The translations under genes were made by a program, and so were the position numbers. The notes beneath the pieces are model-generated. The model saw nothing but the letters and a program-made list of their open reading frames with translations, did no database searches and was not told the origin of the DNA. A stretch of DNA of 64,000 nucleotides from Anaerolineales bacterium (GTDB lineage: Bacteria; Chloroflexota; Anaerolineae; Anaerolineales; Villigracilaceae): NCBI GenBank assembly GCA_020847435.1, contig JADLBX010000044.1, positions 1 to 64,000 of the forward strand, given 5' to 3'. Positions 1 through 64,000 of this stretch are shown here, piece by piece. The number at the start of each line of letters is the position of its first letter. Positions within the stretch are counted from its first letter, which is position 1.

Positions 1-923
1 ACATGGTCGTACGCGGCGCGCCCGCCATCGGAGCGACTGCCGCGTTTGGACTCGCGCTCGCGGGATTCGAATCCGCTTCTTCTTCGACGGGCGACCTGCT
101 CGCCGATTTGGAAGCCGCCGCGTCCACCTTGAAAGCCGCGCGCCCGACGGCGGTGAATCTCGCCTGGGCAGTGGATCGTGTACTGCGGATTGCGTACTCC
201 GTACATGGATCGGCGGATGATTTGCGCGCGGCGGTGTTGACCGAAGCGCAAAAGATAGCCGACGAAGACGTGGAAATCAACAAACGCATGGCGGAGCACG
301 GCGCGACGCTCATCAACGACGGCGACACGATCATCCATCACTGCAACACGGGCGCCCTCGCCGCCGTAGACTGGGGCACCGCGCTCGGCGTCATCCGCAC
401 CGCGCACGAACAAGGAAAAAAGATTCACGTGCTGGTGGATGAGACCCGTCCGCGCTTGCAGGGCGCGCGCCTCACCGCGTGGGAGTTGGAACAGTACGGC
501 ATCCCGTACGAGATCATCAGCGATAACACGGCGGGTTATTTCCTCAAAGCGGGCAAAGCGCAAAAGTGTTTCGTCGGCTCGGACCGCACCGCCGCCAACG
601 GCGACGTGGCGAACAAAATAGGCACGTACATGCTTGCCCTCGCCGCGCATGACAATGGAGCGCCGTTCTATCCCGTTGTGCCGACATCCACAGTTGACTT
701 GTCGCTTTCGCATGGCGATCAAATTCCCATCGAAGAACGCAATCCCGAAGAAGTGCTCGGCTTGGAATTCAAAGGCGAGCGCGTCACGCCGCAGAACGCC
801 AAAGCGCGCAACATCGCCTTCGACGTCACGCCGAACCGCTTGGTGACGGGAATCGTCACCGAGAACGGAATCGCCTATCCACCGTTTGAAGTCAATTTGC
901 GGAAAGTGGTGTCGGGCGGATGA
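1..923 (+). CDS. mtnA: S-methyl-5-thioribose-1-phosphate isomerase, 5'-truncated
   Basis: Isomerises 5-methylthioribose-1-phosphate to the ribulose form in methionine salvage. The reading frame is open from the window edge. The first visible residues (MVVRGAPAIG) correspond to roughly residue 45 of the family, so the true start lies upstream. The catalytic Cys is in HHCNTG and the catalytic Asp in GSDRTAANGDVANKIGTY, both as in bacterial MtnA and eIF2B-like proteins. The C-terminus is complete. Downstream adenosine kinase and ahcY genes fit a SAM-recycling neighbourhood, although about 490 bp and a hairpin separate them. A generic eIF2B-like sugar-phosphate isomerase is less likely given the strong motif match. 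Confidence 0.93.
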   Translation, partial: MVVRGAPAIGATAAFGLALAGFESASSSTGDLLADLEAAASTLKAARPTAVNLAWAVDRVLRIAYSVHGSADDLRAAVLTEAQKIADEDVEINKRMAEHGATLINDGDTIIHHCNTGALAAVDWGTALGVIRTAHEQGKKIHVLVDETRPRLQGARLTAWELEQYGIPYEIISDNTAGYFLKAGKAQKCFVGSDRTAANGDVANKIGTYMLALAAHDNGAPFYPVVPTSTVDLSLSHGDQIPIEERNPEEVLGLEFKGERVTPQNAKARNIAFDVTPNRLVTGIVTENGIAYPPFEVNLRKVVSGG

Positions 924-1236
924 GTGCGTCGCGCCACACGCGGAGGATTCACGCACCCTTTGAGCGCGACGCACCCTATGGTCTTCTCAAAGTTGATTGA
1001 CAAAGCAGCGGTTTTGGAACGCGAATATCGCTAATCGGCGATATGTTTCGGCACGGCGAGCGAAAGATGAACCGTCAACACAAGTTCCACGAATTTTCAA
1101 GATTTCATTCGCGCCATTCGGGCATTCGCAGTATTCGCGTTGAGTTTTTTCAGACTTTGAGAATGCCATGCGACGCACCCTCGAATTTCTAGACAATCCA
1201 CCCATCGCGTGATAAACTCTTGCCGCACATAAAACT

Positions 1237-1265
1237 GGCGTGACGCACACTGCGTCACGCCTTTT
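1237..1265 (+). terminator. Hairpin terminator after mtnA
   Basis: Perfect 11-bp stem (GGCGTGACGCA, 1237-1247, paired with 1251-1261), 3-nt loop, followed by TTTT. It lies 300 bp after the mtnA stop, so it could also be a stand-alone repeat hairpin. Confidence 0.55.
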
Positions 1266-1280
1266 ACTGCGAATACAAAC

Positions 1281-1404
1281 CGTCATTGGTAGTGGCTCCA
1301 CGAAGCAAACTCCACCAAAGTCGAGGAGAGCGCTTCGCCTTTGGTCTCGATACGTCCTCCGCTAGCGCTTCGGGCTACTCGACCAACAGGCTTGCAATGA
1401 CGGG
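1281..1404. repeat. Nested dispersed palindromic repeats
   Basis: The outer parts (gtcattgg...cacgaagcaaactcc and cttgcaatgacggg) match the two ends of the element at 25763-25857. Between them lies a segment with ggtctcgatacg...ctactcgacc, the signature of the composite element at 2385-2547 and 36073-36239. This looks like one repeat inserted into another just upstream of the PfkB gene. Confidence 0.5.
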
Positions 1405-1413
1405 AGGAAATAC

Positions 1414-2373
1414 ATGGACATCCTTCTCACTGGCTCGGTTGCCTACGATTATTTGATGACCTTCCCCGGTCATTTCAAAGAACAAATCCTACCCGAACGT
1501 TTATCTTCGATCAGCCTGTCCTTCCTCGTGGACAGTATGTCGAAACAGCGCGGCGGCATCGCGCCGAACATCGCCTATTCGATGGCTTTGCTAGGGACGA
1601 AGCCGCGCGTCATGGCGACGGTGGGGGAGGATTTTGAAGAATATCGCAAGTGGCTCGAATCCAAAGGCGTGGATACGTCGTTGATGAAGGTCGTCCCCGG
1701 AGAATTTACCGCTTCGTTCTTTGCCACGACCGATCATGCTTCTGCTCAAATTGCCTCGTTCTACCCCGGCGCGATGGCGCACTCGTCCACGCAGTCGCTG
1801 AAAGCGTTGGATAAAAAACCCGATTTGGTGATCGTTTCCCCGTCCGCGCCGGAAGCGATGATGAAATTTCCCGCTGAATGCCGCGAGTTGGGAATCCCGT
1901 ATTTGTACGACCCGAGTCAGCAGGTGTTACGTCTGGAAGGCGATGAACTTGCCCGCGACATGGAAGGCGCGCAGTTCCTGTTTTGCAACGATTACGAGTT
2001 TGGTCTGATCTCGAAGAAAACGCATTGGAGTTTGGACCAGATTCTCGATCATGTGAAAGTGTTGGTGATCACGCGCGGCAAAGACGGCGCGGATTTGTAC
2101 ATGGGCGGCGACTCGGTCCACATCCCGACCGTGCCTGAAAAAGAGATCGTTGACCCGACGGGCGTCGGCGACGCGTTCCGCGGTGGATTCCTCGCGGGCT
2201 ACTCGCGCGGCTTCGATTGGAAGTTGTGCGGCGAGATCGGTTCGCTCGCGGCGGTGTATTGTCTCGAGCAGAAAGGTCCGCAGAGTCATTCGTATTCGCG
2301 GGAAGAATTTGTTGAGCGATTCAGAAAGCATTTTGTAGACGACGGGAAGTTGGATGGGTTAATAGTTGGTTAG
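1414..2373 (+). CDS. PfkB-family kinase, probable adenosine kinase
   Basis: 319-residue ribokinase/PfkB fold kinase. It starts with the sugar-binding strand (MDILLTGSVAYDYL). The C-terminal signature DPTGVGDAFRGGFLAGY begins near residue 247; the Asp of GVGDAF (about residue 253) is the catalytic base, and GVGD forms the anion hole. Adenosine as substrate is inferred from position: ahcY lies 200 bp downstream and releases adenosine, and mtnA lies upstream. The start is preceded by gggagg. The family also phosphorylates ribose, fructose and other nucleosides, so the substrate is not proven. Confidence 0.8.
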   Translation: MDILLTGSVAYDYLMTFPGHFKEQILPERLSSISLSFLVDSMSKQRGGIAPNIAYSMALLGTKPRVMATVGEDFEEYRKWLESKGVDTSLMKVVPGEFTASFFATTDHASAQIASFYPGAMAHSSTQSLKALDKKPDLVIVSPSAPEAMMKFPAECRELGIPYLYDPSQQVLRLEGDELARDMEGAQFLFCNDYEFGLISKKTHWSLDQILDHVKVLVITRGKDGADLYMGGDSVHIPTVPEKEIVDPTGVGDAFRGGFLAGYSRGFDWKLCGEIGSLAAVYCLEQKGPQSHSYSREEFVERFRKHFVDDGKLDGLIVG

Positions 2374-2384
2374 TTAGATAGTCT

Positions 2385-2547
2385 GGTGGTCGAATAGCCC
2401 GAAGCGACAGCGAAGGGCGTATCCGCTGGGTTGAGCTTGTCGAAACCGAGACCACCGCGCAGTGAAACAATTATTGTTACAAGAGTGATTTTGAAAACCT
2501 GTGGTCTCGATACGCCCCGCGAAGATCGGCGGGGCTACTCGACCACC
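2385..2547. repeat. Composite palindromic repeat element, copy 1
   Basis: Two imperfect palindromes (2385-2456 and 2503-2547) joined by a 46-bp AT-rich spacer. The outer ends are inverted (GGTGGTCGAATAG... and ...CTACTCGACCACC). A second copy lies in opposite orientation at 36073-36239; its spacer is also recognisably related (acaagagt...tttgaa). The left flank (2358-2384) carries tagttggttagttagatag, resembling the short tandem repeat beside the other copy. It fills the adenosine kinase-ahcY gap. Confidence 0.7.
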
Positions 2548-2564
2548 GAGTCGATATAAAATAA

Positions 2565-3905
<1,341 letters not shown>

Positions 3906-3938
3906 GTCAGTTATCAGTGAGCAGTAAGCAGTGAATCA

Positions 3939-3973
3939 AAGACCTCGGAGATTTGCAAAACCTCCGAGGTCTT
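3939..3973. terminator. Hairpin terminator after ahcY
   Basis: Perfect 12-bp arms (AAGACCTCGGAG, 3939-3950; complement 3962-3973) with an 11-nt loop and a T-rich tail. The same arm sequence recurs in the terminator at 11811-11851, so the hairpin belongs to a small dispersed family. Confidence 0.65.
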
Positions 3974-4008
3974 GTTGTTTGTGGCGTATAATTGACGTGG
4001 AGGCTGTC

Positions 4009-4263
4009 ATGGAGACGATCACGGTCCAAGCGGTGTATGAGAAAGGGGTGCTCAAGCCAAGAAAAAAATTGAATTTGCCCGAGCATAGCGTTGTTGATCT
4101 TGAGGTGAAAACTTCGCAACCTAAACGGCTTGCAAAAAAATCCCTTTTTGGCGCGTTCCCCGAACTAGCCATCATCACCGATGACGATGTGCGCCAGGTC
4201 AAGAAGCAGTGGAATAAGAGTTTGCAACGACAGTCCCGCCTGTTGAAGCGAACGAGAAAATGA
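4009..4263 (+). CDS. DUF104 (AF2212-like) antitoxin
   Basis: 84-residue protein. Its first 35 residues (METITVQAVYEKGVLKP, then LPEHSVVDLEV) match the DUF104/AF2212-like family, small beta-rich antitoxins encoded before PIN toxins. The basic C-terminal tail (KKQWNKSLQRQSRLLKR) may contact the toxin or nucleic acid. The start is set by tggagg just upstream; an in-frame extension to 3931 would run through the ahcY terminator hairpin. The stop overlaps the toxin start (ATGA), so translation is coupled. The complex probably represses its own promoter, as is usual in the family. Confidence 0.82.
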   Translation: METITVQAVYEKGVLKPRKKLNLPEHSVVDLEVKTSQPKRLAKKSLFGAFPELAIITDDDVRQVKKQWNKSLQRQSRLLKRTRK

Positions 4264-4649
4264 GCGATTACATTTCAGATACTCATGCGCTTATCTGGTA
4301 TCTCAGTGGGTCTTCTCGTCTGGGAGATGGCGCTCGTGAGGTTTTTGATTCAGTGATGGATGGAGATGCTCGTATCTTCATTCCTGCAATCGTTGTCGCT
4401 GAGTTGATGATGTTTTCTGAAAAACGCAAGAATATCGAAGTCGAGAAGGTCCTGGCGAAATTGCGCTCTATATCGGGTTTTGAGTTTCTCGCTTTGTTAC
4501 CTGAAACTGCCGAAAAAATACGCGACTTGACCGTCCTCCCAGATATTCATGATCGCCTGATTGTAGCCGAAGCGCTCCTCCAGAAAATGCCGTTACTATC
4601 CATTGACGAATCCATCACAAAATCGAAATTGGTTGACGTAGTTTGGTGA
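4260..4649 (+). CDS. vapC: VapC-type PIN-domain RNase toxin
   Basis: 129-residue PIN domain. The four acidic metal ligands are visible: Asp in SDTHALIWY, Glu in VVAELMMF, Asp in DIHDRLIVAEAL, and Asp in LSIDESI. VapC toxins are Mg2+-dependent endoribonucleases that usually cut tRNA or rRNA; the target cannot be told from sequence. It is coupled by a 4-nt overlap to the DUF104 antitoxin. Length and motifs are intact, so the pair is probably functional. Confidence 0.88.
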   Translation: MSDYISDTHALIWYLSGSSRLGDGAREVFDSVMDGDARIFIPAIVVAELMMFSEKRKNIEVEKVLAKLRSISGFEFLALLPETAEKIRDLTVLPDIHDRLIVAEALLQKMPLLSIDESITKSKLVDVVW

Positions 4650-4666
4650 AGTTGCGAAAATCATGT

Positions 4667-4697
4667 AAGCCTTGCGGATGAAACGTCCGCAAGGCTT
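4667..4697. terminator. Bidirectional terminator, vapC / receptor gene
   Basis: 12-bp stem AAGCCTTGCGGA (4667-4678) with complement at 4686-4697, a short loop, and T-runs on both strands. It lies between convergent genes. Confidence 0.8.
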
Positions 4698-4702
4698 TTG
4701 AT

Positions 4703-7700
4703 TTACGGCTTGGTTTTGATCTTTCCAGAAATTATGTCTGCAATAATCTGTTCCAGGTCTGCTTTGATCTCAGGTGGGATCTGCGAATCGAATTGGTAGA
4801 ACGGCGCGAGGCTGACCTCGCCAGTTCCCAGTCCGCCGAAATGGATGCCGCCGGTGAACGCATCATCAATAATTGACTTTACAGTCAGCAACACTGTCGG
4901 GTCATAATTTTTCATAATGCTGGTCAGAACGATATCTTGGTATTCGGGGAAGCCATCAGCCCAATCAAAATCCACGCCGATGAAATAAGCGTTCCCATGG
5001 GCTTTGATCGCGCGGGCAGTTCCGACGCCGACATCATAGCCTGCCACTGGCAGGATGACATCCGCGCCCTGGTCCAAGAATCCTTGAGCGAATTCCATGC
5101 CTTGCCGATCACAGCAGAAGTCGCCTACAAAAACTCCCTCGTGTTTGTAGGGATCCCAGCCAAGGATTTCGACATCCGCGCCGCTTTTCTCGTTGTAATA
5201 TTCCACGCCGAGTGCGAAGCCATCCATAAAATCGGTCACCGGAGGAAAGTCCTGTCCGCCGAAGACCGCGACTTTGCCGGTTTTTGTTTGCGATGCCGCG
5301 AGATAACCTGCCAGTAAAGCCGCCTGGTCGGTTGCGTACAATTGAGTCCTCAAATTATCCAATGGAGGGTCGAAAGGATACTCAATTAACAGAAACCTTT
5401 GATCCGGGTTCCGCTCTGCGGCTGCATAAAACGCATCTGCCGTTACGGACGAGCCGACGATCAGGTCGCAATCGCCCCGTAGGAATTCTTCCACGTTTTT
5501 TTGATAATCGGTGATCGCCGGAGATTCCAGGACTTTGAAATCCCAGCCGAACTCTGCGTTTGATTTTTGCAATCCGAGGAAAACCAATTCTTCGTAGGAG
5601 TTTCCGGATAATCCGCTCGTACCCGTTACCTGACATACGCGGCCCGCATCGGTGGGAGGGATTGGTGTGGCGGTGGGCGCGTTGACCGGCGCGCCGCATT
5701 CGGAAGGATTCTTGTGAAGGTATTTGATACATTCGTCAACAGTCAGACCGCGCGTCAATCGAGTTGTCGCGAGTTCAATCAGGTCATCGAGTTCCAATAG
5801 ATAGACGTACGTTCCGTTATCTTCGCCTGTTGCAAGCAGTTTCCCGTTCGGATGGAAAGCGACGTCGAAAAAACCAGTGTCGCCTTGAACAATGACGTTC
5901 AACTCCTCACCGGTGGATGCATCCCATAGCCGGGCAGTTCCATCGCGGCTGGCGGTGGCGAGACGACCTCCATCCGGGCTGAAGGCGATGGACATCACCT
6001 GGTTGGAGTGCCCGCTCAACGTCAGGAGTTCTGAACCGGTTCTCACGTCCCATACTTTTGCCGTGCCGTCGAGGCTGGCGGTGGCGATCAGGCTCCCGTT
6101 CGCGCTGAACGCGATCGCCGATGGGGAGGCGGTGTGTCCTCGCAGTGTCAGGAAAGAATCGCCGGTTGCGGCATCCAATAGGCTCACGGTACCATTGTGA
6201 ACGCCCAGCGCGATCAGTTTGTCGTCCGGGCTGAACGCGGCGGCGCGCACTTCTGCTGGGAAGAATTGTGTGTATATTGGCGTGGGAGGCGAAGTTGTCA
6301 CATCCCAGAGAACTGCTTTGAAATCTTCGCCGCCTGAAACGAGCTGTGTTCCGTCGCTGTTGTAAGCAAGTGCATTGACGGAACCCGTGTGCTTTGGCAG
6401 ATCATAAAGAATGGAAGCGTTTGTCACATCCCATATCCGAAACGATGAATCTTCGAACCCGATCGCAAGTTGCTCCCCGTTTGGGCTGAGCGCCAGATCG
6501 AACACGAGTCGTTCGGGGTTAGGCATGGACACAATAACTTTTCCCGAATCGGTTTCCCACACATCCACGGTTCCATTTTCGGCGCCGGTTGCGAGAAGCG
6601 TTCCATCTGCGCTCAAGTCCACTTGCCCGCCGGAATAGGTGTGACTATAAAAGGAGAAGACCTCTCGCCGGATGATATTCCACAATCTCATTGTTCCATC
6701 CGGACTACTAGTTGCCAGTTTGGTTCCATCCGGGTTGAAATCCACCTCGATCACCGGCTCGGCGTGCCCGGCAAGTGTCGCCAATAATCGCCCAGTTTCA
6801 ACATCGAATATTTTTGCAGTGCGGTCCGAACTTCCAGTGGCAATCCATTTTCCATCCGGGCTAAATTCAAGATGGTTGATCCCGGCGGTGTGCCCGACAA
6901 TGGTCTTGAGTTTCTCGCCGGTTTGCGCATCCCAAACGATGATGTCCTTAAGATCTGAACCGCCTGTTGTGGCGAGCAACTTTGAATCCGGGCTGAACGA
7001 GCCGGTCGCATCTGCGCCTTTTTCTGTTAAGACTAGCAACTGTTCGCCGGTTTTCGCATCCCAAACTCTTGCTGTGCCGTCATTGCTAAAAGATACAACC
7101 CGCGATCCATCCGGGCTAAAGTAGCAAAACCCTGCACCGGCGGTATGACCGACAAACTCGATCATTTTCTGACCGGTGTTTGCGTCCCAAAGTGAAGGGG
7201 TTCCATCCCAAGAGGATGTTAGGATGCCTTTCCCATCGGGACTAAACTCCATCGTAATGCCGTTGAACCAGATTCGGTTGATGACTTCCTTTTCTTCACC
7301 GGTGGCTGTATCCCAAAAATGGATTCCATCATCATACGATGCCGCGATCGTTTTCCCATCCGGACTGAATACGGAAAAATAACCGGGGACTTGATAGACC
7401 AATTGTCCTGTCTCTGCGTCGAATAATTTTGAATAGCCGTCCGCGCCTGCCAGAAGATATTTTCCGTCGGGACTCACTTCAAGATTCCACGGGTAGCCTG
7501 GCTCGGCGGCTTGAATGACCAGTTCGATGCGTGAAGCCTGAACCGCGCGGTGCAGGGCATTTTCCGCTTCCGTTGTGCGAGAAATTTTCAGCGCTTCGAG
7601 CGCGAGCAAAACGCTTCTCTCCGGATCCGCATCGAGATTGAGGACAGACGCCGCCGCTAACTCACGTGAGGTTGCCACACGGCTTGAAGCCTGCGCCCGC

Positions 7701-10390
7701 GTACCCAAAATGAGGGCGGCGACGCCAAGAATCAATGCCACCGCCAGCGCGCCGGTCAGGTAGATAGCGCGTTTGCGCAAATTTTTTGCAGACGCTTCTT
7801 TTTCTTCGGCGCGTCGACGTTCTGTTTCCGCCAGCGTCTGCGCGTTTTCGAGTTCGCGCTGTTGACGGAGTTTTTCCTGCGACTCACGTTGATTTCGTTC
7901 AGCGATGCTCGCATTAAAAAATTCGCGTTCAAACTGCGTCAGCGATACGCTAGTCTGTTCCGCCCAGTTTTCAAATTGACCCAATCGCGCGCCGGTCAAT
8001 AAAAAACTGGGATCATGCTCCGCACTTTCCCATTCCTGCGCGGCGGCGGCGAGTTGTCTCTGGGATCGAATATCTGCGCGGCTTTCGACGAGCCACTCGC
8101 GCAAGCGCGCCCATTCGCGGATTAACGCTTCGTGCGCCACTTCGACGGTCGCGCCGCGTGTGATCGGATCGCGATCGAAGGTTAACAACCGCCCGCGTCC
8201 AAACGCCTCGATCACCGCCTCGAGCGGAATCTTCTCTGACTCAAGCCGGTCCAATTCCTCGCGCAAAACCCTGCGCCGAGTATCTTCTGTGCCTTCACCC
8301 AAGGTCACGAGGCGCAAAAATAACTGTCGCGCGGCGGATTGACCCGCTTCGTCGAGACTTGCGTAGATGGATTCTGCGCCGCGCCCCAACGCGCCAAGTA
8401 CGCCGCCGATCTCGCGGTACGCTTTGACGGTCAGCGTGCGTCCTTCGCGTTTATCGAATAGCTCCGAGAGCGCATATTGCAACAGCGGCAGCGCGCCGGG
8501 TTGGTTGCCGGTATCCTGAATGATCTTTGAGATAAGACCGGTTTCCAGCCGAAGCCCGGCATGTTGCGCGGGACCGGCGACTGCCCGTTCCACCTCGTCT
8601 GCGGTGAGAGGCAGGATGAACTCAAAGCGGCGATTGGTTAACTCACCGAAGTCCACATAGCGAAGCGGTTTGTCTATAAAATCGGCGCGCAAGGTGATGA
8701 TCACGCGTATGCGACTGCGTTCATCCAAGATCGCTGTGGCAATGTTATCCAACAGTAAAGTTCGTTCCGCTTCATCCTCGACCAGCGTGAAGACCTCTTC
8801 GAATTGGTCAATGATCAGCGCCAACTCGACCGAATCGTCGGCAGGCAGGATGCGATGAACGGCGCGTAGCAAGCCGCGATTTCCATCTTTTAACTGTGCG
8901 AGCAAACTTTCTGGCGGGTTGACTGCCACGCGTAACAAAGAAGCCTCAAGCTCTTCAAAGGGATGTTTGCCCGGCAACATGTCCACGATGAACCAGTTTT
9001 CCGATCCGGGCAGACCGCCGCGTCTCAGCGCGGGAATCAAACCGGCTCGCGCCACCGACGATTTGCCGCTTCCGCTGGGACCGATCACCGCCAGAAAACG
9101 GCTCAAGTCTCCGCCCTCGCCCAGACGCGCAAGCAGTTGTTGAATCAGCGCTTCGCGCCCAAAGAAATGATCGGCGTCTGCTTCATTGAAAGAGCGCAAC
9201 CCTTTGTAGGGATTCTCAATCTCAATATCGGCTGTCGAATCTTCAGGTTCGACCGGCGCAACGTGTGTGTCTGCCAATCTTCCCAGCGCCTGACGAAACT
9301 CGTTAAACAGCGCGAGCGCGTCGGCGTATCTTTTGTTTGGGTCTTTCGCGGTGGCTTTTGCAATGACCGTATCCAGCGCGGCAGGGAAACCAGACTTGCG
9401 CGCGGAAAGAGGCGGCAAGGGCGAATTGACGTGCTGTTGAATCAGATCGAACGGCGTGGGCCCATTAAAAGGAACGGCACCGGTCAACATCTCGTAAAGC
9501 ATTACGCCGAGGCAGTAAATATCGCTCTGCGGGCGGATCGAGGAAGATCGAATTTGTTCGGGCGACATGTATTGCGGCGAACCGATGATTACATCCACTC
9601 CGGTTTGGTTTTCTAAATCGGGGTTGCCCAAATTCTTGGCGATTCCAAAATCAGCCAGATACGTGTTCATGTCTTCATCGAGGAGAACGTTGGCAGGTTT
9701 CAGATCGCGGTGGATGATTCCGATTCGATGCGCGGAATGAAGCGCCGAGCAGATCTGCTCCAACATTTTGACGATCGAATCAACAGACAGTGGACCTTGT
9801 TCGAGCAAGCTCTGGATACTGCCGCCGCGCAAAAGCCGCATCACCAGATACGCCACGCCCGGCTCGCGCCAATAATCATACAAAGGGACGATGTGAGGAT
9901 GCTCCAACCGCGCTACCAATTGCGCTTCCGATTCGAAGCGGCGGATGAAATCGGGGTGATCGGCAAAAGTCGGCAGGATGATCTTCACCGCGACCTCGCG
10001 CTCGACGTTCGGCTGAACCGCCCGATAAACCGATCCCATTCCGCCCATGCCGATTCGTTCTGCCAGCGCGTAGCCTCGGATGGCGCGCCCGGTCAGATCT
10101 TCGCGACCAATTTCTTCCATCGCGGGAGGCGGCGTAATTGGAGGCAGATCGGACGCGGCTGGGCGGACGGAGCGCGCCCAGCGGACGAACCCGCTTCTTT
10201 CCCCTAGTGGAATTGCTAACGCCATCGCGAGCCGCTCTGCAATCTGAACCGAAGCCCGCAGATCATCCGCTTCGATCTTGCGCAGGGTGATCGCTGCGCA
10301 TCCTACGCGTCGCGCCAATTCCTCCTGCGTCAAATCCATCTCGCGTCGGCGCTGTCTCACGTACGCTCCAAAAGACACATTCTGTTCCAT
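4703..10390 (-). CDS. HTH - Ser/Thr kinase - STAND NTPase - TM - WD40 - BMP receptor-like fusion
   Basis: 1,895 residues from ATG 10390, which has GGAGG upstream; an in-frame TTG at 10408 is less likely. Domains in order: XRE-type helix-turn-helix (5-60); Hanks-type kinase (105-370) with G-loop GMGGMGSVYRA, Lys136, HRDLKPAN (227-234) and DFG (247-249); novel-STAND P-loop domain with GPSGSGKS (437-444) and Walker-B-like LIIDQFEE (525-532); a charged coiled-coil stretch; one membrane segment (874-898) preceded by basic residues, so N-terminus inside; about 13 WD40-like repeats (980-1560); and a C-terminal BMP/PnrA-like substrate-binding domain (1585-1895). Kinase catalytic residues are intact. 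BMP proteins usually bind purine nucleosides. The topology places WD40 and BMP outside and the kinase inside, suggesting a sensor that couples ligand to phosphorylation or transcription. Function is inferred. Confidence 0.9.
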   Translation of the reverse strand: MEQNVSFGAYVRQRRREMDLTQEELARRVGCAAITLRKIEADDLRASVQIAERLAMALAIPLGERSGFVRWARSVRPAASDLPPITPPPAMEEIGREDLTGRAIRGYALAERIGMGGMGSVYRAVQPNVEREVAVKIILPTFADHPDFIRRFESEAQLVARLEHPHIVPLYDYWREPGVAYLVMRLLRGGSIQSLLEQGPLSVDSIVKMLEQICSALHSAHRIGIIHRDLKPANVLLDEDMNTYLADFGIAKNLGNPDLENQTGVDVIIGSPQYMSPEQIRSSSIRPQSDIYCLGVMLYEMLTGAVPFNGPTPFDLIQQHVNSPLPPLSARKSGFPAALDTVIAKATAKDPNKRYADALALFNEFRQALGRLADTHVAPVEPEDSTADIEIENPYKGLRSFNEADADHFFGREALIQQLLARLGEGGDLSRFLAVIGPSGSGKSSVARAGLIPALRRGGLPGSENWFIVDMLPGKHPFEELEASLLRVAVNPPESLLAQLKDGNRGLLRAVHRILPADDSVELALIIDQFEEVFTLVEDEAERTLLLDNIATAILDERSRIRVIITLRADFIDKPLRYVDFGELTNRRFEFILPLTADEVERAVAGPAQHAGLRLETGLISKIIQDTGNQPGALPLLQYALSELFDKREGRTLTVKAYREIGGVLGALGRGAESIYASLDEAGQSAARQLFLRLVTLGEGTEDTRRRVLREELDRLESEKIPLEAVIEAFGRGRLLTFDRDPITRGATVEVAHEALIREWARLREWLVESRADIRSQRQLAAAAQEWESAEHDPSFLLTGARLGQFENWAEQTSVSLTQFEREFFNASIAERNQRESQEKLRQQRELENAQTLAETERRRAEEKEASAKNLRKRAIYLTGALAVALILGVAALILGTRAQASSRVATSRELAAASVLNLDADPERSVLLALEALKISRTTEAENALHRAVQASRIELVIQAAEPGYPWNLEVSPDGKYLLAGADGYSKLFDAETGQLVYQVPGYFSVFSPDGKTIAASYDDGIHFWDTATGEEKEVINRIWFNGITMEFSPDGKGILTSSWDGTPSLWDANTGQKMIEFVGHTAGAGFCYFSPDGSRVVSFSNDGTARVWDAKTGEQLLVLTEKGADATGSFSPDSKLLATTGGSDLKDIIVWDAQTGEKLKTIVGHTAGINHLEFSPDGKWIATGSSDRTAKIFDVETGRLLATLAGHAEPVIEVDFNPDGTKLATSSPDGTMRLWNIIRREVFSFYSHTYSGGQVDLSADGTLLATGAENGTVDVWETDSGKVIVSMPNPERLVFDLALSPNGEQLAIGFEDSSFRIWDVTNASILYDLPKHTGSVNALAYNSDGTQLVSGGEDFKAVLWDVTTSPPTPIYTQFFPAEVRAAAFSPDDKLIALGVHNGTVSLLDAATGDSFLTLRGHTASPSAIAFSANGSLIATASLDGTAKVWDVRTGSELLTLSGHSNQVMSIAFSPDGGRLATASRDGTARLWDASTGEELNVIVQGDTGFFDVAFHPNGKLLATGEDNGTYVYLLELDDLIELATTRLTRGLTVDECIKYLHKNPSECGAPVNAPTATPIPPTDAGRVCQVTGTSGLSGNSYEELVFLGLQKSNAEFGWDFKVLESPAITDYQKNVEEFLRGDCDLIVGSSVTADAFYAAAERNPDQRFLLIEYPFDPPLDNLRTQLYATDQAALLAGYLAASQTKTGKVAVFGGQDFPPVTDFMDGFALGVEYYNEKSGADVEILGWDPYKHEGVFVGDFCCDRQGMEFAQGFLDQGADVILPVAGYDVGVGTARAIKAHGNAYFIGVDFDWADGFPEYQDIVLTSIMKNYDPTVLLTVKSIIDDAFTGGIHFGGLGTGEVSLAPFYQFDSQIPPEIKADLEQIIADIISGKIKTKP

Positions 10391-10412
10391 GTCTTTGCCT
10401 CCGTTCAAGAGG

Positions 10413-10441
10413 AGTATAGCGTAGCCATCCGAGCGCTACAA
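10413..10441 (-). promoter_or_regulatory. Promoter of the receptor-kinase gene
   Basis: On the minus strand: -35 TTGTAG (10436-10441), 17-nt spacer, -10 TATACT (10413-10418). Transcription would start about 15 nt before the SD and 25 nt before ATG 10390. Confidence 0.6.
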
Positions 10442-10458
10442 GGAGAAAATACTCTTTC

Positions 10459-10513
10459 TATCGCTTTTTGTATCGGTCGTGAAATTTGCGCCAAAGTTAT
10501 ACAAAAAGCGATA
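10459..10513. promoter_or_regulatory. Perfect 15-bp inverted repeat between divergent promoters
   Basis: TATCGCTTTTTGTAT (10459-10473) and its exact reverse complement (10499-10513), 25 bp apart. The pair sits between the promoters of the receptor gene (minus) and the lipoprotein gene (plus). It is a candidate operator for the HTH domain of the receptor protein or for another regulator. Confidence 0.6.
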
Positions 10514-10529
10514 AGACAGCCAAAATCTC

Positions 10530-10558
10530 TTGAAATTGATTTTTCAAAATGCTACAGT
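10530..10558 (+). promoter_or_regulatory. Promoter of the lipoprotein gene
   Basis: -35 TTGAAA (10530-10535), 17-nt spacer, -10 TACAGT (10553-10558); SD AAGGAG lies at 10602-10607 before ATG 10615. Confidence 0.55.
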
Positions 10559-10614
10559 GCGGACATGACCGGCGCGCAGATTGCGTCAATTCAACCGGTC
10601 TCAAGGAGAACAAC

Positions 10615-11004
10615 ATGAAAATCGGAAAAGTGTATTTGTTGATGTTCGCGCTGGTAACAGCATCGTTGATCCTCTCAGCGTGCGCTAGCTCGACGCTGTC
10701 CAACTTCCCTACCGGAAGATTCGCGGATCCCGAAGACCCGCTTGTGGGATTCGATTTCCACGAGGATGGGACGTGGAACAATTTTTACTATGGCGCGCAC
10801 GAGGTCTGGGGCACATACAGCGTCAAAGGCGACTTGTTCATCGAGGAGACGAACAACTTCAACTGCGGCAAATCGCCCATGAGTTTCCGTTACACGTTCG
10901 ACGGCACGAACCTGCACTTCGAACTTACCGAGGAAAGCAAGAACGACGAATGTGAAGGCAGGCGGAACGCGTTCGATGGGACCACCTGGGTGATCGTGAA
11001 GTAG
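10615..11004 (+). CDS. Small secreted lipoprotein, unknown function
   Basis: 129 residues. A lipoprotein signal (MKIGKVYLLMFALVTASLIL) leads to lipobox LSAC at about residue 21. The mature part is a compact beta-rich domain (TWNNFYYGAHEVWGTYSV, FRYTFDGTNLHFEL) resembling small extracytoplasmic lipocalin-like or DUF domains; I do not recognise a named family. The start at 10615 is supported by AAGGAG and by the signal peptide beginning there. It is transcribed divergently from the receptor-kinase gene, with a shared inverted repeat between them, so co-regulation is likely. Confidence 0.72.
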   Translation: MKIGKVYLLMFALVTASLILSACASSTLSNFPTGRFADPEDPLVGFDFHEDGTWNNFYYGAHEVWGTYSVKGDLFIEETNNFNCGKSPMSFRYTFDGTNLHFELTEESKNDECEGRRNAFDGTTWVIVK

Positions 11005-11093
11005 CGTTGCCAACATCGAAGCAGACAATGCGATTCAAAACGTTTGAGGGATGATGGCTGATACACCGTCATCCCTCAAGGTGAGGAATAACC

Positions 11094-11810
11094 ATGAAAA
11101 AACAGAATTCTTCTCAGGAAAGTGGAAAGACCGAAGTGAGTGTGGCTAAGATCGGCTTGATCAGTACCGTCGCAGTGGCGATTATCACATGTATCGGCAC
11201 GGTAGTGGTTTCACTTGCCCCTTACCTCCCTTGGAATCGGGCAACAGCGACAGTGGAAGCGCCTCGCATTCCTATCGTATCGAACACTAACACATCTGAA
11301 GCGATATTTCTTCCGACGCTTCAAATCGCATCGACAGCGGTGCCGGTGACGAGCACATCCGCTCCGCCCTCATTTACCTCAATTCCCCTGACCTTAACGC
11401 AACCTCCGCCCACGGGAACGCTTGTACCACCCTCAGCGACTTCGAAGCCTGAAATCAGAGCATATCAATACACAGTTGTTAAAGTAGGAGGCGATTCGGG
11501 TACACAAATGTCACCGCAGTTGGAGTTTAGGACATCGCTCGAAACACTGGGAATCCTGCAGATGGAATTTACAATGAGCCCGAAAGGATGTTCCGAAGCG
11601 CGGTTACACATTCTGATCGATGGCGTCGAAAGATATACGTCAAACTTTCTTGGCAAATCTGAGTCTACAGGATTGTTGAACTTTAGCACTGTTTCAGCAG
11701 GTTCGCATCTACTGACATTGCAACCCGAGGGTCGGTTGGGCGGTTGTAATCGAGGATGGTTTGAATCTTGGGGTGGAACGCTAGTTGTTTATGTGAGTGA
11801 ATACCCGTAA
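11094..11810 (+). CDS. Membrane-anchored extracytoplasmic protein, unknown function
   Basis: 238 residues. A short polar N-terminus is followed by one membrane segment (about 15-40, IGLISTVAVAIITCIGTVVV), then a Thr/Pro/Ser-rich linker (about 50-120) and a C-terminal globular domain (about 125-238) with several aromatic residues and two Cys (in PKGCSEARL and GGCNRGW) that may form a disulfide. The layout is a surface-anchored ligand-binding or adhesion module. No family recognised. It lies 90 bp after the lipoprotein gene in the same direction and is closed by a strong hairpin. Confidence 0.65.
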   Translation: MKKQNSSQESGKTEVSVAKIGLISTVAVAIITCIGTVVVSLAPYLPWNRATATVEAPRIPIVSNTNTSEAIFLPTLQIASTAVPVTSTSAPPSFTSIPLTLTQPPPTGTLVPPSATSKPEIRAYQYTVVKVGGDSGTQMSPQLEFRTSLETLGILQMEFTMSPKGCSEARLHILIDGVERYTSNFLGKSESTGLLNFSTVSAGSHLLTLQPEGRLGGCNRGWFESWGGTLVVYVSEYP

Positions 11811-11851
11811 AAAAGACCTCGGAGGTTTTATAAACCTCCGAGGTCTTTTTT
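11811..11851. terminator. Strong bidirectional terminator
   Basis: Perfect 19-bp arms (11811-11829 and 11833-11851) with a 3-nt loop and A/T tracts on both ends, between convergent genes. The core AAGACCTCGGAGG is shared with the hairpin at 3939-3973. Confidence 0.88.
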
Positions 11852-11854
11852 ACG

Positions 11855-12676
11855 CTAATTCTTATTGCACGAAAAATTAACCGCGACGGTGTTACTCGCG
11901 TGCCCAGCCGCGTCGTGGAGGGTGACGCCGATCGCGACGCTATACTGTTTTGCGCCGCAATTCCATTGCCCGGTGACGACACTGCCTTTGCGCTGGTTGG
12001 CGTTTGGAGTGATGGAAATATCCTTGATCTTGCCGGACACATCCAGCGATGTACTGACCAGTTGGAAATCGGCGAGGTTCGCATCGCCTTCGTTGTCGTA
12101 GTAGTAGACGTCGAGATAAGCGATCAGACTGCCCGAGGAGGCGTCGAAGCGCACCGCCACATGGTCAATGATAGGACCCAGAGCCGCTAGCGGAGTGGCT
12201 GTCGGCGGGGCGGCGACCTCGTGTAAAGCGGTTGGATCTCCAAAAATTATGGCATGTTCGCCCCAGAGCCAACAGGTTCCGGCTCCGTTTGGGGTGTTGA
12301 TGATCCAATAGCCGGCGGTCGTGTTTTTGCCAACGACTTCCGCCGTCTGACCGACGATCAACGCGCTTTTGATGCCATAATCCGGCCCGGGACCGGAACG
12401 GCAATTTGTATTGGCTCTGACCATCACGGTGACTCTGCCTGGCGTCGCGGTAAATTCGGGAGTCGGTGAAAGGGCGGCGGTTGCCGTGGATTCCGGTGTG
12501 ACGGTGGGCGCCAGCGCGGTTTGCGTCAACGAATCGAGGAGCGCGGCTTGAGCGGTGATGGTCAACGCGAGATCAGGACCCGAAGTCGGTTCCGCTTGCC
12601 CGTTGTTGGATGGTCCGCAGGCTGAAAGTAGCAGTGGGATTAGCAGAATGGTATACGTGATATTTTTTCTCTTCAT
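11855..12676 (-). CDS. SH3-domain lipoprotein
   Basis: 273 residues. Lipoprotein signal with lipobox LSAC at about residue 20, a Thr/Pro-rich linker (about 30-80), a bacterial SH3 domain (about 82-148; TVMVRANTNCRSGPGPDYG is the hallmark start), then a second linker and an Ig-like beta domain (about 165-273). Such proteins are common surface lipoproteins in Anaerolineae and may bind peptidoglycan or other wall polymers; the ligand is unknown. It converges with the membrane-anchored protein gene and shares its terminator. Confidence 0.82.
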   Translation of the reverse strand: MKRKNITYTILLIPLLLSACGPSNNGQAEPTSGPDLALTITAQAALLDSLTQTALAPTVTPESTATAALSPTPEFTATPGRVTVMVRANTNCRSGPGPDYGIKSALIVGQTAEVVGKNTTAGYWIINTPNGAGTCWLWGEHAIIFGDPTALHEVAAPPTATPLAALGPIIDHVAVRFDASSGSLIAYLDVYYYDNEGDANLADFQLVSTSLDVSGKIKDISITPNANQRKGSVVTGQWNCGAKQYSVAIGVTLHDAAGHASNTVAVNFSCNKN

Positions 12677-12745
12677 TTTTATCCTTGTGCAAGCGATTCT
12701 ATCTGCAACTACGCCATTTGTTGAAACCCTTAAGAACTACTCATG

Positions 12746-13654
12746 TTAAACGTTTGTTGGCTCGGTACGGTTCCGAGTAAACCAGTAGATCAATCCTGCC
12801 CCAACGATCAAGGATGGAAGAACGATTAGCCCCGCCTCGGGACCGAACGCGCCGCCCGTCCATAACGCGGGACCGGTCACTTCGATTCTGGTCAACGGGT
12901 AAATATCCATGCCTGAGACGGGGAAGCCGAACACGACGCCCTCGAAAAAATTCCAGCCGATGTGAATCCCAATGGGGAGCCAGAGTTGTTTGGAACGGAG
13001 ATAAGCAAATGCAAAATAGAACCCGGCGAGCGTGATGCCAAGCACGGCGCTCCAACTGGAACCGGGGTTGAAGATGTGCAGAAAGCCGAAGACCGTTGAT
13101 GAAATGACTACGCCCCAGAATAGGTTGAGTCCGGAGGCGAGGGTTTGCAGGTGATAGCCGCGTGAGAGCAGTTCCTCGTTCCAGCCGACGAGCAGAAAGA
13201 TGGCGAGGAAAATCAATGTACTGCCAATCACTTTGCCGAGCGGGTCAACCTCCCAGGCGAAGCCGTTGAACGTGATCCAGCCCAATGAGTACATCACGAG
13301 ATAGATGAATCCCATTTGCAAAAAGGTGATGCCGATACCCGCCAAAGCATCGAAGAACGCTTGTCGGTTAACTTTCAACCCGAGGCTTTCGATGGAACGT
13401 TTGTCGAGGAAGCGTCGCGCTAAAAAGATCGAGGCGGTGAAGGCAATCGTCTCCACCACAGTGGAAAGCAGGAACAGGCTGGGTGTGATTCGTTTTGTGA
13501 ATGCAGAGGTGGGATCGAAGAAGAAATAAATCACAAAGACGGGAACGCCCAAACACGCAAAGGCAAAGAACATGCCGCTGGATTGGAACGCCAACCGCCA
13601 CCCGGCGCGCAGGCGCGGCTCGTCGTCCGAGAAAAAGATGCGGTTGAGATTCAT
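12746..13654 (-). CDS. CPBP-family intramembrane metalloprotease
   Basis: 302 residues, about eight membrane segments. The three CPBP (CAAX protease/Abi) motifs are present: EELLSRGY (EExxxR), FGFLHIF (FxxxH) and HIGWNFF (HxxxN), giving a glutamate-activated intramembrane protease. Substrates are unknown; bacterial members act in bacteriocin immunity, regulation or prenyl-protein processing. The start overlaps the stop of the upstream CoA-transferase beta gene by 4 nt (ATGA), so it is co-translated, although no functional link is obvious. Confidence 0.85.
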   Translation of the reverse strand: MNLNRIFFSDDEPRLRAGWRLAFQSSGMFFAFACLGVPVFVIYFFFDPTSAFTKRITPSLFLLSTVVETIAFTASIFLARRFLDKRSIESLGLKVNRQAFFDALAGIGITFLQMGFIYLVMYSLGWITFNGFAWEVDPLGKVIGSTLIFLAIFLLVGWNEELLSRGYHLQTLASGLNLFWGVVISSTVFGFLHIFNPGSSWSAVLGITLAGFYFAFAYLRSKQLWLPIGIHIGWNFFEGVVFGFPVSGMDIYPLTRIEVTGPALWTGGAFGPEAGLIVLPSLIVGAGLIYWFTRNRTEPTNV

Positions 13655-14427
13655 CCGCCGCTCTTCAGGTAGATGCCCGTTGGGTCGAGCTCGTCGCGTA
13701 CGATGCGAAGTTCGTTGGAGGTGACTGGATCAGTTGTCCCGACGCGTGACGCGGTTTTCAAATCCCAGCCGGTGTTGGCTTTCGCTTCATCCGACGTTTT
13801 GCCTGGGTGCAATTGCGTCAGCCTCATCTCGCCTGATTCGTCCGGCTCCATGATGCCGATGTCGGTGACGACGGCGAGCATCCCGCCGCCGCGCAATCCT
13901 GCTTTCGCGCGGTTGCCGCGTCCACCGATGAATCCAGCGGAGGTCATGAACTCGACTTTTTCCGGGAAGCGGCGCTTTTGGTGCGGGGTCATGATGTAAC
14001 AGCGGTTCGCCCACGCCGCGATCTCTTGCGAGCCGCCCGAGCCGGGCAAACGCACTTTGGGCGAATCGTAGCCGCCGATGACGGTGGCGTTGATGTTGCC
14101 GTATTTGTCAATTTGCGCGCCGCCCATGAAGCCAACGTCCACGTTGCCGCGCTGGAGGTAGTTGGTGAAAATGTCGTACATGCTCACGACGGATAACGCG
14201 CCGCTGACGAGTGTTGGGTCGCCGATTGACAATGGCAAGCGCGCAGGCTCCGCGCCGATCACGCCCGCTTCGTAGATCATCACGAGGTTTGGCGCGTGAG
14301 TCCGCTTGGCGAGGTTGCACGCGAGGTTGGGTTGACCGACGCCCACGAACACCACATCTCCATCGCGCAGCAACCGCGCGGCGTTGATGATCATAAGCTC
14401 GGCAGATGAATATTTTATTTCGCTCAT
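13651..14427 (-). CDS. CoA-transferase subunit beta (GctB/IpdB-like)
   Basis: 258-residue subunit of a family I CoA-transferase. It carries the small-subunit signature with the catalytic Glu in MIYEAGVIGA, plus GNVDVGFMGGAQIDKYGN and VRLPGSGG. It should pair with the alpha subunit encoded upstream (15033-15935). Such heterodimers move CoA between carboxylic acids (glutaconate, 3-oxoacids, or ring-cleavage products as in IpdAB, where the reaction is hydrolytic). The substrate is not clear. The two subunit genes are unusually separated by a GxxExxY gene and repeats. Confidence 0.87.
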   Translation of the reverse strand: MSEIKYSSAELMIINAARLLRDGDVVFVGVGQPNLACNLAKRTHAPNLVMIYEAGVIGAEPARLPLSIGDPTLVSGALSVVSMYDIFTNYLQRGNVDVGFMGGAQIDKYGNINATVIGGYDSPKVRLPGSGGSQEIAAWANRCYIMTPHQKRRFPEKVEFMTSAGFIGGRGNRAKAGLRGGGMLAVVTDIGIMEPDESGEMRLTQLHPGKTSDEAKANTGWDLKTASRVGTTDPVTSNELRIVRDELDPTGIYLKSGG

Positions 14428-14434
14428 TTTATTC

Positions 14435-14465
14435 CACTAATCTTCGCTAATCTTCACTAATCTGA
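14435..14465. repeat. ATTAGCGAAGATTAG repeat, left flank of GxxExxY gene
   Basis: Three tandem imperfect copies of CTAATCTTCRCTAATCT, overlapping the GxxExxY stop. Related copies occur at 14973-15031 and 20251-20319. Confidence 0.55.
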
Positions 14466-14921
14466 GTCAATGGGTTTAGGGTCGTTGATGCGCGGTCTGC
14501 GTGGCGGGATGATGACCTTTGGAGTCCTGAGAATTTTGCCCGGCGTCAGCACCATTCTTTTCCATTCTAAATCTCTATCTGTACCGAAATTAATCAACAC
14601 ACCGACGGGCAGATTTGTCGCTTTCAGGTAATTGAGCAATTGCGATTCTTCGCGTGAGGTCAATTTGTCAATGGCTTTGATTTCCACGATGACATTTTCA
14701 AAATAAATAAAATCTGGCTTGAAGAATTGCTTCAGTTTTGTGGTTTTGTACTTGATGTAAATCTCCTCTTGGGCAAGGTGTGGAAGTTGGCGCGATTCTG
14801 ACTCGATCTCCAGCGCTTCCTGATATATCGCTTCACCGAAGCCCGGTCCGAGTTGGTTATAGACTTCCATTGCGGCGCCGATAATGGCGTAAACCTCGCT
14901 CTTGAACAATAACTCTGCCAT
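14457..14921 (-). CDS. GxxExxY protein (PD-(D/E)XK nuclease-like)
   Basis: 154 residues. It has the family motif GPGFGEAIYQEAL (GxxExxY) near residue 22 and a PD-(D/E)XK core: PDF, then VIVEIKAIDKLT, then LLNYLKATNLPVGVLINFG. Function of the family is unknown, though the fold is that of a nuclease. Start ATG 14921 has aaggag upstream; a longer form to 14951 is less likely. Repeat arms flank it on both sides, and it splits a CoA-transferase operon, suggesting later insertion. A paralogue lies at 28245. Confidence 0.85.
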   Translation of the reverse strand: MAELLFKSEVYAIIGAAMEVYNQLGPGFGEAIYQEALEIESESRQLPHLAQEEIYIKYKTTKLKQFFKPDFIYFENVIVEIKAIDKLTSREESQLLNYLKATNLPVGVLINFGTDRDLEWKRMVLTPGKILRTPKVIIPPRRPRINDPKPIDSD

Positions 14922-14972
14922 GCTGACTCCTTTCGATCTCGCGACTGTCAAAACGAAACTTGAGTAAAGCGG

Positions 14973-15031
14973 TCCGCTAATCCTCGCTAATCTCCGCGAA
15001 TTATTTAAAAAGATTAGCGAAGATTAGCGGA
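14973..15031. repeat. ATTAGCGAAGATTAG inverted repeat, right flank of GxxExxY gene
   Basis: Near-perfect inverted repeat: TCCGCTAATCCTCGCTAATCT (14973-14993) against its complement at 15011-15031, ending 1 bp before the CoA-transferase alpha stop codon. Confidence 0.7.
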
Positions 15032-15032
15032 C

Positions 15033-15935
15033 TCAATACCTTCCATAATTGATCGGTTCGCTCATCAGCGCGGAGACTTCGAGCCGTTTGTGGACTTCGC
15101 TTCCGAGTTTTTGCCAGTATTGGTCGCGGTCTTTCACGCCGAAGACCCATTCATCGAGATATTGTTTCGTTAGTTCAGCCGATTCGCTGACCTTATCCCA
15201 TGCGAGATAAAACTCGTTGTCGCGGTCGTAATATCCCTGCGCGTAACTGGGATGGCAGGCAAACGGCACATGGCATACAGCGCTGACGACGATTTGAGAG
15301 ATCATCGTGCGGTTCGGGTCGGACCTGATAACGGATTCGTCCACAATTTCCTCTGCTGTGACGATGACTTTCTTCGCGGCGAACGCGGCTTCCTTTTGCT
15401 CGCCGATGATGCCCCACAGATGCGCGTTGCCGTTCGCGTCCGCGCGTTGCACATGGACGATTGCCACATCGGGATTGAGCGCCGGCACGACGATTACATC
15501 CTTGCCGCCGTAGGGATCGGGAATCCGCTTGATGTTTGGGTTCGCTTTTTCGAGATCAGCCGCGCCGGTTTGATTCATCGGCAGGAAAGGCAAACCAGCC
15601 GCCCCGGCTTGCAGGCGCGTGATCATCCCGAAGTGCGAATATTCCTCCCATTCGAGTTTTCCCTGTTCGATGGCAGAGCGGACGATTCTCAGCGACCCGA
15701 CGCCCGGATTGCCCATGTACGAGAAGATGACTTTCTTGGCGCACCCCGCCGCGACCATTTGGTCGTAGATCAGGTCTGGCGTGGCGCGGGCGAGAGTGAG
15801 ATTCTTTTTTCCCTGCCGAATCATTTCGTGTCCCGCCGCGAACGGGATGAGGTGCGTGAACCCTGCGGCGTACACTGTGTCGCCGTCGTTCACGTAGTTT
15901 GCGATCGCTTCAGAAAGCGGGAGGAGTTTCGTCAT
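15033..15935 (-). CDS. CoA-transferase subunit alpha (GctA/IpdA-like)
   Basis: 300 residues from ATG 15935. The N-terminus (MTKLLPLSEAIANYVNDGDTVYAAGF) and the segments MGNPGVGSLRIVRSAIEQG and IVHVQRADANGNAHLWG are characteristic of glutaconate CoA-transferase subunit A and its relatives. It lacks the catalytic Glu, which resides in the beta subunit. The start overlaps the stop of the small membrane protein gene (ATGA). The beta gene lies about 600 bp downstream beyond a GxxExxY insertion. Substrate unknown. Confidence 0.87.
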   Translation of the reverse strand: MTKLLPLSEAIANYVNDGDTVYAAGFTHLIPFAAGHEMIRQGKKNLTLARATPDLIYDQMVAAGCAKKVIFSYMGNPGVGSLRIVRSAIEQGKLEWEEYSHFGMITRLQAGAAGLPFLPMNQTGAADLEKANPNIKRIPDPYGGKDVIVVPALNPDVAIVHVQRADANGNAHLWGIIGEQKEAAFAAKKVIVTAEEIVDESVIRSDPNRTMISQIVVSAVCHVPFACHPSYAQGYYDRDNEFYLAWDKVSESAELTKQYLDEWVFGVKDRDQYWQKLGSEVHKRLEVSALMSEPINYGRY

Positions 15936-16186
15936 TCCTGTTTGCCCTTCAATAGTTTTTTCAACCAGCCGAACCGTCCGCTGGCTGGCACGGGTCTTTT
16001 GTATTGCGCGCGGAAGATGAATCCCAGCCCGGCGAGGATCATGCTCCAACAAAAATAATTTAACGACGGCGCGCCGCTCGAATCGGAAAGGATGAAAAAT
16101 ACGATCAACCCAACCGCAAGCATGAGGAAAAAAGTGCCGATGCGGTGGACGAGTTCTTTGCGGGAGTATTGTTCGGGTTCGCCCAT
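15932..16186 (-). CDS. Small two-TM membrane protein
   Basis: 84 residues with two hydrophobic segments (about 17-34 and 40-58), a charged N-terminus (GEPEQYSRKELVHR) and a basic C-terminus (WLKKLLKGKQE). No family recognised. It is translationally coupled by a 4-nt overlap to the CoA-transferase alpha gene and follows the Tam-like methyltransferase gene by 6 nt, so it belongs to the same transcription unit. Confidence 0.6.
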   Translation of the reverse strand: MGEPEQYSRKELVHRIGTFFLMLAVGLIVFFILSDSSGAPSLNYFCWSMILAGLGFIFRAQYKRPVPASGRFGWLKKLLKGKQE

Positions 16187-16192
16187 TTTCTT

Positions 16193-16951
16193 TTATGCTG
16201 GCTTGCGCGCCGAAAAAAGGATTCTGCGAAATGGATAGAAAACAGGGCTATCCGGCAATGCGGTGTGCATCTTTTCGTGGATGGCTTGCAAGAATCGCTC
16301 TTTGTGTTGTCCCAGCCGCTCGAAATAAGGGACCAATGCCGTGCCCGAAATCCATTCGACGATGGCGCCCGAATCTTTCAACACGTGCGAGTAGACTTTC
16401 TCGAACACGACAATTTCTTCTGCGCCGCATGTGAAAAGAATTTGCGCGTACTGGTCAATCGTCAACACCGGCGCGATCCGTTGAAACCCTTGCAGAATGG
16501 ATTTGAACGGCTCCTCGTCGGCGGTCTCGCGATAAATTTGATGCGAGATGTGATTATGATTCGATGGGACTTGCACGGCGATCTGTCCGCCGGGCTTGAG
16601 TCGGCTAAATAGAGATGGAATCAACTCGGTGTGATTCTCGCTCCATTGCAGCGCGGCGTTGCTGAAGATCACATCCCATGCGCCGCTGAGGCGGGCTTGA
16701 TCGCCGAGTTGGAAGACCAAGCCTACCCGTGCGAAAGACGCGGCTTTTTCCAACATCTCCGGCGACGAGTCGAGCCCGGTCACATCGGACTGGGGGAGTC
16801 GGTCAGCCAGTTGACGCGTCAACTCGCCGGGTCCGCATCCCAAATCCACCACTTTGAGATTTTCATGCACATCAACGAGCGCGAGCAGATCGTAGAACGG
16901 CGCGGCGCGTTCCGATTGAAACTTGTGATATTGATCGGGATTCCAGGGCAT
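16193..16951 (-). CDS. tam: Trans-aconitate 2-methyltransferase-like SAM methyltransferase
   Basis: 252 residues, class I methyltransferase. The N-terminus MPWNPDQYHKFQSERAAPF matches Tam. SAM motif I is VVDLGCGPGELTRQL (about 35-49), acidic motif II VTGLDSSPEML, and post-motif NAALQWSENH. Tam methylates trans-aconitate, an inhibitor of aconitase. No strong SD is visible. Overall similarity is convincing, but substrate specificity in this subfamily varies. Confidence 0.8.
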   Translation of the reverse strand: MPWNPDQYHKFQSERAAPFYDLLALVDVHENLKVVDLGCGPGELTRQLADRLPQSDVTGLDSSPEMLEKAASFARVGLVFQLGDQARLSGAWDVIFSNAALQWSENHTELIPSLFSRLKPGGQIAVQVPSNHNHISHQIYRETADEEPFKSILQGFQRIAPVLTIDQYAQILFTCGAEEIVVFEKVYSHVLKDSGAIVEWISGTALVPYFERLGQHKERFLQAIHEKMHTALPDSPVFYPFRRILFSARKPA

Positions 16952-16961
16952 GGATTAAATG

Positions 16962-17001
16962 CCCCTCTCCCTGAAAGGGAGAGGGGCAGGGGTGAGGGTG
17001 G
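16962..17001. repeat. Pyrimidine/purine hairpin repeat (CCCCTCTCCC type)
   Basis: GCCCCTCTCCCT...AGGGAGAGGGGC forms a 12-bp stem with a 3-nt loop, followed by aggggtgagggtgg. The same module is found inside the phosphatase gene at 42758-42795. Here it may also terminate the P5C dehydrogenase transcript. Confidence 0.6.
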
Positions 17002-17003
17002 TC

Positions 17004-18650
17004 TTACTTGCGCGTCGTCTTTTTCTTCGCGACTTTCTTCTTGGCAGGTTTCGCCTTCGAGGACGATTTCTTCGACGCCTTTACCAGCGTTTGGATTTGC
17101 TCGTGCATGTACAACTGCACGTAGTAGTAACCACCGCCGTTTTTGCCGCTTGCGCCGGAGCCTTTCCAGCCGCCGAAGGGTTGGAAGCCGGGCCACGCGC
17201 CGGTCGTCGCGCCTTGCGGACGATTCGCGTACGTGACGCCCGCTTGAATGTTGTCGAAGAACCATGCGGTCTCTTTTTGCGAGCCGTAGAAACCGGCAGT
17301 GAGTCCGTAATTGACCTCGTTGGCGATCGTCATCGCTTCGTCGAGATTCTTTACCTTGCCGACCGTCGCGATGGGCAGGAACATTTCGTGCTTCCACAAG
17401 CGATGCTCGAAAGGCAGGTTGGTGACGAGCGTCGGTTCGCAGTAGTAGCCGTAATCGTACATGCCGCCGGACTTCACATTGCCGCCGGTGAGGAACCGCC
17501 CGCCCGCTTGGTTGAGTTCTTCGGTGTAATTCTTGAATTCGTTGTACGCGCCCTGGTTGGCGACGGGCCCGATGTAGGTCGCGCGCTCGGTCGGGTCGCC
17601 GATCACGAGCGAATCCACTTTCGATTTCAGTTTGGCGAGCAGTTCATCGTACACCGGCTCTTCCACAAGGATGCGCGAAGCCGCCGAGCATTTCTGTCCC
17701 TGCAAGCCGAATGCCGAGCGATAAATGCCGGTCGCCGCGTCTTCGAGGTTGGCGTTGCGCGACACGATTGCGGGATTCTTTCCGCCGAGTTCCAACACGA
17801 TCGGGCGGACGTAATTGCGGCTCGCAAAATCGCGGTACATCTTCATGCCCACGTCGAACGAGCCGGTGAAGGTCGCGCCGTCAACTTCCGGGCTGTCCAC
17901 CAGCGCCTGCCCAACTGTGGAACCGGGACCGGTCACAAAGTTGAACACGCCGTTCGGTATGCCCGCGTCGCGCAGGCATTCCGCGTACAGGCGTACGATC
18001 CACGCCGTATCTGAGGCAGGCTTGATGACGACCGTATTGCCAGCCACGAGCGCCGCGCCGGTCGGTCCGCCGGTCAACGCAAAGGGGAAGTTGAACGGCG
18101 AAATGACGAGCCACACGCCATACGGGCGCAACACCGACATGTTCGTCGAATCGTAGCCCGTCAGCGGATCTTTGCCCATCGGTTTGATGAAGCCGTTGTT
18201 GTCCTCCATCATTTGCGCGGGCCAATACATCAGGTCGGCGGTCTCTTGCACGTCGCCGAGTGATTCCATGCGGTTCTTGCCGACTTCGAGCGCCATCGCC
18301 GCGCCGAGTTCGAAGATGCGTTTCTCGATCAACGAAGCGGCTTTGCGGACCAATTGCACGCGCTTCTGCCACGGGGTGTGGCTCCACGCGGGGAAGGCTT
18401 TGCGCGCCGCCTCGATCGCCATGCGCGCGTGCAACGCGTTGCCTTTTTGCATCCGCGCCAGAACCCAGCCAGTGTTGACAGGCGAACGGTCCTCGAATTT
18501 TTCATCGCTGAACACGTCTTTACCGTCAATGAACATGCCGTATTCTTTGCCGAGATTCTGTTTGAGTTTTGCCACCGCCTTGTCGAACCCATCATGCAGC
18601 GCCTCAGGCGGATTGAACATCGTGCCGTAGGTGAGTTTGAAACCAGCCAT
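17004..18650 (-). CDS. 1-Pyrroline-5-carboxylate dehydrogenase
   Basis: 548-residue aldehyde dehydrogenase, closest in layout to RocA/PutA-type P5C dehydrogenases: N-terminal lead, PYGVWLVISPFNFP, LELGGKNP (general-base Glu) and catalytic Cys321 in GQKCSA. It oxidises glutamate-semialdehyde (from proline or arginine) to glutamate with NAD+. The last 25 or so residues are a Lys/Ser/Ala-rich histone-H1-like tail not usual in the family. ATG 18650 has GGAGG upstream. No proline dehydrogenase is nearby. Confidence 0.9.
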   Translation of the reverse strand: MAGFKLTYGTMFNPPEALHDGFDKAVAKLKQNLGKEYGMFIDGKDVFSDEKFEDRSPVNTGWVLARMQKGNALHARMAIEAARKAFPAWSHTPWQKRVQLVRKAASLIEKRIFELGAAMALEVGKNRMESLGDVQETADLMYWPAQMMEDNNGFIKPMGKDPLTGYDSTNMSVLRPYGVWLVISPFNFPFALTGGPTGAALVAGNTVVIKPASDTAWIVRLYAECLRDAGIPNGVFNFVTGPGSTVGQALVDSPEVDGATFTGSFDVGMKMYRDFASRNYVRPIVLELGGKNPAIVSRNANLEDAATGIYRSAFGLQGQKCSAASRILVEEPVYDELLAKLKSKVDSLVIGDPTERATYIGPVANQGAYNEFKNYTEELNQAGGRFLTGGNVKSGGMYDYGYYCEPTLVTNLPFEHRLWKHEMFLPIATVGKVKNLDEAMTIANEVNYGLTAGFYGSQKETAWFFDNIQAGVTYANRPQGATTGAWPGFQPFGGWKGSGASGKNGGGYYYVQLYMHEQIQTLVKASKKSSSKAKPAKKKVAKKKTTRK

Positions 18651-18663
18651 ACTTCCTCCGTAA

Positions 18664-18768
18664 GTAGTTTTGATAGTTACTTGGTTTTATAGTTCGGTAG
18701 CGGAAAACCATCAAACGATGGGACTATCCAACTATCGAACTATCAAACTATAAAACGAATAAACTGTG
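18664..18768. repeat. AACTAT-rich inverted/tandem repeat
   Basis: Runs of ccaactat/gaactat/aaactat (18722-18755) face partial complements (atagtt) at 18670-18694. Same unit as the tandem array at 36240-36298. It lies between divergent genes; no clear promoter is seen within it. Confidence 0.45.
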
Positions 18769-18869
18769 AACTAACCGTAGTATAGCGTAGGATGTGGCGC
18801 CCGTCAAAGATGGCATTTGTAATCTTTGCGTAAGGACTTTTTGATACAAATTGTCAGGAGTTCAAGACA

Positions 18870-19424
18870 ATGATGAAGATGAAAACCCGCTTCCTTTCTC
18901 CCTTACTTCTGGTCGCAGTTATCCTTGCGGCGTGTGCCCCAGCCCCAGCGACCCAACCCTCAACCTCATCGCCTGTGGTTGACCTTCCCAGCGCGACGCC
19001 TTTTCAACCCGTCGAACCCGCTGGCGGTGAGGCGACCCAGCCTCCCGTCGCGGTTGAAGCAACAGTTCAAGCGCCGCTTCCCGTCGCCACTTCGCGCGGT
19101 CCCAACCTCGAAGCGACCGATCCGTCTACGGTGAGTCTGGCTTCGGGTCAATATCAGTTCGTCGAATTTTTCCGCTTTACGTGAAGTACCTGCCGCGCGA
19201 TGGCGCCCATGGTTCATGGGCTTGAAGCGAAATATTTTGGCAAGATCAAATTCTCGTATCTCGACGCCGACGACCCCAACACATTCGGGTTTCAACAAAC
19301 TCTCGGTTTCTACTACCAACCGGAAGTTTATTTCCTTGACCCGAATGGAAACCTGCTGATGAAGTGGGTGGGCTACACCAGCGAAGAAACATTTGAACAG
19401 ACCTTCGCACAATACGTGCCGTAA
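18870..19424 (+). CDS. Thioredoxin-like lipoprotein with in-frame TGA (probable selenocysteine, UxxC)
   Basis: 184 codons read as one frame through TGA at 19182-19184. The N-terminus is a lipoprotein signal (lipobox LAAC, about residue 22), then a Pro/Thr-rich linker, then a thioredoxin fold: QFVEFFRFT-U-STCRAMAPMVHGLE, YFGKIKFSYLDADDP, and the cis-Pro loop YQPEVYFLDPNG. The TGA falls exactly where the first redox Cys belongs (U105-S-T-C108); the second Cys is kept. The frame stays open with conserved sequence for 79 further codons. A 7-bp hairpin with loop GUU lies 20-37 nt after the TGA, the distance of bacterial SECIS elements. No selenium machinery lies in the window. A nonsense mutation or sequencing error is the alternative. 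Likely role: extracytoplasmic thiol redox. SD caggag upstream. Confidence 0.72.
19205..19221 (+). promoter_or_regulatory. Candidate bacterial SECIS hairpin
   Basis: GCCCATG (19205-19211), loop GTT (19212-19214), CATGGGC (19215-19221). The apical G/U sits 28-30 nt after the TGA, within the range known for bSECIS elements. It is coding sequence as well. Confidence 0.5.
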
Positions 19425-19427
19425 AAC

Positions 19428-19460
19428 AAAATCCCCGCAACCGAAATGTGCGGGGATTTT
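19428..19460 (+). terminator. Terminator after thioredoxin-like gene
   Basis: 12-bp stem AAAATCCCCGCA (19428-19439) with complement at 19449-19460, then further T residues, immediately after the stop codon at 19424. Confidence 0.88.
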
Positions 19461-19501
19461 TTCTATCTTTGCAGTCGCGCTAGTACTTCTACCAGATGAA
19501 C

Positions 19502-19554
19502 CTGTAGCGCAATTTGCTAAATTGCGTTCGGCAAATTGGCAATTTGCCCTACAT
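19502..19554. repeat. Palindromic repeat (gtagcgcaatttgc...)
   Basis: Imperfect palindrome with internal copies of aaatTGC/GCAAatt and terminal TGTAG/CTACA. Its TTTGCCCTAC end resembles the TTGCCCTAC end of the element at 20188-20354, on the other side of ferritin. Confidence 0.45.
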
Positions 19555-19572
19555 CTTTAATTTGTGGGTGCG

Positions 19573-20067
19573 CTAGCCTGCCTTGTCCATATGGACGAGA
19601 TACGCCTCGACCATGAGCAGGTTCTTTTCGCCTGCGCGCTGGATCACGTTGAGCAGTTGATCCATTTTATTGATCTCTTCGAGTTGTTCGTCAATAAACC
19701 ATTGCAGGAAGTTCTGCGCGAGGTAATCGTTCTGCGAGACCGCCAAATCCATCAGGCGGTTGATCTGCCCCGTCACTTCCTGTTCCCACGTGAGCGCGGC
19801 TTTGACGGCTTCTTCGGCTGTCGCAAATTTTGGTTTCGGCGCGGCAATGGCAGGGATTTGAAGCTCGCCTTGCGTGTCGAGGATGTAGTGTACGAATTTC
19901 AGCGCGTGCGTTTTTTCCTCTTCCGCCTGCTCGAAGAACAATTTTGACAGAAGCGTGAGTTTCTGCGTTTGAAAGTGCGCGGCGATGCTCAGGTATTGCA
20001 TGCTTGCGCCGAATTCATTGCCGATCTGTGCGTTTATGGCTTTTGCTAGTTCAGGGTTGATCAACAT
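19573..20067 (-). CDS. ftnA: Bacterial non-heme ferritin
   Basis: 164 residues, four-helix ferritin. The ferroxidase ligands are recognisable: Glu in NEFGASMQYL, E-x-x-H in AEEEKTHALKF, and the E/Q ligands in ALTWEQEV and WFIDEQLEEI. It stores iron in the cytosol as a 24-mer. ATG 20067 follows aaggag; upstream in-frame codons lie within an intergenic hairpin and are not counted. No iron box can be identified. It neighbours the redox lipoprotein but is transcribed towards it. Confidence 0.94.
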   Translation of the reverse strand: MLINPELAKAINAQIGNEFGASMQYLSIAAHFQTQKLTLLSKLFFEQAEEEKTHALKFVHYILDTQGELQIPAIAAPKPKFATAEEAVKAALTWEQEVTGQINRLMDLAVSQNDYLAQNFLQWFIDEQLEEINKMDQLLNVIQRAGEKNLLMVEAYLVHMDKAG

Positions 20068-20411
20068 GGTTGACTCCTTTATGAGGGTGCGTCGCACCTG
20101 AAAGATCAAAGTGACTTTCGTCGGGGAAAGTGCGACGCACTGCGTAAGTAAAGCAAGTATAACATGGCGGATTTGAAGCATAACCGTCGCAAATAGGGCA
20201 AGCGCATTAGAAAAATTTGGTACTGAAAATGCCTCATTTTGTTTGAGAATCCGCTAATCTCCACGAATTTACGCTAATTTTTTTAGGAAAATTCCCGCAG
20301 ATTAGCGAAGATTAGTGGATAAAAAGCCCAAATGCGATTGCCCTACGGTCGCAAAACGATGCGGATGTTTTATAATTGCCGAAACAATTCTTTTGAAGCA
20401 TAGGTGCATGG
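20068..20411. other. 344-bp intergenic region with three repeat structures
   Basis: Contains a hairpin with gtgcgtcgcac/gtgcgacgcac ends (20085-20142); an outer inverted pair (about 20188-20211 and 20332-20354, agggcaagcgcatt versus aatgcgattgccct); and, inside it, the ATTAGCGAAGATTAG inverted repeat (20251-20319). A -10-like TATAAT lies at 20371-20376 before the ECF operon. No gene is seen. Confidence 0.55.
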
Positions 20412-22028
20412 ATGGCTGTATCTCCCCTCGTAGTTGAGAATTTATCCTTTCGCTATCGCGACCGCTCCGCCACCGCGATCCGCGAGATTTCGTTCGAGGC
20501 GCACGCGGGAGAGATCCTGCTCATTGCTGGCGCCAGCGGATGCGGAAAGACCACGCTCATCCGTTGTATCAACGGGTTGGCTCCGCGTTCCTACAAAGGT
20601 GAAGTAGGCGGACAAATTCTCCTGTACGGCGAAAACCCGAAAGATTGGAAGTTGTCGCAGATCTCGCAAAAGATCGGGACGGTGTTGCAAGACCCCGAAC
20701 GTCAAATCTTGGGGACGAAAGTTGTAAACGAGGTGGCGTTCGGGTTGGAAAACCTGAACGTAGCGCGCGAAGAAATTATTGACCGCGTGGACGAAGCGTT
20801 GAAATTCCTCAAAATTTTCCATTTGCGCGAACGGGAAACGTTCACGCTTTCAGGCGGGGAGAAGCAAAAAGTGGCGTTGGCAGGCGTGCTTGCCATGCGC
20901 CCGTCAATTCTGTTATTGGATGAACCGCTCGCAAGTTTGGATCCTGCTTCCGCGCAGGACGCGTTGGATACGGCGCGTCTCCTTGCTGACCAGGGGATGA
21001 CGATTCTCATGGTGGAGCATCGCGTGGAGGATGTGTTGCGCATCCAGCCGAACCGCGTGATGTTCATGAGCGAGGGCGAAATCCGTTACCTTGGGATTCC
21101 TTCGGGGTTATCTAAGGTGGCGAACTACCGCGAGATTAAACTGCCCGCCAGCGAGATTGTCGAACGCGCGAAGTTGGATCCGCCTCCGGCTGAGATAAAA
21201 ATTCTCCCGGGCGCGGCAGGCAGAGGGTCCGAAAAAGAAGCGTTGGTCAGGTTTGAAGAGGTCGCGTTCGGGTACGATGCCGAAGTCGAAGTCTTGCATG
21301 GCATCAATCTTGAAATCAAGCGCGGAGACGTGATCGCGGTGTTGGGTCCGAACGGCGCGGGCAAGACAACGTTCGTCAAACATGCGATCGGTTTGCTCAA
21401 GCCCAAAGCCGGGCGCGTGCTGGTGAACGGGCATGACACGAAACAGGCAAGCGTCGCGCAGATCGCCAGTACGTTGGGCTATGTGTTCCAAAGCCCGAGC
21501 CACATGTTGTTTGCGCCGACCGTCCGCGAGGAGTTGGCGTTCGGTCCGACGAACTTGAAACATTCGAAGGAGCAGATCGAAACGGAGGTGAAAGAAGCGC
21601 TGAGAATTGTGAACCTTTCCGATAAAGAGCAAGACCCTCCGCTGGCGTTGTCGTTTGGCCAGCAGAAGCGCGTGAGCATTGCGGCGATCCTTGCCATGCA
21701 GTCGCGCATCCTCGTGATGGACGAGCCGACCGCCGGGCAGGATTATCAGAATTACATGAACTTCATGGATTCGATTTTGCAACTGCCTTCGTTCGAGGCG
21801 ATCCTGTTCATCACCCACGACGTTGACCTGGCAGTCATCTACGCCAACCGCGTGTTGATCGTGAACGATGGGCGACTCATTGCCGATGGAAAACCGCAGG
21901 ATGTGTTACGCGACTTCGACCGACTCAAAGCCAACCGCCTCGTGCCGACCTCGTTGCTGGCTCTCAACCTCGACCGACTCGGCGCGACGAGCCGCTTCAT
22001 GAGGGCTGAAGCGTTGGCGCATGTCTAA
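20412..22028 (+). CDS. Energy-coupling factor transporter, fused EcfA1-EcfA2 ATPase
   Basis: 538 residues with two complete ABC ATPase domains. First half: Walker A GASGCGKTT (about 39-47), signature LSGGEKQKVALAG, Walker B ILLLDEPLASLD. Second half: Walker A GPNGAGKTT, signature LSFGQQKRVSIA, Walker B ILVMDEPTAGQD. This is the fused motor of an ECF vitamin/micronutrient importer. It is the first gene of an operon with the S component and EcfT. Confidence 0.93.
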   Translation: MAVSPLVVENLSFRYRDRSATAIREISFEAHAGEILLIAGASGCGKTTLIRCINGLAPRSYKGEVGGQILLYGENPKDWKLSQISQKIGTVLQDPERQILGTKVVNEVAFGLENLNVAREEIIDRVDEALKFLKIFHLRERETFTLSGGEKQKVALAGVLAMRPSILLLDEPLASLDPASAQDALDTARLLADQGMTILMVEHRVEDVLRIQPNRVMFMSEGEIRYLGIPSGLSKVANYREIKLPASEIVERAKLDPPPAEIKILPGAAGRGSEKEALVRFEEVAFGYDAEVEVLHGINLEIKRGDVIAVLGPNGAGKTTFVKHAIGLLKPKAGRVLVNGHDTKQASVAQIASTLGYVFQSPSHMLFAPTVREELAFGPTNLKHSKEQIETEVKEALRIVNLSDKEQDPPLALSFGQQKRVSIAAILAMQSRILVMDEPTAGQDYQNYMNFMDSILQLPSFEAILFITHDVDLAVIYANRVLIVNDGRLIADGKPQDVLRDFDRLKANRLVPTSLLALNLDRLGATSRFMRAEALAHV

Positions 22029-22050
22029 ATTTGTTTGAGGAGAAGATGAA

Positions 22051-22995
22051 ATGAATAAATCAATACTGATCTTTCTGGGCGTGGTGCTCGTGTTCTTCGC
22101 GGTCGTCATGTTCGTGCTGGGCGCGGGCGAAGCGCAGGAAGGCGCCATGTTCAATTTTTCGACCGATCAAAGCACCGTTGTCCTCCGCTTTGTGTTCGTG
22201 GTGATCGGTTTGGCAATCGCGTACGGCGTCTATTTTGCCACAAAAGAAAACTCCGCTTGGGAAGTTGGGACGCGTCAGGTTGTGTGGATGGCGATCGGCG
22301 CGGCGTTGTATGCCGTGTTTTCGTATCTGTTCAACGGCACGGTCTTCGTTGTGCCTTCGTTGAGTCAGGTCGCGCTTCGTCCTGCCGTCGCGATCCCGAT
22401 GTTCTTCGGCTATGCCTTCGGACCTGTGGTCGGATTCTTTACTGGCGCGGTGGGCAATACCTTCGGCGACGCGTTGACCGGCTTCGGGCTTTCGCCGCAG
22501 TGGAGCATCGGCAACGGCTTGATCGGCTTCGTTTCCGGTTGCTGGATGCTCTTCGGCAATCGCAAACAGAGCATGAACACGGTCCTCTATTTGAGCGGCG
22601 CGCTCGCCGTGGTTGCCGCCGTGTTGTTCTTCATGTTCCGCGATACGCCCAACATGCTGTTCTTTGACGTCGAGAACAACATCTTCGGCGATGCCCAGAT
22701 CTCGCTGTTTGCCGGGATTGCCATTCTGATCGGCTTTGCGCTGGTCTTTGCCGTCCGTTACTTCTTTGGTTCAAATGAGGAGATCGCAACCGCGGTCACT
22801 TGGGGCATGCTCGGAAACATCCTTGGCTTGCTCTTCGCCGCGCTGTCGGATATTTGGATCAACGGCTTTAGTCTTCCGGCAGCTGTCGTCGGTGAGTTCC
22901 TGCCCTCGGCTGGACCTAACCTGATCTTTGCCGCAATCCTTGTGCCATTGCTCGTGGTGGCGTATGGTTCGGTGCAAAGACAGTCGGGAAGATAA
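22051..22995 (+). CDS. ECF transporter S component (substrate-binding membrane protein)
   Basis: 314 residues. An N-terminal segment with one or two membrane spans precedes a six-helix core carrying the ECF-S hallmark FGPVVGFFTGAVGNTFGDAL...WSIGNGLIGFVSG. Length exceeds the usual 180-200 residues because of the N-terminal extension and a central hydrophobic insert. It confers specificity on the EcfA/EcfT module; the vitamin or metal imported is not evident, and no riboswitch was recognised upstream. SD gaggagaagatgaa precedes the start. Confidence 0.84.
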   Translation: MNKSILIFLGVVLVFFAVVMFVLGAGEAQEGAMFNFSTDQSTVVLRFVFVVIGLAIAYGVYFATKENSAWEVGTRQVVWMAIGAALYAVFSYLFNGTVFVVPSLSQVALRPAVAIPMFFGYAFGPVVGFFTGAVGNTFGDALTGFGLSPQWSIGNGLIGFVSGCWMLFGNRKQSMNTVLYLSGALAVVAAVLFFMFRDTPNMLFFDVENNIFGDAQISLFAGIAILIGFALVFAVRYFFGSNEEIATAVTWGMLGNILGLLFAALSDIWINGFSLPAAVVGEFLPSAGPNLIFAAILVPLLVVAYGSVQRQSGR

Positions 22996-23007
22996 TATTT
23001 TTCGCTT

Positions 23008-23030
23008 GGCGAGGGTCTCAGACCCTCGCC
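23008..23030. other. Intra-operon hairpin between S component and EcfT genes
   Basis: GGCGAGGGTCT (23008-23018), 1-nt spacer, then its exact complement (23020-23030). No T-run follows, so it is more likely an mRNA stability or repeat hairpin than a terminator. Confidence 0.55.
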
Positions 23031-23044
23031 GAGTGGAGTGTCAT

Positions 23045-23917
23045 ATGCTCGTCGCCTGGCGATATCGAAATCGCAAATCCCTGATCCAATCATTTGACCC
23101 GCGCGCGTGGTTGATCTTCTACGCGTGCTTTCTTGTTTCCACGCTTGCGTTTTGGGACGTGCGTCCGCTATTATTTTTCTTCACCCTCGCGATGTTCGTG
23201 CTCTTCACCTCCGGCGTCACGTGGAAGGAAATGCGCCGTGCCTTTTTGTTCATCATCGGCTTTGTCGTCTTCTTTGCCATTCTCACGTTCCTGACCGGCA
23301 GAGGGGGGAGTGAACTTTACGGACAGGAGCATCTCATCCGCCAGTACAAAGCGTCCTTCTCGATTTTAGGCTGGACGCCGACATTAGACGTCACTGTGGA
23401 GCGCGCCTTTTATGCCGTGAGTCAACTCGTGCGCGTTTCGAGTATCGCGGTCATGACGATTCTGATTCCCTACTCGTTGAATCCCTCCTTGTACGGCGTA
23501 ACTTTCAAAGGCTTGGGATTGCCCGATAAATTTGCCTACGCCATGGATTTGACCATGCGCTTCATCCCGACCTTTGCGCGCGACTTCCAGTTGACGATGG
23601 ATGCCCAGCGTGCGCGAGGATATGAAATTGAGAAACTCAATGGGGGGATTGTGGAACAAGTCCGCAAGATGGCGCCGATCTTCGTGCCGGTCACCATCCA
23701 TGCCATCATTAGCAGTGAGGACATCATCGACGCAATGGATTTGCGCGCCTTCGGCGTCGGTCCGCGCACGTGGCTGGAAGTGTTGAACCGCGACTTGAAG
23801 GATCGCGTCCTGATCTGGTTCGGTGTGGCGATTCTGGTCGGCTCATTAATTGCCGGGTTTATGGGGTATGGAAAATTCTGGGTCCCCGAAGCGTTGCTGC
23901 GATTGGCTGGCGGTTAG
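23045..23917 (+). CDS. ecfT: Energy-coupling factor transporter transmembrane protein EcfT
   Basis: 290 residues from ATG 23045. About five membrane helices and the two cytoplasmic coupling motifs: AQRARGYEIEK (Ala-Arg-Gly) and the related DLRAFGVGPR. These contact the two ATPase halves. The gene completes an A-S-T operon, so this is a dedicated (group I-like) ECF system. An upstream in-frame extension overlaps the S-component gene and is rejected. Confidence 0.92.
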   Translation: MLVAWRYRNRKSLIQSFDPRAWLIFYACFLVSTLAFWDVRPLLFFFTLAMFVLFTSGVTWKEMRRAFLFIIGFVVFFAILTFLTGRGGSELYGQEHLIRQYKASFSILGWTPTLDVTVERAFYAVSQLVRVSSIAVMTILIPYSLNPSLYGVTFKGLGLPDKFAYAMDLTMRFIPTFARDFQLTMDAQRARGYEIEKLNGGIVEQVRKMAPIFVPVTIHAIISSEDIIDAMDLRAFGVGPRTWLEVLNRDLKDRVLIWFGVAILVGSLIAGFMGYGKFWVPEALLRLAGG

Positions 23918-24035
23918 ATCGATTTCCCCAAGAAATTCAGTACAGCAAAGTTTACTTTGCGATTTGCAACCTCGCACCAATTTGACGAAAAACTTGCCAA
24001 ACGCAAGATAGATCTTGTGACACTCTAACGGCGGG

Positions 24036-24875
24036 TTAGTGATGCAGCCTGCGTTGTTCTTCGGGGTAAATTTCGCCAGCCTCGATCGCCACGCGTAAAT
24101 GATTCTCCTGCGGCGGGAAAGTGCAAGTCGCATAATCGGTGAACGCGCACGGCGGGCTGTACGCCTTATTGAAATCCACAAATGTTTTCCCATCCACATG
24201 CGGCTCGGTGTAGTGATACCGCCCCGATGGATAAGTCAGGCGGCTGTTCGTCTCATCCATAAATTGCACGAACAAGCGGCGGTCGGGAAGTTCCTCCACC
24301 ATTAGTTCGTGCCGCCTGCCGTTCAACTCGAACGAAATATATCCCTGCATGGGTTCGTCGTGGATCGCGCCGAGGATGTCAGGCATCTTCACGATCTGCG
24401 GCGCCTCATAGCGGGTAAACGTCGCGGGGACGCGAAAAGCCTCCCTGACCGCGTACCACTCGCGTGGCGGAAAGACGCGGCGTTCTTCCCGTGTGTTATC
24501 CCACAGCCGAATGCCGACTCCCTTCGAGCGGCGCACGACGACCATCCGCATCTCATCGAATGTGATGAAGCTGGGGACGTCCTCCTGGTCCGCGTCGAGG
24601 ATCGCGGTTTTGGATTCAACCCCGTTCACTTCGACGGGGAGATCTGATTCAACATGGAGGATGACGTTCGCCCCGTCGAATTCGAACGTGCCGAGGCGTG
24701 CGGGCGCGCGGGCGGGCAGTAAAATATCCGCATTGGAATCGGAACCGATGATGTTTGTCCCTTTGCGAAGCCAGAACAGCCCGGCGAGCGCGAGCCATCC
24801 GTTTTCGCGGCGCAGGTTGTTGTCCACTTCCGCGCGCCAATTCAAAACAGTTTTTTCATACGTCTCGTCTGTCAT
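24036..24875 (-). CDS. DUF1684 protein, copy 2
   Basis: 279 residues. The N-terminal half has the WRAEVDNNLRRENGWLALAGLFWLRKGTN motif region; the C-terminal half has FNKAYSPPCAFTDYATCTFPPQENHL and AIEAGE, the DUF1684 signature with a Cys-containing metal- or ligand-site-like cluster. Enzymatic role unknown. It is preceded by 2 bp by a paralogue (24878-25696), so the pair arose by tandem duplication and is co-transcribed. Confidence 0.83.
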   Translation of the reverse strand: MTDETYEKTVLNWRAEVDNNLRRENGWLALAGLFWLRKGTNIIGSDSNADILLPARAPARLGTFEFDGANVILHVESDLPVEVNGVESKTAILDADQEDVPSFITFDEMRMVVVRRSKGVGIRLWDNTREERRVFPPREWYAVREAFRVPATFTRYEAPQIVKMPDILGAIHDEPMQGYISFELNGRRHELMVEELPDRRLFVQFMDETNSRLTYPSGRYHYTEPHVDGKTFVDFNKAYSPPCAFTDYATCTFPPQENHLRVAIEAGEIYPEEQRRLHH

Positions 24876-24877
24876 TA

Positions 24878-25696
24878 TTAGCCTCGATAAATTTCTCCCG
24901 CTTCCACGCGGAAGGGGAGCGTGTTTTGCGGCGGCGCAAAGACGCACGTGGCATACGGCGTAAACGCGCACGGCGGGCTATAAGCATAGTTGAAATCTAA
25001 AACGACTTTGCCGCTTTTTGGTTTTTCAGTGTACAGGTAACGACTCGGCGGGTAGGTTTCTTTTTGGCTTGTCCCATCGCGGAATTTGACGAAGAGTTTT
25101 TTTGTTCTGGTCTCGGAAACGTCGAGCTTGTACGTCTTACCCTCGAATCGAAATGAGAGATAACCGGCGAGGCGCTCCTCGATCACATCGCCGATCGAAT
25201 CATCCTGCGGCGAGACCTTGGGTTTGGGGTAGCGCGTATACGCGGCATTGAATTTGAATTTCTTGTTGATCGGGAACCATTTCAGCGGCGGGAGTTTGAA
25301 GCGTTCTTCGCGGTCGTTGTCCCAGATGCGGAACGAATATTTTTCCCCGTGTTGGTGAACCACCATGCGGATGTTATTCCACGTGATGAAGCTTGGGTTC
25401 GGGTCTTGCGCGGTCTTGAGATTCGCTTTTTGGATTGCGCGCCCGTTGACTTTGACTCTCACGCCCTCCGCCGCCTGAAAGCGGATGGTTTTCCCGTTTA
25501 TTTCAGCGACGCCTAGAAAGGTTGGCGCTTGCTCAGGCAGAACGATCTCGCACATCGGGTTCGAACCGATCAGGTTCCTGCCGTGGTTAAGGTCGTACAG
25601 TCCCGCCAGCGCCACCCAGCCGTTTTCACCGGTCAGCGCTTCGTATTTTTCGGCGCGCCATTTGATGATTTCGTTTTCGTAGATTTTATCTGCCAT
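24878..25696 (-). CDS. DUF1684 protein, copy 1
   Basis: 272 residues, colinear with the next gene: IIKWRAEKYEALTGENGWVALAGLYDL, EERFKLPPLKWFPI, and LDFNYAYSPPCAFTPYATC with VEAGEIYRG at the end. The family is widespread in Bacteria and Archaea without assigned activity. No signal peptide, so cytosolic. Start ATG 25696 lies at the edge of the divergent intergenic repeat. Confidence 0.83.
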   Translation of the reverse strand: MADKIYENEIIKWRAEKYEALTGENGWVALAGLYDLNHGRNLIGSNPMCEIVLPEQAPTFLGVAEINGKTIRFQAAEGVRVKVNGRAIQKANLKTAQDPNPSFITWNNIRMVVHQHGEKYSFRIWDNDREERFKLPPLKWFPINKKFKFNAAYTRYPKPKVSPQDDSIGDVIEERLAGYLSFRFEGKTYKLDVSETRTKKLFVKFRDGTSQKETYPPSRYLYTEKPKSGKVVLDFNYAYSPPCAFTPYATCVFAPPQNTLPFRVEAGEIYRG

Positions 25697-25762
25697 CAGC
25701 GCAAATTATACTTTGACCCCGCCCAGCGCGGATTTGCAATTTTGTTATAAAATGGAGGCAAG

Positions 25763-25857
25763 AATGTCGTTGCGAGGAGGGTCGTAGACCCGACGAAGCA
25801 ATCTCCACGGCGCTGGGAGATTGCTTCACTCCCCTTCGGGGCGCCCGCAATGACATC
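25763..25857. repeat. Dispersed palindromic element (gtcattgcgag type)
   Basis: 95-bp imperfect palindrome: atgtcgttgcgagg and gacgaagcaatctcc on the left against ggagattgcttc and cccgcaatgacat on the right. A diverged copy occurs at 1281-1404. It occupies the space before the KAP-FGE gene. Confidence 0.65.
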
Positions 25858-25874
25858 ATATCGTGAGGGATACC

Positions 25875-28166
25875 ATGCCAAAACGAAAATACCAGACCCC
25901 GGAAGTTCTGCACGACGCTCCGCTGGCGGGAAACAAGCGAGCGGATTTTTACTTCGACGATTTTGCGGCAACTTTTGCGCGGCTGATTGCCAGCCCAACC
26001 ACCGATACGCCGCTGGCAATCGGTATCAATGGGGCATGGGGGTCGGGCAAGACTTCGTTGTTGTTGCGAATCAAGGATATGCTCGACAACCCGCTGGACG
26101 AAAAAGGCGCTCACCGTTTTGCCGCGGATGAGGAGAATAAGTTTCGGCAGTGCAAGACAGTGTGGTTCGACGCGTGGAAGTATAACGACGAGGATGAATT
26201 GCTGGTCGCACTCGTGCGCGTGATTTTGCAAGCGATGCAAAAGGACGGGTTCATCAACAAGGTCAAGGCGTGGCTCGAAGACCCAAAGCAGAAAACCTAT
26301 GATGTGTTCGGAATGTTGATCAATGCCTTTCAAGTGAGTTTCGGCGGGCTGGGAGCAGAGTTCAAGTTTCAGCTTGATCCGAAAAAGTACGAACAAATTT
26401 CCCCGTTTGAGAAATACACCGCCTTCTTCGATTATTTCGACGATGCATTGGGGCTGTTGTTGAAAGCATGGTGTGATAAAGGCACGCTCGTCATCATCAT
26501 TGACGACCTCGACCGCTGTCTGCCCGCCAAAACAGTCCAAACCCTCGAAGCCATTAAACTGTTCCTCGATAAAAGCGGGTGCGTGTTCGTGCTCGGCGCG
26601 GACACGCGCATCGTGCGCGCCGCCGTGGAGACGCACTACAAGAATGAGAGCATCATTGGCGAGGGCGCGAAGGACTACCTCGAAAAGATCATCCAACTGC
26701 GTTTCGATTTGCCGCCGATCTTCGAGAAGGCGATGGAAAACTTTTTGAAGACACAGGACAAAACCAAGGTAGACGATGCCATGCTCAAACGCTGGCAGGC
26801 ATTGGTCGCTGCAGCCGAGGTGAACCCGCGCCGCGTGAAGAACGTGATCAACGACTTAAACCTTCAATGGTTCATGGCGATCAATTCCGGCCAAGCCGAG
26901 GGCGTGAACCGCGATGACTTTATTTGCTGGCAAGCCCTCTTGCGCGCCGCGCCAGAATCTTTTATTCGGCAGATAAATGAACTTTCGGAATTTCCTGACA
27001 TTCGACATGATTTTATTTTGAAGGCCGTGAAATGGCAACAAGGAACTGAGGAGGAAAAGAAAGAAGTTGAAGGCCAATATACCGCTTATAAAGATTTTAG
27101 CCGCCTGAGAAAAGTTTTGAAACAGGTCGAGTTCAGCAGCGATTTCACGCCCGAGACGCTCAATGCCATGATCTATATGACTGCCCCGCGTCCAAAACCT
27201 GAACCTGGAAAGCCACTGGTGGAAGAACAAGCTGAAGAGATTAAACAAGAGAAAAGAGTTGTGATTGGAACAGTAACTGAATATGATCAAGTTCTTCCAT
27301 TGCGTCCTGTAATAGGAACAATACGCAATGAAGAGAACGAATTTGAGATCGGTGGGATTCGCTTTATGCGCGTGCCGAAGGGAAGGTTCGTGATGGGGAG
27401 CAAGGACGACAACGAACTCGCCGCCGATTGGGAAAAACCTCAGCACACGGTTGAACTCACTTACGATTACTGGATGGCGAAGTTTATTTTGACCAACGAA
27501 CAATACGCTGAATTTTTGGGTAAAAAGAAACATCCAGTTTCCGACTGGCAGAAAAAGAAAGATCATCCTGTGGTCTATGTTTCGTGGAACGACGCGGTTA
27601 AATTTTGCGCGTGGTTCAATGAGACATACCAGGCCGAATTGAAGGACGCAGGGAATCTATCTTTGCGATTGCCTACCGAAGTGGAATGGGAGAAAGCCGC
27701 GCGCGGCGCGTACGGCAACGAGTGGCCCTGGGGTAACGAATTCGACCCGAATAAATGTAACTCTAGCAGTGGTAGGAAAGGAGGTCTAAACCGAAATAGA
27801 CTCCACAGCGAACTCCTTCAAAGGTTAAAAGGTGTAGCCAAGGAAGAAGATAAATTAACCGAAGATGAAGGAACAACACGAGTAGGGGCGTATTCCAAAG
27901 TTGGTGGGGATTCGCCTTATGGGTGTGCGGACATGGTTGGCAATGTTTGGGAATGGTGCAACGACTGGTTCAGCGAAATAGAATACAAAAATCGGACCGC
28001 AATGGTTTCAAACCTGGTGGCATCTCAGACTAGTTCTGGCCGTGTTCTACGTGGCGGTTCGTTTTACAATGATCGGATCTTCGCTCGCTGCGCGTATCGG
28101 AGTAATACCAGTCCCGATTACCGCCTCGACTATGTGGGTTTTCGTGTGTGCCTTGTTCCCTTCTAG
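25875..28166 (+). CDS. KAP-family P-loop NTPase fused to FGE-sulfatase (C-type-lectin fold) domain
   Basis: 763 residues from ATG 25875 (GAGGGA upstream). N-terminal KAP NTPase: Walker A GAWGSGKTS (53-61), WFDAWKYND, Walker B IIIDDLDRC (207-215). A charged linker (about 360-485) leads to an FGE/SUMF1-like domain (490-763) with FVMGS, RLPTEVEWEKAARG, DMVGNVWEWCNDWF and the end RVLRGGSFYN...GFRVCL (723 onward). KAP NTPases are membrane- or defence-associated signalling ATPases. FGE-type C-lectin domains often serve as ligand-binding variable modules, and the last 40 residues have the layout of diversity-generating-retroelement variable regions. No predicted membrane helix is obvious. Function unproven; no reverse transcriptase in the window. 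Confidence 0.87.
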   Translation: MPKRKYQTPEVLHDAPLAGNKRADFYFDDFAATFARLIASPTTDTPLAIGINGAWGSGKTSLLLRIKDMLDNPLDEKGAHRFAADEENKFRQCKTVWFDAWKYNDEDELLVALVRVILQAMQKDGFINKVKAWLEDPKQKTYDVFGMLINAFQVSFGGLGAEFKFQLDPKKYEQISPFEKYTAFFDYFDDALGLLLKAWCDKGTLVIIIDDLDRCLPAKTVQTLEAIKLFLDKSGCVFVLGADTRIVRAAVETHYKNESIIGEGAKDYLEKIIQLRFDLPPIFEKAMENFLKTQDKTKVDDAMLKRWQALVAAAEVNPRRVKNVINDLNLQWFMAINSGQAEGVNRDDFICWQALLRAAPESFIRQINELSEFPDIRHDFILKAVKWQQGTEEEKKEVEGQYTAYKDFSRLRKVLKQVEFSSDFTPETLNAMIYMTAPRPKPEPGKPLVEEQAEEIKQEKRVVIGTVTEYDQVLPLRPVIGTIRNEENEFEIGGIRFMRVPKGRFVMGSKDDNELAADWEKPQHTVELTYDYWMAKFILTNEQYAEFLGKKKHPVSDWQKKKDHPVVYVSWNDAVKFCAWFNETYQAELKDAGNLSLRLPTEVEWEKAARGAYGNEWPWGNEFDPNKCNSSSGRKGGLNRNRLHSELLQRLKGVAKEEDKLTEDEGTTRVGAYSKVGGDSPYGCADMVGNVWEWCNDWFSEIEYKNRTAMVSNLVASQTSSGRVLRGGSFYNDRIFARCAYRSNTSPDYRLDYVGFRVCLVPF

Positions 28167-28244
28167 ACGAGGTGTATGGTTGAACTTTTTGTTATGGATT
28201 GAGTGGAGTCCGAGGTAGATTGCGGGATGAGATTTGGAGGAACA

Positions 28245-28682
28245 ATGCCTCTTGTTATCGATTCAACAGGAAACAGTTTGACTTATAAACTCATTGGCTT
28301 GGCGATGGCGGTTCACAACGAATTGGGTCATGGTTTCAAGGAGGAGGTCTACGAAAATGTCCTCGAAATCAAGTTGAACCACGAGGGGATTACGCCAAAC
28401 CGTCAATTCGAGGTTCACGTGGAATACGAAGGCGAACGCGCCGCAACTTTTTATCTCGATTTGTTCCCTGAAAATCAAGTTGTGGTCGAAATTAAGGCGT
28501 TCAGTCACCAATTGACGAACGACGAATTGGCGCAGGTTATCAACTACCTGAAAGCGACCGGCGCGCCGGTCGCTTTGCTCTTCAATTTTGGGCGGAGAAG
28601 GCTTGAATATCGGCGGGTCTTTCCGGGAAAGGATATGAAGCCCGTTCAGCGACTTGGAAGAGATAACGCGTTGAAGAAGTAA
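28245..28682 (+). CDS. GxxExxY protein (PD-(D/E)XK nuclease-like), second copy
   Basis: 145 residues; SD GGAGG (28236-28240) fixes ATG 28245. Family motif GHGFKEEVYENVL, then FYLDLFPENQVVVEIKAFSHQLTNDE and VINYLKATGAPVALLFNFG. The same fold as the protein at 14457, with moderate identity, so they are paralogues rather than recent copies. It follows the KAP-FGE gene by 78 bp on the same strand. The function of the family is unknown. Confidence 0.85.
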   Translation: MPLVIDSTGNSLTYKLIGLAMAVHNELGHGFKEEVYENVLEIKLNHEGITPNRQFEVHVEYEGERAATFYLDLFPENQVVVEIKAFSHQLTNDELAQVINYLKATGAPVALLFNFGRRRLEYRRVFPGKDMKPVQRLGRDNALKK

Positions 28683-28800
28683 TTCGCCTTATCTTGTTTT
28701 GTTCGTAATTCGTGTATTCGTGAAAATTCGTGGATGGTTCCACTACAGAAATAAAAACACCCGCAACTTCTTGCTCAAAATCGTCGCGGGCAAATCTTCA

Positions 28801-28841
28801 AAGAACTCCGAGATCCGCTTCGCGAAAATCTCGGAGTTCTT
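28801..28841. terminator. Hairpin between convergent genes
   Basis: Perfect 14-bp arms AAGAACTCCGAGAT (28801-28814) and complement (28828-28841), 13-nt loop, just downstream of the acetyl-CoA synthetase stop (minus) and of the GxxExxY gene (plus). Confidence 0.7.
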
Positions 28842-28852
28842 GGCTAGACGTA

Positions 28853-30808
<1,956 letters not shown>

Positions 30809-30871
30809 GGCTCTCTCCTCGGGTTACGAATGGGATAATTTTATCATCTTCACACGATGGGTGAATTAACT

Positions 30872-31228
30872 TTACCTCAGATAATACCAATAGATAACCA
30901 TTCCTACATGATGCTCCAGATGCTCATTGGTCAAGTTGGGAAAGGCAGTTTGCAACATGCGGATTACATAATTCATATCTACGTCTGAGAACTCGCTGTA
31001 AGTTTGTTTGGGTTTTATATATTTTGGAGCTGACCCCACTGCCTTTATCGTAGAAATTAGGAGTCGCAAATCCAGTTCAAACATTTCTTGGTAGAATTCT
31101 GGTTTGCGACCAGGTGCGCGCCTCATGAGCGCCTTAATCGCTTTTTCTGGTTTTTTCTCATATTGACCGTATACATGATATCGCCAAACTACATCACCTA
31201 GCGCTATTCTGAATTTCTCTTGATTCAT
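30872..31228 (-). CDS. Hypothetical protein, 118 aa
   Basis: Start ATG 31228 lies 4 nt after the stop of the FAD oxidoreductase gene, so the gene is probably the tail of that operon. The sequence is mainly helical and basic in the first half (EKKPEKAIKALMRRAPGRKPEFY), with an acidic/aromatic second half (FSDVDMNYVIRMLQTAFPNL, HHVGMVIYWYYLR). No signal peptide or known domain recognised. Confidence 0.6.
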   Translation of the reverse strand: MNQEKFRIALGDVVWRYHVYGQYEKKPEKAIKALMRRAPGRKPEFYQEMFELDLRLLISTIKAVGSAPKYIKPKQTYSEFSDVDMNYVIRMLQTAFPNLTNEHLEHHVGMVIYWYYLR

Positions 31229-31232
31229 ACCT

Positions 31233-32543
31233 CTACTCCAACCAATCCAAAATCTTTTGCCACGCGCCCGCGATAGGCAGGAACCATGGGAAGCCGTTAT
31301 ACAGTCCCAGCGGCGCGCCGGGGAAATCGAATTGCGCGAACGGATGCTCTTTGATGTTTCCATTCAGCATCGCCTCGGCGACCGTCTTGCCGAGGTGCGA
31401 AGCCATCGCCACGCCGTGCCCGGCATAGCCGAGCGAATAATAAATTCCATCCATCTCACCGACATGCGTCATCATGTCGAAGGCAAAGTCCAGCGTGCCG
31501 CCCCAGGCGTATTCGATCTTTGCCTCTTTCAATTGCGGATACACACGAATCATTTCGCGCCGCAAAATTTCTGCAGAGCGCGCGATCGTGTTTTTGTTTT
31601 CGGGGAAGAACGCCGCGCGTCCGCCGAAGATCATTCTGTTATCCCACAGGCGAAAATAATTCAAGTAGTGCATCGAGTCGAAGATCATGCGGTTCTTCGG
31701 GCTGAGTTCATTTGCCAACTCATCGGATAATTTTTCGGTCGCGATGATGAACGATCCGATCGGGATAATTTTTCTCTGCAATCTTTTCGTGACGTTCCCC
31801 GTGTAGCCCGACGTCCCCACCAAAACGGATTCGGCTTCCACATTCCCTCTTTCTGTTTGGATGAAGAACCGCGTCCCGCCCGCGCTGAGCGGAGACGAAG
31901 CGCGGGTGAGGCTGTTTACCCGCGCCCGCGCGTGGAGCGACGCCCCGGCCTTTTCCGCCGCTCGTGCCAACCCCGCGACATATTGCGCCGGGTTCAACCC
32001 TCCGCTGACCTCATCCACGATGCCGCCGTGATAAATTGCCGAGCCGATCTCGCCTCTCAATTCATTTGGCGGGACAACACGGACTTTGTGATCGAACTCT
32101 TTTGCCATGAAATCCACTTCGTCATAAAAGGTATCGAAGTGATGCGGCTTGGACGCGACGTACAGATGCCCGTAGCGTTTAAAGCCGCAATCAATGTTTT
32201 CTTCTTTCACAACTTGCTCGACTGTGTCTACCGAATCCAATGAGACTTGAAATAACTGTTTTGCCAAATCCCGCCCATATTTTTTGATGACGCTTTGCAT
32301 CGAAGGCTTGAGCCCGGTCAGCGTCATGCCGCCGTTGCGCGAACTCGCACCCCAGCCGATGGTGTTCGCTTCGAGTACCGCAACCTTCAGGTTGCGTTTC
32401 GCCAGCGCCCGCGCCGCGCTCAACCCCGTAAACCCGCCGCCGATGACCGCCACCTCCACTTTGGAGGGAAGGGGAGTCGCGGCGTGTTCCTCGCCGGGCA
32501 TGTTGACGGTGGTGTGCCAATAGATTTGTTGTTGAAGTGGCAT
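31233..32543 (-). CDS. FAD-dependent oxidoreductase (DAO family, PuuB/glycine-oxidase-like)
   Basis: 436 residues from ATG 32543. N-terminal FAD-binding VAVIGGGFTGLSAARALAKRN (about 28-48) and the ASSRNGGM motif typical of gamma-glutamylputrescine oxidase-like enzymes; C-terminal YSLGYAGHGVAMA completes the FAD site. Such enzymes oxidise amines or amino acids to imines, giving H2O2. The substrate is unknown. The first in-frame codons upstream (to 32648) overlap a repeat and are rejected. Confidence 0.85.
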   Translation of the reverse strand: MPLQQQIYWHTTVNMPGEEHAATPLPSKVEVAVIGGGFTGLSAARALAKRNLKVAVLEANTIGWGASSRNGGMTLTGLKPSMQSVIKKYGRDLAKQLFQVSLDSVDTVEQVVKEENIDCGFKRYGHLYVASKPHHFDTFYDEVDFMAKEFDHKVRVVPPNELRGEIGSAIYHGGIVDEVSGGLNPAQYVAGLARAAEKAGASLHARARVNSLTRASSPLSAGGTRFFIQTERGNVEAESVLVGTSGYTGNVTKRLQRKIIPIGSFIIATEKLSDELANELSPKNRMIFDSMHYLNYFRLWDNRMIFGGRAAFFPENKNTIARSAEILRREMIRVYPQLKEAKIEYAWGGTLDFAFDMMTHVGEMDGIYYSLGYAGHGVAMASHLGKTVAEAMLNGNIKEHPFAQFDFPGAPLGLYNGFPWFLPIAGAWQKILDWLE

Positions 32544-32544
32544 G

Positions 32545-32640
32545 AGGATGCATCGCACCTTTCTTTGTGTCGTTACTTCTTTTTTGAGGATCGTTTTTAC
32601 TTGTCTTTCTGGCTGACAGGGTGTGTGCGACGCACTCGCG
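32545..32640. repeat. gtgcgtcgcac-type inverted repeat
   Basis: The ends ggatgcatcgcacc and tgtgcgacgcactc are inverted relatives of those at 20085-20142. About 95 bp, between two genes on the minus strand. Confidence 0.45.
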
Positions 32641-33123
32641 CTATTCAAATATTTTCTTCCAATCCAACTCGTGGAGGGTTTTGTGCAGGCGGTGGTCGTC
32701 GTCCACGATGATGTAATTTAGATTTGTGAACAACGCCTGCGCGACCTCGCGCGCGGCTTCAAGCGGGACCACGTCGTCCCGCGTCCCGTGGATGACGATC
32801 ACAGGGTTAGAGGCAGGTTGAAGGTCGAGAAAAGAACCGAAGGGCTCCCGCAGGAGAGCCGGCGCGAGCAGGATCAACTTCCGCACGCGCGTCGGATTCT
32901 TGCACGTGTAAACAGTCCCCATCAATCCGCCAAAAGAAGAGCCGATGATCGTCCAGCCCGATTGACTCGCAAGGATCGGTTCGAGTTGAACCATGCGTTC
33001 CTCGAACGAACCGGTGAAGTCGGGCGTGACCATGCCGGGAAACCACTCGCGGAATTGCTTGGCTTTGCCGCTGGCGCTGTCGCTTTCGGAGCCGTGAAGA
33101 TAGATGAGCGTCGAACTGTGCAT
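32641..33123 (-). CDS. Alpha/beta hydrolase (YqiA-like esterase)
   Basis: 160 residues. A small alpha/beta hydrolase with the initial HGSESDSASGKAKQF loop, nucleophile Ser in IIGSSFGGLMG, Asp in IHGTRDDVVPLE and His in VDDDHRLHKTL: a complete catalytic triad. Related to YqiA/UPF0227 esterases. It starts 2 nt after the stop of the membrane protein gene, so they are co-transcribed. Substrate unknown. Confidence 0.82.
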   Translation of the reverse strand: MHSSTLIYLHGSESDSASGKAKQFREWFPGMVTPDFTGSFEERMVQLEPILASQSGWTIIGSSFGGLMGTVYTCKNPTRVRKLILLAPALLREPFGSFLDLQPASNPVIVIHGTRDDVVPLEAAREVAQALFTNLNYIIVDDDHRLHKTLHELDWKKIFE

Positions 33124-33125
33124 CG

Positions 33126-33623
33126 TCAATCTTTTTGCATACGCATGAGGATCACTTGCGTGAGCGAGCCGATGACGAATAACCCGCCCGCCACCAGAAT
33201 TTCCGCGGTCTGGCTGAGAGTGAATAACGTGGTCGCGTAGATCGCGCCGATGAGGCTGGAGATGGCGATCAGCGCCCATTCGGTGAAAACGCCAATGATC
33301 GCCGCGCCGACGATCGCGCCGATGATGAACGGCAGACTGGGGAAGGTCGGCGCGCTGGGTTCGAAATATTCCATCAACGCATAGCCCCCGGCAAAGAAAC
33401 CTGAAACGAAGTAGCCGGCGCGTTCGTTGATGAGCGTCAGCGCGGCGGCGATAACGCCCAACCCGATGATGAGCGCGTAATCCGACCAGTTAGGCAATGA
33501 ATCGGGGAGCAGAGGCGCGAGCCTGAACCCGACGAGCGCCGCCATGCCGCCCGCAAAAAGAAAATTCAGTTCGCGTCCAAAGAACAGGATGATGACGCCG
33601 ATTACGCCTCTGACGATGGTCAT
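33126..33623 (-). CDS. Multi-pass membrane protein, unknown function
   Basis: 165 residues with about six hydrophobic helices rich in Gly/Ala (FLFAGGMAALVGF, IIGLGVIAAALTLI, FIIGAIVGAAIIGVF). Layout resembles TMEM198/DUF4203-type proteins, though I cannot confirm it. It sits between the HEAT-like protein gene (6-nt gap) and the hydrolase gene (2-nt gap). Confidence 0.7.
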   Translation of the reverse strand: MTIVRGVIGVIILFFGRELNFLFAGGMAALVGFRLAPLLPDSLPNWSDYALIIGLGVIAAALTLINERAGYFVSGFFAGGYALMEYFEPSAPTFPSLPFIIGAIVGAAIIGVFTEWALIAISSLIGAIYATTLFTLSQTAEILVAGGLFVIGSLTQVILMRMQKD

Positions 33624-33629
33624 AGCCTG

Positions 33630-34439
33630 CTACCTTTTTGTGGGGCTTGTTTGCCGCAGCATTTCGCGCACGTGTCGTTGAATCTCTGCCGGCAGATCGT
33701 CCGCCATGCGTCGCAACGTCACAGCGGGTAACGGATTCTTCGTCTCTTTCAAAATCTGTTGCAGAAAATACAGCGTCTCATCCGGCGCGGCTTGATAGAG
33801 AGCGATGAGCAAATCCCTGAGGTCGAATTGTAACGCGGCTGGGGAGGCTTTGAAAATAGGTTCGACGATCTCAAAGATGGGCGGGAGGTTATCGAACTCT
33901 TCGGATGAGATCAACGGGATGATGGCTTGCAGTCCATTCGACCACATCCGCTGGCGAGTTGGGACGAGCCATTCTTTGACCAGCGTGATGAAGAGATCGG
34001 GCGTTTCTTTTCTTAGACGGGTGAGGCTGGTCGTCAGTAAGGCGGCTCGCACCGACGGGTCGCGGATGGCTTGAGTCCACGCGGTGAGGCGGGCGAGCAG
34101 GCGTTCTTCTTGCGGAGGGATTCGTCCCAGCAAAAACGCGGCGAGCAGACGCGTTTCGAGCCAGCCGTCGTCCCAGAGCGCGTCGGCGAGTTCGAGGGCT
34201 TGGATTGGATTTGATTCTGCAAGCGGGTTGAGTTCGGTTTCGATTTGCCGCAACACGGTCGGAGGCGTTCGGTAGGTGGGAAGCACCGACGACGGCGCGA
34301 CGCCTTGACTTCGCAATGTGCGGTTGACATAGAAGTCGAGCAGTTCCTTGAGCTCACGCAAAAAATCATTCGGCTGGTTGAAGAGGTCAGCCAACCGTGC
34401 GGTTTGTTTTTTGAGGCGGGCGAGGTCAATGGCGGGCAT
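33630..34439 (-). CDS. HEAT-like helical repeat protein
   Basis: 269 residues, almost entirely alpha-helical, with repeated pairs such as LELADALWDDGWLETRLLAAFLLG and VRAALLTTSLTRLRKETPDLFITLVKEWL. The pattern recalls HEAT/DNA-alkylation-repeat proteins, without the glycosylase Asp that can be assigned with confidence. No signal peptide. First gene of a three-gene minus-strand unit. Confidence 0.62.
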   Translation of the reverse strand: MPAIDLARLKKQTARLADLFNQPNDFLRELKELLDFYVNRTLRSQGVAPSSVLPTYRTPPTVLRQIETELNPLAESNPIQALELADALWDDGWLETRLLAAFLLGRIPPQEERLLARLTAWTQAIRDPSVRAALLTTSLTRLRKETPDLFITLVKEWLVPTRQRMWSNGLQAIIPLISSEEFDNLPPIFEIVEPIFKASPAALQFDLRDLLIALYQAAPDETLYFLQQILKETKNPLPAVTLRRMADDLPAEIQRHVREMLRQTSPTKR

Positions 34440-34477
34440 GTTTCGATTCGCGATTTACGATTTGCAATTGACGATTT

Positions 34478-34545
34478 CAAGATACGAGATATAAGATACG
34501 AGATATAAGATACAAGATACGAGATACAAGATACGAGATACGGGT
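34478..34545. repeat. GATACRA tandem repeat
   Basis: About nine imperfect 7-bp units (agatacg, agatata, agataca) in a row, running into the proS terminator. A simple-sequence tract in an intergenic region between two minus-strand genes. Confidence 0.75.
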
Positions 34546-34581
34546 TACGGGGAGTGTAACTTGTGTCCCGTAACCCGTATC
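34537..34581 (-). terminator. Hairpin after proS
   Basis: Perfect 15-bp arms GATACGGGTTACGGG (34537-34551) and complement (34567-34581), 15-nt loop; 3 bp after the proS stop. It merges with the GATACRA tandem repeat. Confidence 0.7.
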
Positions 34582-34584
34582 GTT

Positions 34585-36048
34585 TTAGTACGCTCTCGCG
34601 AAATAGACTTTTCTCTTCGAGGGTTTTCCGCAGACGATGCACACGCCTTCTTGATCGGGTTGGTTCATGGGGATGTTGCGCGTGGTGGCTTTGGCTTCTT
34701 CTTTGACCTTCGCTTCACACTCCAACGATTCGCACCAGTAGGCGAATGCCCATCCGTCCGCGACGATGCGCTTCAAGTCCTCGTAATCCTTGGGCTCGTG
34801 GATGTTGGCGTCGCGATACTCGGTTGCCCTCTTGAGGAGTGAATCCTGTATCTCACGGAGAAGCAGTTCCACCGTCGAAGAAAGACCCGTTTGCGAAACG
34901 AAGGATTTGCCCTCGCGTCCAGGTCTATCCCGACGGGCGAGCGCGACGGTTCCCTTCTCGACATCCTTGGGACCGATCTCCACGCGGACGGGGACGCCGC
35001 GCAGTTCCCAATCGTTGAATTTGAATCCACTGCTGACGTTGTCGCGGTCGTCCATTTTGACGCGGATGCCAGCCGACTTGAGTTCCGCAAAGAGGCGGTC
35101 GGCGACTTCCATCACTTTGGTTTTCTCGGCGTCGTTTTTGAAAATGGGAACGACGACCGCTTGGATGGGCGCGAGGCGGGGAGGCAGGACGAGACCCTGA
35201 TCGTCGCCGTGTACCATGATCATCGCGCCGAGGATGCGACTTGAGATCGCCCACGAGGTGGTTTCGGCAAATTGGAGTTCGTTGTTCTTGTCGAGGAATT
35301 TGATGTCGAACGCCTTGGCGAAGTTCGTGCCGAAGTAATGCGACGTGCCCGATTGCAAGGCGCGCTTGTCCCACATCATCGCTTCGATAGACGTGGTGAT
35401 CTGCGCGCCAGGGAATCGTTCCGATTCGCTTTTGGGACCTTTGAACACGGGGATCGCCGCTTCTTCGAGACAGAAGCGTTCGTAGATGTCGAGGATGCGA
35501 TACATCTCCTCGATGGCTTCGTCCGCGTCTGCGTGCGCGGTGTGACCCTCGTGCCAATAAAACTCCGCCGTGCGGAGGAAAAGTTTCGTGCGGATTTCCC
35601 AACGCAAGACCGAACCCCATTGGACGATTAAGATGGGCAAGTCACGCCACGACTTGACCCACTTGGAATACATGTATCCGATGATCGTCTCGGACGTGGG
35701 GCGGACGACCAATTTTTCTTCGAGTTCTTCGCCGCCGCCGTGTGTGACGACTGCCAACTGCGGAGAGAATCCTTCCACGTGTTCTTTTTCTTTTTCAAAG
35801 AACGAAAGCGGAATCAACGTGGGAAACGCCGCGTTGACGTGACCCGTCTTCTTGAACTCGCCATCGAGCCACGAGGTGATGTTCTCCCACAGCGCCCAGC
35901 CGTAAGGCTTGACGACCATACATCCGCGCACAGGCGCGTAATCTGCCATATCTGACTTTACGACGAGTTGGTTGTACCATTCCGAAAAATCTTCTGCCCG
36001 AGTGGGCAATCGCCGCATTGAGCCTGTCGAAATGTTATCTTCTGCCAT
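34585..36048 (-). CDS. proS: Proline-tRNA ligase, archaeal/eukaryotic type
   Basis: 487 residues, class II synthetase of the ProS type 3 architecture without the bacterial editing insertion. Motif 2 region VLRWEIRTKLFLRTAEFYWHEGHTAHA, motif 3 region GMIMVHGDDQGLVLPPRLAP; an anticodon-binding domain; and a C-terminal zinc-binding domain with CESLEC...CIVCGK and a terminal Tyr. Attaches proline to tRNA-Pro. This type occurs in many Chloroflexota and Deinococcus relatives. Confidence 0.96.
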   Translation of the reverse strand: MAEDNISTGSMRRLPTRAEDFSEWYNQLVVKSDMADYAPVRGCMVVKPYGWALWENITSWLDGEFKKTGHVNAAFPTLIPLSFFEKEKEHVEGFSPQLAVVTHGGGEELEEKLVVRPTSETIIGYMYSKWVKSWRDLPILIVQWGSVLRWEIRTKLFLRTAEFYWHEGHTAHADADEAIEEMYRILDIYERFCLEEAAIPVFKGPKSESERFPGAQITTSIEAMMWDKRALQSGTSHYFGTNFAKAFDIKFLDKNNELQFAETTSWAISSRILGAMIMVHGDDQGLVLPPRLAPIQAVVVPIFKNDAEKTKVMEVADRLFAELKSAGIRVKMDDRDNVSSGFKFNDWELRGVPVRVEIGPKDVEKGTVALARRDRPGREGKSFVSQTGLSSTVELLLREIQDSLLKRATEYRDANIHEPKDYEDLKRIVADGWAFAYWCESLECEAKVKEEAKATTRNIPMNQPDQEGVCIVCGKPSKRKVYFARAY

Positions 36049-36072
36049 TTTGTCCTCTTTTTTGTTTGCCTC

Positions 36073-36239
36073 GGTGGTCGAGTAGGGACGGTGTTCGTCC
36101 GTCCCGTATCGAGACCACAGGTGTTCAAAAAAACTCTTGTTAGTTTTTGTCTTCTAGTTATTGGTGGTCTCGGTTTCGACAAGCTCAACCCAGCGGATAC
36201 GTTCCTCGCTGAAAACCGCTCGGAACTACTCAACCACCG
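36073..36239. repeat. Composite palindromic repeat element, copy 2 (inverted)
   Basis: Palindromes 36073-36119 and 36162-36239 with a 42-bp spacer; reverse orientation of the element at 2385-2547, with the same order of parts and a related spacer. The tandem AACTAT repeat adjoins it on the side corresponding to that in copy 1. Confidence 0.7.
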
Positions 36240-36298
36240 AACTAACAAACTATCCAACTATCCAACTATCCAACTAACAAACTATCCAAACTATCAAC
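36240..36298. repeat. CCAACTAT tandem repeat, entering LOG gene 3' end
   Basis: Repeated (aact)atcc/aact units. The last part (from 36266) supplies the final codons of the LOG-family gene (VDSLDSLLVG). Confidence 0.7.
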
Positions 36299-36808
36299 TG
36301 CTCTCTGCACATCCTCCGCAAACGACAACGAATCTCGTTGCTGAAAAGGCATGTACGACTCAAACGACGAGAAAAACTGGTCGAGTGTAGCTTGCCACCC
36401 TTGCCCGACCAGTATCAACGGTCTTCGGGGCAACGACTCCACCGCCATCAAATTCCACATCACGGATATTTCCGCAAGTGTGCCGAGTCCGCCTGGCATG
36501 GCGATTGCCGCGTCGCATCCCTCGATGATGGCTTGCATCCGATCGAGAAGCGTTTTCCTCCGCCATTCCTCTTTCACCCACTGGTTTTTGCTCACCTTCC
36601 GCCACGACTCGATGTCCTCGCACGTCACGCCGATCACGTGTCCGCCCGCTTCGTGCGCGCCGCGCGAGGCGGCTTCCATCACGCCGATGTAGCCGCCCGT
36701 GAGCACGGTGTGACCACGCCGCGCGAGCATCTCGCCCAACAAACGGGCATCTTCGTATTCGGGAGAATCAGGTCGCGGCTGTGCGCCGCCAAAAACAGAA
36801 ATATTCAT
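36266..36808 (-). CDS. LOG-family protein (TIGR00725-like, cytokinin riboside phosphoribohydrolase fold)
   Basis: 180 residues with a Rossmann-like fold. N-terminal MNISVFGGAQPRPDSPEY, GGYIGVMEAASRGA and the LOG motif MPGGLGTLAEISVMW (PGGxGTxxE). Family members hydrolyse nucleoside 5'-monophosphates to base and ribose 5-phosphate or bind nucleotides (Rossmann-fold nucleotide-binding protein). The last ten residues are encoded by an intergenic-type tandem repeat, so the native C-terminus was probably replaced. Confidence 0.85.
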   Translation of the reverse strand: MNISVFGGAQPRPDSPEYEDARLLGEMLARRGHTVLTGGYIGVMEAASRGAHEAGGHVIGVTCEDIESWRKVSKNQWVKEEWRRKTLLDRMQAIIEGCDAAIAMPGGLGTLAEISVMWNLMAVESLPRRPLILVGQGWQATLDQFFSSFESYMPFQQRDSLSFAEDVQRAVDSLDSLLVG

Positions 36809-36820
36809 AAAAACCTTTTT

Positions 36821-36890
36821 ACCGCTAAGCCCGCAAAGAACGCAAAGTTAAAAAATCTTTTCTTAGCGCCCTTTGCGCTCTTCGCGGTGA
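36821..36890. repeat. Dispersed palindrome (accgctaagcccgcaaag type)
   Basis: Imperfect palindrome accgctaagcccgcaaagaacgc... / ...gcgctcttcgcggt. A close copy lies at 47422-47493. Adjacent to the ncRNA terminator. Confidence 0.65.
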
Positions 36891-36892
36891 AC

Positions 36893-37005
36893 AAACAAAA
36901 ACGGCTCGCCAGTCTGGGAGCCGTTCACGAGACACGCTGAATCGAACCTTATCCAGAGCAGGCGGTTGTACAGATCAAGGGTCGCGGCAACGGGTTCAAT
37001 AACAT
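36893..37005 (-). ncRNA. Candidate small RNA, about 110 nt
   Basis: A minus-strand transcription unit without ORF: promoter TTGTAG-17-TATAAT (37040 to 37012) and an 8-bp terminator stem (36900-36907 / 36918-36925) followed by TTTTGTTTG. The RNA can pair AUUGAACC with GGUUCGAU (near positions 36999 and 36943), enclosing a smaller GUUG/CAAC hairpin. Searching by eye found no SRP RNA, 6S or tRNA signature: GGUUCGAU looks like a T-loop but lacks paired stems. Identity unknown. Confidence 0.5.
36900..36925 (-). terminator. Terminator of candidate sRNA
   Basis: AACGGCTC / GAGCCGTT 8-bp stem, 10-nt loop, T-rich tail on the minus strand. Confidence 0.75.
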
Positions 37006-37011
37006 GCGCCG

Positions 37012-37040
37012 ATTATACACGACGATTTTCTCTGCTACAA
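37012..37040 (-). promoter_or_regulatory. Promoter of candidate sRNA, overlapping divergent -10 of cca
   Basis: Minus strand -35 TTGTAG (37035-37040), 17-nt spacer, perfect -10 TATAAT (37012-37017). Its -35 overlaps a plus-strand -10-like TACAAT (37036-37041) that lies 6 nt before the GTG start of the CCA-adding enzyme gene. Confidence 0.6.
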
Positions 37041-37047
37041 TACCCAT

Positions 37048-38283
37048 GTGAATCTCGCCGACCTCCTCAAAAAATCGCTGGATTCCTCCCTCGTGGACTT
37101 GATTCACCGCGTCGCCGACGAATCCTCCTCGTTGGGATTTCCCCTCTACCTCGTCGGCGGTTCAGTTCGGGACCTCATGCTGGGTCGCCCCATCGTTGAC
37201 CTTGATCTCACCCTCGAAGGCGACGCCATCAAACTCGCCCGCGCCCTCGTCAAAAAATATGGCGGCGACCTCACCACCCACGAAAAATTCCATACCGCTA
37301 CTTGGGTTTTTAATTCTCCAGTCTCTAGTCTCCAATCTCTTGACTTTGCATCCACCCGCCGAGAAACCTACTCCCACCCCGGCGCGCTCCCCACCGTAAC
37401 CAAATCCACCCTCGACGACGACCTCCGCCGCCGCGACTTCACCATCAACGCCATGGCAATCCGCGTGGACAGTGAACGCTTCGGCGAATTGCACGATCCG
37501 CTCGGCGGACAAAAAGACCTCGAAAACAAACTCATCCGCGTCCTGCATCCCAACTCCTTCATGGACGACCCAACGCGCATCTTTCGTGCCGTCCGCTACG
37601 CGGCGCGCTACGGCTTCAAGATCGATTCCGAAACCCTGAAACTCGTCAACGCCGAATCGCTCAAGGTTCTTTCAGGGCTAAGCGGCGAACGTCTCCGCAA
37701 CGAATTTGACCTGATCTTTGCCGAAAAAAATTACCCAACCATGTTCGCGCGTCTCGCGGACTTAAATGTATTGTCCGCCCTCGAAGCGCCAAATTTCGAC
37801 GCATCGTTTGTAAGCCTGATTGACAAACTGCCCGAGCCATCTCTCAGTGTTGAGATTGACCGTGTCACCCTCGGCTACATCCTTTGGCTAGCAGACTCCT
37901 CCCCGAGGAAGATTCAATCCCTCAGCGCCAGGCTCGCCTTCACAGCAGAATTGACCGAGACTCTCATTTCGGCATCTAAGTTGAAAAGCATGTTGACTGA
38001 ATTGAAAAACGCCAAACCCAGCGCGTGGACGCTCGCCATCGAAAACATGCCTCTCGACTCGATCTACGGCGTTTACCTGATGACAAACGAAAAGCCTCTA
38101 TTCGACTTCCTCTCCACCTGGCGGCACGTCAAACCCATCACCACTGGCGACGACCTCAAAGCGCGCGGACTCAAACCAGGACCGAAATTCGGCGAAATCC
38201 TCCGCCGCCTCCGCGCCGCATGGTTGGATGGGGAGGTGAGATCATTGAACGAGGAAAGTGAATTGCTTAGAAATATCCTTTGA
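37048..38283 (+). CDS. cca: CCA tRNA nucleotidyltransferase / poly(A) polymerase family
   Basis: 411 residues from GTG. Class II nucleotidyltransferase: head motif LVGGSVRDLMLGRPIVDLDLTLEGDA (GGxVRD and the catalytic DxD), RRDFTINAMAIR, and FMDDPTRIFRAVRYAARYGF (motif E region). The C-terminal helical part has no clear HD domain. It adds or repairs the 3'-CCA of tRNAs. No SD precedes the GTG, and a -10-like TACAAT ends 6 nt before it, so the mRNA may be leaderless. Confidence 0.88.
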   Translation: MNLADLLKKSLDSSLVDLIHRVADESSSLGFPLYLVGGSVRDLMLGRPIVDLDLTLEGDAIKLARALVKKYGGDLTTHEKFHTATWVFNSPVSSLQSLDFASTRRETYSHPGALPTVTKSTLDDDLRRRDFTINAMAIRVDSERFGELHDPLGGQKDLENKLIRVLHPNSFMDDPTRIFRAVRYAARYGFKIDSETLKLVNAESLKVLSGLSGERLRNEFDLIFAEKNYPTMFARLADLNVLSALEAPNFDASFVSLIDKLPEPSLSVEIDRVTLGYILWLADSSPRKIQSLSARLAFTAELTETLISASKLKSMLTELKNAKPSAWTLAIENMPLDSIYGVYLMTNEKPLFDFLSTWRHVKPITTGDDLKARGLKPGPKFGEILRRLRAAWLDGEVRSLNEESELLRNIL

Positions 38284-38318
38284 CCTATAATTAATAAATT
38301 CCTGAAGAGGAGGAACCG

Positions 38319-39203
38319 ATGCCCGAAATTACTGTCCAGCGAACCAGCGAATTGATTCGTAAATTATTTGAAATATTAATGTCTAAGCCCGAAGGCATGC
38401 GGGCAAAAGAAGCATTAGATGCACTCCAAAATGCGGTTCAGTTGACTGAATATGAAAAAGGGCAGTTTGCGTCTGGACAAGGCATCCGTTTTGTCCGAAT
38501 TGTTCGGTTTGCAACAATTGATTTTGTAAAGGCAGGATGGTTGCTGAAAGAAAAGGGTTGGTGGCTTGTAACCGAGGATGGAAAAAAGGCTTTTCAACAA
38601 TACAAAGAAGCAGAGCAGTTCTATAGGGAAGCTAAAAAGTTATATCGAGAATGGAAACGCAGCCACACTGACGCTTCAGATGTTGAGGTTGAAGAAGATG
38701 TGGACGATAAACGCGCTACCATAACATTTGAGGAAGCAGAAGAGCAAGCGTGGGGCGAAATCGAAGAATATCTTCGTAATATGAATCCTTATGATTTTCA
38801 AAAGGTGGTCGCATCCCTATTAAAGGCAATGGGTTATCACGTCACTTGGATTGCTCCTCCTGGAAAAGATGGCGGCGTAGATGTAATCGCATGGAATGAC
38901 CCGCTTGGGACAAAGCCGCCTCGCATAAAAGTTCAAGTCAAGCGCGAGCAAAACGCTGTAAATGTGTCGATCCTTCGTTCATTTCTGGCTTTGTTGGGAG
39001 ATAGCGATGTTGGCATCTTTGTTTGCACAGGAGGTTTTACAAAAGATGCGCGGGAAGAGGCGAGAACTCAACAAAGTAGGCAGGTTACTTTAGTCGATTT
39101 AGAAAGACTGTTTGAGCTATGGGTTCAGCATCGAGCGAATCTCGACGAAGAAGCGCGTGATTTATTTCCACTAAAACCGATCTATTTTCTATCTCCTGAA
39201 TGA
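38319..39203 (+). CDS. Mrr-like restriction endonuclease
   Basis: 294 residues. N-terminal winged-helix Mrr_N-like region (10-115), an acidic linker (125-145), then the Mrr catalytic domain (about 160-290) with MNPYDFQKVVASLLKAMGYHV, DGGVDVIAW and VQVKRE, giving the D...QxK PD-(D/E)XK site. Type IV enzymes of this class cut DNA carrying modified cytosine or adenine, and can act as stress nucleases. No cognate methylase is nearby. SD gaggagg precedes the ATG. Confidence 0.88.
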   Translation: MPEITVQRTSELIRKLFEILMSKPEGMRAKEALDALQNAVQLTEYEKGQFASGQGIRFVRIVRFATIDFVKAGWLLKEKGWWLVTEDGKKAFQQYKEAEQFYREAKKLYREWKRSHTDASDVEVEEDVDDKRATITFEEAEEQAWGEIEEYLRNMNPYDFQKVVASLLKAMGYHVTWIAPPGKDGGVDVIAWNDPLGTKPPRIKVQVKREQNAVNVSILRSFLALLGDSDVGIFVCTGGFTKDAREEARTQQSRQVTLVDLERLFELWVQHRANLDEEARDLFPLKPIYFLSPE

Positions 39204-39331
39204 ACATCCAGCCTTACCTCTATTTTGCCCGCGTACTTGCGTACCGCGCGAGATGCATCACCTTCGGTTTCTACAACAATGGTATTCATCTCTAAAAACT
39301 TGCGACCGACTACTTAACAAAGGAGAATCCT

Positions 39332-40357
39332 ATGTTCGGCTTCCAATTTATCAAAGCAACGCCCTCGCAATTCATCATGCACTTTCGCGGCGGCAAACTG
39401 AGACGGTCAGGCACGGGGCTGGCATTCTTCTATTTCACGCCCTCCTCGTCCATTGTGGTTGTGCCAGTCGGAAGCGGCGACGTGCCGTTTATCTTCAATG
39501 AGATCAGCGCCGATTTTCAAGCGATCACCGTGCAGGGACAATTAACCTATCGCGTGCAAGACCCACAAAAACTTGCATCATTGCTCAACTACACCGTGAG
39601 CGGAAGTAAAATGTTGTACGTTTCTGAAGACCCTCAAAAATTGCCGCAACGCTTAATCAACCTGTTACAAGTCCTTGTGCGCGCCGAAGTGCAAAAACTC
39701 CCGTTGAAAAACGCCATTCATTCGACGGATTCTGTCGCGTCGGATGTGATGAGCAAGTTGAGTCAAGTGAGTGAACTGTCCACGTTGGGCGTGGAAGTGC
39801 TGGGATTGGCGATCCAAGCGATTCGTCCCGTCCCAGAAATGGCGCGGGCGTTGGAGGCTGAAGCGCGCGAAGATCTGCTCCGCCGCGCCGATCAAGCCAT
39901 CTACGACAGACGCAATTCGGCGGTCGAGCAGGAACGCAAGATCAAAGAGAATGAACTGAACACCGAAATTGCAGTGGAGGATAAGAAACGCCAGATCCGT
40001 GAGACGAAGGTCGAGGCTGATTTGGCTGTGGAGGCAAAAGAACAACAGGTGCGTAGGTCGAAGTTGGAGGGGCAGATTGCCCTTGAGTCTGAACGGAAGC
40101 GTCTCGTCGCCGCAAGAACTGAAAACGCGAAAGCGGAAGCGGACGTTCAGGCGTATGCCGTTGACGCATCCTTGAAACCGCTGCGCGATCTCGATCCAAC
40201 CCTGTTGCAGGCTTTGGCTGTGCAGAACACGGATCCGCGCTTGATGACCAGCCTGGCCCTCAAACAGTTGGCGGAGAACGCGGGCAAGATCGGAAACTTG
40301 AACATCTCTCCCGAACTCTTCGAGATGTTGATGCGCGAGAAAGGCGAGCCGAAGTAA
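39332..40357 (+). CDS. SPFH/Band 7 domain protein
   Basis: 341 residues. SPFH domain at about 10-190 (TVQGQLTYRVQDPQKLASLL, VLVRAEVQKLPL, LGVEVLGLAIQAIRPVPEMARALEAEAREDL), followed by a long charged coiled coil (190-290) with an EKK/EVE heptad pattern and a short C-terminal domain. It lacks the usual N-terminal membrane helix. SPFH proteins oligomerise on membranes and organise microdomains. It is the first of a pair with the NAD-kinase-like gene (7-nt gap). Confidence 0.87.
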   Translation: MFGFQFIKATPSQFIMHFRGGKLRRSGTGLAFFYFTPSSSIVVVPVGSGDVPFIFNEISADFQAITVQGQLTYRVQDPQKLASLLNYTVSGSKMLYVSEDPQKLPQRLINLLQVLVRAEVQKLPLKNAIHSTDSVASDVMSKLSQVSELSTLGVEVLGLAIQAIRPVPEMARALEAEAREDLLRRADQAIYDRRNSAVEQERKIKENELNTEIAVEDKKRQIRETKVEADLAVEAKEQQVRRSKLEGQIALESERKRLVAARTENAKAEADVQAYAVDASLKPLRDLDPTLLQALAVQNTDPRLMTSLALKQLAENAGKIGNLNISPELFEMLMREKGEPK

Positions 40358-40364
40358 GGTTGTT

Positions 40365-41300
40365 GTGAATTACGAAAAGATCGTCCTTGTCACGCGAAAG
40401 ACTCGACTCGAAAGCCTGATCGAACGATTCAACACCTTGGGTCAGGCAAAATTTTATATCGAACACAGCGGCGGCGACTTCGCCCTCTACGAACGCGAAC
40501 ATCTGGCGTATGTGAAGTCTTTGGACGCGCTGCGTTCGTCCCTGCAAAAATTGACCAAGTTGCAGGAGATCGAACGGAGTTTTTTACCGAACTTCCTCTT
40601 TGCGCCAGAGGATATTGTTGTAACCATCGGCATTGACGGCTTGGTGGTCAACACCGCGAAATATCTCGACGGTCAACCGATCGTCGCGGTGAACCCCGAC
40701 CCCGCGCACGTTGACGGGATTCTCCTCCCGTTCAATGTGCAGACGGCGATTCCTGCCGCGCACAAGGTGTTGAACGGGCAAATGCAGGTACGCGAAATCA
40801 GCATGGCTGAAGCCGTCTTGAACGATGGACAATCCTTGCTGGCATTTAACGATCTGTTCATCGGCGCGCGGACACACGTTTCTGCGCGCTATTCGATCAA
40901 ATTGCAAGAACACGAAGAGCATCATTCATCGAGCGGAATCATCGTTTCAACGGGCGTCGGTTCCACGGGCTGGCTGAGTAGTTTGTTCAATATGGCGAAC
41001 GGTATGGCTGAAATCTTTTCCGATGGCAATCCCGAACAGATCATGTCACCGATGAAATTGAATTGGGAGTCAGATCGACTCATCTTCGTGGTTCGGGAGC
41101 CTTTTGTGAGTAAAACATCCAGCGCCGAAATCGTGAGCGGCTTCGTGACGCCGCAATCTCCCCTGATCGTTGAATCGGAAATGTCGGATGGCGGCGTGAT
41201 CTTCAGCGATGGGGTCGAGGCTGATTTTTTGCCCTTCAATTCTGGAGCCATCGCGACAATTGGTTTGGCGAACAAGAAGACTCAATTGGTGGTGGGGTAA
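40365..41300 (+). CDS. NAD(+)/ATP-kinase superfamily protein with altered GGDG motif
   Basis: 311 residues, GTG start. The fold is that of NAD kinase: the loop that is normally GGDGT is GIDGL (TIGIDGLVVNT), followed by NDLFIGARTHVSARY and STGVGSTGWLSS (normally TGSTAYSLSAGG). Loss of the second Gly suggests changed or lost phosphate transfer. Probably co-transcribed with the SPFH gene. A function in NAD or lipid metabolism cannot be assigned. Confidence 0.74.
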   Translation: MNYEKIVLVTRKTRLESLIERFNTLGQAKFYIEHSGGDFALYEREHLAYVKSLDALRSSLQKLTKLQEIERSFLPNFLFAPEDIVVTIGIDGLVVNTAKYLDGQPIVAVNPDPAHVDGILLPFNVQTAIPAAHKVLNGQMQVREISMAEAVLNDGQSLLAFNDLFIGARTHVSARYSIKLQEHEEHHSSSGIIVSTGVGSTGWLSSLFNMANGMAEIFSDGNPEQIMSPMKLNWESDRLIFVVREPFVSKTSSAEIVSGFVTPQSPLIVESEMSDGGVIFSDGVEADFLPFNSGAIATIGLANKKTQLVVG

Positions 41301-41388
41301 AATCTTTAGCGATGTAATTTCCCAACTTGTCGCTTTGCATGTATCCACCGACAAGTGCAACTACCGACGATGCGATTGCCTCGGGTTG

Positions 41389-41397
41389 TGCTATACT
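41389..41397 (+). promoter_or_regulatory. Extended -10 promoter of toxin-antitoxin-like cassette
   Basis: TGCTATACT: a TG motif, one base, then -10 TATACT (41392-41397), 22 bp before ATG 41420. No good -35. Confidence 0.4.
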
Positions 41398-41419
41398 TTG
41401 AATAAGAAAGCAGGCGACC

Positions 41420-41650
41420 ATGATTCGCCAAATCAAACAAAGCGACCTCCCCAAGAAAATTTGGAATTTGATTGACGCGGCGCTGCGCGGCGAGGCGGTA
41501 TTCATCGAGCGCGACGGCAAGGCGTTGGCGCTATTGATGCCCCTGAAGCAAGTCCCTCATCCTCGCAAGGCAGGAAGCGCCAAGGGTATGATCAAAATGA
41601 CGGACGATTTCGACGCGCCTTTGGATGATTTTGCCGCGTATATGCCATGA
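41420..41650 (+). CDS. Phd/YefM-like antitoxin
   Basis: 76 residues. N-terminal Phd/YefM-like part (IKQSDLPKKIWNLIDAALRGEAVFIERDGKALALLMPLK) and the acidic tail MTDDFDAPLDDFAAYMP that neutralises toxins in this family. The stop overlaps the next start (ATGA). The usual PIN partner is absent; a DUF433 gene follows. Confidence 0.78.
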   Translation: MIRQIKQSDLPKKIWNLIDAALRGEAVFIERDGKALALLMPLKQVPHPRKAGSAKGMIKMTDDFDAPLDDFAAYMP

Positions 41651-42150
41651 CGAAAAAAAATATAAATTCCGCCCTAACTCAAATCAACAAACGCTCCTCT
41701 CAGCTGGAAGAAGAGATCAGGCGTTTGCAAAGCGAATTGGCGGTTCTGCGCTCGCAGAAACTGGTCAATGCTTTGCTTGAGACAGATGGACCCGTGCCGC
41801 GTGAAAACCAGACCGTCATCCACACAACCGGGGGGCTGACGATCAAAGGCTCGCGTCTCACCTTGTACGCTGTCATGGACGAGATTCGGGAGGGTAATTC
41901 CCTGAAAAACGTGCGAGATCTGTACGAACTTACCGACGAGGAAATGCTCGATATTCTAGACTATATCCATTTGCATAAAAAGGAAGTGGAAAAGGAATAT
42001 CAATCCATCTTGGAGTCCGCGGAAAAAAGCAGAAAATATTGGGAGGAGAAAAATCGGGAGCGTCTTGGTAAAACGTATGTACAGCGGGAGATTGTCCGCG
42101 CGAAGTTACAAGAGATGCGAGCGCAATATCGCGCAGAACACAAATCGTGA
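41647..42150 (+). CDS. DUF433-domain protein
   Basis: 167 residues: N-terminal coiled coil (10-40, SSQLEEEIRRLQSELAVLRSQ), DUF433 winged-helix domain (about 55-115; GGLTIKGSRLTLYAVMDEI, YELTDEEMLDILDYI), and a charged helical tail. DUF433 proteins are commonly the antitoxin of DUF5615/Mut7-C PIN-like toxins. It overlaps both neighbours by 4 nt. Confidence 0.8.
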   Translation: MTKKNINSALTQINKRSSQLEEEIRRLQSELAVLRSQKLVNALLETDGPVPRENQTVIHTTGGLTIKGSRLTLYAVMDEIREGNSLKNVRDLYELTDEEMLDILDYIHLHKKEVEKEYQSILESAEKSRKYWEEKNRERLGKTYVQREIVRAKLQEMRAQYRAEHKS

Positions 42151-42539
42151 AAGTTCTTCTCGATCACCACTTAAAAAAGCAAGGGATATTGCTTTGGGCG
42201 ACGATGGGCAGTGAGGGCTGGTTAAAACTGCTCGATATTCCCATGCTTACATTCAATGATGTGGGCCTTGCGATTGATAGTAACGACCGTCAAGTGTGGC
42301 GATTTGCGCAGGAGAAACAGCTGATCCTCCTCACAGGAAATCGAAACAGCGAAGGAAGCGATTCGTTGGAGCAAACGCTCCGTGAGGAAAACGCGCCATC
42401 ATCGCTGCCGGTTGTCACCATCGGTGTTGTTCGCCGCATGGAGGAGCGTGCCTATCGCGAACAATGCGCTGAAAGGCTTGTAGAAATAATCTTGAATATC
42501 GAAAACTATCTTGGCGCTGGGCGAGTTTATATCCCATAA
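42147..42539 (+). CDS. DUF5615-type PIN-like protein (probable toxin)
   Basis: 130 residues. Begins MKVLLDHHLKKQ (first acidic site), then LAIDSNDRQVWRFAQEKQLILLTGNRN, matching the PIN-like DUF5615 layout in which the last acidic residue follows LLT; here it is GNRN instead of RDxDF, so one ligand is altered. It is coupled by 4 nt to the DUF433 gene and precedes the phosphatase gene by 2 nt. Confidence 0.7.
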   Translation: MKVLLDHHLKKQGILLWATMGSEGWLKLLDIPMLTFNDVGLAIDSNDRQVWRFAQEKQLILLTGNRNSEGSDSLEQTLREENAPSSLPVVTIGVVRRMEERAYREQCAERLVEIILNIENYLGAGRVYIP

Positions 42540-42541
42540 AA

Positions 42542-43336
42542 ATGAAATTAGATTCCTACCTCAACTTCGCGCGCCAACTTGCCTATCGGGCGGGACGCAT
42601 CACCCTCAGTTACTATAACAAAGGCATCCAATACGATGTGAAATCGGACGAATCGCCCGTCACCGCGGCAGACCGCGCCACCGAACAATTCATCCGCGGC
42701 GAGATCGAGAAGACTTATCCCAGCCACGCCATTGTGGGGGAGGAGTTTGGGGAAGAATCCCCCTCTCCCCACGGGAGAGGGGCTAGGGGCGAGGGAAAAA
42801 CTTTCCGCTGGATCGTTGACCCAATTGACGGCACGAAATCCTTCCTCAAAGGCGTGCCGTTTTACTCCGTGTTGATCGCGCTGGAGATCGAAGGTGTGTC
42901 GCGCGTCGGCGCGGTCTGCTTTCCCGCGTTGGATGAAATCCTCTACGCGGCGGATGGACTCGGCGCGTGGTGGAACGGTAAACGAGCGCGCGTTTCAGAT
43001 GTGAAAGAACTCAAACAAGCCGTTTTTTGTTATACAAGTTGGTCGGGCTTCCGCACGAAGAAGCGGCTCGATGTTTTCCAAAACATGCACAAGGAATGTT
43101 TCTTTGGGCGCGGCTGGTCCGACGCGTACGGCTATCACATGGTCGCGACGGGACGTGCCGAGATCATGCTCGACCCTGGCATAAAAATTTGGGACGTGGC
43201 GCCGTTCCCTCCGATCTTCCGCGAGGCGGGCGGTTGGTTTGGCTCGTGGAGCGGCAAGGAGGGACACACTCACGGGGAGGGACTCGCCGTCAATGGCGCG
43301 CTCAAATCGAAGGTCCTGAAAATGATGCGTGTATAA
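42542..43336 (+). CDS. Inositol monophosphatase family / histidinol-phosphatase-like
   Basis: 264 residues. Metal-binding motifs: VGEEFGEE (65-72), RWIVDPIDGTKSF (89-101), IKIWDVAPFPPIFREAGG. The last is DVAPF rather than the usual DVAAL. Mg2+-dependent phosphatase, perhaps HisN. Residues 73-86 (SPSPHGRGARGEGK) are encoded by a dispersed repeat inserted in frame between motif I and the WIVDPIDGT strand. Activity may be retained, as the loop is on the surface. Confidence 0.85.
   Translation: MKLDSYLNFARQLAYRAGRITLSYYNKGIQYDVKSDESPVTAADRATEQFIRGEIEKTYPSHAIVGEEFGEESPSPHGRGARGEGKTFRWIVDPIDGTKSFLKGVPFYSVLIALEIEGVSRVGAVCFPALDEILYAADGLGAWWNGKRARVSDVKELKQAVFCYTSWSGFRTKKRLDVFQNMHKECFFGRGWSDAYGYHMVATGRAEIMLDPGIKIWDVAPFPPIFREAGGWFGSWSGKEGHTHGEGLAVNGALKSKVLKMMRV
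42758..42795. repeat. CCCTCTCCC repeat inside coding sequence
   Basis: ccctctccccacgggagagggg, then ctaggggcgaggg; same module as at 16962-17001. Present in frame in the phosphatase gene. Confidence 0.75.
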
Positions 43337-43344
43337 TGGGCGTC

Positions 43345-43953
43345 ATGGCAACGCGGGATTCCATTCAGGTCAAATCGCAGGACGAGCGTCTGCCGTATCG
43401 TCTGCGCGAGCGGTTTATGTCCGCGCCGGAGTTGGCGTTGTTCCGTTCTCTGCAAAACATGGCGGGAAAGCATTACGTGGTCTGCCCCAAAGTTGCGCTC
43501 AACGATATTTTTTATATCGTGCGTCCCAACGAGAACGTGCATTTTTTCAACAAGATCTTTCGCAAACACGTGGATTTTTTGTTGTGCGATCCGAAAACTC
43601 TCCAGCCTGTTTTTGGCATCGAACTCGTCAAGCCGGTCGGCAAGTCCGAAACGCGCGAAGCCGATCAATTTCTCGAAGACCTCTTCCTTAGCGCGGGACT
43701 TCCGCTCGTGCACGTGATTTCGAGCGAAGCTTACTCGGAGGAAGACTTGGCGGAATTGTTCCAATTGGCGATCGTCAAGGTGAAACAGACGCGACCGCTT
43801 CGCGCGACGGGGAGGTCTGATTCGGTTCCTCATTGCCCCATCTGCGGGAGGATGATGGTCCTGCGGATGCACCGCACCGGACCCGATAAGGGCAAGCGTT
43901 ACTACGGTTGCATGGACAGTCCCACGTGCAATGGTATCGTGAGGATCGATTGA
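43345..43953 (+). CDS. DUF2726 protein with topoisomerase-type zinc ribbon
   Basis: 202 residues from ATG 43345. DUF2726 domain at about 20-135 (RERFMSAPELALFRSLQNMAG, VFGIELVKPVGKS, FLEDLFLSAGLPLVHV), a nuclease-fold-like family, and a C-terminal C4 zinc ribbon (CPICG...YYGCMDSPTCNGI) as in topoisomerase I. The protein is likely to bind DNA. TATAAT at 43332-43337 ends 7 nt before ATG 43345, so a leaderless transcript is plausible; the alternative ATG 43336 overlaps the phosphatase stop. Confidence 0.82.
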   Translation: MATRDSIQVKSQDERLPYRLRERFMSAPELALFRSLQNMAGKHYVVCPKVALNDIFYIVRPNENVHFFNKIFRKHVDFLLCDPKTLQPVFGIELVKPVGKSETREADQFLEDLFLSAGLPLVHVISSEAYSEEDLAELFQLAIVKVKQTRPLRATGRSDSVPHCPICGRMMVLRMHRTGPDKGKRYYGCMDSPTCNGIVRID

Positions 43954-44034
43954 TTCCATTCGCTCTTGTGGTGCGGGATGTTATCCTGCACTTTTGTTTA
44001 TGGAAAGTTTTGAAAAGCGCAACGCACTGACTCT

Positions 44035-44526
44035 TCAGAAAGTCTCTAACTGGGTCGAGGTTGTTTCATCTTCTTGCTCGATAAAGTTCCCCATCCTCAA
44101 AAGTTTATACAAGCCTGCGACCATCCCAATGGTTCCGTAACCGAAAAGAATTGACAAGCCGCCGAGGGCAAGAACGGCTTCGCCAAAATCGGAAGGGACG
44201 CCATGATCACGCCCAAGGATAAAAAGCGCCTCGATGGCTACGAGGATCGCCAGCATCAGCGGCGAGAAGATGAATACTTTCTTCATTGTGTTGGCGTCCT
44301 TCTTGGCGCTCCAGATCCATAACCCCAAAGCGAGAATTGAATAGGGGATTCCCCAAACGAGAATGCCAAAGGCGTATATGAAGGAGATGGTGAGGAGCGC
44401 TGAAAATATCGGCAATGATTCGCTGGCAGGAAATATTTTCGACATCACAACCATGAAACTTGCAAGGACAACCCACAAGGCATAGGGGAATAGGAGCGAT
44501 AGTCGAACAAAGGTCTGAGTTTTCAT
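44035..44526 (-). CDS. Four-TM membrane protein, unknown
   Basis: 163 residues with four hydrophobic helices (LLFPYALWVVLASFMVVMS, FSALLTISFIYAFGILVW, IFSPLMLAILVAIEALFIL, VLALGGLSILFGYGTIGMVAG) and a polar C-terminus (EQEDETTSTQLETF). No family recognised. ATG 44526 overlaps the SDR stop (ATGA), so the two are translated together. Confidence 0.68.
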   Translation of the reverse strand: MKTQTFVRLSLLFPYALWVVLASFMVVMSKIFPASESLPIFSALLTISFIYAFGILVWGIPYSILALGLWIWSAKKDANTMKKVFIFSPLMLAILVAIEALFILGRDHGVPSDFGEAVLALGGLSILFGYGTIGMVAGLYKLLRMGNFIEQEDETTSTQLETF

Positions 44527-45428
44527 TGATAGTGCTTTGCGATCTCCGAAGCGTACTTCGTCCCGATTGAATTCTTGTTCTCTTCCAACCAAACCGAAAA
44601 CTTCGTTTTGCACCGTGCGGGCTCTTTCGAAACGAGCAAGTTCGCCATCAATCCGTCCACTTCCTCGGGGGTGAGGATCACGTCGCTGACGAACAGACTC
44701 AAAAACTGCGCGGCGAATAACGCCAAGCGCGGCGGGGTGGAAATCAAAGGTCGCCGCGCGCCGATAGTTTCGCCGACCAATTTCACCAATTCCTTGAACG
44801 TGTATGCCTCGGGTCCGACCGCGTCGACGATGTAATTTTTCCCGCTGTACACGCCGTCCACGAGCAAGTCAGCTACGTCTTCGACATGAACCGGTTGAAT
44901 CCCGTACGATCCGTCGCCGGGGAGGAGGAAGAAGGGGAGTCGTCTCAACAGATACGCGATGTTGTTGATCAGGATATCTTCCCCGCCGCCGACTAACACG
45001 GTGGGGCGGATGATCGCGTACGCCAATCCCGATTCGATCACAGCCTTTTCGTTTGCCGCTTTGCCCCAGTAATATGGCAGGCGCGAGTCGGCGGATGGAT
45101 TTGCGATGCTCACATGCGCGATCCGTTTTACCCCTGCGGCTTTCGCGGCGTTGACCAATTTCCGCGTATTCTCCACCGCGCGCGGCTGGGTGTTTGAATC
45201 TTTGTCGAACCGCACCCAGTAGGTATTGACCAATACCTCCGCGCCTTGCAGAGATTGGGTCATGCCCGCTTCGTCGAAATCCAGCGGAAAGGCTTTCACC
45301 TGTCCGTTGAACGGATTGGGTCGGTTGGGATGATTCGTGAGCGTGACGACTTCCTCGCCGCGAGCGAGTAATCTTTTGGCGACATACTTGCCTGTGTAAC
45401 TGAACGCACCGGTAACTGCGATTTTCAT
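44523..45428 (-). CDS. Atypical SDR, NmrA/NDUFA9-like NAD(P)-binding protein
   Basis: 301 residues from ATG 45428 (ggagag upstream). The N-terminal MKIAVTGAFSYTGKYVAKRLL is the dinucleotide motif TGxxxxxGK; VSIANPSADSRLPYYWGKAANEKAVIESG carries the YxxxK-like pair; GIQPVHVEDVADLLVDGV is typical of complex-I-associated and NmrA-like atypical SDRs. It binds NAD(P); catalysis is uncertain. Likely controlled by the upstream divergent-position GbsR-type regulator. Confidence 0.85.
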   Translation of the reverse strand: MKIAVTGAFSYTGKYVAKRLLARGEEVVTLTNHPNRPNPFNGQVKAFPLDFDEAGMTQSLQGAEVLVNTYWVRFDKDSNTQPRAVENTRKLVNAAKAAGVKRIAHVSIANPSADSRLPYYWGKAANEKAVIESGLAYAIIRPTVLVGGGEDILINNIAYLLRRLPFFLLPGDGSYGIQPVHVEDVADLLVDGVYSGKNYIVDAVGPEAYTFKELVKLVGETIGARRPLISTPPRLALFAAQFLSLFVSDVILTPEEVDGLMANLLVSKEPARCKTKFSVWLEENKNSIGTKYASEIAKHYQ

Positions 45429-45501
45429 TTTTTTTCTCTCCATTTCACGCGCTGAGCGGAGTGGCGCATGATTGTTGCGCCACGAAGTCGAAGCGCAATA
45501 G

Positions 45502-46026
45502 TTACTTCAACACGCCCAACACTTTGGTGACATTTGACAATCCCAAACTTTGTAGTTTGATGACCGCCTTCGATAAGCTATCTATCGCGTCAAAAAACTC
45601 CTGCAACGCTTGCACGCGTTTGTAGGTGAACTTCCACTCGTCGTTGTCCACCCAGTTCTCATCCATGGCTGCGAGCGCGGCTTTCACCGAGCCGACAGCC
45701 CGGTCGAACTCGCTGTTCTGCCTTTCTTTGAGAATGGACTTGATCGCCGCGTAGAAATCCGCTTCGGCGGAGTAGTAATCCTTGCGGTCGCCGAGTTTGG
45801 TCGAGCGATGGACGAGTCCCATACGCGCCAGCGCGCGGGTTTGTGTGCTGATCGCGCCTTTGGTGAGCCCGGTTTGCGCGACGATCTCGTCGAGGGATAA
45901 CGCGGCGGGGGAGAGGTAGAGCGCGCCGAAGATCGCGCCCATCCCTTTGGGGAAGCCCCAAAAGCGGCTGATCTGGCTCAACCCCTCGGTAAAGTCGGTT
46001 TTGATTTTTGTAAGCGATTGCGGCAT
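45502..46026 (-). CDS. GbsR/MarR-type transcriptional regulator
   Basis: 174 residues. The winged-helix HTH is in the first half (LSLDEIVAQTGLTKGAISTQTRALARMGLVHRS, wing KLGDRKDYY), with a C-terminal dimerisation helix pair. Starts MPQSLTKIKTDFTEGLSQISRFWGFPKGMG, characteristic of the GbsR subfamily. It precedes the SDR/membrane protein operon on the same strand by about 75 bp. The operator overlapping its own start site implies autoregulation. Confidence 0.87.
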   Translation of the reverse strand: MPQSLTKIKTDFTEGLSQISRFWGFPKGMGAIFGALYLSPAALSLDEIVAQTGLTKGAISTQTRALARMGLVHRSTKLGDRKDYYSAEADFYAAIKSILKERQNSEFDRAVGSVKAALAAMDENWVDNDEWKFTYKRVQALQEFFDAIDSLSKAVIKLQSLGLSNVTKVLGVLK

Positions 46027-46046
46027 GGTTTGTCTCGTTATGTTCG

Positions 46047-46062
46047 TTTAGTGATTACTAAA
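46047..46062. promoter_or_regulatory. Candidate GbsR operator
   Basis: TTTAGT-GATT-ACTAAA, a perfect 6-bp inverted repeat just downstream of the -10 and over the expected transcription start. Confidence 0.6.
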
Positions 46063-46065
46063 TGA

Positions 46066-46094
46066 AGTATATGATGAATTACCTGAGGTGTCAA
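46066..46094 (-). promoter_or_regulatory. Sigma-70-type promoter of the GbsR operon
   Basis: Minus strand -35 TTGACA (46089-46094), exactly 17 nt, -10 TATACT (46066-46071). The best promoter match in the window. Confidence 0.8.
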
Positions 46095-46175
46095 GAGTTG
46101 AATCTGTGCGTAGACAGTTTTGCTGGTTTGTAGCGGGAAATAAAAAGCGGATGTGTAACACATCCGCTGATAAAT

Positions 46176-47366
46176 CTACTTGAGCAAATCCGCCGCGGCG
46201 GATGCCATCAACGCCGCGCCGCGCACGAGCGCGCGCTCGTCAAAGTCGAATTTGGGATGGTGATGGTTGTAGTTGAGATTCTTTTCGTCGTTGGCGGACC
46301 CGATCATGAAGTAACAGCCATTGACCTGTTCTTGCATGTAGCCCATGTCCTCCGCGCCCATGGTGAGATAGGGCGATGTTTCAATTTCGGCGTCGGGGAA
46401 GAGTCTCTGGGCAGATTTGAACACGGTCTCTGTGACCGCTTCATCGTTGACGACTGTCGGCGTGACCTGCTTGAGCGTAATCTCCGCGTCGCAGCCCATG
46501 GAAGAGGCGATGCCGCGCACGATCTGCTCAAAACGCGCCAAAACGGTCTTGCGGACTTCAGGATCGAAATTCCGAATCGTGCCGTTGACCTCCGCCGTTT
46601 GCGGAATGATGTTGAATGCCGAGCCCGCGTGGATGGACGTCACGCTAACCACGGCAGGTTTGAGCGGAGGCACATTGCGTGAGACGATAGTTTGCAACGC
46701 GGTGACGATCTGCGCCGCGGCGACAACCGGATCAATTGTGGTGTTAGGCGCGGCTCCGTGTCCGCCACTGCCGGTGAGTTTGATGGAAAATAGTTCTGCG
46801 CCAGCCATGACCGGCCCCTTTGCCACGCTCATCCAGCCGATGGGTTTGTCGTTCCACACGTGGAGCGAGAGGGTTTTTTCCACTTTGGGCGCATCCAAAA
46901 CGCCGTCGCGCATCATCATCAACGCGCCGCCGACCTCTTCGCCGTTCGTTCCCTCCTCGGATGGCTGGAAACAAAATTTGATACTGCCCGCCAGTTCATC
47001 GCGCCGGGCGTGGAGCATCTTCGCGACCGTCAGCCCGATGGCGGTGTGACCGTCGTGTCCGCAGGCGTGCATCACGCCGGGGTTTTCGGACGCGTATTCG
47101 GCGCCGGTCTCTTCGGCGATGGGGAGCGCGTCCATATCGAAGCGGAGGAGGATCGTCGGACCGGGTCGCGAACCTTCGAGATAGCCGACCACGCCGGTCT
47201 TGCCGACGCCTTTGGTCACTTCCAAGCCGAGGGCTTCGAGTTCTTTGGCGACGATGCCGCCCGTGCGGATTTCACGGAATCCCAGTTCGGGGTGTTTGTG
47301 AAAGTCGCGGCGCATGGCTTGGGTGTAGGGGAATAGTTCTTCGGCGTGCTGGAGGAAAGTGGACAT
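46176..47366 (-). CDS. M20-family amidohydrolase (aminoacylase/hippurate hydrolase-like)
   Basis: 396 residues. Dizinc peptidase: RRDFHKHPELGFRE, LLRFDMDALPIAEETG, HACGHDGHTA, and catalytic Glu in PSEEGTNGEEVGG; lid domain LTGSGGHGAAPNTTIDP. The group removes acyl chains from N-acyl amino acids or peptides. Start ATG 47366 has aaaggaaa upstream. The extension to 47399 lacks SD support. Confidence 0.9.
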   Translation of the reverse strand: MSTFLQHAEELFPYTQAMRRDFHKHPELGFREIRTGGIVAKELEALGLEVTKGVGKTGVVGYLEGSRPGPTILLRFDMDALPIAEETGAEYASENPGVMHACGHDGHTAIGLTVAKMLHARRDELAGSIKFCFQPSEEGTNGEEVGGALMMMRDGVLDAPKVEKTLSLHVWNDKPIGWMSVAKGPVMAGAELFSIKLTGSGGHGAAPNTTIDPVVAAAQIVTALQTIVSRNVPPLKPAVVSVTSIHAGSAFNIIPQTAEVNGTIRNFDPEVRKTVLARFEQIVRGIASSMGCDAEITLKQVTPTVVNDEAVTETVFKSAQRLFPDAEIETSPYLTMGAEDMGYMQEQVNGCYFMIGSANDEKNLNYNHHHPKFDFDERALVRGAALMASAAADLLK

Positions 47367-47421
47367 AGTGGTTTCCTTTTTTACGAGAGCGTCTGACAAC
47401 TAAATTCAATAATTTTTTTGT

Positions 47422-47493
47422 ACCGCTAAGCCCGCAAAGAGCGCGAAGAAAATCCTTTTTTGTCTTTTAGCGGCCTTGGCGCGCTTCGCGGTT
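47422..47493. repeat. Dispersed palindrome (accgctaagcccgcaaag type), second copy
   Basis: Close relative of 36821-36890 with shared ends accgctaagcccgcaaag and cttcgcggt, upstream of the amidohydrolase gene. The remainder of the 239-bp gap up to 47605 shows no gene. Confidence 0.65.
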
Positions 47494-47605
47494 AATAAAT
47501 CAGCGGTGACTTTTCAGAAACTTTCCGAGTATGAAGGGTGCGAAGGAAAGACGGAAGATGAAAGATGAAAGAATCTTTGCTTGCTTTGTGACTTTGGAGG
47601 TGTGG

Positions 47606-48346
47606 TTACCGGTATCTTACCACTCTAAACTTTTCTTCGTAGCGCGGGTTGTCTTCCGGGCTGTCTTCGGCGCGGCGGGAGTTCATGCGCTCCACGAGTT
47701 TGACTGGGTCGGGGACTTGCGTCTTGTGCATCTTGATCGCTTCAAGTTTGAGCTCCCACGTTTCGGTAACGTCGAGAACCGTATTGGGCTGGGAGGTTAG
47801 CGAGCACCAGACCTCTTTGGGCATATGAGGTTCGAAGCCTTCGGTGAGTAACTCGGGGAAGAAGACCGGGCTTCCCGCGGCGGGAAAGACCGCGTCCAGC
47901 ACGACTTGTCCGCAGGCGCGATGGTCGGGGTGGTTGAGACCGTACATGGCGAACAGGTTTTGCGGATCGCAAGTGACGAGAATGTCCGGTTTGTGGCGGC
48001 GGATCTCGCGGACGATTTCGCGGCGAAGTTGGATGTCTGGCACGAGGTAGCCGTCTTCAACATCCATGAAGTAGACGGCTTGCGCGCCGATCACAGTTGC
48101 CGCGGCGCGTTGTTCCTCGTGGCGGATTCCGCATAATTTTTCGGGGGTCATGTTCGCGGGCGTGGTGGCGTCGTTGAAGCCTTTGTCGCCGCAGGTGAGG
48201 AGCAGATAGGTGAGGCTGTGGCCTGCGCGTGCCCAGCGGGCGAGTGTGGCGCCGCAGAAAAATTCGGGGTCGTCGGGGTGGGCGAGGATGACGAGGATGT
48301 TCTTGGGTGCGTCCCAGTTATCGGGGGCGAGAGAGTCGAGGGTCAT
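47606..48346 (-). CDS. PIG-L/LmbE-family deacetylase
   Basis: 246 residues. Zinc site motif AHPDDPEFFCGATLARW near residue 22 and the HPDH near residue 138 are intact. The family de-N-acetylates GlcNAc-containing substrates such as GlcNAc-inositol, GlcNAc-malate (bacillithiol) or antibiotics. The substrate is unknown. It lies 50 bp downstream of the RicT gene on the same strand. Confidence 0.88.
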   Translation of the reverse strand: MTLDSLAPDNWDAPKNILVILAHPDDPEFFCGATLARWARAGHSLTYLLLTCGDKGFNDATTPANMTPEKLCGIRHEEQRAAATVIGAQAVYFMDVEDGYLVPDIQLRREIVREIRRHKPDILVTCDPQNLFAMYGLNHPDHRACGQVVLDAVFPAAGSPVFFPELLTEGFEPHMPKEVWCSLTSQPNTVLDVTETWELKLEAIKMHKTQVPDPVKLVERMNSRRAEDSPEDNPRYEEKFRVVRYR

Positions 48347-48396
48347 GAGGCAGGTTGAAGGGAGAAAGGAAGCGGCCTTTAACTTCCGCAGTCGAG

Positions 48397-49323
48397 TTAA
48401 TTGTTCCTGTTATTGCGCGGGCTCGCTTTACTGCAAGTGCATCCGCCGGAGTTGTGGCGGTCGCACGGCGCTTCGGATTTGCGGCGCAGGGCTTCGAGTT
48501 CGTCCCATGGTTGAATTTCTTCACGGTCGAAGGCGGTCGGGTAGCGCGCTTCGCCGTCGAGCAGTACCAGCACTTTGTTGTTCATGGGCGATACGTCCAC
48601 GACTTTGCCTTCGCCCTTCGGGGTGACCACACGCTTGTTGCGTTTGGGCAGTTGTTTGCGCGCTTCGACATACTGTTCGTATTCATAGATGAGGCAACAG
48701 CGCAGGCGCCCGCACATGCCGGTGATTTCTTCCGGCGTGAGCGAGATGCCCTGTTCTTTTGCCATCTTGATCGAGATCGGCGAGAAGTCGGTGAGGAATT
48801 TCGAGCAACAGCGCGTTTCGATTCCGCACGCGCCCATGCCGCCGAGGATCTTCGCCACGTCGCGCGGACCGATCTGCCGCAGTTCGATGTGTGTGTTCGG
48901 ATACAGGTTGTGCATATCCTTCTTGAGCGATTTGAGGTCAACTTTTTCCTCGGTCTCGGTGTTGAACAGGAAGGCGAGGCGCGTGCCGTCGTAGTTGTAT
49001 TCCGCGGCGACGATCTTCACGCCTTCAAGTTTGATCTCGGCGGCGCGGGCGCGGCAGTTGATCATGGCTTCGGTCTGTTTGGCTTGCCACGCTTGCAGGA
49101 GCAGGAGGTCGCGCGGGGTGGCGCGTCGCTCCACAGCCCTCCAGCCGCCGTCGGGTTTGGGCGGCGTTTCTTTTTCCACGCGCATCACCTCGCCGAGATG
49201 CTTGCCGCGCGAGGTATCCACGATCACATGCTCGCCGACCTGCACGTCTGGCACGCTGGCGGTGTCGAAATGATAGATTTTGCCCACTTTGCTAAAGCGG
49301 ACGCCAATGATTTGAGTTTGCAT
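48397..49323 (-). CDS. ricT: PSP1-domain protein, RicT/YaaT-like
   Basis: 308 residues from ATG 49323. The PSP1 domain has FSKVGKIYHFD, DTSRGKHLGEVMRVEKE and the conserved Cys set: CGIETRCCSKFL and CGRLRCCLIYE. In Bacillus RicT these Cys hold Fe-S clusters in the RicA-RicF-RicT complex that controls RNase Y processing. The C-terminal tail ends with another Cys-rich stretch (CDRHNSGGCTC). The partners RicA and RicF are not in the window. Confidence 0.9.
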   Translation of the reverse strand: MQTQIIGVRFSKVGKIYHFDTASVPDVQVGEHVIVDTSRGKHLGEVMRVEKETPPKPDGGWRAVERRATPRDLLLLQAWQAKQTEAMINCRARAAEIKLEGVKIVAAEYNYDGTRLAFLFNTETEEKVDLKSLKKDMHNLYPNTHIELRQIGPRDVAKILGGMGACGIETRCCSKFLTDFSPISIKMAKEQGISLTPEEITGMCGRLRCCLIYEYEQYVEARKQLPKRNKRVVTPKGEGKVVDVSPMNNKVLVLLDGEARYPTAFDREEIQPWDELEALRRKSEAPCDRHNSGGCTCSKASPRNNRNN

Positions 49324-49527
49324 GGCTCGAATTATACCGTAAGCAGGTTTGGGGAGATGCGGGGAGTGGCGAAAAAAGTGAGTAAAAACTTTCTCTGCCA
49401 CAGAGAACACGGAGTTCTTTGAGAGAAAAGCTCAAAATCTCTGTGGGCTCTGCCGTCTCGCACTGTAGCGCTCGCGGCACGAACGGTGTGGCTTGACTCA
49501 CCAAATTAGCCATTCCCGGGATGCGGG

Positions 49528-51015
49528 CTACTTCAGCGCCACGCCGCTTCTTGCGGGAATCGTAAACGTCAACTCGCCATTCACCGAAATATCGGACGCG
49601 CTCCCGAAGACCGCCCGCGGCGTCTTCTGCGCTTCATATGTGACGTGGACCTGTTGAGGCTCTTCGGACGCGTTCAACGCCACAACGAACGTTTTCCCTT
49701 CGAACGAGCGTGAGAACGCGTAGACCCCGTGCGCCGACCACAGGCGTTTCATGTCGCCGCGACGGAACGCGGGGTTTTTCTTCCTCAGCGCGATGAGCGC
49801 TTTGAAATAACTCAGCAAATCTTTATCCCATTTGTGCTCGTCCCACGGAAAGGATTTTCGGCAAAACGGATCGTGTTCGCCGTCGAGACCGATCTCGTCG
49901 CCGTAATAGATGCACGGCGCGCCGGTAATAGTCATGATGAAGAGCCACGCGAGTTTGAGCGAGTTCTGGTCGCCGCTCGCGAACGAAAGGAAGCGCGGCA
50001 TATCGTGACTATCGAGCAGGTTCAATTGCGAGCGCGTGATCTCGGGTTTGTACAAATTCATCATATGGTCCACGCGGTCGGCGAATTCGTGCGCGCCGAT
50101 GGGGTGATGGATGTTGCGAAAATTCGATTGCTGGTGTGCCACGCGCAAATCGAGGTGTTCGCCTGGGAAGAATGCGGCGCAGGCGTTCGTGCAGACGTAA
50201 TTCATCACCGCGTCGAACTGGTCGCCTTGGAGCCAGCGTTGCGACTCGTGCCAAATCTCGCCGACGATGTAGGCTTCGGGGTTAGCCTTCCGCACGCGCT
50301 GACGGAACTCCTGCCAGAACGAATCGTCGTCAATCTCGGCGGGGACGTCCAAGCGCCAGCCGTCTGCCCCGAACTTAATCCAATATTCAGCCACATCGAA
50401 GAGGAACTCGCGGACTGCCGGGGACTGCGTGTTGAATTTGGGCAGGGCGGGTAAATTCCACCAGGCGCGATAGCCGATTGCGGTGAGGCTGTCTTCGTGA
50501 TGCAGTTGTTTTTGTTCGTGCGGGCTGGGATACGCGCCCCAATGTTTTTTGCCGCTCAATCTTTCTTCGTCGAAGAAGAACCAATCCTTGTATGGCGAGC
50601 CCGCGCCGTTTTCGAGTACATGATGAAATTGCCAGAACCCCCGCGAGGCATGATTAAACACCCCGTCCAGAATGACGCGGATGTTTTTCTTGTGCGCCGC
50701 GTCGAGCAATGCCCGCAGCGCCTCGTTGCCGCCGAGCAGTGGGTCCACGTTGTAGTAGTCAAAGGTGTGATAACGATGGTTGGACGCGGAGGCGAAGATC
50801 GGGTTGAGATACAGCGCGTTGATCCCCAAGTCTTTGAGATAGTTGAGACGTTCCGTCACGCCGTATAAATCTCCGCCTTTGAATCCGTGTGGGGTGGGGG
50901 GCGCGTCCCAATCTTCGAAGGTCAGGTTGTCGTTTGGGTTGCGCGCGCTGCGTGCAAAACGGTCGGGGAAAATCTGGTAAAAAATTGCGTCCTGCGCCCA
51001 TTCGGGTGTGGTCAT
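49528..51015 (-). CDS. GH13 alpha-glucan hydrolase (neopullulanase/cyclomaltodextrinase-like)
   Basis: 495 residues. (beta/alpha)8 barrel with the four GH13 motifs: DGVFNH, GWRLDVPAE (nucleophile Asp), VGEIWH (acid/base Glu) and LLDSHD (stabiliser Asp). MTTPEWAQDAIFYQIFPDRF indicates no signal peptide and no N-terminal starch-binding domain, so it is cytosolic. Likely cleaves maltodextrins or cyclodextrins imported by the neighbouring transporter. Confidence 0.92.
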   Translation of the reverse strand: MTTPEWAQDAIFYQIFPDRFARSARNPNDNLTFEDWDAPPTPHGFKGGDLYGVTERLNYLKDLGINALYLNPIFASASNHRYHTFDYYNVDPLLGGNEALRALLDAAHKKNIRVILDGVFNHASRGFWQFHHVLENGAGSPYKDWFFFDEERLSGKKHWGAYPSPHEQKQLHHEDSLTAIGYRAWWNLPALPKFNTQSPAVREFLFDVAEYWIKFGADGWRLDVPAEIDDDSFWQEFRQRVRKANPEAYIVGEIWHESQRWLQGDQFDAVMNYVCTNACAAFFPGEHLDLRVAHQQSNFRNIHHPIGAHEFADRVDHMMNLYKPEITRSQLNLLDSHDMPRFLSFASGDQNSLKLAWLFIMTITGAPCIYYGDEIGLDGEHDPFCRKSFPWDEHKWDKDLLSYFKALIALRKKNPAFRRGDMKRLWSAHGVYAFSRSFEGKTFVVALNASEEPQQVHVTYEAQKTPRAVFGSASDISVNGELTFTIPARSGVALK

Positions 51016-51160
51016 TGATCTGCCTCGGCGTTGAAATGAAGTAGGACAAGACGCGGTCTTGTCCTGCCGGTCGATTCTACTTCAACATGCAAAAAGCGGT
51101 GAATCCAGTCATGAAAAATTCATAGAGCGATGCGCTTACGCGTAGCCCGGTCTCGGAAAG

Positions 51161-52735
<1,575 letters not shown>

Positions 52736-52758
52736 GGTTGCAGGATTATCCTTTACGT

Positions 52759-52789
52759 CAACCGCCAAGAAATTGCTTCTTGGCGGTTG
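52759..52789. other. Intra-operon hairpin between malG-like and treS genes
   Basis: Perfect 13-bp arms (CAACCGCCAAGAA, 52759-52771; complement 52777-52789) with loop attgc. No T-run on the minus strand; probably tunes downstream expression or mRNA decay. Confidence 0.65.
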
Positions 52790-52816
52790 GGCAATGTATC
52801 TTTGAGTGGGCGTATC

Positions 52817-53995
52817 TCAGCCCTTAACCGATCCCGCCAGCAAACCGCGGACGAAGTATCGTTGTAACGAGAAGAACACGATCATGGGGAGCAACATGGA
52901 TAGAAATGCCGCCGCCGTAAGGACTTGCCAGCCTGATCCCAGCGATGTGACCATGTTGCTGATCTGGTAGGTCATGACCGGCGTCGTACCGCCGAGGAAA
53001 ACCAACGCAACGAGAAGATCGTTCCACACCCATAGGAATTGGAAAATCCCAAGCGAGGCGATCGCCGGCATGGCGAGTGGGACAACCAATTGGCGGAATA
53101 CGGTCCAGTGTGTCGCGCCGTCCAGGTAGGCTGATTCGAATAGGTCGCGCGGCAAAGTTCCGAGGAAGTTGCGCATCAGATAGATGGCGTACGGCATCCC
53201 GAAGCCGGTGTGGAAGAGCCATACGCCAAGGAAGGTGCCATTCAGACCGGTCTGCGCGTAAAACCGCGAGATCGGAACCAATGTCATTTGGAGGGGGACA
53301 ACTTGCAAGCCGACCAGTAAGGCAAAGAGCAGAAACCGTCCTTTGAAATCGAGCCAGGCAAATGCGTAACCGGCAAACGCGGCGAACAGAATCGGGATAA
53401 ATGTAGCGGGCAGAGTGACGAATAAACTGTTGATAAAAGCCCGCCCCATTCCCCGCGGGTTGAGGATATCGCTCAGGTTGCATTTGAGGTCGGGCGGTTG
53501 TGTCCCCGCCTCGCAATCGGCTGTGTAAGAACTGCGTCCGCGATAACCGACCAGCGCGTCAATGTAATTGTTCAAGGTGAAGCGCGAGTTAGCCTGGTCG
53601 TCGTCTCGTAAATACGATGCAATGTCTGCGGCTTCCTGCGCGGTGGGCAGGGGCATGTTGCCCATGTGCGGTTGTCCATTAATATCTTGACGAAGCAACG
53701 CCAACAACTGTAGAGAGCGGCTGTATTTGGCGATCAGTTCTGGGTTCGTTAGATCGGCTTGCGGAAGCGCTTTTCGGTCCGTCCCGTGACATTCCGCGCA
53801 GTAGGTTTCATATGGACCTGCGGTGCGCTGAGTCGTGAATGCCGTCCACCAGCCGGAACTTCCCACAGCCTCAGGAGGGCGCAGGGAGGTGACTAACAGC
53901 CCCAAGGTGGGAACGGCCCAAATGACCATCGTCAGGATGACGATCGCATGTGTCGGCAGCTTGTTTAGCTGTTTGTTGATTTGATCCCTGTTCAT
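52817..53995 (-). CDS. MalG-type sugar ABC permease with embedded cytochrome c domain
   Basis: 392 residues. TM1 (15-36) and the normal RPPEAVGSSGWW lead are followed by an inserted domain (about 57-133): heme motif CAECH (66-70), axial Met candidate in HMGNMP (111 or 114) and AADIASYLR, a class I cytochrome c fold. Then the standard loop (FTLNNYIDALVG), five further TM helices and the ATPase-contacting EAA motif (ESAYLDGATHWTVFRQLVVPLAMPAI, 287-312). A Cys pair (161, 172) lies in the same loop. ATG 53995 overlaps the partner permease stop. Reading frame and permease core are intact, so this is a genuine chimera rather than a frameshift. A redox-gated or redox-assisted uptake is speculative. 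Confidence 0.9.
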   Translation of the reverse strand: MNRDQINKQLNKLPTHAIVILTMVIWAVPTLGLLVTSLRPPEAVGSSGWWTAFTTQRTAGPYETYCAECHGTDRKALPQADLTNPELIAKYSRSLQLLALLRQDINGQPHMGNMPLPTAQEAADIASYLRDDDQANSRFTLNNYIDALVGYRGRSSYTADCEAGTQPPDLKCNLSDILNPRGMGRAFINSLFVTLPATFIPILFAAFAGYAFAWLDFKGRFLLFALLVGLQVVPLQMTLVPISRFYAQTGLNGTFLGVWLFHTGFGMPYAIYLMRNFLGTLPRDLFESAYLDGATHWTVFRQLVVPLAMPAIASLGIFQFLWVWNDLLVALVFLGGTTPVMTYQISNMVTSLGSGWQVLTAAAFLSMLLPMIVFFSLQRYFVRGLLAGSVKG

Positions 53996-55017
53996 CGCGA
54001 AGCCTCCTGTTCGAGAAATCGCTTTATGTTGAGATAGATGAAGGGGATGATCGCTACGACGAGAATTACCGCCACTGCCGTGCCGCGCCCGACGTTGAAA
54101 TTCTTGTACATCTCTGTGTACATGCGGTTGGCGATTACGTCGGTTTTGAAGTTCCCGCCGGTCATGACATAAACAAGATCGAAGAGTTTCAATACATTGA
54201 TCACCATCGTCGTAACCACGACCGTGATCGTTGGCAAAATGATGGGAACGATGATTTTCCAGAACACGGTCCATTCCGCCGCGCCGTCCACGCGCGCGGC
54301 TTCAATGATTTCATCTGGCACCGATTTTAAAGCCGCCGCAAGGATCGTCATGCAGAAGCCGGACCAAATCCAAATGCCTACGATGACGATCATGAACGTG
54401 TTGATTGGGATCGTAGAGAGCCAAGCCACTGGACGTCCGCCGAGCGAGGTAATGATCGAATTGAGCAAGCCAATCTGGGTTTGCGATGTGCCGTAATCGT
54501 ACACAAACTTCCAAATGACGCCGGCGCCCACAAAGGAGATGGCCATGGGCATGAATAAGACGGCTTTTGCCAGCGCCTCGTATTTCACGCGGTCTGCCAG
54601 GACGGCAAACGCGAGCCCAACGGTTACGGTTCCGAACACCATGACCACGATCCATTTGATCGTATTTCCATAGGAGGAACTCCAGAACGATTTCCATAAT
54701 GCGGCTGGCGAACTTGTATTGAATTCATCCGTCAGGGCGTAACGATAATTCTCAAAAACGCCCCAGCATGGCTGTCCGTCGCGGCAGGTTGTGGCGGCGG
54801 AGGCGGTCCCGTCGCTGTTCATGAAGCTTAAGCCTATGGTGTTGATCATCGGATAGACGATGAAAAACGTCATGACAGCCAGGGCCGGCAGGAGGTAAAG
54901 CCAGGGGACGAACGCTCCCTGTTTCATGATTTGAGGGACCGGTGGGTTGGGGGATGCTTGCTTTCGTTTTCGTTTGCCGGACATTCCAATGTTGGAGTTA
55001 GCCTGTGACGCAGCCAT
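53992..55017 (-). CDS. MalF-type sugar ABC permease
   Basis: 341 residues from ATG 55017 (GGAGG 6 nt upstream). A basic N-terminus (KRKRKQ) and six or more TM helices with the EAA motif EIIEAARVDGAAEWTVFWKIIVPIILPTI. Upstream in-frame codons lie in a hairpin between the genes, so they are not translated. It forms the permease heterodimer with the cytochrome-containing MalG-like protein. A periplasmic loop holds CRDGQPCWG, a Cys pair facing the same compartment as the cytochrome. Confidence 0.9.
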   Translation of the reverse strand: MAASQANSNIGMSGKRKRKQASPNPPVPQIMKQGAFVPWLYLLPALAVMTFFIVYPMINTIGLSFMNSDGTASAATTCRDGQPCWGVFENYRYALTDEFNTSSPAALWKSFWSSSYGNTIKWIVVMVFGTVTVGLAFAVLADRVKYEALAKAVLFMPMAISFVGAGVIWKFVYDYGTSQTQIGLLNSIITSLGGRPVAWLSTIPINTFMIVIVGIWIWSGFCMTILAAALKSVPDEIIEAARVDGAAEWTVFWKIIVPIILPTITVVVTTMVINVLKLFDLVYVMTGGNFKTDVIANRMYTEMYKNFNVGRGTAVAVILVVAIIPFIYLNIKRFLEQEASR

Positions 55018-55040
55018 CTCAGCCTCCGTTGAAAAGAATA

Positions 55041-55067
55041 GGGACGCCTCCTCCAAGGAGGCGTCCC
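55041..55067. other. Hairpin between binding protein and permease genes
   Basis: GGGACGCCTCCT (55041-55052), loop cca, complement (55056-55067). Located as is typical for the malE-malF space, where a stem-loop protects the abundant binding-protein mRNA from 3' decay. Confidence 0.7.
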
Positions 55068-55083
55068 CACTTTCATTCGCCAA

Positions 55084-56397
55084 CTACTTTTTCAATCCTT
55101 CCGCTTGCTTGGCGGCTAAACCTGCAAGAATCGAGTCCAAATCGCCGCCGTTCACAAATTCCGAGATTCCCTGGAACTCGGCAGAACCAAAGCCGCCGGG
55201 GATCGTGTCGCCGATGTCGGTGGTGAAACCGGAGGTTGAGGCGATTGCGTCGCCAAGTTTTTGTAGCGCGGCATCGGTGTAATTCCCTGCGGCGCCTTTA
55301 TTTGGAGAGAGACCGAAGGTCGCGGCAGCCCAGTTGGCGCCCCCCTGAGCGGAGGAAAGATACTTGACGAGCGCGCGGACCGCGGGCGTATCCGCAAAAG
55401 CCATCATCGGTTCGACGGAGCCTTGCAAGCCTTGGATGCTGGGCACCACAAAGAAATCATAGTCGGCGCCTTGCTTCAGATTGGAGAATTGCTTGGCAAT
55501 TTCACCGCCTGCAAAGCCGGATTGCTTGACCAGCATGGCTTCCGGGGGATCCGCGAACGGCTTGTAAATGGCTTCGAGGAACGGGGTGGACAGCGTGCCT
55601 TGCGCGCCGCCAACCGTATATTTGTCGCTCATTGCCCATTTGCCGTACGTTTCGTAGGCTTGCTTGACGCCTGGATCAGCGTAGGAAACGCTGCCATCCA
55701 GAATCCCGTTGACGAAACCGGGACCTTGCTGGACTAACATGATGTCCTGAACAAAGTCGGTACCCGTCCAGCCGGTTGCGTCGCCCGATTCAAAGCCCAT
55801 GCTCCAGGGAACGTTTCCATCTGCCGCCATTTTCTCTACGAGTGCGTCGAGTTCATCCCAAGTTGTGGGAACTTTGTAGCCCAGGGTCTCGAAGTTGGAC
55901 GGGCTGTACCAGATGATGGACTTAACGTCTGCTTTGATTGGAAGTCCCAGCCATTTTCCGTCAATTGTTACCGGGGCGAGGAAGAAATCGCTGTAACTTG
56001 ACGAATCGGCGCCGAGGGCATCCATCGCTTGCAACTTATCTTTGTACTGTACTAATTGAGCCACTTGCCAAAAGGCGACGTCGGGCGGGGTGCCGGCTTG
56101 GACGCGTGTATCGAGCAGAGCCTGGTCGCGGGTTGACTCCGGTTTGAGAACGATTCCGCAGGCATCCAGCAGGGGTTTCAGAACCTGATTGAGAGCCGCC
56201 TCTTCAACACCGGACCATTGATAGAGCATACTGATCTCATCGCCGGATTTTGCCCCCGCGCAGTCAATCTCACTCCCGCCGGTTGAAGGCGCCTGCGTTG
56301 CCGGCGCTTCGGTCGCGGTCGGTCCACAAGCAGTGAGCAGCAATGCCACTAGAGCAACAATGCTGGTCATGGACCAAAAAATTGATTTGTTTTTCAT
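55084..56397 (-). CDS. Sugar ABC transporter substrate-binding lipoprotein
   Basis: 437 residues from ATG 56397 (aagaggag upstream). Signal and lipobox LLTACGPT at about residue 24, Pro/Thr-rich spacer, then a type I/B (MalE/cluster B-like) binding protein: DEISMLYQWSGVEEAALNQVLKPLL, DVAFWQVAQLVQYKDKLQAM, WYSPSNFETLGYKVPTTWDEL. Binds an oligosaccharide, probably a maltodextrin or trehalose given the neighbours. Confidence 0.9.
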   Translation of the reverse strand: MKNKSIFWSMTSIVALVALLLTACGPTATEAPATQAPSTGGSEIDCAGAKSGDEISMLYQWSGVEEAALNQVLKPLLDACGIVLKPESTRDQALLDTRVQAGTPPDVAFWQVAQLVQYKDKLQAMDALGADSSSYSDFFLAPVTIDGKWLGLPIKADVKSIIWYSPSNFETLGYKVPTTWDELDALVEKMAADGNVPWSMGFESGDATGWTGTDFVQDIMLVQQGPGFVNGILDGSVSYADPGVKQAYETYGKWAMSDKYTVGGAQGTLSTPFLEAIYKPFADPPEAMLVKQSGFAGGEIAKQFSNLKQGADYDFFVVPSIQGLQGSVEPMMAFADTPAVRALVKYLSSAQGGANWAAATFGLSPNKGAAGNYTDAALQKLGDAIASTSGFTTDIGDTIPGGFGSAEFQGISEFVNGGDLDSILAGLAAKQAEGLKK

Positions 56398-56509
56398 TCT
56401 TACTCCTCTTGTAATGCTGACTTTATTTGGTCTTGTCGAACGACTAACTTCGAACAAATGTGAGGAAGCGTCACCTCCTTCCAGTGCAGATTCCATAATT
56501 TGAAAAGCG

Positions 56510-57541
56510 TCATAGCGGCTTGCACGATTTGCGGATAATAAGTTCGGTATCGAGAACCATTTGATGCGATTGCCCCGCGTTGCCGTCCTGGATTAAATCC
56601 AGCAATAATTCACAGGCGCTTTGCGCCAATAATTCTGCGGGGAGTTTGATCGTGGTCAGCGGCGGATCGGAATACTGAGCCCATGGGATATCGTCAAACC
56701 CGACCAGCGAAATATCGTCCGGGACGCGCAGGTTTGCCTCCCGCAAGGCGGCTTTCGCTCCGATTGCCACGTTGTCGCTCGCGACAAAAACGGCTGTAAA
56801 CGACTCGCCGCTTTGTAGCAAAGATTGCATACAGTCATATCCGCTTTTGGGGTCGAAGTCCGCATAGCGGATCAGGTTTTCGTTTATGGGGATGCCTGCC
56901 TTCGTTAACGCATTCTGATACCCGCCCACGCGTTCCGGCGTTGCCGTATATTCGCGCGGAGCGCTGGAAATGCAGGCAATTGCTCTGTGTCCCAATTCCA
57001 ACATGTAGGCAGTTGCCTTTTCCGCCGCTTTCAAATTATCCACGTCAATGAAAGGTAAATTTAGCCCATCTATTTTTCCCATCAACACAGTTGGAACGTC
57101 CACTTTCTCGAGCGCCTTGAGCGCTCTATCGTCCAGACGGGGAGTGGAGAGGATCATGCCGTCAATCCTTTTCGCGCGGGCAAGTTCGAAATAAGCCGAA
57201 TCCGGGTGTTCCGTTTCCATCCAATCAACCAAAATCCTCACGTTTTGTTTTTTTGCCGAGGTGAGCAAGCCACTGATAATTCTTGGAAGAAAAGCATCGG
57301 TGGCAATGTGATGTTGGGTACGGGTCAAAACGAGTCCGATCAGTTTTGTGCGGCGGCGAGCTAGCGCCTGAGCGGTCGCGTCCGGCACATACCCCAGTTC
57401 GTTTGCGGCATCAAGCACTTTTTGGCGGGTTTCGGGACTGATTTGAATACTTCGCACGTTGTTTAGAACGAGCGACACTGTAGTGCGCGAGACGCCAGCC
57501 ATCTGCGCAACTTCCTTGCTTGTAGCTCGTTTACGTTGCAA
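56510..57541 (-). CDS. LacI-family transcriptional repressor
   Basis: 343 residues. LacI HTH at 5-25 (TSKEVAQMAGVSRTTVSLVLN), hinge helix (ALARRRTKLIGLV), periplasmic-binding-protein core with DGMILSTPRLDD, AVFVASDNVAIGAKAALREANLRVPDDISLVGFDDIPWAQY. It controls its own promoter through two tandem operators and presumably the downstream transporter/GH13 genes. The ligand is probably a sugar or sugar phosphate. Confidence 0.92.
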   Translation of the reverse strand: MQRKRATSKEVAQMAGVSRTTVSLVLNNVRSIQISPETRQKVLDAANELGYVPDATAQALARRRTKLIGLVLTRTQHHIATDAFLPRIISGLLTSAKKQNVRILVDWMETEHPDSAYFELARAKRIDGMILSTPRLDDRALKALEKVDVPTVLMGKIDGLNLPFIDVDNLKAAEKATAYMLELGHRAIACISSAPREYTATPERVGGYQNALTKAGIPINENLIRYADFDPKSGYDCMQSLLQSGESFTAVFVASDNVAIGAKAALREANLRVPDDISLVGFDDIPWAQYSDPPLTTIKLPAELLAQSACELLLDLIQDGNAGQSHQMVLDTELIIRKSCKPL

Positions 57542-57555
57542 CCTAGGACTCCTTA

Positions 57556-57584
57556 CTAACGCGTGTTACTAAAACGTGTTAGTA
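57556..57584. promoter_or_regulatory. Tandem LacI-type operators
   Basis: ACTAACGCGTGTTACT (57556-57571) and ACTAAAACGTGTTAGT (57569-57584), each a near-palindrome centred on CG and overlapping by 3 bp, directly after the -10 of the lacI-family gene. Confidence 0.7.
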
Positions 57585-57612
57585 GTGTAGCAATTTTGGC
57601 TCTCTTTGTCAA
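57585..57612 (-). promoter_or_regulatory. Promoter of the LacI-family gene
   Basis: Minus strand -35 TTGACA (57607-57612), 16-nt spacer, -10 TACACT (57585-57590). Confidence 0.7.
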
Positions 57613-57686
57613 CCGTCAGCAAAACTTTTAAGATGATCCCCTCTCCCAGTCCAAGAGGCTCTATAACCGTGTGTCCCCATAAATCA

Positions 57687-57715
57687 AACTCGCCCGCGAA
57701 CTTCGCGGGCGAGTT
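57687..57715 (-). terminator. Terminator after ugpC/msmX-like gene
   Basis: Perfect 14-bp arms (AACTCGCCCGCGAA, 57687-57700; complement 57702-57715), 1-nt loop, T-rich beyond on the minus strand. Confidence 0.7.
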
Positions 57716-57742
57716 GAATATGAATGTATTGTGCCTATGGGA

Positions 57743-58843
57743 TTACCGGATCGCCTGCTCGGTTGTCGCGTCGAAAAGGTGGAGATTTTCCATATCGAAA
57801 GCGACCGCCGCCTGCTGGCCGACGCGCAATTGCGAGCGCGGGTCTACGCGGGCGACGAAGGTGTTGTTCCCGCTCATCAGATACAGGAAGATCTCGTTGC
57901 CCATCAACTCGGTCACATCCACTTTTGCCATGACCTTCTCCGTCGCAATATTCATTGGAACGAACTCCGCATCGTGGACGTTCTCAGGGCGGATGCCGAA
58001 GATCACATCCTTGCCCGCGTGCGGTTCGTAGGATGTAGACTTCGCGGCGGGAAGCGCAATGGAAAAATCGCCCGCGTCGAACAAAAGTTTTGCGCCATCT
58101 TTCCGCAACTTGCCGCGGAAGAAATTCATGGCGGGCGAGCCGATGAAACCTGCCACAAACAAATTGTTGGGGTGATCGTACAAATTCTGCGGCGTATCCA
58201 ATTGTTGAAGGACGCCTTTATTAATCACTGCGATGCGCGTCGCCATCGTCATCGCTTCGGTCTGGTCGTGTGTCACATAAATGAATGTGGTCTGCAACCG
58301 CTGGTGCAGTTTGCTGATCTCGGCGCGCATTTGCACGCGCAGTTTCGCGTCGAGGTTCGAGAGCGGCTCGTCGAACAGAAAGACTTTCGGCTCGCGCACG
58401 ATGGCGCGCCCGACCGCCACGCGCTGGCGTTGTCCGCCCGAAAGTTGACGCGGCTTACGGTCGAGCAGCTCCTGAATGCCGAGGATATCCGCCGCTTCGT
58501 TCACGCGGCGCTTGATCTCCTCCTTCGGCGTCTTACGGAGTTTCAAACCGAACGCCATATTGTCGTACACCGAAAGATGCGGATACAACGCGTACGACTG
58601 AAAGACCATGGCGATATCGCGGTCTTTCGGCGCCACGTCGTTCACCACGCGGTCGCCGATGCGGATCTCGCCGCTCGAGATTTCCTCCAAGCCAGCCAGC
58701 GAGCGCAAGGCGGTCGTCTTACCGCACCCCGACGGACCGACCAGCACGAGAAATTCCTTGTCTTCAATTTGGATATTCAAATCGTTCACCGCAATCACCT
58801 CCCCAAACTTCTTGAACACGTGATCGAACGTAACGCTTGCCAT
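57743..58843 (-). CDS. Sugar ABC transporter ATPase (MsmX/UgpC-like)
   Basis: 366 residues from ATG 58843 (cggagg upstream). Walker A GPSGCGKTTAL (about 37-47), signature LSGGQRQRVAVGRA, Walker B VFLFDEPLSNLDAKLR, switch His in VTHDQ; C-terminal regulatory OB/TOBE domain (FGIRPENVHDAE). Ends with a GAD..AAV..FDMENLHLFD segment typical of the family. It can energise several sugar importers, including the MalEFG-like one downstream, which lacks its own ATPase. Confidence 0.94.
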   Translation of the reverse strand: MASVTFDHVFKKFGEVIAVNDLNIQIEDKEFLVLVGPSGCGKTTALRSLAGLEEISSGEIRIGDRVVNDVAPKDRDIAMVFQSYALYPHLSVYDNMAFGLKLRKTPKEEIKRRVNEAADILGIQELLDRKPRQLSGGQRQRVAVGRAIVREPKVFLFDEPLSNLDAKLRVQMRAEISKLHQRLQTTFIYVTHDQTEAMTMATRIAVINKGVLQQLDTPQNLYDHPNNLFVAGFIGSPAMNFFRGKLRKDGAKLLFDAGDFSIALPAAKSTSYEPHAGKDVIFGIRPENVHDAEFVPMNIATEKVMAKVDVTELMGNEIFLYLMSGNNTFVARVDPRSQLRVGQQAAVAFDMENLHLFDATTEQAIR

Positions 58844-58969
58844 GAGTCTTTCCTCCGTTTCGTGGGAATATGGTGACTGCATTGTACACCCATATTCTTT
58901 TTATGGGGATGAAAAACCCGCGTCGCCGCGACCCTCAACCTGCCTCGGCGCGGACGCGTGCGCGGCGCC

Positions 58970-59854
58970 TCAAGTTTTGTTCACCAACCAAACCCCCAAT
59001 AGGATGATGCCTCCGCCCGCCAACGCCGCGACCGTGATCGGCTCGCCCAACACGAAAAACGCGACGACCATCGCAATCAATGGCTCAATGTACAAAAACA
59101 CGCCTGTGGACGCGGTCGTCAACGCTTGCAACGCGTCGTACCATGCGATGTATGCCAGCCCCGAACAGAACACGCCGAGAAATGTGATTCCCAGCCAGCC
59201 ATCGAAGGTGAGACGCGGGACTTCGACAAAATTCCCGCCTGCAATCGCAAGCACGGATGTGAACAGCCAGCCGAACGTCATCATGTAAAAGACAAACAAC
59301 GCTGGCTCGTTCGTCTTCAGCCCGCGGCGAGATAACGTCGACACGACCGCCCAGTTGACCGCGCTGACGAGGATGAGCGAGTCGCCTGGCGCGCCAAACT
59401 TCCCAATCCGAATCGAAGCGGGGTTTCCATCCGAAACCACAAGCAGAACGCCGACGAAGGCGAGGAGAATCCCGAAAATTTTGACGAGGTTCAATCCCTC
59501 TTTGAGAATCAACCAGCCGAGAAGCGCCATGAAGACTGGCGTCGTGGCGACAATCCACGCGGTAGTGCCAGCCTCGGAGGTCTCCAGCGCGTTCGATTGC
59601 AGCCATTGGTGAAACGTGATGCCCAAAAAACCGAGCAGTGCAAAATAACCCCACTCGTTTTTCTTCGGGAGCGCAAATTGTTTTCTCAGCGCCACCGCCG
59701 CGCCGAGCACGAGCAGACCCATCCCAAAGCGGAGCCACACCACGGTAACCGGCGACACATCCCTCAACGCGACTTTGGTTGCGATAAACGACGCGCCCCA
59801 CACGCTGGCGGCAAACGCGGCTTCGAGATAGGGCAGGAGGTTGGTTTTTTTCAT
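58970..59854 (-). CDS. EamA/DMT-family transporter
   Basis: 294 residues, ten TM helices in two EamA halves (WGASFIATKVALRDVSPVTVVWLRF and the second half ILVSAVNWAVVSTLSRRGL). Likely an exporter of metabolites or amino acids. No regulatory site seen. Convergent with nothing; the 127-bp gap before the ugpC gene carries no feature I can name. Confidence 0.9.
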   Translation of the reverse strand: MKKTNLLPYLEAAFAASVWGASFIATKVALRDVSPVTVVWLRFGMGLLVLGAAVALRKQFALPKKNEWGYFALLGFLGITFHQWLQSNALETSEAGTTAWIVATTPVFMALLGWLILKEGLNLVKIFGILLAFVGVLLVVSDGNPASIRIGKFGAPGDSLILVSAVNWAVVSTLSRRGLKTNEPALFVFYMMTFGWLFTSVLAIAGGNFVEVPRLTFDGWLGITFLGVFCSGLAYIAWYDALQALTTASTGVFLYIEPLIAMVVAFFVLGEPITVAALAGGGIILLGVWLVNKT

Positions 59855-59886
59855 AGCGTGACAGTCACTCTGTTCTTGATATGTTC

Positions 59887-59909
59887 TTGACGCAGTTGTA
59901 CTGCGTCAA
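59887..59909. other. Hairpin in divergent EamA / zincin promoter region
   Basis: TTGACGCAG (59887-59895), loop ttgta, CTGCGTCAA (59901-59909). Confidence 0.5.
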
Positions 59910-59955
59910 GTGGCGCGCTTGCCGTGAATATTATAAATGCCGTTATACTTCGAGC

Positions 59956-60780
59956 ATGGATCGAGCCCAATCGGAACTTGCGGCTGAGATACACGCCCGC
60001 CTCCTCGCGGACTTTCACGTGACCGTCCTCGCCGATTGGGGCGAGGAAGTTTCGATGGGCAACCTCACGTGGAAAGAGGGGACATGGTCGCTTGCCGACC
60101 TCGACCGATTGAGCGATTCGCTTTTGCTGTTTGCAAACCTCATGGGTGGAAATCAAAACTTCACCAAGAACCTCGGACAGGTGACAGTGAAAAAAGCAAG
60201 TATTGGCTCGCACGGCGGCGAGGCGCAGAAAGGCGAAGTCGCATTTTCGACTACGCATCCTTTCACTTCGTGGACCGTCGTCCACGAATTCGCTCACATC
60301 TGGGACGAGCACAACGGCTGGGGGCTCTCACGCCGCCTCGAAAAATTTACCGGCGGATTCACCTCTCCGCTTCTTTCGTGGATGCGGAAATTCTTCCGCC
60401 TCGCGGACCTGAACGGATTCGTCCGCGCCGACGAGCCCGGCAAGCGCGGTCGCAAACCCGGCTGTAACCGGAGCGGCTACTTCTACGGCGATAAGCCCAG
60501 CGGCTCAGACTGGAACTTCAACCGCGTGGAAGATTTCGCCGAGTCGGTGGCGATGTATGTCGGTTGGGAAAGGGACAACGCGTTGAGCGATCATGCCCGT
60601 AAGCGAATTTCTCGCTACCTCAAATCGAATGGCGAAAAGGACGATCTCTTCGGCACACCCGATCACTGGGCGGATTATGCAAAATATTTTTATCCCGAAG
60701 AGGGAGATTATGCCAAGACGAAGCGGTGGAGGTTTGTGGAGGGGTGGTGGGGGAAGTTGCCTGATTTGAGCTCGACGTGA
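59956..60780 (+). CDS. Zincin-like metallopeptidase-fold protein
   Basis: 274 residues from ATG 59956. HEFAH (in WTVVHEFAHIWDEHNGWG) fits the zincin HExxH signature; a downstream Glu in NRVEDFAESVAMYVGW fits the third ligand. No signal peptide, so cytosolic or released by other routes. A -10-like TATACT (59944-59949) ends 6 nt before the ATG, and no SD is present, so translation may be leaderless. The family could not be named; it may be a peptidase or toxin domain. Confidence 0.7.
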   Translation: MDRAQSELAAEIHARLLADFHVTVLADWGEEVSMGNLTWKEGTWSLADLDRLSDSLLLFANLMGGNQNFTKNLGQVTVKKASIGSHGGEAQKGEVAFSTTHPFTSWTVVHEFAHIWDEHNGWGLSRRLEKFTGGFTSPLLSWMRKFFRLADLNGFVRADEPGKRGRKPGCNRSGYFYGDKPSGSDWNFNRVEDFAESVAMYVGWERDNALSDHARKRISRYLKSNGEKDDLFGTPDHWADYAKYFYPEEGDYAKTKRWRFVEGWWGKLPDLSST

Positions 60781-60952
60781 ATTTGAATCTACAATTACTC
60801 AAAATCAAATTCTATTCTTTAGGTAACAATGACACTTGATTAACACATCTTATTTGAATGCCCTTAATTTTCTACCAAGAATATGACAAATGGGACTCTC
60901 GCCTGTGCGGGATAAAGTTAGTGAAGGGTGTCATATAAGACCTTGTTGCATC

Positions 60953-60961
60953 TGATATAAT
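60953..60961 (+). promoter_or_regulatory. Extended -10 promoter of the sensor kinase gene
   Basis: TGATATAAT: TG, one base, TATAAT (60956-60961), 30 bp before ATG 60991. SD gggag at about 60981. Confidence 0.5.
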
Positions 60962-60990
60962 CTCAATCACAAATTGGTTAGGGAGTTTCC

Positions 60991-63627
60991 ATGGCAATAG
61001 AAATAGACTCTTCACGCGAAAAAGCAGTACTAACTCTCATGAGTAAGATAACATCCATAACCGACCTAGGTACATTACTTAGAGTCGTTGTTCAAGAATT
61101 GCCAAATGTTGTAGGGGCAATTGGGTGTTATATTTATTTGCAACCGGAATATGTCCCAGAATATAACGGCATCCTACGACGCGGGGAAAACGAAATACTA
61201 GAAGAAAACCTTGATGATTTTATTGTACTGGCAGCAACAAACTTAGACTCCAAGAAACATTTCATAGGCAAGGCGTTTTTTAATGAAGGTGAAGGGGTAA
61301 CTGGATGGGTATATAAAAACTGTAAACCACAGAGAATCGCAGATGTCACAGATAGCCAGGAACTCAAATCGCTTTCCGCCGATCTTTATTGGGCAAATGA
61401 ATATCATGATGGGGATGAGCTTTATAAACCTGGTGACAGGCGATCACTTTTGGCGGTACCTCTTGTGTTAGATGGGGATGCAATTGGAACTTTGAAATTT
61501 CATGCTACCGACGATAAAGAGCCCTTCTCTGAAACTTCTCAAGAAATCGCAGTAATCGTCTCTCAAATAATATCTGGGGTTATTCGTCAAACTTGGTTGC
61601 TCGCTGAACAGAGCGAAACAATATCGCAGTTGATTGAGACGAGCAATAAAAGTACGTTTCTCGAAGTTGTTGCAGATGTTACTCGGCATATGAGAGAAAT
61701 GCTCGGTTGCTCCAGATCTGAGTTTTTTATCAGGAGTGATGATGGTGAAGCTTTGCGATTGATAATAAGAAACGGTGAACTCGTAAATGAGAAATCGGCT
61801 CCGGAGTTCCGTCGTGGTCAGAATCTAATAGGCTGGATATTTAAAACAGGCAAACCGTTAATTCTTCCAAACATCAAGCAGTTTATTAATGGTATGAACC
61901 TTGACGACGAATCTCTTGACAAGTTTTCTGTAGGACACGAAATAAATGATGAAGATCGATTTATTCAATATCGCGAGGACCCAAAACATGAAATCGGGAC
62001 TGGCAGAGTTCAAGTAATTTCCTTTTTGGCGGTTCCGATAAGATCAAAGGATGAAGAAGTGTGGGGGGTCTTATGCGGATATCGTAATCTTTCAGCAAAA
62101 TTTCGTTACCCTTTCGAGCGTTCTCAGTTAATTCTTGCTGTATCATTTTCGAGCACCATTGCCTTGGCGCTTGAAAATGAGAGGCAGAGAAGACTTGCAA
62201 ATCTACTTACTAAACTAGGTACTCTCACGCAGGCGGACCATCTGTTTCAAACTGTTACAGAAAATATCCCAAAATTAGTTGCATCTTCTGGTTGTTCTAT
62301 ATTTAGAACCGAATCTCACCGCGGAGCCCCCTACTTAAAGCTGACCATGACGAGTCGAAAGGGACTGATTGTTGATAAAGACGAGATGCCAGATATTCGA
62401 TACGAACTTGGAGAGGGGAAAACAGGGATGTGTGGCCGATTTCAGCTGACTCTCGTAGCCAACCATTATGGCAATGGAAAAATCGCGATTGAGAGAATTG
62501 ATCGCGAAATCCGGCGAATTGAACTTGAACATCCGAATGATATTGTAAGTATGCTTTCCGACATAACTGACAAAAAAGTTGGATTGTTTCAGTTGCGATG
62601 CGAAAATCAGTTGTCTATTGATGAAAGGTATGCTGTTCGGGAATTTGCAAAGAACATTGTATTTTCGAACACCGGGTTGCCATCTAAGAAAATGGACGAG
62701 CATGTGACAGATAGGTCAAATAGAACATGGTCCTTTATTGCTGTGCCAATTGCTAGCGACCAAAAACTTCTGGGGGTAATTACCCTTGCCCGCCCCACTG
62801 CCGCCTCCCCATTTCTCAGAGGCGATATAACATTACTAACTTCAATTGCCGGGCGACTCGCCTCGGTAATGAATAACTTGAGAACACTTGAACAGCGCGA
62901 GCAACTAGTTATGAGTCTCGGCCATGAAATAAATACTCCCCTGACAGGTATCCTCGCAGATTCAGAAAACCTTTACCGGCGCGCCCCTTCAAATACAGAG
63001 TTTCAAAGAACCGCCAAGCACAATCTTGAACAGGTTCTTCGTTTACATATGCAAGCATCCGCAATTATCTCCGTCTTATCAGAACAAAGTTCAAAACGGC
63101 AATTTGTTAAACGAAGCTTATATTTGCCAATAAAAGAGGCTTGTGAACTATTCGAATCTGAAGCCGCCGCAAATGGCTGTAATATTTTAGAGCCTAGAGC
63201 TCAAGAAGGAAACTTTCCCGTAATTGAAATGTGTGTATTTGATCTTACTATTGCATTTAAGAATATTGTTCATAATGCCGTTAAATACTCGTTTCGGCCA
63301 CCGGCAAATAAAGATCTACATCGCACTATAAAGATTTCAGGACAACCCGAGAGGACTAGACCTGGATTTTATGTTATTTCGATTCAGAATTATGGCGTTG
63401 GAATAAACTCACATGAAATCGATAAAGGCCTTATATTTCAACCATATTATCGCGGGGAAAGAGCTACTGACCGAAAAAGAACTGGCAGTGGCTTTGGATT
63501 AGCGCATGCGCGTTTAGTGATTGAAGAATTGCACCATGGATATATTAGAGCCACCAGTATTCCCCAAGGAGGCAATGCATTTTTAACGACATTTTTTGTT
63601 CTTTTACCCATCGATCAGCCCAAATAG
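60991..63627 (+). CDS. GAF-domain sensor histidine kinase
   Basis: 878 residues, no membrane helix: a soluble sensor. Three GAF-like domains (about 15-215, 225-400 and 405-625), then a HisKA dimerisation helix with phospho-acceptor His645 (SLGHEINTPL), and HATPase_c with N box IVHNAVKYSF, G1 YGVGI and G2 GSGFGLAHA. GAF ligands unknown. The first GAF carries paired Cys (GAIGCYIYL and KNCKPQR). AT-richer than its neighbours and without repeat elements, consistent with separate ancestry. The next gene is its probable response regulator, 19 bp downstream. Confidence 0.92.
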   Translation: MAIEIDSSREKAVLTLMSKITSITDLGTLLRVVVQELPNVVGAIGCYIYLQPEYVPEYNGILRRGENEILEENLDDFIVLAATNLDSKKHFIGKAFFNEGEGVTGWVYKNCKPQRIADVTDSQELKSLSADLYWANEYHDGDELYKPGDRRSLLAVPLVLDGDAIGTLKFHATDDKEPFSETSQEIAVIVSQIISGVIRQTWLLAEQSETISQLIETSNKSTFLEVVADVTRHMREMLGCSRSEFFIRSDDGEALRLIIRNGELVNEKSAPEFRRGQNLIGWIFKTGKPLILPNIKQFINGMNLDDESLDKFSVGHEINDEDRFIQYREDPKHEIGTGRVQVISFLAVPIRSKDEEVWGVLCGYRNLSAKFRYPFERSQLILAVSFSSTIALALENERQRRLANLLTKLGTLTQADHLFQTVTENIPKLVASSGCSIFRTESHRGAPYLKLTMTSRKGLIVDKDEMPDIRYELGEGKTGMCGRFQLTLVANHYGNGKIAIERIDREIRRIELEHPNDIVSMLSDITDKKVGLFQLRCENQLSIDERYAVREFAKNIVFSNTGLPSKKMDEHVTDRSNRTWSFIAVPIASDQKLLGVITLARPTAASPFLRGDITLLTSIAGRLASVMNNLRTLEQREQLVMSLGHEINTPLTGILADSENLYRRAPSNTEFQRTAKHNLEQVLRLHMQASAIISVLSEQSSKRQFVKRSLYLPIKEACELFESEAAANGCNILEPRAQEGNFPVIEMCVFDLTIAFKNIVHNAVKYSFRPPANKDLHRTIKISGQPERTRPGFYVISIQNYGVGINSHEIDKGLIFQPYYRGERATDRKRTGSGFGLAHARLVIEELHHGYIRATSIPQGGNAFLTTFFVLLPIDQPK

Positions 63628-63645
63628 ATCTTAACGGAGACAGAA

Positions 63646-64000
63646 ATGAAAAATAAAATTCTTTGGATTGATGACGATTATTATACAATTCAAGGCCTTT
63701 TTCGCCCTATTGAAGAAGTAGGGTACAAATTAGATATAGCGCTGTCCGCCTTCGACGGATATAAAAAAGCCCAGAAATGGCAAGATTATGATTTAATAGT
63801 TGTTGATCTAATATTGCCTATATCACAAGAAGAATCTGCACCCGAAATAGTTTTGAATTGGAACAATCAGGAGCGTTATGCATATGTTGGGGTAGGATTA
63901 GTGGAATGGCTACTAAAAGACCTTAAGGTTAATTGTCCTGTTGTAATCCTCTCAGTTGTGCCAGATCCCATTTCAACATTCAAATTGGACGATTGGGGAA
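63646..64000 (+). CDS. Response regulator receiver domain, 3'-truncated
   Basis: 118 residues visible, open at the window end. Receiver features: acidic pocket Asp pair in ILWIDDDYYTIQGLF, phospho-acceptor Asp in DLIVVDLILP and the strand CPVVILSVVP. An insertion (ISQEESAPEIVLNWNNQERY) after the phospho-Asp strand is longer than usual. cggag SD upstream. Cognate partner of the GAF kinase by position. The output domain lies outside the window. Confidence 0.87.
   Translation, partial: MKNKILWIDDDYYTIQGLFRPIEEVGYKLDIALSAFDGYKKAQKWQDYDLIVVDLILPISQEESAPEIVLNWNNQERYAYVGVGLVEWLLKDLKVNCPVVILSVVPDPISTFKLDDWG

Follow-up and report, generated by a model that had tools for sequence, protein, structure and literature searches.

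We find that a MalG-type permease of a bacterial sugar importer carries a cytochrome c domain inserted into its first extracytoplasmic loop, and we are highly confident that this is a conserved, heme-binding domain of an importer permease. The gene lies in the window, which is the whole stretch of 64,000 nucleotides of DNA analysed here, and the genome holding it is 3.05 Mb in size and 88.6% complete, with Anaerolineales MAGs as the nearest named relatives. Our best guess for the domain's function, which we rate at a little under an even chance, is that its heme gives redox control of sugar import.

From its sequence, the permease is a subunit of an alpha-glucoside-type ABC importer (Table 1). 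In a Pfam search of the whole protein, BPD_transp_1 matches residues 205–384 (8.5e-16, 58.7 bits, cut-off 26.4), and conserved positions in residues 287–310, which we take to be the EAA loop, are invariant; the original prediction of a MalG-type permease with intact transport motifs is therefore confirmed. The gene's stop codon occupies 52817–52819 on the minus strand, its ATG overlaps the partner MalF-type gene by 4 bases, and the LacI regulator and MalK-type ATPase genes lie upstream on the same strand. It resembles the CUT1/MalG-type permeases (MalG, SugB and AglG-like proteins) in having the BPD_transp_1 domain, the EAA loop, a MalF-type partner, a binding protein, a MalK-type ATPase and GH13 enzymes nearby. 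The closest solved structures are SugB (trehalose) and MalG (maltose), which align only from residue 178 to 203 onwards; unlike them, the window permease has a cytochrome region, with no counterpart in those matches.

Table 1. Features of the permease, its inserted domain and the surrounding gene cluster, in window coordinates
Feature	Position	Strand	Evidence
MalG-type ABC permease carrying the cytochrome c insertion	52820..53995	-	392 aa; translation, Pfam, 35-sequence alignment
Cytochrome c domain, residues 56–134	53594..53830	-	PF13442/PF00034 matches; AF2 model
Heme-attachment motif CAECH, residues 66–70	53786..53800	-	CxxCH in all 90 long-loop sequences (2 repeats included)
His110, putative distal ligand of the heme	53666..53668	-	73/74 + 15/15 later sequences
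Cys161, probable disulfide partner of Cys172	53513..53515	-	74/74, 14/14 untruncated further sequences
Cys172	53480..53482	-	Same evidence as Cys161
EAA cytoplasmic coupling loop (presumed), residues 287–310	53066..53137	-	E287, D292–A294, P306, P310 invariant in 35 aligned sequences
Partner MalF-type permease, extracytoplasmic Cys pair CRDGQPC	53992..55083	-	BPD_transp_1 2.7e-18
Extracellular sugar-binding protein SBP_bac_8	55084..56496	-	SBP_bac_8 match
LacI-family regulator	56510..57541	-	Domain match
MalK/MsmK-type ATPase	57743..58882	-	Domain match
GH13 glycoside hydrolase	51161..52768	-	PF00128 7.7e-108
Second GH13 glycoside hydrolase	49528..51015	-	PF00128 2.9e-73

The operon in the window probably serves sugar import and hydrolysis, its substrate being read from the GH13, LacI and binding-protein neighbours. 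Across 15 relatives' loci (L008–L022, some of which end at contig ends), the binding protein and MalF are present in 14 and the first GH13 gene in 12. The ATPase gene adjoins the cluster in the window; it was not seen near the permease in most of these 15 loci. One of them, L008, has an extra 587-residue, glycoside hydrolase-like ORF (9572–11335) between the permease and the GH13 gene, which the window does not have, and gaps of a similar size occur in L009, L010, L011, L012 and L014.

Cytochrome c profiles recognize the inserted region. On the full permease, PF13442 matches residues 61–129 (4.4e-5) at 24.2 bits, under its 27-bit cut-off, and PF00034 scores 19.4 bits against a cut-off of 21.3; when the 84-residue piece is excised and searched, a check that had been proposed together with the original prediction, the scores rise to 28.4 bits for PF13442 and 24.3 bits for PF00034, both over cut-off. 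Among 74 homologous domains, 73 match PF13442 and 57 match PF00034 at E<=0.01. An AF2 model of the domain alone (residues 46–138, 74 aligned sequences) has a mean pLDDT of 84 and places helices where a cytochrome c has them. A Foldseek search of this model against the PDB returned almost exclusively c-type cytochromes, mainly of the c6 type, among the 50 matches displayed; these matches are weak, with none of 67 at E<=0.001, a best E of 0.17 and a TM of about 0.5. The full-length AlphaFold2 model of the permease is poor (pLDDT 56), too low to place the domain on the transporter. In that low-confidence model, the succession of helices leading up to the EAA loop puts loop 1 outside the cytoplasm, in keeping with the extracytoplasmic location that we assume from MalG topology. 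The predicted CxxCH cytochrome c domain is thus borne out in the first extracytoplasmic loop, with CAECH at residues 66–70 and domain limits of about 56–134.

The heme-attachment motif follows the length of the loop. All 90 long-loop sequences (two of them repeats) contain CxxCH and none of 14 short-loop sequences does; no long loop lacking CxxCH was found among all fetched group members picked by loop length. How the sequences were chosen matters here. The set of 74 was picked by its CxxCH pattern, so the invariance of C, C and H within it (74/74) holds by construction; the set of 90 was picked by loop length, and His110 was never a criterion. A further 15 distinct sequences from class and order genomes, gathered later and not by motif pattern, also have CxxCH in every case. 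The domain's dN/dS has a median of 0.155 and a maximum of 0.325 (36 usable of 55 close pairs, with many dS values near saturation), and the domain is therefore under purifying selection; the median for the permease core is 0.028, a rate roughly one-fifth of the domain's. A degenerate, vestigial cytochrome, or a mere profile artefact, could account for the sub-threshold PF13442 score of the full protein and for the weak Foldseek matches, but not for a CxxCH motif in every long loop, a dN/dS of at most 0.325 and a domain model at pLDDT 84, and we give a non-functional domain almost no credence. It is very likely, judging by these motifs and profiles, that the domain carries heme.

In its CxxCH motif, profile match and predicted helical fold, the domain is like class I and CBB3-type cytochrome c domains, such as those of CcoP and cytochrome c6. 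It differs from both by sitting in a transporter loop and by having His110 where Met is usual. CcoP is a diheme subunit of the cbb3 oxidase complex; in contrast, the window protein has a single CxxCH, in a permease, within a sugar gene cluster.

The identity of the distal heme ligand departs from the original prediction, which had described a Met-ligand-bearing domain. His110 is kept in 73/74 fused proteins and in 15/15 of the sequences gathered after prediction (88/89 overall). Residue 111 is Met in 37/74 and in 5/15 of the later sequences (42/89 overall), and residue 114 is Met in only 2/74. Because Met111 is not conserved while His110 is, a bis-His heme is likelier. We reject both Met111 and Met114 as the ligand across the family; the window protein, which has His110, Met111 and Met114, may itself differ. 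A conserved distal Met, as in the His/Met class I type, is not found in the fused family. Had homologues lacked both CAECH and the Met, the prediction would have lost its ground; the long-loop homologues keep CxxCH throughout, and it is the Met that they do not keep. In HMMER alignments, the ‘GQMP’ of CcoP falls on ‘GQPH’, with the CcoP Met one residue before His110. In five of the eight remaining PF13442 domains in the window genome (a count made by eye), a Met lies 16–19 residues before the aromatic residue of the last helix; the corresponding distances in the window domain are 18 for His110, 17 for Met111 and 14 for Met114. Judged by conservation, the distal ligand is more probably His110; spacing alone would also allow Met111. 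The sole fused protein without His110 (L181) has Met-Pro a few residues on, and is perhaps a natural His-to-Met ligand switch.

The conserved histidine also bears on the kind of signal that the heme could receive. The domain could be a ligand sensor, in which the heme detects NO, CO or peroxide, rather than electrons, and controls import in response. Such a sensor would have the same position and conservation, and would fit the persistence of the domain in genomes without a COX1 match, described below. However, the conserved distal His predicts a six-coordinate heme, and a six-coordinate heme with His in the distal position binds gases poorly. We regard sensing of such ligands as quite improbable.

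Two further cysteine pairs had been read as redox hardware on the same side of the membrane, a reading that comparison with cytochrome-less relatives does not support. C161 and C172 are kept in 14/14 cytochrome-less permeases, and the MalF pair is kept in 73/73 domain-bearing and 14/14 domain-less loci with an aligned MalF. Because both pairs are kept in domain-less relatives, they are not linked to the cytochrome and ordinary disulfides are the simpler explanation; we reject redox switches tied specifically to the heme. The pairs are best read, from this pattern of conservation, as disulfides of the whole transporter group.

The fusion is an architecture conserved within Anaerolineae, a class of the Chloroflexota, as the survey of Chloroflexota suggested with the original prediction makes plain. 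In the window's family, 98/152 genomes have a match at 1e-30, and no more than 29 of these have a full-length match to the fusion. Searched with a loop profile (A1), wider samples, which overlap one another, contain the full domain in 68/400 genomes of the order (a single additional copy is truncated at the end of its contig, and 15 relatives are without the domain), in 26/396 genomes of the class (with two domain-less relatives; 16 of the 26 lie outside the window's order) and in 10/400 genomes of the phylum (with one domain-less relative). A GTDB-wide scan found 13 loci with CxxCH in the matching protein among the best 80 of 590 relatives; all 13 are from Anaerolineales, Anaerolineaceae or Chloroflexi, and no fusion outside these groups was seen among the same 80. 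The fusion is not an assembly accident, because it recurs in many independent assemblies, including one-contig genomes (G011, G136, G142, G670), and a chimera is thereby ruled out. One contig (G759, C64) has two equal-scoring fusion copies in opposite orientation (2092–2559 and 144932–145399), possibly an assembly repeat.

We calculated a maximum-likelihood tree from the permease part alone, with the domain omitted (269 columns, 100 sequences including 12 outgroup sequences, rooted on L030). On this tree, all 74 domain-bearing proteins group together with 14 domain-less ones, and parsimony requires four changes, which we interpret as a single gain of the domain and about three losses. The ultrafast bootstrap values that join the loss groups to their neighbours are 89, 93 and 70, and that of the whole group is 63, so the number of losses is only moderately supported. 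In the domain-less forms, the GWW segment runs straight into the next part of the loop and the remaining permease is kept; because these relatives keep the rest, the transporter does not need the domain.

The same loop takes up other sequences. Six AglG-type permeases (L023, L024, L028, L031, L040 and L116) have another kind of insert there, about 85 residues long; the loop therefore accepts domains and looks like an insertion hot spot. The cytochrome domain might then be structural, its heme only stabilizing a fold that helps the binding protein dock, as other loop inserts may do. The AglG-type insert is in favour of a docking role, as is the clean absence of the domain from relatives without it; however, such a role leaves unexplained why a distal ligand is kept in 88/89 sequences and why, in family f2, the domain is linked with cytochrome genes. 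We consider it improbable.

We next describe that link. The window genome has two PF01578 matches (maturation proteins), which answers the question, raised with the original prediction, of whether a cytochrome maturation system is present. It also has nine PF13442 matches, one of them this permease, and a weak COX1 match (2.7e-5, in a genome that is 88.6% complete); the fused relatives G055 and G056 have no COX1 match. Elsewhere in this genome (L199, contig C2), a monoheme cytochrome c of 131 residues has as its neighbour an ORF of 496 residues that contains two CxxCH motifs and looks similar to a diheme peroxidase. Within the window's family, PF01578 occurs in 150/152 genomes, and the two without it (G082, G116) carry no fusion; because nearly all genomes have PF01578, fused or not, the fusion and PF01578 are unlinked in this family.

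For a comparison in neighbouring families, we used 44 genomes: 15 domain-less and 20 domain-bearing genomes of f2, and nine domain-bearing genomes of f96, the domain-bearing ones being 29 of the 69 in the order sample. PF01578 is present in 8/15 domain-less versus 26/29 domain-bearing genomes (Fisher one-sided p 0.011) and COX1 in 2/15 versus 18/29 (p 0.0022); with f2 alone, the values are 0.019 for PF01578 and 0.049 for COX1. Because the genomes are related, these p-values overstate their independence. The three domain-bearing genomes without PF01578 are 72–85% complete. None of the 15 domain-less f2 genomes has a PF13442 cytochrome; all 20 domain-bearing ones have a PF13442 match. A single genus, g311, contains two domain-less genomes without PF01578 and three domain-bearing genomes with it. 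In f2, the distribution of the domain is shown to be tied to cytochrome genes. A general rule that the domain occurs where there is respiration is only partly true, with PF01578 in 8/15 domain-less genomes and COX1 missing from 11/29 domain-bearing ones.

In eight of the 20 domain-bearing f2 genomes (G722, G728, G737, G745, G751, G754, G780 and G789), the permease is itself the sole PF13442 match. None of the eight has a COX1 match, PF01578 is present in six and NrfA is found in G751 only. The domain therefore persists without a COX1-type oxidase or another PF13442 cytochrome, and this persistence counts against a plain respiratory shuttle. In G754, which has no COX1, NrfA or other PF13442 match, translated ORFs reveal an apparent Ccm maturation operon (L222, 5535–12090). 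We make no claim that this permease is the sole reason for retaining maturation; the search for other c-type cytochromes there covered PF13442 and NrfA, and in G722 the maturation gene adjoins one for a protein with five CxxCH motifs.

These genomes bear on the main rival to redox control, in which the importer simply tethers a cytochrome c to the outside of the membrane. The cytochrome would there carry electrons from one redox protein to another and leave transport unregulated. Respiratory cytochrome c domains, that of CcoP in cbb3 oxidase among them, are the top profile relatives found in the PDB, the domain-less f2 genomes are without PF13442 cytochromes and mostly without COX1, and the domain's rate of evolution exceeds that of the permease, as would be expected of loose coupling. 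All three observations fit a tethered electron carrier. However, in the eight f2 genomes where the permease is the sole PF13442 match, the obvious partners were not found (COX1 in none, NrfA missing from seven). A sugar importer is also an odd anchor, and His in place of Met ligation would give a lower potential than that of the usual respiratory cytochromes c. We therefore judge a tethered carrier to be unlikely, while treating it as a serious contender.

Redox control of import, the reading that we prefer, would operate as follows. In the first extracytoplasmic loop, the domain would sit near the dock of the binding protein, and the cytochrome c maturation machinery of the cell would attach its heme covalently. 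His70 and His110 would hold the iron, and the potential is probably low because of this bis-His ligation. The next two steps are the least certain: the heme may act as a redox sensor that swaps electrons with donors in the periplasm or the membrane, and the loop may change with the oxidation state of the heme, adjusting sugar import to the electron acceptor available. The conservation of CxxCH and His110, purifying selection, the maturation proteins, the link in f2 and the sugar operon all favour redox control. Against it, the f2 link is incomplete and is absent in the window's family, where a minority of the genomes with a match at 1e-30 have the fusion; the COX1 match of the window genome is weak, and G055 and G056 have none; and the domain evolves some fivefold faster than the core. 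The specific version, in which a covalently attached bis-His heme opens or brakes import according to its redox state, and the supply of electron acceptor acts on uptake directly, in addition to gene regulation and cytoplasmic signals, is a tentative proposal that we would call possible rather than probable.

The known means of controlling ABC importers are cytoplasmic domains, inducer exclusion and the supply of binding protein. One of the closest known parallels to what we propose is CydDC, an ABC transporter that responds to heme, its ATPase being modulated by hemes (PMC4132815), and which is elsewhere called a heme transporter. CydDC serves the assembly of the respiratory machinery and is not a case of a covalently bound cytochrome domain in an importer. 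We found no description of a cytochrome c fused to a sugar ABC permease in the open-licence PubMed Central literature, as far as our search of it reached. Both halves of the protein are ordinary; it is their union in one polypeptide, kept across a class, that we did not find described there. A plausible setting exists for such control. Wastewater Chloroflexota are reported to take up substrates aerobically, and sugars anaerobically (PMC10746286), and we propose that this is a setting where redox control would pay; the word ‘cytochrome’ is absent from that study's main text.

Natural relatives that lack just this domain are ready-made controls for an effect of heme redox state on import, and one pair of proteins is enough for a test. 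The domain suggests, without proof, that sugar import is wired to electron flow, and an outward-facing domain with heme on the importer would connect respiration physically and directly with nutrient uptake in Chloroflexota.
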